From: Clostridia bacterium
GTDB lineage: Bacteria; CBDUZB01; JAGLHV01
Assembly (NCBI GenBank): GCA_030595925.1
Contig: JAUVLC010000047.1
Coordinates: 1 to 19,027 of the forward strand
Reading direction: 5' to 3'
DNA length: 19,027 bases
This document shows, piece after piece, positions 1 through 19,027 of the stretch. The notes under the pieces are model-generated. The model searched no databases. It was not told the origin of the DNA and saw only the letters and a list, made by a program, of their open reading frames with translations. The number at the start of each line of letters is the position of its first letter. Position 1 is the stretch's first letter. Position numbers and translations under genes: made by a program.

Positions 1-1047
1 CTGATAACCCATTGCTGCCCGAAACTTACTCCCTCGTAATTCCAATGTTCCCTGACTATGCACAATTTTTAACTTTTTTACCCGTCCGGAACTATTTCTC
101 TCTAAAATTGCCAGTCTTTTTATTTTACCAATAGAATAACCTTTATTTTTTAAAGCATTTTCTATATACTTCAAAGTCAAATGTCTTTCCCATTGATAAT
201 GAGGAGAGGGTTTACAAAAACGGCAAGTCACCCCTTTTAAATAAGGAGAAGACTGAGCACCCCCCCAGGCTCCTGATTCACTTTCGGTGTGTCCCCCGCA
301 ACAACTATGACAGAAAGTTTTAGCTATTTTACCCTGATAAGTTAATACCTCTCCCCATGTAGCATATACCGCCTGGTTGGTACGAAGGTCTTCCGCCTGT
401 ATACCGTTAAATACCTGACAATGGGTAGTCGCACATAAATCAAAACCCTGCTTGCCATGTTTTCCCATATGTTTTAAAGCATAGGTTCTGGCTGTTACCG
501 CCTGGGCTTTTAGTGACTCTGCCGGCCAGAGGGGAGAAACTTCCTGGGTCATAATCCCACAAACATATCCTTCTATTCCTAATTCATTAATTACCGTCAA
601 ATGGCTATTCTTTTTTCTAATTACTATATTATCCCTGTACCTTCTATTATCCACTTTAATTCCATAATCACCGGATAAAGGAACAAAACGAATCTGAGAA
701 CTCAACAAATAATTACCTACGCTTATCCCCTGTGTCTGAGGTTTTATTAAATAAATCTTTTCCGTTTCCAAAGAAATTTTCTCGGAAGTAAATACATCTA
801 TTACCTCATATCTTTCTTTTGAGGAAATACAAACTGCCTTCACCTTAGGCAAAATTCCTATCCGAATAATTGTTTCCGGCAACCTTTTTTCTGCTCGTTT
901 CCTTTTTTTTACTACGGTTTTTTTCTTCGTCACTTTTTTCGTTTCTTTGGGTGATAAATATTTATCCCTTCGATAAAAAACAGGTTTAGTACAACTATTC
1001 AGAATACATAGCATTATTCCTAAAGCTAATATTTTTGTTTTTTGCAT
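1..1047 (-). CDS. SpoIID/LytB-domain lipoprotein, C-terminus beyond the window
   Basis: The reading frame is open from an ATG at 1047 to the window edge, giving 349 visible residues with no stop. The N-terminus is a short hydrophobic segment ending LNSC (Cys19), a plausible lipobox, followed by a very basic linker (about 33-55). The SpoIID/LytB core is clear: TQEVSPLWPAESLKAQAVTA at about 168-187 holds the Glu (E169) expected in these peptidoglycan lytic transglycosylases, and HSCCGGHTES at about 247-256 matches the family's conserved glycine-rich segment. By family, SpoIID cleaves glycan strands stripped of their stem peptides; outside spore-formers the role is probably cell-wall remodelling. 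The domain is extra Cys-rich (C205, C210, C246, C249, C250, C275, C278), which is unusual. ATG codons lie at 1050 and 1047. GGGGAG abuts the first, so 1047 has the better spacing. The gene follows DUF2905 by 58 nt, a common arrangement next to ruv genes. Confidence 0.9.
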   Translation of the reverse strand, partial: MQKTKILALGIMLCILNSCTKPVFYRRDKYLSPKETKKVTKKKTVVKKRKRAEKRLPETIIRIGILPKVKAVCISSKERYEVIDVFTSEKISLETEKIYLIKPQTQGISVGNYLLSSQIRFVPLSGDYGIKVDNRRYRDNIVIRKKNSHLTVINELGIEGYVCGIMTQEVSPLWPAESLKAQAVTARTYALKHMGKHGKQGFDLCATTHCQVFNGIQAEDLRTNQAVYATWGEVLTYQGKIAKTFCHSCCGGHTESESGAWGGAQSSPYLKGVTCRFCKPSPHYQWERHLTLKYIENALKNKGYSIGKIKRLAILERNSSGRVKKLKIVHSQGTLELRGSKFRAAMGYQ

Positions 1048-1105
1048 CATCTCCCCTTTTTTAAAATTTTAATTTTTTTTAAACTCTATTTTTTCATTTA
1101 AAAAC

Positions 1106-1315
1106 TTATTTGCGCATAAAAATACGCAGAATAATAGTCAAAATGACACTTAAAAGGAAACATGTAGTAATAGGAAAATAAAATTTAAAATTACTTCTTT
1201 TTACCAGGATGTCTCCGGGCAGGCGGCCTAAAAATGGAATTTTTATACCTAAAGTAAAAATTATTCCTATCAAAACTAAAATTATTCCCAGAACAATTAA
1301 AAATTTTCCCACCAA
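1106..1315 (-). CDS. DUF2905 family small membrane protein
   Basis: This 69-residue protein has two membrane segments (about 4-22 and 47-66) joined by a loop with GRLPGD at 30-35 and a YFP motif at 46-48, the signature pattern of the DUF2905 family. The family has no established biochemical function. Its length matches the usual 65-75 residues. The start is TTG at 1315, or GTG at 1312, behind a purine-rich AAGGAAGGTAGAG stretch; no ATG fits. DUF2905 genes are often found between ruvB and spoIID or queuosine genes, and this neighbourhood agrees with that. Confidence 0.85.
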   Translation of the reverse strand: MVGKFLIVLGIILVLIGIIFTLGIKIPFLGRLPGDILVKRSNFKFYFPITTCFLLSVILTIILRIFMRK

Positions 1316-1340
1316 TTATTCTCTACCTTCCTTTTTGTCC

Positions 1341-1468
1341 TTCCTGCGAACAGACTGTGTCATAATCTCCTTTTGATAATCACAGGCTTTATCTCCGATG
1401 ATAACGCAACCTAAAGGTTGCGGCTACCACATAAAATCAAAGTTATGACACAGTCTGGAAAGCAGGAA
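1341..1468. repeat. MITE-like inverted-repeat element
   Basis: A perfect 15-bp inverted repeat, CAGACTGTGTCATAA at 1351-1365 and TTATGACACAGTCTG at 1443-1457, bounds about 77 bp. The arms extend imperfectly outward (TTCCTGC at 1341-1347 against GCAGGAA at 1462-1468) and inward (CTTTTGAT against ATCAAAG). There is no coding capacity, so a miniature inverted-repeat element is the best reading. A GAA triplet flanks the 15-bp arms on both sides (1348-1350 and 1458-1460, with 1348 being G), which is too short to be sure of as a target duplication. A second palindrome sits in the centre at 1405-1422. Confidence 0.7.
1405..1422. repeat. Perfect palindrome inside the MITE-like element
   Basis: CGCAACCT-AA-AGGTTGCG forms an 8-bp perfect stem with a 2-base centre, followed by GCTACCA. 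It lies in the middle of the 1341-1468 inverted-repeat element. Its GC content is well above that of the surroundings, and it looks like a separate small repeat inserted into or carried by the larger one. Confidence 0.7.
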
Positions 1469-1494
1469 TCTGTTAATATTTAAAAACATTATAG

Positions 1495-1515
1495 ATTCCG
1501 CATCGAGTGCGGAAT
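1495..1515. repeat. REP-like hairpin
   Basis: ATTCCGCA-TCGAG-TGCGGAAT is an 8-bp perfect stem with a 5-nt loop. It is GC-rich inside AT-rich intergenic DNA. No T-run follows it on the minus strand, so it is more likely a dispersed palindromic repeat than a terminator. Confidence 0.65.
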
Positions 1516-1565
1516 GACCCGCTTTAAGGACTTGCGGACAGACAGAATATTCTTTTATTAAATTA

Positions 1566-1589
1566 AGAACACATCTGCCCCTGTGTTCT
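1566..1589. repeat. Inverted repeat, 8-bp arms
   Basis: AGAACACA at 1566-1573 and TGTGTTCT at 1582-1589 are perfect complements around an 8-nt loop (TCTGCCCC). It is one of several unrelated stem-loops packed into this intergenic region. Confidence 0.55.
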
Positions 1590-1603
1590 CTACATCCTGT
1601 ATC

Positions 1604-1648
1604 CTCACCCTCACCCTCACCTTACTCCTCTCCCATCAAGGGAGAGGA
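1604..1648. repeat. CCTCAC hexamer run followed by a GC-rich hairpin
   Basis: About three CCTCAC-type hexamers at 1604-1621 precede a 9-bp perfect stem, TCCTCTCCC at 1626-1634 and GGGAGAGGA at 1640-1648, with loop ATCAA. The stem is strong enough to affect transcript ends of queH read-through on the minus strand, but no T-run is present. A further short triplicate of TGAATC occurs at about 1654-1675. Confidence 0.6.
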
Positions 1649-1688
1649 AAATTCTGAATCATGAATCCTGAATCGTGTATCATTAATA

Positions 1689-2243
1689 TTATTTTTCCGC
1701 TGCTGCATCAAATCTTTCCTTTTCACTAAAAATACATCCGCAATACTGCTGTCGATATAAATTTAGTTTTTTGGACAGTTTAATCCCTTCCTTCCATCCT
1801 ATACGAAAATCCTGATAATAAAACTCTATGTTGTAAATATGAGCTAATTTTTGCCCAATTTCTTTTATTTTCTCATGCATCTGAAATTTACTATAAAGCA
1901 ATGTAGTGGAAAAACTATCAAATTTTTCTTTTTTTGCCATTTTTGCTGTTGATTCCAATCGCAGTCGATAACAACTCAAACATCTTTCTTCTTTATTTTT
2001 GTACTTGTCTTTTATTACTTCCATCCATTCTCCCAGGAAATACTCTCTCTCCCAAATAACAGGTAAATTAGTTTCTTGCGAATAATATCCTAAAGTCATC
2101 ATTCGTCTTTGATATTCCCCAAAGGGATGAATATTAGGATTATACCAAAATCCTGTAATTTCATATTCTTTAGCTTTAATTAAACACTGATGAATAGAAC
2201 AAATACAGGGTGCACAACAAGTATGAAGAAGTAATCGTTTCAT
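1689..2243 (-). CDS. queH: Epoxyqueuosine reductase QueH (DUF208)
   Basis: QueH reduces epoxyqueuosine to queuosine in the wobble base of tRNAs with GUN anticodons; it is the non-homologous, cobalamin-independent alternative to QueG. The protein has the family's cysteine layout: HTCCAPC at 7-13, CLSC at 88-91 and YCGC at 167-170, which by family hold an iron-sulfur centre and the catalytic site. NPNIHP at 35-40 is also typical. An upstream TTG at 2297 in the same frame would add 18 residues (MKNYNQ...) and overlap the preceding gene by 14 nt. I prefer the ATG at 2243, because family members begin just before the HTCC motif, giving 184 residues, a normal length. It lies directly downstream of the radical SAM gene and was probably co-transcribed with it. 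Confidence 0.92.
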   Translation of the reverse strand: MKRLLLHTCCAPCICSIHQCLIKAKEYEITGFWYNPNIHPFGEYQRRMMTLGYYSQETNLPVIWEREYFLGEWMEVIKDKYKNKEERCLSCYRLRLESTAKMAKKEKFDSFSTTLLYSKFQMHEKIKEIGQKLAHIYNIEFYYQDFRIGWKEGIKLSKKLNLYRQQYCGCIFSEKERFDAAAEK

Positions 2244-2283
2244 CTTTTTTTTATTTCCCGGATTATTTTTTAAAATCGCCTGA

Positions 2284-3147
2284 TTATAATTTTTCAATGG
2301 GTATATGCTGCAAAACCCCTATTTTTTCACAAAAGGCAGAAATTTGTTTGCTTATTCTCCAGTTATAAGTAGGATATGGAGAAATACCTTTTCGATACAA
2401 GGCTTGATAACGCTGTACTAAATGAGGATAATATCTTTTTATCAAACTTAAAAAACGTATTTTTTGATTATCCTTTAATATTAATTCCCCCGGAACAACA
2501 TATTTTGCTCCTACATCCTTTGCTTTCTGAATAAGATTCAGACACTTATCTCCATCAGTAATATAAGGAATAATCGGCATTAATATTATTCCCGTTGTTA
2601 TTTTTTTTCTGGCTATTTTTTTCATTGCCATCAGCCTCTTTTGAAAAGGAGGGGCATGGGGCTCAAACATCATAGCTATTTTGGGATCAATAGTAGTTAA
2701 AGAAAAAGAAACGGCACAAAAAGTTTTCCTGGAAATTTCCTCCAGTAAATCCATGTCACGCAAAATTAAATCGGATTTTGTCAAAATATGCACGGGAAAT
2801 CCCAAATCAGCAAAAATTTCCAACAATCTTCGGGTAATATTATATTTTTTTTCTATCGGTTGATAAGGATCAGCAAAAGTACCCAGACAAATTATTTCTT
2901 TTCCTTTAAATTTACTTAATGTCTCTTTAAGTAAATATGGAGCATTGGTTTTTACCTTTATTACCCTAAAAAAATCCTTTTCTTTCTTAAAAGGCAAATA
3001 TCTGTCTGCCTGGACATAACAATACTGACAGCCATGTTCACATCCCAAATAAGGATTAAGACTATACCGGCTAATAAATATCTCATTTTCATGTTCCAAT
3101 TTATTTAGTATTGTTGTCGGTTGAATTAATTCATATTTTATAGTCAT
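2284..3147 (-). CDS. SPL-like radical SAM protein (COG1533 type)
   Basis: The protein belongs to the radical SAM group that includes spore photoproduct lyase-like proteins (Rv2578c type). LGCEHGCQYCYVQAD carries the CX3CX2C motif (C36, C40, C43 from the chosen start) that ligates the 4Fe-4S cluster used to cleave S-adenosylmethionine. Later segments typical of the group are GTFADPYQPIE and TKSDLILRD. The total of 287 residues is usual. The substrate of this group is unknown; it is not expected to be true spore photoproduct lyase. A TTG at 3162 would add five residues; the ATG at 3147 is the more natural start, though neither has a strong ribosome site. It starts 25 nt after ruvB ends, so it probably shares the ruv transcript. 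Confidence 0.88.
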   Translation of the reverse strand: MTIKYELIQPTTILNKLEHENEIFISRYSLNPYLGCEHGCQYCYVQADRYLPFKKEKDFFRVIKVKTNAPYLLKETLSKFKGKEIICLGTFADPYQPIEKKYNITRRLLEIFADLGFPVHILTKSDLILRDMDLLEEISRKTFCAVSFSLTTIDPKIAMMFEPHAPPFQKRLMAMKKIARKKITTGIILMPIIPYITDGDKCLNLIQKAKDVGAKYVVPGELILKDNQKIRFLSLIKRYYPHLVQRYQALYRKGISPYPTYNWRISKQISAFCEKIGVLQHIPIEKL

Positions 3148-3171
3148 AAATTTTACTACCAAATATTAAAT

Positions 3172-4221
3172 TTAACTAATATCCAATTCTTGCTGCGTGG
3201 TTTTTTCCGGCGCCGAAAACAAATGTTTTGGCTGGACAATATTTAAATGTTTATAAGCCAACGGAGTAACCATCCTTCCTCTTGGTGTCCGGGACAGGAA
3301 ACCTGCCTGAATTAAAAAGGGTTCATAAACATCAGTCACTGTTTCTGTTTCTTCATTTATTGCAATAGCAATTGTATCTAAACCTACCGGGCCGCCGGAA
3401 AAATTTTTAATTATAGTATATAAAATTTTTCTATCCATACTATCCAACCCTTTTTCATCCACTTCTAACAAGTGTAGAGCATCTTGAGCCACTAACTGAG
3501 TAATTATTCCCTTAGCTTTTATCTGAGCAAAATCTCTTACTCGCCGTAGTAAACGATTGGCTATTCGAGGTGTTCCTCTGCTCCGTTTAGCAATTTCTTC
3601 TGTTCCCTTTTTATCGATTTCAATATTTAAAACCTTACTGGAACGTTTAACGATAGAAGCTAACTCGTCTTCGATATAAAAATTTATCCGTTCAATAATA
3701 CCAAATCTTTCTCTTAGGGGAGAGGTTAGTGAGCCTGCTTTTGTGGTTGCACCTATTAAAGTAAAACGCGGTAAATCTAATCTAATATTACGGGCACTGG
3801 GGCCCTGTCCGATGATAATATCAAGAAGATAATCTTCCATAGCCGGATATAAGGCTTCTTCCACAGCACGATTTAACCGATGAATTTCATCTATAAAAAA
3901 TATATCCCCGTCCGCAAGATTGGTTAACAAAGCAGCTAAATCCCCTGCCCGTTCTAAAACCGGCCCGGAAGTGCTTTTTATATTCCCCCCCATTTCATAA
4001 GCAATTATGTGTGCCAGAGTTGTTTTCCCCAATCCCGGAGGACTAGAAAAAAGACAATGGTCCAATGGCTCTCTCCTTTTTTTAGCGGCGGAAAAGAAAA
4101 TCCCTAACTTTTCCTTTAATTTCTCCTGCCCTATAAAATACTTTAATTCTTTCGGCCTTAAAGTGTAATCCATTTGTCTGTCTTCAGTTTGGATTTCCGG
4201 AGAAACAATATACTCATCCAT
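3172..4221 (-). CDS. ruvB: Holliday junction branch-migration ATPase RuvB
   Basis: RuvB is the AAA+ hexameric motor that drives branch migration with RuvA. Of its 349 residues, the AAA+ domain shows Walker A PPGLGKTT (61-68), Walker B FFIDEIH (108-114), sensor-1 LIGATT (155-160), and SPLRERFG with the arginine finger R170. Sensor-2 is [15 protein letters not shown]. The C-terminal winged helix includes [10 protein letters not shown] and [11 protein letters not shown]. One oddity: the first Walker A glycine (GPPGLGKT in most RuvB) is Ser60 here. The ATG at 4221 is preceded by AAGGAA. An inserted repeat element ends about 24 nt upstream, separating ruvB from ruvA, which normally abut. Confidence 0.97.
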
Positions 4222-4245
4222 TTTGTATTCCTTTTTTATAATTTA

Positions 4246-4514
4246 GGATCTGCTGAAAAACCCAGCAGTCCCTGATTTCACAGATTAGAAACCAGATTAC
4301 ACAGATTAAAACTTAGACAACAAAATCGGTGTAATCTTTTCAATATCTGTGTAATCAAGGCTTACTGAAAAATTTATATGCAATCAAAAGTGCAGGGTTT
4401 TTGGTGGTTTTGTACAAATTTCGTGCACTTTTAATCACATTTTTGCAGTTATTTGAATATCTATTCCGTCGATATTTTATCCGCCTGAGGTGGATTTGCA
4501 TTTTTCAGTAAGCC
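4246..4514 (-). mobile_element. Non-autonomous repeat element, copy 1 (MITE-like)
   Basis: This 269-bp non-coding element fills the ruvA-ruvB gap and is an inverted, closely similar copy of the element at 6523-6811. Its right end is ATTTTTCAGTAAGCC (4500-4514); its left end is the related GGATCTGCTGAAAAA. The right end has a perfect inverted partner inside the element at 4359-4373, so 4359-4514 is itself a unit with 15-bp perfect terminal repeats. TAATTTA occurs immediately outside both ends (4239-4245 and 4516-4522), consistent with a target-site duplication. The left half holds repeated ACAGATT phrases and a 12-bp inverted repeat (4295-4306 with 4345-4356). Strand is given relative to copy 2. 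Confidence 0.82.
4479..4495. repeat. Nested 17-bp palindrome in element copy 1
   Basis: ATCCGCC-TGA-GGTGGAT is a 7-bp stem with one G-T pair. Copy 2 lacks it at the matching place, going directly from GATATTTTA to CATTTTTCAG, so about 19 bp are extra here. A near-identical palindrome occurs in copy 2 at a different internal position (6589-6603). Confidence 0.7.
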
Positions 4515-4527
4515 CTAATTTAGGACT

Positions 4528-5127
4528 TTATAAATATTTCAATGCATACTTAATGACGTTCTCGACCTCTGATTTTTCACCTAAGTTTTCCATAGCTGCA
4601 TTTACAGCATCTTTGGCTTCCTTCATTCTATACCCTAAAGAAACCAAAGCCGATATTGCATCAGCCATGCACTGCTGATCCTTAAAAACAAACCTATCGG
4701 AAGATTTTATTTCCAAACCGGTAATTTTATCTTTTAATCCCAGGATTATTCTCTCAGCCTTTTTTTTTGTTAACCCAAAAAAAGTAGTTAAAACACGTAA
4801 ATCTTTTTCAATAATTGCCTTTTTAAAATCAGAAAACGCAGATGATATTTTAGACAAAACCTTAATGGCATCTTTGGGCCCAATCTTAGAAATACTATTA
4901 AGTAAAAGAAATATTTCCTTTTCTTCCATACTTAAAAAACCATAAAGCGTATTTCCCCCATACATACTAGTAGACATCCATGTATAAAGTTTTATCTCTT
5001 CCCCAATACCAGGTAATTTTTCATAAGTAAACGAGGGAATATAAACCTGATAACCAAGCCCATTAACTTCTAAATAAATAAATTCTTCGGTCTTTTTTTC
5101 CAAATTTCCCCGCAGAAAAGCTATCAA
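4528..5127 (-). CDS. ruvA: Holliday junction DNA-binding protein RuvA
   Basis: RuvA binds the four-way junction as a tetramer and loads RuvB. The 199 residues have the family layout: an N-terminal OB-fold starting MIAFLRGNL, the segment WMSTSMYGGNTLYGFLSMEEKEIF split around residues 45-68, a helix-hairpin-helix region (ISKIGPKDAIKVLS, then FGLTKKKAERIILGLKDKI), an acidic or flexible linker, and a C-terminal three-helix domain (ISALVSLGYRMKEAKDAV) that contacts RuvB. The start codon is TTG at 5127; it is supported by the conserved N-terminus and by AAGGCGG upstream, and no ATG would keep the first strand. It lies 54 nt after ruvC. Its stop codon is 13 nt from the inserted element. Confidence 0.95.
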   Translation of the reverse strand: MIAFLRGNLEKKTEEFIYLEVNGLGYQVYIPSFTYEKLPGIGEEIKLYTWMSTSMYGGNTLYGFLSMEEKEIFLLLNSISKIGPKDAIKVLSKISSAFSDFKKAIIEKDLRVLTTFFGLTKKKAERIILGLKDKITGLEIKSSDRFVFKDQQCMADAISALVSLGYRMKEAKDAVNAAMENLGEKSEVENVIKYALKYL

Positions 5128-5181
5128 TTTGTATCCGCCTTTTTTTGTTTAAATTTCATTTTTTCAAAATCAAAACTGTTT

Positions 5182-5682
5182 TTATTGGCATTTTATTTTT
5201 TGGAAATATTTTTTAGAATTTAAATGGCAAATCGCAACTGCCAGGGCATCAGCAGCATCCTCCGGCCGCGGAATCTCTTTTAATTTAAGTACATTCTTCA
5301 GCATATTTTGAATTTGTTTTTTTTCCGCCCTTCCGTACCCGACTAAAGACTGTTTTACCTGTAAAGCAGTATACTCTGATATTGACAAACCGGCCTGGTA
5401 TCCGGCAAGAAGCACTATTCCCCGTGCCTGGCCTAAAAACAAAGTTGTTTTTACGTTTTTTGCATAAAATATTTTCTCTACCGCCATATTATCCGGTTTA
5501 TATTTTCTTATTACTTCCATTAATTTTTCATATATCAAAGCTAATCTTTGAGGCAGGAAACAATCAGCCCTGGTTTTTATACAACCATATGCTTTTATTT
5601 GTTCACCTGAAATACCTTCTTCCTGACTGACTACACCCCAGCCTGTATTTACTAATCCCGGGTCAATTCCCAATACAATCAT
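5182..5682 (-). CDS. ruvC: Crossover junction endodeoxyribonuclease RuvC
   Basis: RuvC is the dimeric nuclease that resolves Holliday junctions by paired nicks. The 166 residues include all four acidic residues of the RNase H-like active site: D7 in GIDPG, E69 in AVEKIFYAKN, and D142 and D145 in PEDAADALAVAICH. The dimer and DNA-contact segment QVKQSLVGYGRAEKKQ is also intact, so the enzyme should be active. The ATG at 5682 has AAAGGGAT upstream. It lies 30 nt after yebC and upstream of ruvA, the usual yebC-ruvC-ruvA order. Confidence 0.96.
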   Translation of the reverse strand: MIVLGIDPGLVNTGWGVVSQEEGISGEQIKAYGCIKTRADCFLPQRLALIYEKLMEVIRKYKPDNMAVEKIFYAKNVKTTLFLGQARGIVLLAGYQAGLSISEYTALQVKQSLVGYGRAEKKQIQNMLKNVLKLKEIPRPEDAADALAVAICHLNSKKYFQKIKCQ

Positions 5683-5712
5683 ATAAATTCATATCCCTTT
5701 TTCATCATAAAT

Positions 5713-6468
5713 TTATTCATTCCCGATTTTTTCCGTCTCTTGTTGGGACATATCAAAGTTTGTATAAACATTCTGCACATCATCATTCTCTTCCAGCTCA
5801 TCAATCAAATTAAGCATTTGTTGAGCTTCTTTCCCCTCCAACAATATTTGAGTATGTGCCTGTTTTGTTATTTCACAGGAAGATATTTCTATTTTTTTTG
5901 CCGCCAAAATTTCTTTCATTTTTTCAAAATCGGAAGGCGATGTAATAATTTCAAAAACATCTTCTTCATCAGCACAAAAATCTTCCGCCCCATATTCAAG
6001 GGCAAGCGACATCAATTCATCCTCATTAACATCAGTTTTATCAAGAGCAAAATATCCTTTTTGGGAAAATATCCAGGCAACACATCCGCTTTCCCCTAAA
6101 TTACCGCCACGTTTAGAAAAAATCCTTTTTATTTCCGAAGAAGTGCGATTTTTATTGTCAGTAGTAATTTCAATCAGGACCGCAACCCCTCCCGGGCCAT
6201 ATCCTTCATAAACAAATTCCTCATAAGTAACCCCTGGAAGTTCTCCCGTTCCTCTCTGAACAGCTTTTTTTATGTTATCCTGCGGCATATTCACGGATTT
6301 AGCTTTTTCTATGGCTGTACGCAAACGCGCATTACCGTTTATATCCCCTCCTCCCTGCCTGGCAGCAATATTAATTTCCTTGATAATTTTTGTAAAAATT
6401 TTTCCTCTTTTAGCGTCAATAACTGCTTTTTTATGCTTAATTCCTGCCCATTTTGAATGCCCCGACAT
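5713..6468 (-). CDS. yebC: YebC/PmpR family DNA-binding or ribosome-associated regulator
   Basis: The family signature MSGHSKWAGIKHKKAVIDAK opens the protein, followed by DAKRGKIFTKIIKEI, GNARLRTAIEKAK, MPQDNIKKAVQRGTGE and EGYGPGGVA. YebC/PmpR proteins have been described as transcriptional regulators, and more recently as factors that relieve ribosome stalling; the sequence does not decide between these. The frame extends 12 codons upstream (to 6504), but the ATG at 6468 begins the conserved MSGHSKW and has a very strong GGAGGAGGGGG ribosome site at the right distance, giving 251 residues. It is the first gene of the ruv block; upstream lie an inserted repeat element and a candidate promoter. 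Confidence 0.95.
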   Translation of the reverse strand: MSGHSKWAGIKHKKAVIDAKRGKIFTKIIKEINIAARQGGGDINGNARLRTAIEKAKSVNMPQDNIKKAVQRGTGELPGVTYEEFVYEGYGPGGVAVLIEITTDNKNRTSSEIKRIFSKRGGNLGESGCVAWIFSQKGYFALDKTDVNEDELMSLALEYGAEDFCADEEDVFEIITSPSDFEKMKEILAAKKIEISSCEITKQAHTQILLEGKEAQQMLNLIDELEENDDVQNVYTNFDMSQQETEKIGNE

Positions 6469-6588
6469 AATCCCCCTCCTCCACTTAATTTCTCCTTTTA
6501 ACAATCAAACATCTTTATCTTAGGCTTACTGAAAAATGTAAAATATCGACGGAATAGACATACAAATAACTGCAAAAATGTGATTAAA

Positions 6589-6603
6589 TCCGCCTAAGGC
6601 GGA
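6589..6603. repeat. Nested 15-bp palindrome in element copy 2
   Basis: TCCGCC-TAA-GGCGGA is a 6-bp perfect stem with a 3-nt centre. At the matching place copy 1 has no palindrome, only a few different bases between GTGC and TTTAATCAC. It is nearly the same sequence as the palindrome at 4479-4495, which sits elsewhere in copy 1. Confidence 0.72.
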
Positions 6604-6634
6604 GCACTCTTTGTACAAAACCACCAAAAACTTT

Positions 6635-6664
6635 CCTGCCTGTGCGTGTCCGCTCGCAGACAGG
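6635..6664. repeat. Nested 30-bp imperfect palindrome in element copy 2
   Basis: The arms CCTGCCTGTG (6635-6644) and CGCAGACAGG (6655-6664) pair in about 9 of 10 positions around a GC-rich centre. Copy 1 lacks this block, reading AAAAGTGCAGGGTTTTTGG at the corresponding place. It is another small hairpin found in only one of the two element copies. Confidence 0.7.
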
Positions 6665-6813
6665 GCACTTTTCATTACATATGAATTTTTCAGTAAGCCT
6701 TGATTACACAGATATTGAAAAGATTACACCGATTTTGTCGTCTAAGTTTTAATCTGTGTAATCTGGTTTCTAATCTGTGAAATCAGGGACTGCTGGTTTT
6801 TTCAGCAGACCTT

Positions 6814-6843
6814 ATCTTATCACAAATAAATTCTTTCTGTAAA
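6814..6843 (-). promoter_or_regulatory. Candidate sigma70-type promoter for the yebC-ruv operon
   Basis: On the minus strand TTTACA (6843-6838, 5 of 6 to consensus) is followed after 18 bp by TAAGAT (6819-6814, 4 of 6). The -10 box lies inside the 8-bp direct repeat bordering the inserted element, so a transcript would start inside the element and carry it as a leader of more than 300 nt ahead of yebC. AT-rich DNA gives many chance matches. Bases 6820-6904 hold nothing else recognisable. Confidence 0.3.
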
Positions 6844-6904
6844 GCATTTTCCTGCTTATTTTTTTTGTCCTATTCTTTATTATATTTTTAATTGCCGCAA
6901 TTTT

Positions 6905-7819
6905 TTATCTAATTCCTATATTTTCTAAAAAAGTCACTGATTTTTTTACTTGTGTCCGGGAAGATTTAGAATGTGACTCTACCACTTTAATTGTCTCTTT
7001 TGATAAATATTGTTTTATCATTTTAAAATCTACTATACCTGTACCAGGTGCCCGGTGATCGGAAAAACCTTTTACATCATGCAAATGAATTCCGAGCATT
7101 CTATCCGCATATCTTTTCAAATACGCTTCATGAGAAGAAACAAATTCAAGGTCTTGAAAAATTTGTGCATGTCCGGTATCATGCCAATAATAAACATTGC
7201 CTCCTTTAAAATGCGTCAAAATTACACCTATCTCCTCGAAAGAAGGAATTTCATTGTAGTAAAAACGATTTTCTATGCCAATTTTTATTTTTAACTTTGC
7301 AGCATATTCGGATATTTCCTCTAAACTATGTATTGCCGCTGTCAAATAAGGCCTACATTTCTTTTTTCTTTCTTTGAAAAAAATATCTTTATATACAGAA
7401 TAAATTTTTGTTTTTCCAAAATCTCTTACATATCGAAATAATTCCTGTCCTCTTACTTGCATTTCTACTTCACCGGCATGAATAACAACTGCTTGAGCAC
7501 CAAACTCATCGGCTAAATTTATTGTCTTTTTAGTAAGCTCAATTGCTTTATTTCTCTCTTCGTTGTTTAATGAAGAAAGGTTGTAAGCACTAAAAACTGA
7601 ACGTCCGGGATTAAAATGTTTTAGTTTAGGACAAAAGTTATGGATACTGCTAATTTTTATTTTTTTCTCTTTTACCTGTGATAATATCTGAGGAAGCATC
7701 TCTCGCTCCACTTCCACATTTAACTCAATTGCGTAAAAACCCAGAGCCAGAATATCTTTAACTAATTTCTTCCCATCTGTATGTTTTTTAATATTAAATG
7801 CTGTAGACAAAGATAACAT
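6905..7819 (-). CDS. Sugar phosphate isomerase/epimerase-like TIM barrel protein (AP endonuclease 2 / xylose isomerase-like)
   Basis: The 304 residues fit the xylose isomerase-like TIM barrel superfamily, which includes endonuclease IV, sugar epimerases and inosose dehydratases. Metal-site motifs appear in order: VVIHAGEVE (H114), IGIENRF (E183), YWHDTGHA (H213, D214, H217), IHLHDVKGFSDHRAPGTG (H245, H247, D248, D254, H255) and VVESH (E281), so a divalent-metal isomerase or epimerase active site looks complete. An insertion around 120-160 (GQELFRY... RPYLTAA) is basic and unremarkable. The substrate cannot be told from sequence, and true endonuclease IV is less likely because its longer metal-ligand set is not evident. 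The ATG at 7819 has only AAAGG 12-13 nt upstream. It stands alone, between the signalling cluster and the ruv block, with its own predicted promoter. Confidence 0.85.
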   Translation of the reverse strand: MLSLSTAFNIKKHTDGKKLVKDILALGFYAIELNVEVEREMLPQILSQVKEKKIKISSIHNFCPKLKHFNPGRSVFSAYNLSSLNNEERNKAIELTKKTINLADEFGAQAVVIHAGEVEMQVRGQELFRYVRDFGKTKIYSVYKDIFFKERKKKCRPYLTAAIHSLEEISEYAAKLKIKIGIENRFYYNEIPSFEEIGVILTHFKGGNVYYWHDTGHAQIFQDLEFVSSHEAYLKRYADRMLGIHLHDVKGFSDHRAPGTGIVDFKMIKQYLSKETIKVVESHSKSSRTQVKKSVTFLENIGIR

Positions 7820-7883
7820 TGTTATTTTAAAAACCTTTAATAGATTTTATCCCGGTAGAAACAAGTATAAATCATTGACTTTC

Positions 7884-7912
7884 ATTATACAAAAATTTAC
7901 AAAAGTTTTAAA
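7884..7912 (-). promoter_or_regulatory. Predicted promoter for the TIM barrel gene
   Basis: On the minus strand a perfect TATAAT (7889-7884) lies 17 bp downstream of TTTAAA (7912-7907, 4 of 6). It is 65 nt upstream of the ATG at 7819, a sensible leader length. The perfect -10 box and correct spacing make this the better of the promoters predicted in the window. Confidence 0.5.
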
Positions 7913-7985
7913 GACAAAAATTGATGGGCAATTAAATAAAAGATAGGAATTAAAGAATTGAACTTTGAAAATTTAAAACTTATTT

Positions 7986-9440
7986 TTAAAACATTTTATT
8001 TTTTTTATATGCAGATAAAAAAGCCTTTAATATCTCCGGATCAAATTGAGTGACGCTACATCTCTTCATTTCTTTTATAGCCATTTCACAGGACATTTTA
8101 TTACGATAAGGCCGTTCCGAAGTCAAAGCATCAAAAGTGTCGGCAATTGCAATAATTCTGGCAAATAAAGGAATTTCTTTACCCCGTAATTTATCCGGAT
8201 ACCCATTGCCATCATATCGTTCATGATGATGACGAATACCGGGAACAACTGTTTTCAACTGTTTAATAGGCATTAGTATTGTTGCCCCCATTATCGGATG
8301 CTGACGAATTTGACTCCAATCATCTTCCGTCAATTTTTCTTTTTTAGTAAGTATTTCTTTTGATACACCAATTTTCCCAACATCATGTAGCAATCCGGTT
8401 AATTGTATGTTTCTCTTGCTTATTTCATCCAAACCTAATTCTTCAGCGATAACAATCGCAAATTTGGTTACGCGTTCAGAATGACCCCGGGTATAAGAAT
8501 CCTTTGCATCAATAGCCGCAGCTAATGACTTAACAATAGAAATAAATAACTCGTCTAAATCTTCATATAAATTTACATTTTCCACAGCAATTGCCGTAGG
8601 TGCCACAAAAACAGACAATAGGGTAAGATCTCTTTCTACAAATTTATTTACTATGCCTTTTCTACACAAATTAACCACACCCAGTAACTTTCCTTTGGTC
8701 AGTAACGGCGCACTTATTCCGGAGCTTACACTGGTAAACTGTTCCAAATGCTGAAAACGGGAATCGTCCTCTAATTTTCCGGTAATTAAAATCGGCTTAA
8801 TTTCTTTGGCAACATAACCCGCTACTCTCTCTCCGGATTTTACTCTCTTTCCAATAATCGATTTTGATACCAACCCTGTAACGGATTTTACCAGTAATTC
8901 CCCTTTCCCTTCATCATATAACATTATTGAACCACCTTCCGCCTTTAGGGTCTTTGCCGCTAATTTTAAAATCGAATCTAGTAATTTATCCAAACCCATA
9001 AGAGAACTTACTGCTTTACACATTTCATATAAATTCACTATTTCTTTCAATTTAACTACTTCTGATTCAAGATTTTGTTTTTGCAAACAATTTTCAATAG
9101 TTAATTCCATTTTATGAAGATTAATCGGCTTGGTAATATAACTAAAAGCCCCCATTTTCATTGCCTTTACGGCCGTTTCCACACTCCCATACGCAGTCAT
9201 TAAAATAACTTCACATTTAACAACATGCGCTTTTACATACTCCAACAATTCAATCCCGCCAATTTCCCCCATTACCAGGTCAGTAAGAATAATATTATAA
9301 GAATTGTCTTTTATTTTACACAATGCATCTTCCCCATTTTCCGCCGTTACAACATCATATCCATCACTTATAAGACATTCTGCACAACCATTTCGAATAT
9401 TACTATCATCATCAACAACTAATATTTTTTCGTTTCCCAT
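7986..9440 (-). CDS. Response regulator with REC, GAF and HD-GYP domains
   Basis: The 484 residues hold three domains. REC (about 4-120) has the acidic pocket D10-D12, phospho-acceptor D54 (ILTDLVM), T82 and K104 (YITKP). A GAF sensor domain spans about 137-295. The HD-GYP domain (about 300-480) has GHSERV, LLHDVGKIGV, HHHERYDGNGYP and IADTFDALTSERPYR, which are the metal and signature motifs of active enzymes. By family it should hydrolyse cyclic di-GMP, or a related cyclic dinucleotide, when its REC or GAF domain is triggered. The ATG at 9440 follows AAGGGGA. It lies 84 nt downstream of a histidine kinase, its probable partner, at the end of the export cluster. Confidence 0.93.
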   Translation of the reverse strand: MGNEKILVVDDDSNIRNGCAECLISDGYDVVTAENGEDALCKIKDNSYNIILTDLVMGEIGGIELLEYVKAHVVKCEVILMTAYGSVETAVKAMKMGAFSYITKPINLHKMELTIENCLQKQNLESEVVKLKEIVNLYEMCKAVSSLMGLDKLLDSILKLAAKTLKAEGGSIMLYDEGKGELLVKSVTGLVSKSIIGKRVKSGERVAGYVAKEIKPILITGKLEDDSRFQHLEQFTSVSSGISAPLLTKGKLLGVVNLCRKGIVNKFVERDLTLLSVFVAPTAIAVENVNLYEDLDELFISIVKSLAAAIDAKDSYTRGHSERVTKFAIVIAEELGLDEISKRNIQLTGLLHDVGKIGVSKEILTKKEKLTEDDWSQIRQHPIMGATILMPIKQLKTVVPGIRHHHERYDGNGYPDKLRGKEIPLFARIIAIADTFDALTSERPYRNKMSCEMAIKEMKRCSVTQFDPEILKAFLSAYKKNKMF

Positions 9441-9524
9441 AATTTCCCCTTTTGGTTAATTTCCTTTTAATATAATTTTACTATTAAATATCACTTTATA
9501 TCTATAAAGAATTATATAATAAAT

Positions 9525-10964
9525 TTAACAAAAATCAAAACTATCATTTTCTTCCTTCGGCAATGTAAAATAAAAAGTACTTCCTTTTCCCATTATACTT
9601 TCTACCCAGATATCCCCTTTATGAAGCTGCACTATGGCTTTAACAATTGCTAGTCCCAAACCGGTTCCTTTAGACCCCGCAATCCTATTCCTTACACCTT
9701 TAACCTGCTCAAACTTATTAAATATTTTCTCTAAATCATCAGGAGGAACACCCATTCCTGTATCACCGACACTAACCTGTACATATTCCCCATTATTTTT
9801 AACTTCAACAGTTATTGTCCCTTTTTCCGGAGTAAATTTAATTGCATTACTTAATAAATTATTTAATATCTGTCGTATCTTATTTTGGTCCGCAGATATC
9901 ACCGGTATATTTTCCTGGATTTTTGTAACAATTATTATATTTTTTTCATCAGCCTGAACGGTAAACAATTGTATTGTTTCTCGAAGTATCGTTGTTATAT
10001 TCAGAGGTTCTTTAACCAATTCCATTTTACCCCTTTCGATTTTAGCAATATCTAAAAGGTCATTAATAAAGCTGTTTAATCGTTTGGAACTATTTTTCAT
10101 TATATTTAAAAATTTTTTTTGTTTTTCGTTAAGCTCACCTGTTGCACCTTTAAAAAAAAGGTCAATATACATCATTATGGAAGTTAATGGGGAACGCAAT
10201 TCGTGGGTTACACCGGAAACAAAATCCTGTTTCATATGGTCTAATTCTTTCAATTGACGAGCCATAAGGTTAAATTCTTTGGCTAAACTTCCCAGTTCAT
10301 CTTTATTATTAACCTTAATAACCGTATTCAATTTTCCCCGGCCAATCATTTTTGCGCCATAAACTAACTTTTTGATTGGTCCAATCAACGTTTGAGCCAA
10401 AATTAATGAACCAAATATACCTATTATTAAAACAACAAAGGCAATAGCAAAAATTCGTTTACCCGTTTGAGTAACCGTTTTTTTCATCATTTTATTTAAT
10501 TCATGTTGAGAAAAGCCAATGCGGGCAACACCCAATTTCTTATTTTCCACAAATACAGGTAAGGCGTAATCAGATATCCTCTTTCCCTTTTTGTTTTGGT
10601 AAGATTGAATTAACAATTTGTTTGTTTTAATTGCTTTCAAACCTATAGGTGTCTTATCTTTTTCTTCTAACCGCTGAATATTTGTATGGGCCAGAATTTT
10701 ACCTTGCGGATTGGTAAATAACACATAAATTATCCTTTTATTGCGTACAAGAAAGTTAATATAATTAAGCAAAAGAATTTGGTCTTTAGTAATTAAATAT
10801 TCTTTACTTACCAGAACTAATCCATCAACAATATTTATCTGATTTTCTTTTATCTGATTAATTAGATGCCGCCGTTCAGCAAGAAAGAAACAAACACTTA
10901 CCCCTAAAAGAATAAATACTACCAATAAGGTAGCAGATAAACTGAATTTTACTTTTAATTTCAC
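9525..10964 (-). CDS. Membrane sensor histidine kinase
   Basis: The 479 residues run: membrane helix (about 8-29), an extracytoplasmic sensor region (about 30-170) of no recognised type, second helix (about 171-192), HAMP linker (about 193-245), HisKA dimerisation domain with the phospho-acceptor H254 in VTHELRSPL, and an ATPase domain. The ATPase boxes are N (QILNNLLSNAIKFTPEKG, N369 and N373), G1 (DTGMG, D401), F (FNKFEQ) and G2 (GTGLGLAI). All catalytic residues are present, so it should autophosphorylate. The start is GTG at 10964 with AGGAG eight bases upstream. Only 5 nt separate it from the PorV-TPR gene, whose stop codon overlaps its ribosome site, so the two are probably translationally coupled. 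The downstream REC-GAF-HD-GYP protein is the likely phosphotransfer target. Confidence 0.94.
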   Translation of the reverse strand: MKLKVKFSLSATLLVVFILLGVSVCFFLAERRHLINQIKENQINIVDGLVLVSKEYLITKDQILLLNYINFLVRNKRIIYVLFTNPQGKILAHTNIQRLEEKDKTPIGLKAIKTNKLLIQSYQNKKGKRISDYALPVFVENKKLGVARIGFSQHELNKMMKKTVTQTGKRIFAIAFVVLIIGIFGSLILAQTLIGPIKKLVYGAKMIGRGKLNTVIKVNNKDELGSLAKEFNLMARQLKELDHMKQDFVSGVTHELRSPLTSIMMYIDLFFKGATGELNEKQKKFLNIMKNSSKRLNSFINDLLDIAKIERGKMELVKEPLNITTILRETIQLFTVQADEKNIIIVTKIQENIPVISADQNKIRQILNNLLSNAIKFTPEKGTITVEVKNNGEYVQVSVGDTGMGVPPDDLEKIFNKFEQVKGVRNRIAGSKGTGLGLAIVKAIVQLHKGDIWVESIMGKGSTFYFTLPKEENDSFDFC

Positions 10965-10969
10965 CCAAA

Positions 10970-13069
10970 TTACTCCTTATGATTTTGATCTATTTCTGCT
11001 TGTGCTCTTTTTAAGTTTTTCCTGGCCATTTCTAAATCAGGGTTAAGCTCCAATGCTTTTTTCCATGTCTTAATAGCCTGTTTTAATTTACCGTTACTGT
11101 ATTCTACTAACCCCTGCTTATTATATTTATTAGCTTGCCCAACATGAATCTTTCTTAATTTTTTCTGAATTTCTTTTATATAGGATAACGCCAATTTGTT
11201 TTTTAAATCCAAATTAACTACCTTTTTAAATTTTTTGATTGCTTCCGACAACCTTTTTTCTTTATAAAGCTTTATTGCCTTTTTATAATAATCAACAGCA
11301 AACTGTTTGTTAATTTGAACTATATACTCACTTGCCCGTGAATGATGAGGATTAAACGTTAATATTTTCTTAAATTCTTCAAGTGCTTTTCCCCATTCTT
11401 CTTTTTGAAATAGCTGTAATCCTTTTTTAAAATACTTATCGGCAATTGCTTCTTTATTTTTCTCCATATATAACAATACCTTTTTATATTTAGGATTTGC
11501 CAACGATATCTTTTTAAACTGATAAAGTGCTTCTTTAAAATGTTTTCTTTTGTAAAGGTATATCCCCTTTTCATAAATTCGCTTCATTCTTTGTTCTTTT
11601 TTAACCTGTTTGATTTTTTGTCGTTTTTCTTTAATAAAAGCGATGTACTCTTTCGCCTGTATATAATAGGGATCCAGGGTTAAAACCTTATTTAATTCTC
11701 TCTTAGAATCAACGTAATTTCCGTTATTATAATATTGAACCCCTTTATCAAAAAAAGATTTTATAACTTCATCAAATCTCTTTTCCATCTTATTCATATA
11801 CTCTTTAGTCTCCCGATGTTCAGGGATAAGTTCAAGGATATTCTCAAATTCTGCCCGGGCACAGATCATTTCTCCGTCCTGATAACATTTCTTTCCTTTT
11901 TTTAAATATTCTTCAATATTTTTTAACGTAACCACTTCTTCTATGTTCACCCGTATCCGGGCAAGTAACTCCAATGCTTCTTCATGTCCCGGAGCAACAG
12001 CTAAAATGTTTTTAAATTCTTTGTGTGCATTAAGTAAATCCCCTCTTAAAAAGTATTTTTTTCCCCGCAAAAAAGATTCTTCAATGTTTTTTTCAATTTG
12101 AGTGTTTTCGTAATTTCGGCCAAAACGAAAAGAAATGCTGATTTTATGGCCGTCATCAAAATCCTCTTTAGATAAAAAGGCATAATCTAAATTCAACCCT
12201 TTAACCTTAAATCCTAATCCTAATCTTAACCCGTTAGTTAAATCATCCCGCGATTTATAGCCTATTCGCAGGGCAATTGCATTATGCACCCAAAATTCTC
12301 CTCCCAGATTAAGAAAAAAATCGTTATCCCGGGGAAAATTAAAATCCAAAGCCGTAGTTAAATCATTACCAAACAATTCATGTTTCCACGCTCCACCCAC
12401 TTTTATATTTAGAGGAAGCTCATCCTCATCATCAATAAACTTTATCGGGGACCCTATATTTTGAATATTAAGGCCGAATACCAAGGATTTTAACGGCGAA
12501 GGATATAACCAACCAATATCTACGGCATAAGCATTTACTTTCTCATCAGCCAATATTTCCTGAAAAATCTTAAAATTAATACCCCCATCAAGCTTACCGA
12601 TTAATCGGCGGCCATATGCTAAACTAAAAGCAAAATCGCAAAAATACAGTTCTCCCGTTTTTACCCCCCATGGATCATACCCCTCAATACCGCCGACATT
12701 CAAAAAAGAAACGCTTACTCCTAACCCGCCTTTAAGTACTTTTACCGGCTGAACATAAGAAAGAAACTCATATCTGATTTCCTCTCCCCGTTCATTATGC
12801 ATTAGAGTTACTTCATTATAGTCAATTCCGGAAAGGCCTGCCGGATTCCAATAGATAAGATTAGCGTCATCAGCAACCGCTACAAATGCCCCTCCCAAAC
12901 CAACCGGCCTTGCCCCTACTTCCATTTTCAGAAAATTTGCTCCTGTCGTACCCGGTGAAGAAGCAAAAAGATTATAAGGAATAAAACAAAATATACTAAA
13001 AAAAATCAAAAAATAACCTGCATTTTTTTGGTCGGATATTATTTTTTTGACCCTTCTTATTACTTTCAC
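10970..13069 (-). CDS. PorV/PorQ-like outer-membrane protein fused to seven TPR-like repeats
   Basis: A long signal peptide (about 1-37, hydrophobic core 18-35) leads into a beta-rich region (about 38-317) beginning VGARPVGLGGAFVAVADDAN and YWNPAGLSG, the hallmark of the PorV/PorQ (UPF0164) family, and ending in a strand with terminal aromatic residues (KISISFRFG). PorV in type IX secretion shuttles cargo from the outer-membrane translocon to the attachment complex. The second half (about 328-693) has seven helical repeats of roughly 45-60 residues with TPR spacing (typical phrase: YFKKGLQLFQKEEWGKALEEF), rich in Lys. The last repeat ends KALELNPDLEMARKNLKRAQ. The start is GTG at 13069, preceded by AGGAG. 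The neighbouring upstream gene encodes a probable cargo protein, 35 nt away. Whether the TPR part is periplasmic or exposed outside is unknown. Confidence 0.88.
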   Translation of the reverse strand: MKVIRRVKKIISDQKNAGYFLIFFSIFCFIPYNLFASSPGTTGANFLKMEVGARPVGLGGAFVAVADDANLIYWNPAGLSGIDYNEVTLMHNERGEEIRYEFLSYVQPVKVLKGGLGVSVSFLNVGGIEGYDPWGVKTGELYFCDFAFSLAYGRRLIGKLDGGINFKIFQEILADEKVNAYAVDIGWLYPSPLKSLVFGLNIQNIGSPIKFIDDEDELPLNIKVGGAWKHELFGNDLTTALDFNFPRDNDFFLNLGGEFWVHNAIALRIGYKSRDDLTNGLRLGLGFKVKGLNLDYAFLSKEDFDDGHKISISFRFGRNYENTQIEKNIEESFLRGKKYFLRGDLLNAHKEFKNILAVAPGHEEALELLARIRVNIEEVVTLKNIEEYLKKGKKCYQDGEMICARAEFENILELIPEHRETKEYMNKMEKRFDEVIKSFFDKGVQYYNNGNYVDSKRELNKVLTLDPYYIQAKEYIAFIKEKRQKIKQVKKEQRMKRIYEKGIYLYKRKHFKEALYQFKKISLANPKYKKVLLYMEKNKEAIADKYFKKGLQLFQKEEWGKALEEFKKILTFNPHHSRASEYIVQINKQFAVDYYKKAIKLYKEKRLSEAIKKFKKVVNLDLKNKLALSYIKEIQKKLRKIHVGQANKYNKQGLVEYSNGKLKQAIKTWKKALELNPDLEMARKNLKRAQAEIDQNHKE

Positions 13070-13104
13070 TTTTTAACTCCTCAAAAAATTAACTGCCGGA
13101 ACTG

Positions 13105-16100
13105 TTATTTTACAATCATCAACTTTCCTTTTTTACTTTGTTTTTCGTTTTTAATTAAATAAAGATACACCCCGCTCGCCAATTTTTCACCGTAATCATT
13201 GGTAACATCCCAGGATAAAATAGTATCTCCATTTGTATGTTCAATCTTCCTTACTAAATCTCCGTTTAGGGTAAAGATCTTTATCGTAGCCATTGGTGAT
13301 AAATTAACAAAAATAATTTCACGATCCCCCCGGCTTGGTTTAAACGGTACGGGAAAAGCATAGGCATAAAACAAATCACTGTATGATGACCCGGCAAGGG
13401 CAAAAACAGAAGTATGGATACTGGAAGCAGAAACCGTATTTGCTTGTGAATCAACTACTGAATTAGCTAACCTTACCCAAAGATTCGAATTTTCATCTAA
13501 TCTATACATTTGTAAGGTTCCCTCCCGAACCGGAGGCATAGTACCATCCACTATTCCATCTGCAGGAGCAACATCGTTATAAGATAATGTTACGGTTATG
13601 GGCAGATTAAAGTTGTCTTTTAAAATTCCCCTGGCACTATTAAAAGTATTTATTCGGGTTATAGTATCCTCTAAAATAGAATTAAATGGATCATCGTCTA
13701 ATTTAAATTTATCATTAGCTTGGAGAATATTACTTAATTCCGTACATTGCGAACCGGGATCAATTACAAAGAAAAAATCCACAGACAAACCGGAAGGTAA
13801 AACTGATAATCTGGTTTCCTCACCCCAGCTTAGTACCGTATTATTTTTGGTGTAATCAATTATAGTAGTAAAAGTAAACCGTTCTTCCGGTAAAGGGTTG
13901 CCGATCGTATCAGTAGCTTCGGAGGTAATGGTAACCTGGTAAGTAAAATTTTTCTTCAGGCCAGAATCAGGAGTAAAAAATAATTTAAAATTATCCGGAT
14001 CATAAGAAACCACCCCGGAAATTAGTTCATCAATCTCTTGCCCATCTTTATCCCTAATCCCTTTAATGCTGAACGCTCCTTTAGTCTTTTCCTCATTCAT
14101 CCTTTCATTGAAACTTATCTGAATAACAACATCAGGGTTAACCCCGTTCTCTTTATCCTGCGGTAAACATGATAACACATAAGGACACACAGTGTCTATT
14201 CCTTCAAACGTTCCGCTAATAGTCCCGGTATCAATACAAACATTGCCTAATAAACCATCGGTAATAGCAGTAATACTGCCGGATACAGTAATAGTATCCC
14301 CTACACAAACAGTAGCACTGCTTGCCTGTGCACCAAAAGAAATAGTTAATTCATCTCCATCGGCATTCCAATTACCCGAGGCATCTCTCCATGAATGAGA
14401 ATCATTCAAAACAAAAACTTTATTAATGTTTACTTCGTCAATTGTCGGACGGTTGGTTCCTTCACTAAAACAAATAATTACCGTATCATCATCATCCACC
14501 CCGGGTATAAGGACTACTCCATCACTGGCGATAGAACTTAAAAGTGCCGGAGGAGCTTTATCGGAACACACAATATTTGATGAACCTCCCAGAGGATTAC
14601 TATTAAGGTCAGTCAAAGACCCTGTAGAAAAATAGGTTAAATAGGGAGTAGCATCTGTTTCTAATAAATTATCGTTAAAGGTAATGTAAATATCATCATA
14701 AGGCAAATCACCTTTAAAATAAGTCTCCCCTCCTACACCAATCACATCAAAATCAGTAGCCACTACCGTCATAGTATCTATTTCTTCGCTAAAAACAATA
14801 TGAATAGCATCAATATAACCATCAGAATTTCTATCCTGCGTTTCCCGGGAACATATATAAGGAGGAGAGGTATCATTCCCAAAATCTCCTCCCAACACTA
14901 TATTATTATCGCAACAATTACCGTTGCTATCCCAAATACTACTCCCATCTGCGGTAATAGTATCTCCGGGAGCGATAGTAGGAACACCCCCGCCTACTGA
15001 AAGGGTAATTTTTAAAACAGATGAGTTAATCCATTGAGCCGGATCTATACCTATATGGTTATCCCCATCTTTCCATGTATGTCCAGAACTCAAAGCAAGA
15101 ACAGTATCAATATTAGTGGCTCCTATCACAGGAGCATTCGTGTTTTCAGAAAAAATCAACTGGACCGTATCTCCCCCCTGAATTCCTACCCCGCCACCGG
15201 AATCATCACTGGCCTGGGCAGAAACAATAATGGGTGGAGCCATATCCTCTTCAATAACATCTTCTTGACGAACATCCAACAATGGTTCTCCTGAAAGATT
15301 GACTACGTCCCCAAGAGATTCCAGATAGGTTAATTCCGGCTTATCTCCCGTATCAGTAGAACCACTCTTCTCATCAAAACTGATAAAAATATCTGCATCA
15401 TCTACCGTATCCGGATAACCAGGTAAACCGGCACTATTAAATGCTAAATTTGTATAATCTTCTATTCTAAATCCGGCAGCTCCTGCACCTATCGAACTAT
15501 CGTCAACAGATGAAGAAAAAAAGACGTGATAAGCATCTATTTGGCCATTTTTATTATAGTCAATAGTTTGGGCATCAGTAATAACAAAGGAAATAAAAGT
15601 TGCTTCAACCTCAACATAATCGATATAAAGCCTTCCAAATGAGTCATCTGCGCTTCGAAAAAGTATCTCCATATTATTAAGCTTTTCCTGGTCTGTAATT
15701 AAATGCGAAACATCATAACTTCTCCATTCCCAGGATGACCCCTGAATTTCATGCTTTGAAAAATTGACATTATACCCGGATTCATTGAATACCAAATGGT
15801 CAGACCATTTAGTAACGCCTTTGTCATTACTGCAATCTACGAAAAATGTACTTTTTTTGCTCGGCCATTGTTCAAATTTACATTTGAATCTAATTACAAC
15901 CGAATGTATGCGGTAATGAGGAGGAATAAGAAAACTATTAAAATCCATACCTACCCATTCTTTCTTTATCATTGGAAACCCTGGATCAACATAAGCATCT
16001 TCTTCCTCAAGTTGTTCTCTAAGACGGATATCCCACCCAAGCCCGGATAGCGTTCTCATCTCTGCTACAACATCTCCATCATTAACTAATAAGTGCTCTA

Positions 16101-16185
16101 CTTTAGCAATGGCTGGTAAAGAAAAAACAATAAAAAAAGTTAATATCAAAAAAGCCAACTGATTGATTCTAAATATTTTCTTCAT
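13105..16185 (-). CDS. Large secreted multidomain protein with Ig-like domains and a T9SS/FlgD-like C-terminal domain
   Basis: Of 1026 residues, 1-27 form a signal peptide with an AIA cleavage site. Residues 28-198 are a beta-rich N-terminal domain. Then two module types alternate: A1 (about 199-310) and A2 (about 440-542) each open with a DxNxxGxID calcium-type loop (DYNKNGQID, DRNSDGYID). B1 (about 316-435) and B2 (about 544-664) share GDTVQLIFSENTN / DDTVIICFSEGTN and GHTW / SHSW motifs. Residues 666-776 resemble an SbsA-type Big_5 Ig-like domain (DKENGVNPDVVIQISFNERM). Residues 778-932 are another beta domain. Residues 940-1026 match the FlgD-like/T9SS type A C-terminal domain (FPVPFKPS, IKIFTLNGDLVRKI, DYGEKLASGVYLYLIK, KGKLMIVK). 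No catalytic motif is seen, so it is probably a surface or adhesive protein. ATG at 16185 with AAAAGG upstream; first gene of the cluster. Confidence 0.88.
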   Translation of the reverse strand: MKKIFRINQLAFLILTFFIVFSLPAIAKVEHLLVNDGDVVAEMRTLSGLGWDIRLREQLEEEDAYVDPGFPMIKKEWVGMDFNSFLIPPHYRIHSVVIRFKCKFEQWPSKKSTFFVDCSNDKGVTKWSDHLVFNESGYNVNFSKHEIQGSSWEWRSYDVSHLITDQEKLNNMEILFRSADDSFGRLYIDYVEVEATFISFVITDAQTIDYNKNGQIDAYHVFFSSSVDDSSIGAGAAGFRIEDYTNLAFNSAGLPGYPDTVDDADIFISFDEKSGSTDTGDKPELTYLESLGDVVNLSGEPLLDVRQEDVIEEDMAPPIIVSAQASDDSGGGVGIQGGDTVQLIFSENTNAPVIGATNIDTVLALSSGHTWKDGDNHIGIDPAQWINSSVLKITLSVGGGVPTIAPGDTITADGSSIWDSNGNCCDNNIVLGGDFGNDTSPPYICSRETQDRNSDGYIDAIHIVFSEEIDTMTVVATDFDVIGVGGETYFKGDLPYDDIYITFNDNLLETDATPYLTYFSTGSLTDLNSNPLGGSSNIVCSDKAPPALLSSIASDGVVLIPGVDDDDTVIICFSEGTNRPTIDEVNINKVFVLNDSHSWRDASGNWNADGDELTISFGAQASSATVCVGDTITVSGSITAITDGLLGNVCIDTGTISGTFEGIDTVCPYVLSCLPQDKENGVNPDVVIQISFNERMNEEKTKGAFSIKGIRDKDGQEIDELISGVVSYDPDNFKLFFTPDSGLKKNFTYQVTITSEATDTIGNPLPEERFTFTTIIDYTKNNTVLSWGEETRLSVLPSGLSVDFFFVIDPGSQCTELSNILQANDKFKLDDDPFNSILEDTITRINTFNSARGILKDNFNLPITVTLSYNDVAPADGIVDGTMPPVREGTLQMYRLDENSNLWVRLANSVVDSQANTVSASSIHTSVFALAGSSYSDLFYAYAFPVPFKPSRGDREIIFVNLSPMATIKIFTLNGDLVRKIEHTNGDTILSWDVTNDYGEKLASGVYLYLIKNEKQSKKGKLMIVK

Positions 16186-16245
16186 TTTACCGCAATCCTT
16201 TTATTGCAAAAAAATTATTATCAGGGATATTTAACAATTTCATAC

Positions 16246-16263
16246 ACTGTTTTTAAAAACAGT
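16246..16263. promoter_or_regulatory. 18-bp perfect palindrome, possible operator
   Basis: ACTGTTTTTAAAAACAGT is perfectly self-complementary and is flanked by GTAT-like half matches on both sides. It lies 61-78 nt upstream of the secreted-protein start, just downstream of the predicted -10 box, where a repressor would block transcription. No GC-rich stem or T-run in the right place suggests a terminator. Confidence 0.45.
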
Positions 16264-16275
16264 ATACCTAATATA

Positions 16276-16304
16276 AAGATAACACGCAAAAAGTAAATCG
16301 TCAA
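16276..16304 (-). promoter_or_regulatory. Predicted promoter of the export cluster
   Basis: On the minus strand TTGACG (16304-16299, 5 of 6 to consensus) is followed after 17 bp by TATCTT (16281-16276, 4 of 6). A second possible -10, TATACT (16266-16261), lies further downstream and overlaps the palindrome at 16246-16263. It would drive the secreted protein gene and, in the absence of visible terminators, the following three genes. Confidence 0.4.
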
Positions 16305-16425
16305 CATAAATTTAAAAAAATATTTAACAAACTATTTTAAAATATGATAACCCAAAATTTCAATATATATATAAATGTAAATAAAAAAAGGGGGGAAAAC
16401 AACAAGATTTGTCTTTGGTCATTAA

Positions 16426-16513
16426 AACTTACAACTAATAACTCGTAACCTATAACTTTCTGTTGTCTATTGTCTATGAACTATGAACTATAAACTGTCG
16501 ACTATGGACTATT
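16426..16513. repeat. Low-complexity ACTAT/TAACT repeat tract
   Basis: The tract changes from phrases around TAACT (ACAACTAATAACTCGTAACC) to phrases around GTCTAT and GAACTAT with a period near 7-9 bases, for example GAACTATGAACTATAAACTG. It begins after a short A7G6A4 homopurine run at about 16384-16399 and ends 16 nt from the EF-G-like stop codon. No coding or clear terminator structure is seen. The rest of the gap (16305-16383) is AT-rich and featureless. Confidence 0.6.
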
Positions 16514-16529
16514 CTTTTGTTTTTATCTT

Positions 16530-18584
16530 CTATCTTCCTTCTTCTCTTGCTTTTTGAAAAACTTCGACTAAGGTCTGAGAAACAGGCAACGGAGCTTGCT
16601 CATAATGAGAAAAACTCATTCGATACCTCCCACTTCCCTTGGTCAATGAACGTAAATCTACTGCATATTTGGAAAGCTCGCTTAATGGTACATTTACTTT
16701 TATTTTCTCTTTTTTGTTTTTTGTTTTTTCCATACCTAAAACCCTTCCTCTCCGGCTGTTTAAATCACCCATTATGCTCCCCGTATAAACATCCGGGACA
16801 AATACTTCCGCTTCCATTATTGGCTCTAAAATAAATGGTTTTGCCTCTTTTATACCTTTTTGAAAAGCCATTGCTCCGGCAATCTTAAAAGCCATATCAG
16901 AAGAATCAACATCATGATAGGAACCATCAAATAAAGTGACTTTAATGTCTACTACCGAATAACCGGCTAAGATACCTTTATCCATTGCTTCCCGTACTCC
17001 CTTTTCCACGGAAGGAATATAATTGCGGGGAATGGCCCCTCCCACTATTTTATTTACAAATTCAAAACCTTTTCCTCTTTCTAATGGTTCAATTTTCAGC
17101 CAACAGTCACCATATTGTCCACGGCCTCCTGACTGTTTTTTATATTTCCCCTGAACTGAGGCATTTCCTGCAATAGTCTCTTTGTAAGCAATTCTTGGGG
17201 ATCTAAACTCTAATTCTACCCCATATTTAGATTTCACCCTGGATTTTATCACTTCCAACTGCAAGTCTCCTATTCCGGCAATAATCATCTCTTTGGTTTC
17301 CGCATCATAACTAAATTTTATCGTTTTATCTTCATTCATTATTGCAGATAATGCCGCTGATAGTTTTTCTTCGTCCCCTTTTGATTTAGAATAAACAGCC
17401 AATTTCATAACCGGCTCCGGAAACTCCGGAGATTTTATCAAAACAGATGTTTTCCCTTCTCCCAACGTATCACCTGAAGCCGTTACTTTTAATTTTGCTA
17501 CACAGGTTATATCCCCTGCTTCTACTTCTGCTGTTTCTATATGTTTTTTCCCTTGTAAAAAACACAATTGTCCGATTCTTTCTTTGTGTTCTTTTGTCCA
17601 ATTGTACACATCTTTTCCGGTACTTACCTTTCCGCTGCAAACCTTAAAAAAACTTAATGCTCCTGTATGCTGTTCACTTATTGTTTTAAAAACTAACGCG
17701 GAAAAAGGAGCAGAAGAATCGATAGCAACTTCCAAATTTCTGTCATTAGGAGCAGGAAAATAATTTGTTATTGTCTCCAACAGGGATTTTATTCCTATAT
17801 TTTTCAAAGCAGACCCACATAATACCGGAATAATTTTTCTTTCAATAATTCCTTTTTTCAACTTTTCTTTTATTTCATTTTCTTCTATTGCCTGTCCCTC
17901 CAAATACTTTTCGGTTAAAACATCATCGCTGGAGGCAATAACCTCAATCATTGCATCTCTAAATTTTTCCGCTTCACTCTTAAATTCATCAGATAAAGGT
18001 TTTTGATTACTTTTCCCACTACCGGACTCAAATCTTACTTCTTCCATTTTAATCAAGTCCACTATCCCACAAAAATCACTTTCTTTTCCTATAGGTAGCT
18101 GTAATGGAGTAATAGATGATCCAAACTTTTCCTTTAGTTCATTTATAATTTTATCAAAATCAGCCATTTCTTTATCCAATTTATTAATAAAAATAATGAA
18201 AGGTATCTTTTCCGTTTCCATATATTCTAAAATATTATCGATTTGTATTTTCAATCCTGCAACAGCATCAACCACTATTATCACAGTATCCACTACATGC
18301 AAAGAAGAGACAACTTCCCCTATAAAGTCAGCATAACCCGGGGTGTCAATTAAATTTATTTTTTTATGATTATGTTCAAAAAAAGCTAAAGCTGCATTTA
18401 TAGAAATTTTCCTTTCTGTTTCTTCATGGGTATAATCGCAAAGAGTAGTTCCCTGTTCAACAGTACCCAAACGTGAGGTAACTCCCGTGTTAAAAAGAAT
18501 AGCTTCAGCTAACGAAGTCTTACCTGTATGACCACTACCCGACAGACAAACATTTTTTAAATCAGCTGTTACATATTTTTTCAT
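16530..18584 (-). CDS. EF-G-2-type elongation factor G-like GTPase
   Basis: The 684 residues cover all five EF-G domains. G motifs are G1 GSGHTGKTS (16-24), G3 DTPGYADF (80-87), G4 INKLDKE (133-139) and G5 CGSALKN. Downstream, domain IV is recognisable from KYKKQSGGRGQYGDCWLKIE, GGAIPRNYIPSVEKGVREAM and FDGSYHDVDSSDMAFKIA, and domain V from MGDLNSRRGRVLGME. The catalytic His of canonical EF-G (DTPGHVDF) is Tyr84 here. With the EQGTTLCDY segment (44-52), this places it in the EF-G-2/FusA2-like branch (as in Thermus EF-G-2), not the main translocase. Members bind GTP and ribosomes, but their cellular role is unsettled. The ATG at 18584 has a strong GGGGAGG eight bases upstream. Its own terminator is not evident. 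Confidence 0.9.
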   Translation of the reverse strand: MKKYVTADLKNVCLSGSGHTGKTSLAEAILFNTGVTSRLGTVEQGTTLCDYTHEETERKISINAALAFFEHNHKKINLIDTPGYADFIGEVVSSLHVVDTVIIVVDAVAGLKIQIDNILEYMETEKIPFIIFINKLDKEMADFDKIINELKEKFGSSITPLQLPIGKESDFCGIVDLIKMEEVRFESGSGKSNQKPLSDEFKSEAEKFRDAMIEVIASSDDVLTEKYLEGQAIEENEIKEKLKKGIIERKIIPVLCGSALKNIGIKSLLETITNYFPAPNDRNLEVAIDSSAPFSALVFKTISEQHTGALSFFKVCSGKVSTGKDVYNWTKEHKERIGQLCFLQGKKHIETAEVEAGDITCVAKLKVTASGDTLGEGKTSVLIKSPEFPEPVMKLAVYSKSKGDEEKLSAALSAIMNEDKTIKFSYDAETKEMIIAGIGDLQLEVIKSRVKSKYGVELEFRSPRIAYKETIAGNASVQGKYKKQSGGRGQYGDCWLKIEPLERGKGFEFVNKIVGGAIPRNYIPSVEKGVREAMDKGILAGYSVVDIKVTLFDGSYHDVDSSDMAFKIAGAMAFQKGIKEAKPFILEPIMEAEVFVPDVYTGSIMGDLNSRRGRVLGMEKTKNKKEKIKVNVPLSELSKYAVDLRSLTKGSGRYRMSFSHYEQAPLPVSQTLVEVFQKAREEGR

Positions 18585-18660
18585 ACGTTCTTTCCTCCCC
18601 CGTTTTTAAAATTTTTTAGTTTTACAAAAACCCGCAAAACACTATTCTCAAATCAACTAC

Positions 18661-18758
18661 CCTTCAGCAAGCTACTGAATATCAAAGGTTTAACCCGCAC
18701 AACTTTTGCGCAGCAAGCTGCGGGAAATTAAACCAAAGCCCCTTCGACTACGCTCAGG
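18661..18758. repeat. Degenerate relatives of the tandem repeat
   Basis: At 18701-18758 the order hairpin (CGCAGC-AA-GCTGCG, 18709-18722), then GGGAAATTAAAC, then CCCCTTCGACTACGCTCAGGA parallels the downstream 65-bp units with many substitutions. A more distant relative may lie at about 18659-18696 (CAGCAAGCTACTGAA). The outer pair CCCGCA/TGCGGG (18694-18699 with 18719-18724) gives an alternative stem. These look like older copies next to a recently amplified array. Confidence 0.5.
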
Positions 18759-18785
18759 ATAAACTCAGCTGAAGTACTCAGAATT

Positions 18786-19027
18786 AATTCGACTACAGAG
18801 TTTTGAGCAGCATAGCTGCTGGAAATTAAACATTGAACCCTTCGATCCCTGCGGTCTCTCAGGATTAATTCGACTACAGAGTTTTGAGCAGCATAGCTGC
18901 TGGAAATTAAACATTGAACCCTTCGATCCCTTTCAGTCGTCGAAGGATCAATTCGACTACAGAGTTTTGAGCAGCATAGCTGCTGGAAATTAAACATTGA
19001 ACCCTTCGATCCCTGCGGTCTCTCAGG
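18786..19027. repeat. Tandem array of three identical 65-bp palindrome-containing units
   Basis: Units at 18786-18850, 18867-18931 and 18950-19014 are identical over 65 bp, at spacings of 81 and 83 bp, and the array continues to or past the window end. Each unit holds a 6-bp stem AGCAGC-ATA-GCTGCT (18806-18820 in unit 1), then GGAAATTAAACATTGAA, then CCCTTCGATCCCT. Spacers differ: those after units 1 and 3 share TGCGGTCTCTCAGG, while that after unit 2 holds CAGTCGTCGAAGGATC. Spacers exceed chance similarity but are not the unique 30-40 bp of a CRISPR. An 89-codon frame through the array is a by-product of the repeat. The stretch 18585-18660 holds only the EF-G-like leader. Confidence 0.85.

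Follow-up and report, generated by a model that had tools for sequence, protein, structure and literature searches.

A recurrent triplet of surface protein, PorV-TPR carrier and receptor kinase as a candidate trans-envelope sensor made from type IX secretion parts

One question posed by type IX secretion systems (T9SS) is by what route an exported surface protein tells the cell interior what it has met. In P. gingivalis, PorA, a surface protein with a C-terminal sorting domain (CTD), acts upstream of the kinase PorY; no direct contact between the two was detected, and the authors concluded that other factors mediate between the surface and the inner membrane (PMC7712824). The same question is raised by a 19,027-nucleotide stretch of a Clostridia bacterium, hereafter the window, in which genes for a putative T9SS cargo, a PorV-like carrier, a histidine kinase and a response regulator lie in a row. 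The original prediction described them as a self-contained unit for export and signalling; in our analysis, the observation was confirmed and the interpretation was partly supported.

The four ORFs are all on the minus strand, separated by intergenic gaps of 35, 5 and 84 nt, and encode proteins of 1026, 699, 479 and 484 aa. Their direction, spacing and domains agree with the original description, based on the ORFs and on Pfam and profile matches. The cluster is flanked by an EF-G-like gene (16530-18584) on one side and a TIM-barrel gene (6905-7819) on the other, and yebC, ruvC, ruvA and ruvB lie further on from the latter. The features of the locus are as follows.

13105-16185, minus strand: cargo, secreted surface protein (ORF, Big_5, TIGR04183)
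13108-13356, minus strand: cargo C-terminal sorting domain, residues about 944-1026 (TIGR04183 over residues 944-1024; PF18962)
10970-13069, minus strand: PorV-TPR carrier, with the barrel at residues about 38-319 and the TPR arm at about 318-698 (NF033709, AlphaFold, PDB matches)
9525-10964, minus strand: receptor histidine kinase with periplasmic Cache, HAMP, HisKA and HATPase (Pfam)
7986-9440, minus strand: response regulator REC-GAF-HD-GYP, predicted c-di-GMP phosphodiesterase, the variable fourth gene (Pfam, motifs)
16276-16304, minus strand: probable cluster promoter, TTGACG-17-TG-TATCTT (promoter scan; block identical in sister species G001)
9511-9538, minus strand: possible separate regulator promoter, TTGATT-16-TATAAT (promoter scan; kept in G002, -10 in G001)
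16247-16262, no strand: palindrome CTGTTTTTAAAAACAG upstream of the cargo gene, perfect in the window (alignment with G001)

An Rfam search of the window gave no match. At the contig end (18777-19027), an 81-84-nt repeat is present in three head-to-tail copies with 91% matches, and a fourth, diverged partial copy lies at 18716-18747. The repeat is probably an interspersed one and the point where the assembly stopped, and the small ORF that spans it is unlikely to represent a real gene.

The cargo consists of a signal peptide, an N-terminal head, Big_5 domains (Pfam, 3.1e-20) and a T9SS type-A-like CTD. Located at the very C-terminus, the CTD scored 27.9 bits against TIGR04183 (cut-off 23), as expected of a type A CTD, and 21-25 bits against PF18962, under that family's cut-off of 27. 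It could be aligned with the CTDs of other cluster cargos, in a comparison that left out the cargo rows of G065_B, G064_B (CTD-like domain mid-protein) and G002_A (translated out of frame). The head gave no match in a Pfam search, and the AlphaFold model of the cargo (mean pLDDT 34) was unusable for the fold of this region. Among the clusters described below, the heads range from those with no Pfam match to beta-helix, CARDB, laminin-G and kelch, a variety that would be expected if the cargos meet different ligands.

The carrier belongs to the PorV/PorQ family, based on a score of 189 bits (1.2e-55) against NF033709, whose cut-off is 90, and falls outside the PorV proper equivalog NF033710 (72 bits, cut-off 250). 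Its AlphaFold model, calculated from a 15-sequence alignment, had a mean pLDDT of 82 and comprises 14 strands in residues 85-316 followed by paired helices that end at residue 698. Among solved structures, T9SS PorV was the closest match (8gl6_F, Z 32.5; 6h3i_F, Z 32.1), with FadL-type channels next, and the sequence profile of the carrier also matched 6h3i_F at 6.8e-32. Because the global pTM was 0.45, the position of the arm relative to the barrel is not reliable in the model. An outer-membrane barrel with an even number of strands has both of its ends on the periplasmic side. With 14 strands, the carrier barrel would have both ends in the periplasm, so that the TPR arm is predicted to be periplasmic. 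Elsewhere, two PorV-family barrels (L058 8125-10203 and L064 2321-4033) have a C-terminal OmpA peptidoglycan-binding domain in place of the TPR arm, through which the carrier would be attached to the cell wall.

In the histidine kinase, H254 and the N and G boxes are intact and a membrane sensor is present, as in sensor histidine kinases. The receiver of the regulator retains D54 and the TKP motif, and its HD-GYP motifs (HDVGK at 352 and HHERYDGNGYP at 405) predict a c-di-GMP phosphodiesterase. The regulator had been said to differ from PorX, which consists of REC and PglZ, and this held: against the PorX family NF052313, only the N-terminal part matched, with 59 bits against a cut-off of 300, and the output is GAF-HD-GYP, not PglZ. 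PorX also has a phosphodiesterase-type (PglZ) output (PMC10951265), and the window regulator may thus parallel it in biochemical logic while differing in family.

The window's genome (G000) is 97% complete and assembled in 193 contigs. It has one SprA-like gene, which lies outside the cluster and encodes 1748 aa matching TIGR04189 in four stretches (3.6e-44; 150 bits, below the equivalog cut-off of 200); SprA homologues were present in 8 of 9 genomes. As SprA is encoded elsewhere, the cluster cannot be called self-contained. Among the T9SS components sought elsewhere in the genome, SprA/Sov was found and PorU, GldL, GldM and GldN were not detected. PorU (C25 peptidase) had no candidate in the 97% complete genome of the window and one match in congener G001, GldL (PorL) and GldM (PorM) gave no match above cut-off in the genomes searched, and GldN (PorN) gave no match in any genome searched, with silent controls. 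Since there was no positive-control genome, these absences are not firm; G000 may possibly carry out type IX export using another motor and lacking a sortase.

The same genome contains at least 26 PorV-family matches and 17 sorting-domain matches. Of the 17 CTD genes, 11 have a PorV gene as a same-strand neighbour, against about 0.4 expected (binomial p about 1e-14), as counted by eye from gene maps and with one pair, on contig C56, including an intervening doubtful 83-aa ORF. The pairing of cargo with carrier is therefore common throughout this genome. The dedicated cargo-carrier unit of the original prediction was seen, but it is not special to the locus; because such pairing is genome-wide, what is special here is the TPR tail together with the receptor. 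In another genome (G005; L075 7219-10454), a PorV-family gene is directly followed by one for a MotA/TolQ/ExbB-family proton-channel protein, a neighbour that could possibly be an alternative energy source for the carrier.

Comparison with other genomes defined the conserved unit as a triplet of a type-A CTD surface protein, a PorV-TPR carrier and an sCache-HAMP receptor kinase. This order was found in 10 clear clusters, and in two more with a doubtful cargo, in 8 genomes (G000, G001, G002, G060, G061, G063, G064 and G065). Both congeners have the same triplet (L040 and L041), and the gaps of 35 and 5 nt are identical in all three. Neighbouring genes are also kept: G001 retains a portion of the EF-G gene, and both G001 and G002 retain the TIM-barrel gene and yebC beyond the regulator. 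G000 and G002 contain, in addition, a paralogous cluster in which a REC-GGDEF protein is encoded after the triplet. Outside the genus, the triplet occurs in G060 (WVXT01000075.1), G061 (WJOT01000097.1), G063, G064 and G065, at a carrier identity of about 34-48%, and the carrier and kinase genes overlap by 4 nt in G060, G063, G064_A and G065_A. The kinase could be aligned over its full length, sensor domain included, in 12 clusters, and over these clusters the pairwise identities of carrier and kinase correlated with r=0.97, to which shared species history contributes. Functional association of the triplet genes is thus strongly suggested by their arrangement.

The first three members of the four-gene order were conserved in the two congeners as well as in separate lineages, but the fourth gene varies. 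It encodes REC-GAF-HD-GYP in the window and REC-GGDEF, REC-GAF-PAS-kinase or REC-AAA elsewhere, and is absent in two clusters; outside the genus, the triplet is followed by a REC-GAF-PAS-kinase, by two REC proteins or by nothing. The REC-GAF part of the REC-GAF-PAS-kinase proteins is 47-48% identical to that of the window. Because the output domain switches among clusters, the HD-GYP regulator lies outside the conserved core, and the HD-GYP output, which the original prediction had made part of the unit, was rejected as a defining part. In G001 and G002, the kinase and the HD-GYP regulator are on different contigs, that of the G001 regulator beginning inside the short kinase-regulator gap. In G002, a REC with 75% identity to that of the window over 128 residues is fused with an AAA output of the sigma-54 type on one contig (C4; L041 1-1104), and another contig (C119; L111 2166-3317) starts exactly at regulator residue 100 and goes on as GAF-HD-GYP. 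Tandem genes, strain variation or a join made in assembly may each account for this split, and the apparent swap of output was not used as key evidence.

A link between the arm and receptors was seen in the genes downstream of PorV genes. A HAMP protein is encoded directly downstream of 12 of 33 TPR-bearing PorV genes, against at most 1 of 54 without TPR (Fisher p 2e-6 to 2e-5, with homologous clusters not being independent); the latter is an upper value because HAMP was absent from the families listed downstream of the non-TPR genes. Selection of the loci had been based on a PorV match, on a sorting domain or on their lying next to such genes, and never on a kinase. About half of the PorV-TPR genes examined had no adjacent receptor. 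Where a receptor is present, it is not always a kinase. A PorV-TPR gene and a gene for a kelch-repeat CTD protein are followed by an sCache-HAMP class III nucleotide cyclase at L208 6426-11070 (L198 1248-5890 alike), and such a cyclase also follows a 1612-aa CTD protein in the PorV-TPR cluster at L251 3-7590. At L124 and L247 (L248 alike), PorV-TPR and a propeller-OmpA protein are followed by an sCache-HAMP-SpoIIE phosphatase, in a row that also has an O-antigen-ligase-like protein and is conserved in all three congeners. In two further genomes (L071 and L073), cargo and PorV-TPR are directly followed by a SpoIIE/HATPase_c_2 (anti-sigma-kinase-like) protein, and the cluster at L250 has a DNA-binding regulator. 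Since a related sensor kinase occurs without PorV at L241-L244, with several REC proteins, REC-GGDEF and, in two of them, a CTD-like protein nearby, the link between PorV-TPR and the kinase family is strong but not exclusive. At L197 6661-10240 (G062), PorV-TPR is followed by a FliG, FliF-C and TPR protein, with a 2100-aa CTD protein beside it.

The signals for transcription were compared with the original prediction of a promoter with a palindrome upstream and one transcript for four genes. The promoter-like site TTGACG-17-TG-TATCTT (16304-16276) lies inside a block that is identical in G001, which makes it a plausible cluster promoter. However, the palindrome at 16247-16262 is missing in G001 and was ruled out as a conserved operator. 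Across the region, promoter-like sites were no commoner than in shuffled sequence, and consensus matches of this kind do not count as evidence for function. None of the three intergenic gaps contains a terminator-like site, as had been noted. A near-consensus site, TTGATT-16-TATAAT (9538-9511), is located just before the regulator gene and is found whole in G002 and with its -10 element in G001, so that a single transcript over the four genes is uncertain, and the regulator may be transcribed on its own from this second promoter.

Based on these results, we propose that the operon is a trans-envelope surface sensor made from type IX secretion parts, in which the TPR arm addresses an inner-membrane receptor. 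We give this reading an even chance, and the case for the triplet is one of genome context and fold prediction. The cargo would be exported via the SprA translocon encoded elsewhere in the genome, and its own PorV-type barrel would bind it and retain it on the outside of the cell. We infer that the TPR arm would contact the periplasmic Cache domain of the adjacently encoded kinase and pass inwards the state of the barrel and cargo, whether loaded, ligand-bound or pulled. The kinase would then phosphorylate the neighbouring regulator, and in this genus the HD-GYP domain would change c-di-GMP by hydrolysis, while sister clusters would have the same front end wired to other outputs. A broader generalization, which we put forward only tentatively and consider somewhat doubtful, is that PorV-TPR proteins form a class of outer-membrane transducers, where a T9SS-exported surface protein binds the ligand, the barrel holds this protein and the TPR arm serves as a signalling rod to receptors with interchangeable outputs (kinase, nucleotide cyclase or SpoIIE phosphatase).

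The main rival is inside-out control of the surface protein by the adjacent kinase, the direction taken in the original prediction. Gene context fits equally a kinase that senses the complex and one that governs its production. Here, the kinase alone would sense a soluble periplasmic or external ligand and control the production or release of surface protein and carrier, with the TPR arm a mere scaffold on the translocon or cell wall. Two-component systems often control adjacent genes, Cache is a family of small-ligand sensors, surface adhesins are commonly under c-di-GMP control, and the DNA-binding regulator at L250 fits such an arrangement. SprE of F. johnsoniae, a TPR scaffold on the SprA-PorV translocon (PMC10994853), indicates that the arm could be purely structural. 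We nevertheless regard inside-out control as unlikely: none of the HD-GYP, GGDEF, cyclase and SpoIIE outputs would act directly on transcription of the operon, two clusters have no fourth gene, and the preference of receptors for TPR-bearing over non-TPR PorV is left unexplained. The repeated appearance of different outputs on the same front end is the pattern of a modular sensor, and speaks against the operon being run by a fixed transcription circuit. Less probable still is export quality control, where the receptor would watch the loading or stalling of the carrier at SprA and adjust the cell while sensing nothing outside. The predicted periplasmic location of both the TPR arm and the Cache domain, and the encoding of cargo and own carrier together at each locus, would suit this role, whereas the cargo heads, which vary among beta-helix, CARDB, laminin-G and kelch, resemble ligand-binding modules, and one SprA serves about 26 PorV-family matches, mostly without a receptor; we consider it improbable. 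That a cargo-carrier pair merely lies beside an unrelated two-component system is very improbable. In its favour, the kinase and regulator families are common and related kinases exist without PorV, but the order conserved across lineages, the 4-nt overlaps, the co-divergence and the contrast between TPR and non-TPR PorV all argue against it.

The proposed surface sensor shares parts with several known systems. With T9SS type A export by SprA/Sov and PorV in F. johnsoniae and P. gingivalis, it has in common the type A CTD, the PorV-fold carrier and a SprA homologue. However, one general carrier operates there, whereas here about 26 PorV-family matches, many encoded beside a cargo, are present, a TPR arm is fused to the carrier, and PorU, GldL, GldM and GldN were not detected in searches with no positive control. 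Cargo is likewise encoded beside its own carrier in Flavobacterium, where type B CTDs pair with cognate PorP/SprF shuttles in five operons that also contain a PorE homologue, likewise a further envelope protein (PMC12618676, PMC9143113); in contrast, the CTD here is type A, the carrier is PorV-like and the extra gene encodes a signalling receptor rather than a PorE-type anchor. The pathway from PorA to PorY/PorX/SigP (PMC7712824) similarly combines a CTD surface protein with a sensor kinase and a phosphodiesterase-type regulator output, and differs in that a candidate mediator, PorV-TPR, is here encoded between cargo and kinase and that the output is HD-GYP, not PglZ. SprE/PorW of the extended translocon (PMC10994853) is likewise a periplasmic TPR scaffold near SprA-PorV, but it exists as a lipoprotein of its own on which export in general depends, whereas here the TPR arm forms part of one particular carrier. 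Among open-licence papers, none was found that describes PorV-TPR in fusion with a receptor or linked to one. TonB-dependent transducers of the FecA-FecR type consist of an outer-membrane barrel with a periplasmic extension and an adjacently encoded inner-membrane partner, an anti-sigma factor. The likeness lies in a barrel whose periplasmic extension addresses an inner-membrane partner encoded alongside; here, however, the barrel is a different one, neither TonB nor an anti-sigma factor is involved, and the outputs are kinase, cyclase or phosphatase.

Because the triplet recurs across lineages with changing outputs, its interest exceeds that of a single operon. PorV-TPR is a plausible mediator between a secreted surface protein and the cell interior, and the findings also suggest that T9SS carriers have been elaborated into sensors outside Bacteroidota. 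Should PorV-TPR proteins indeed form a class of transducers, several uncultured lineages would possess a separate mode of trans-envelope signalling.
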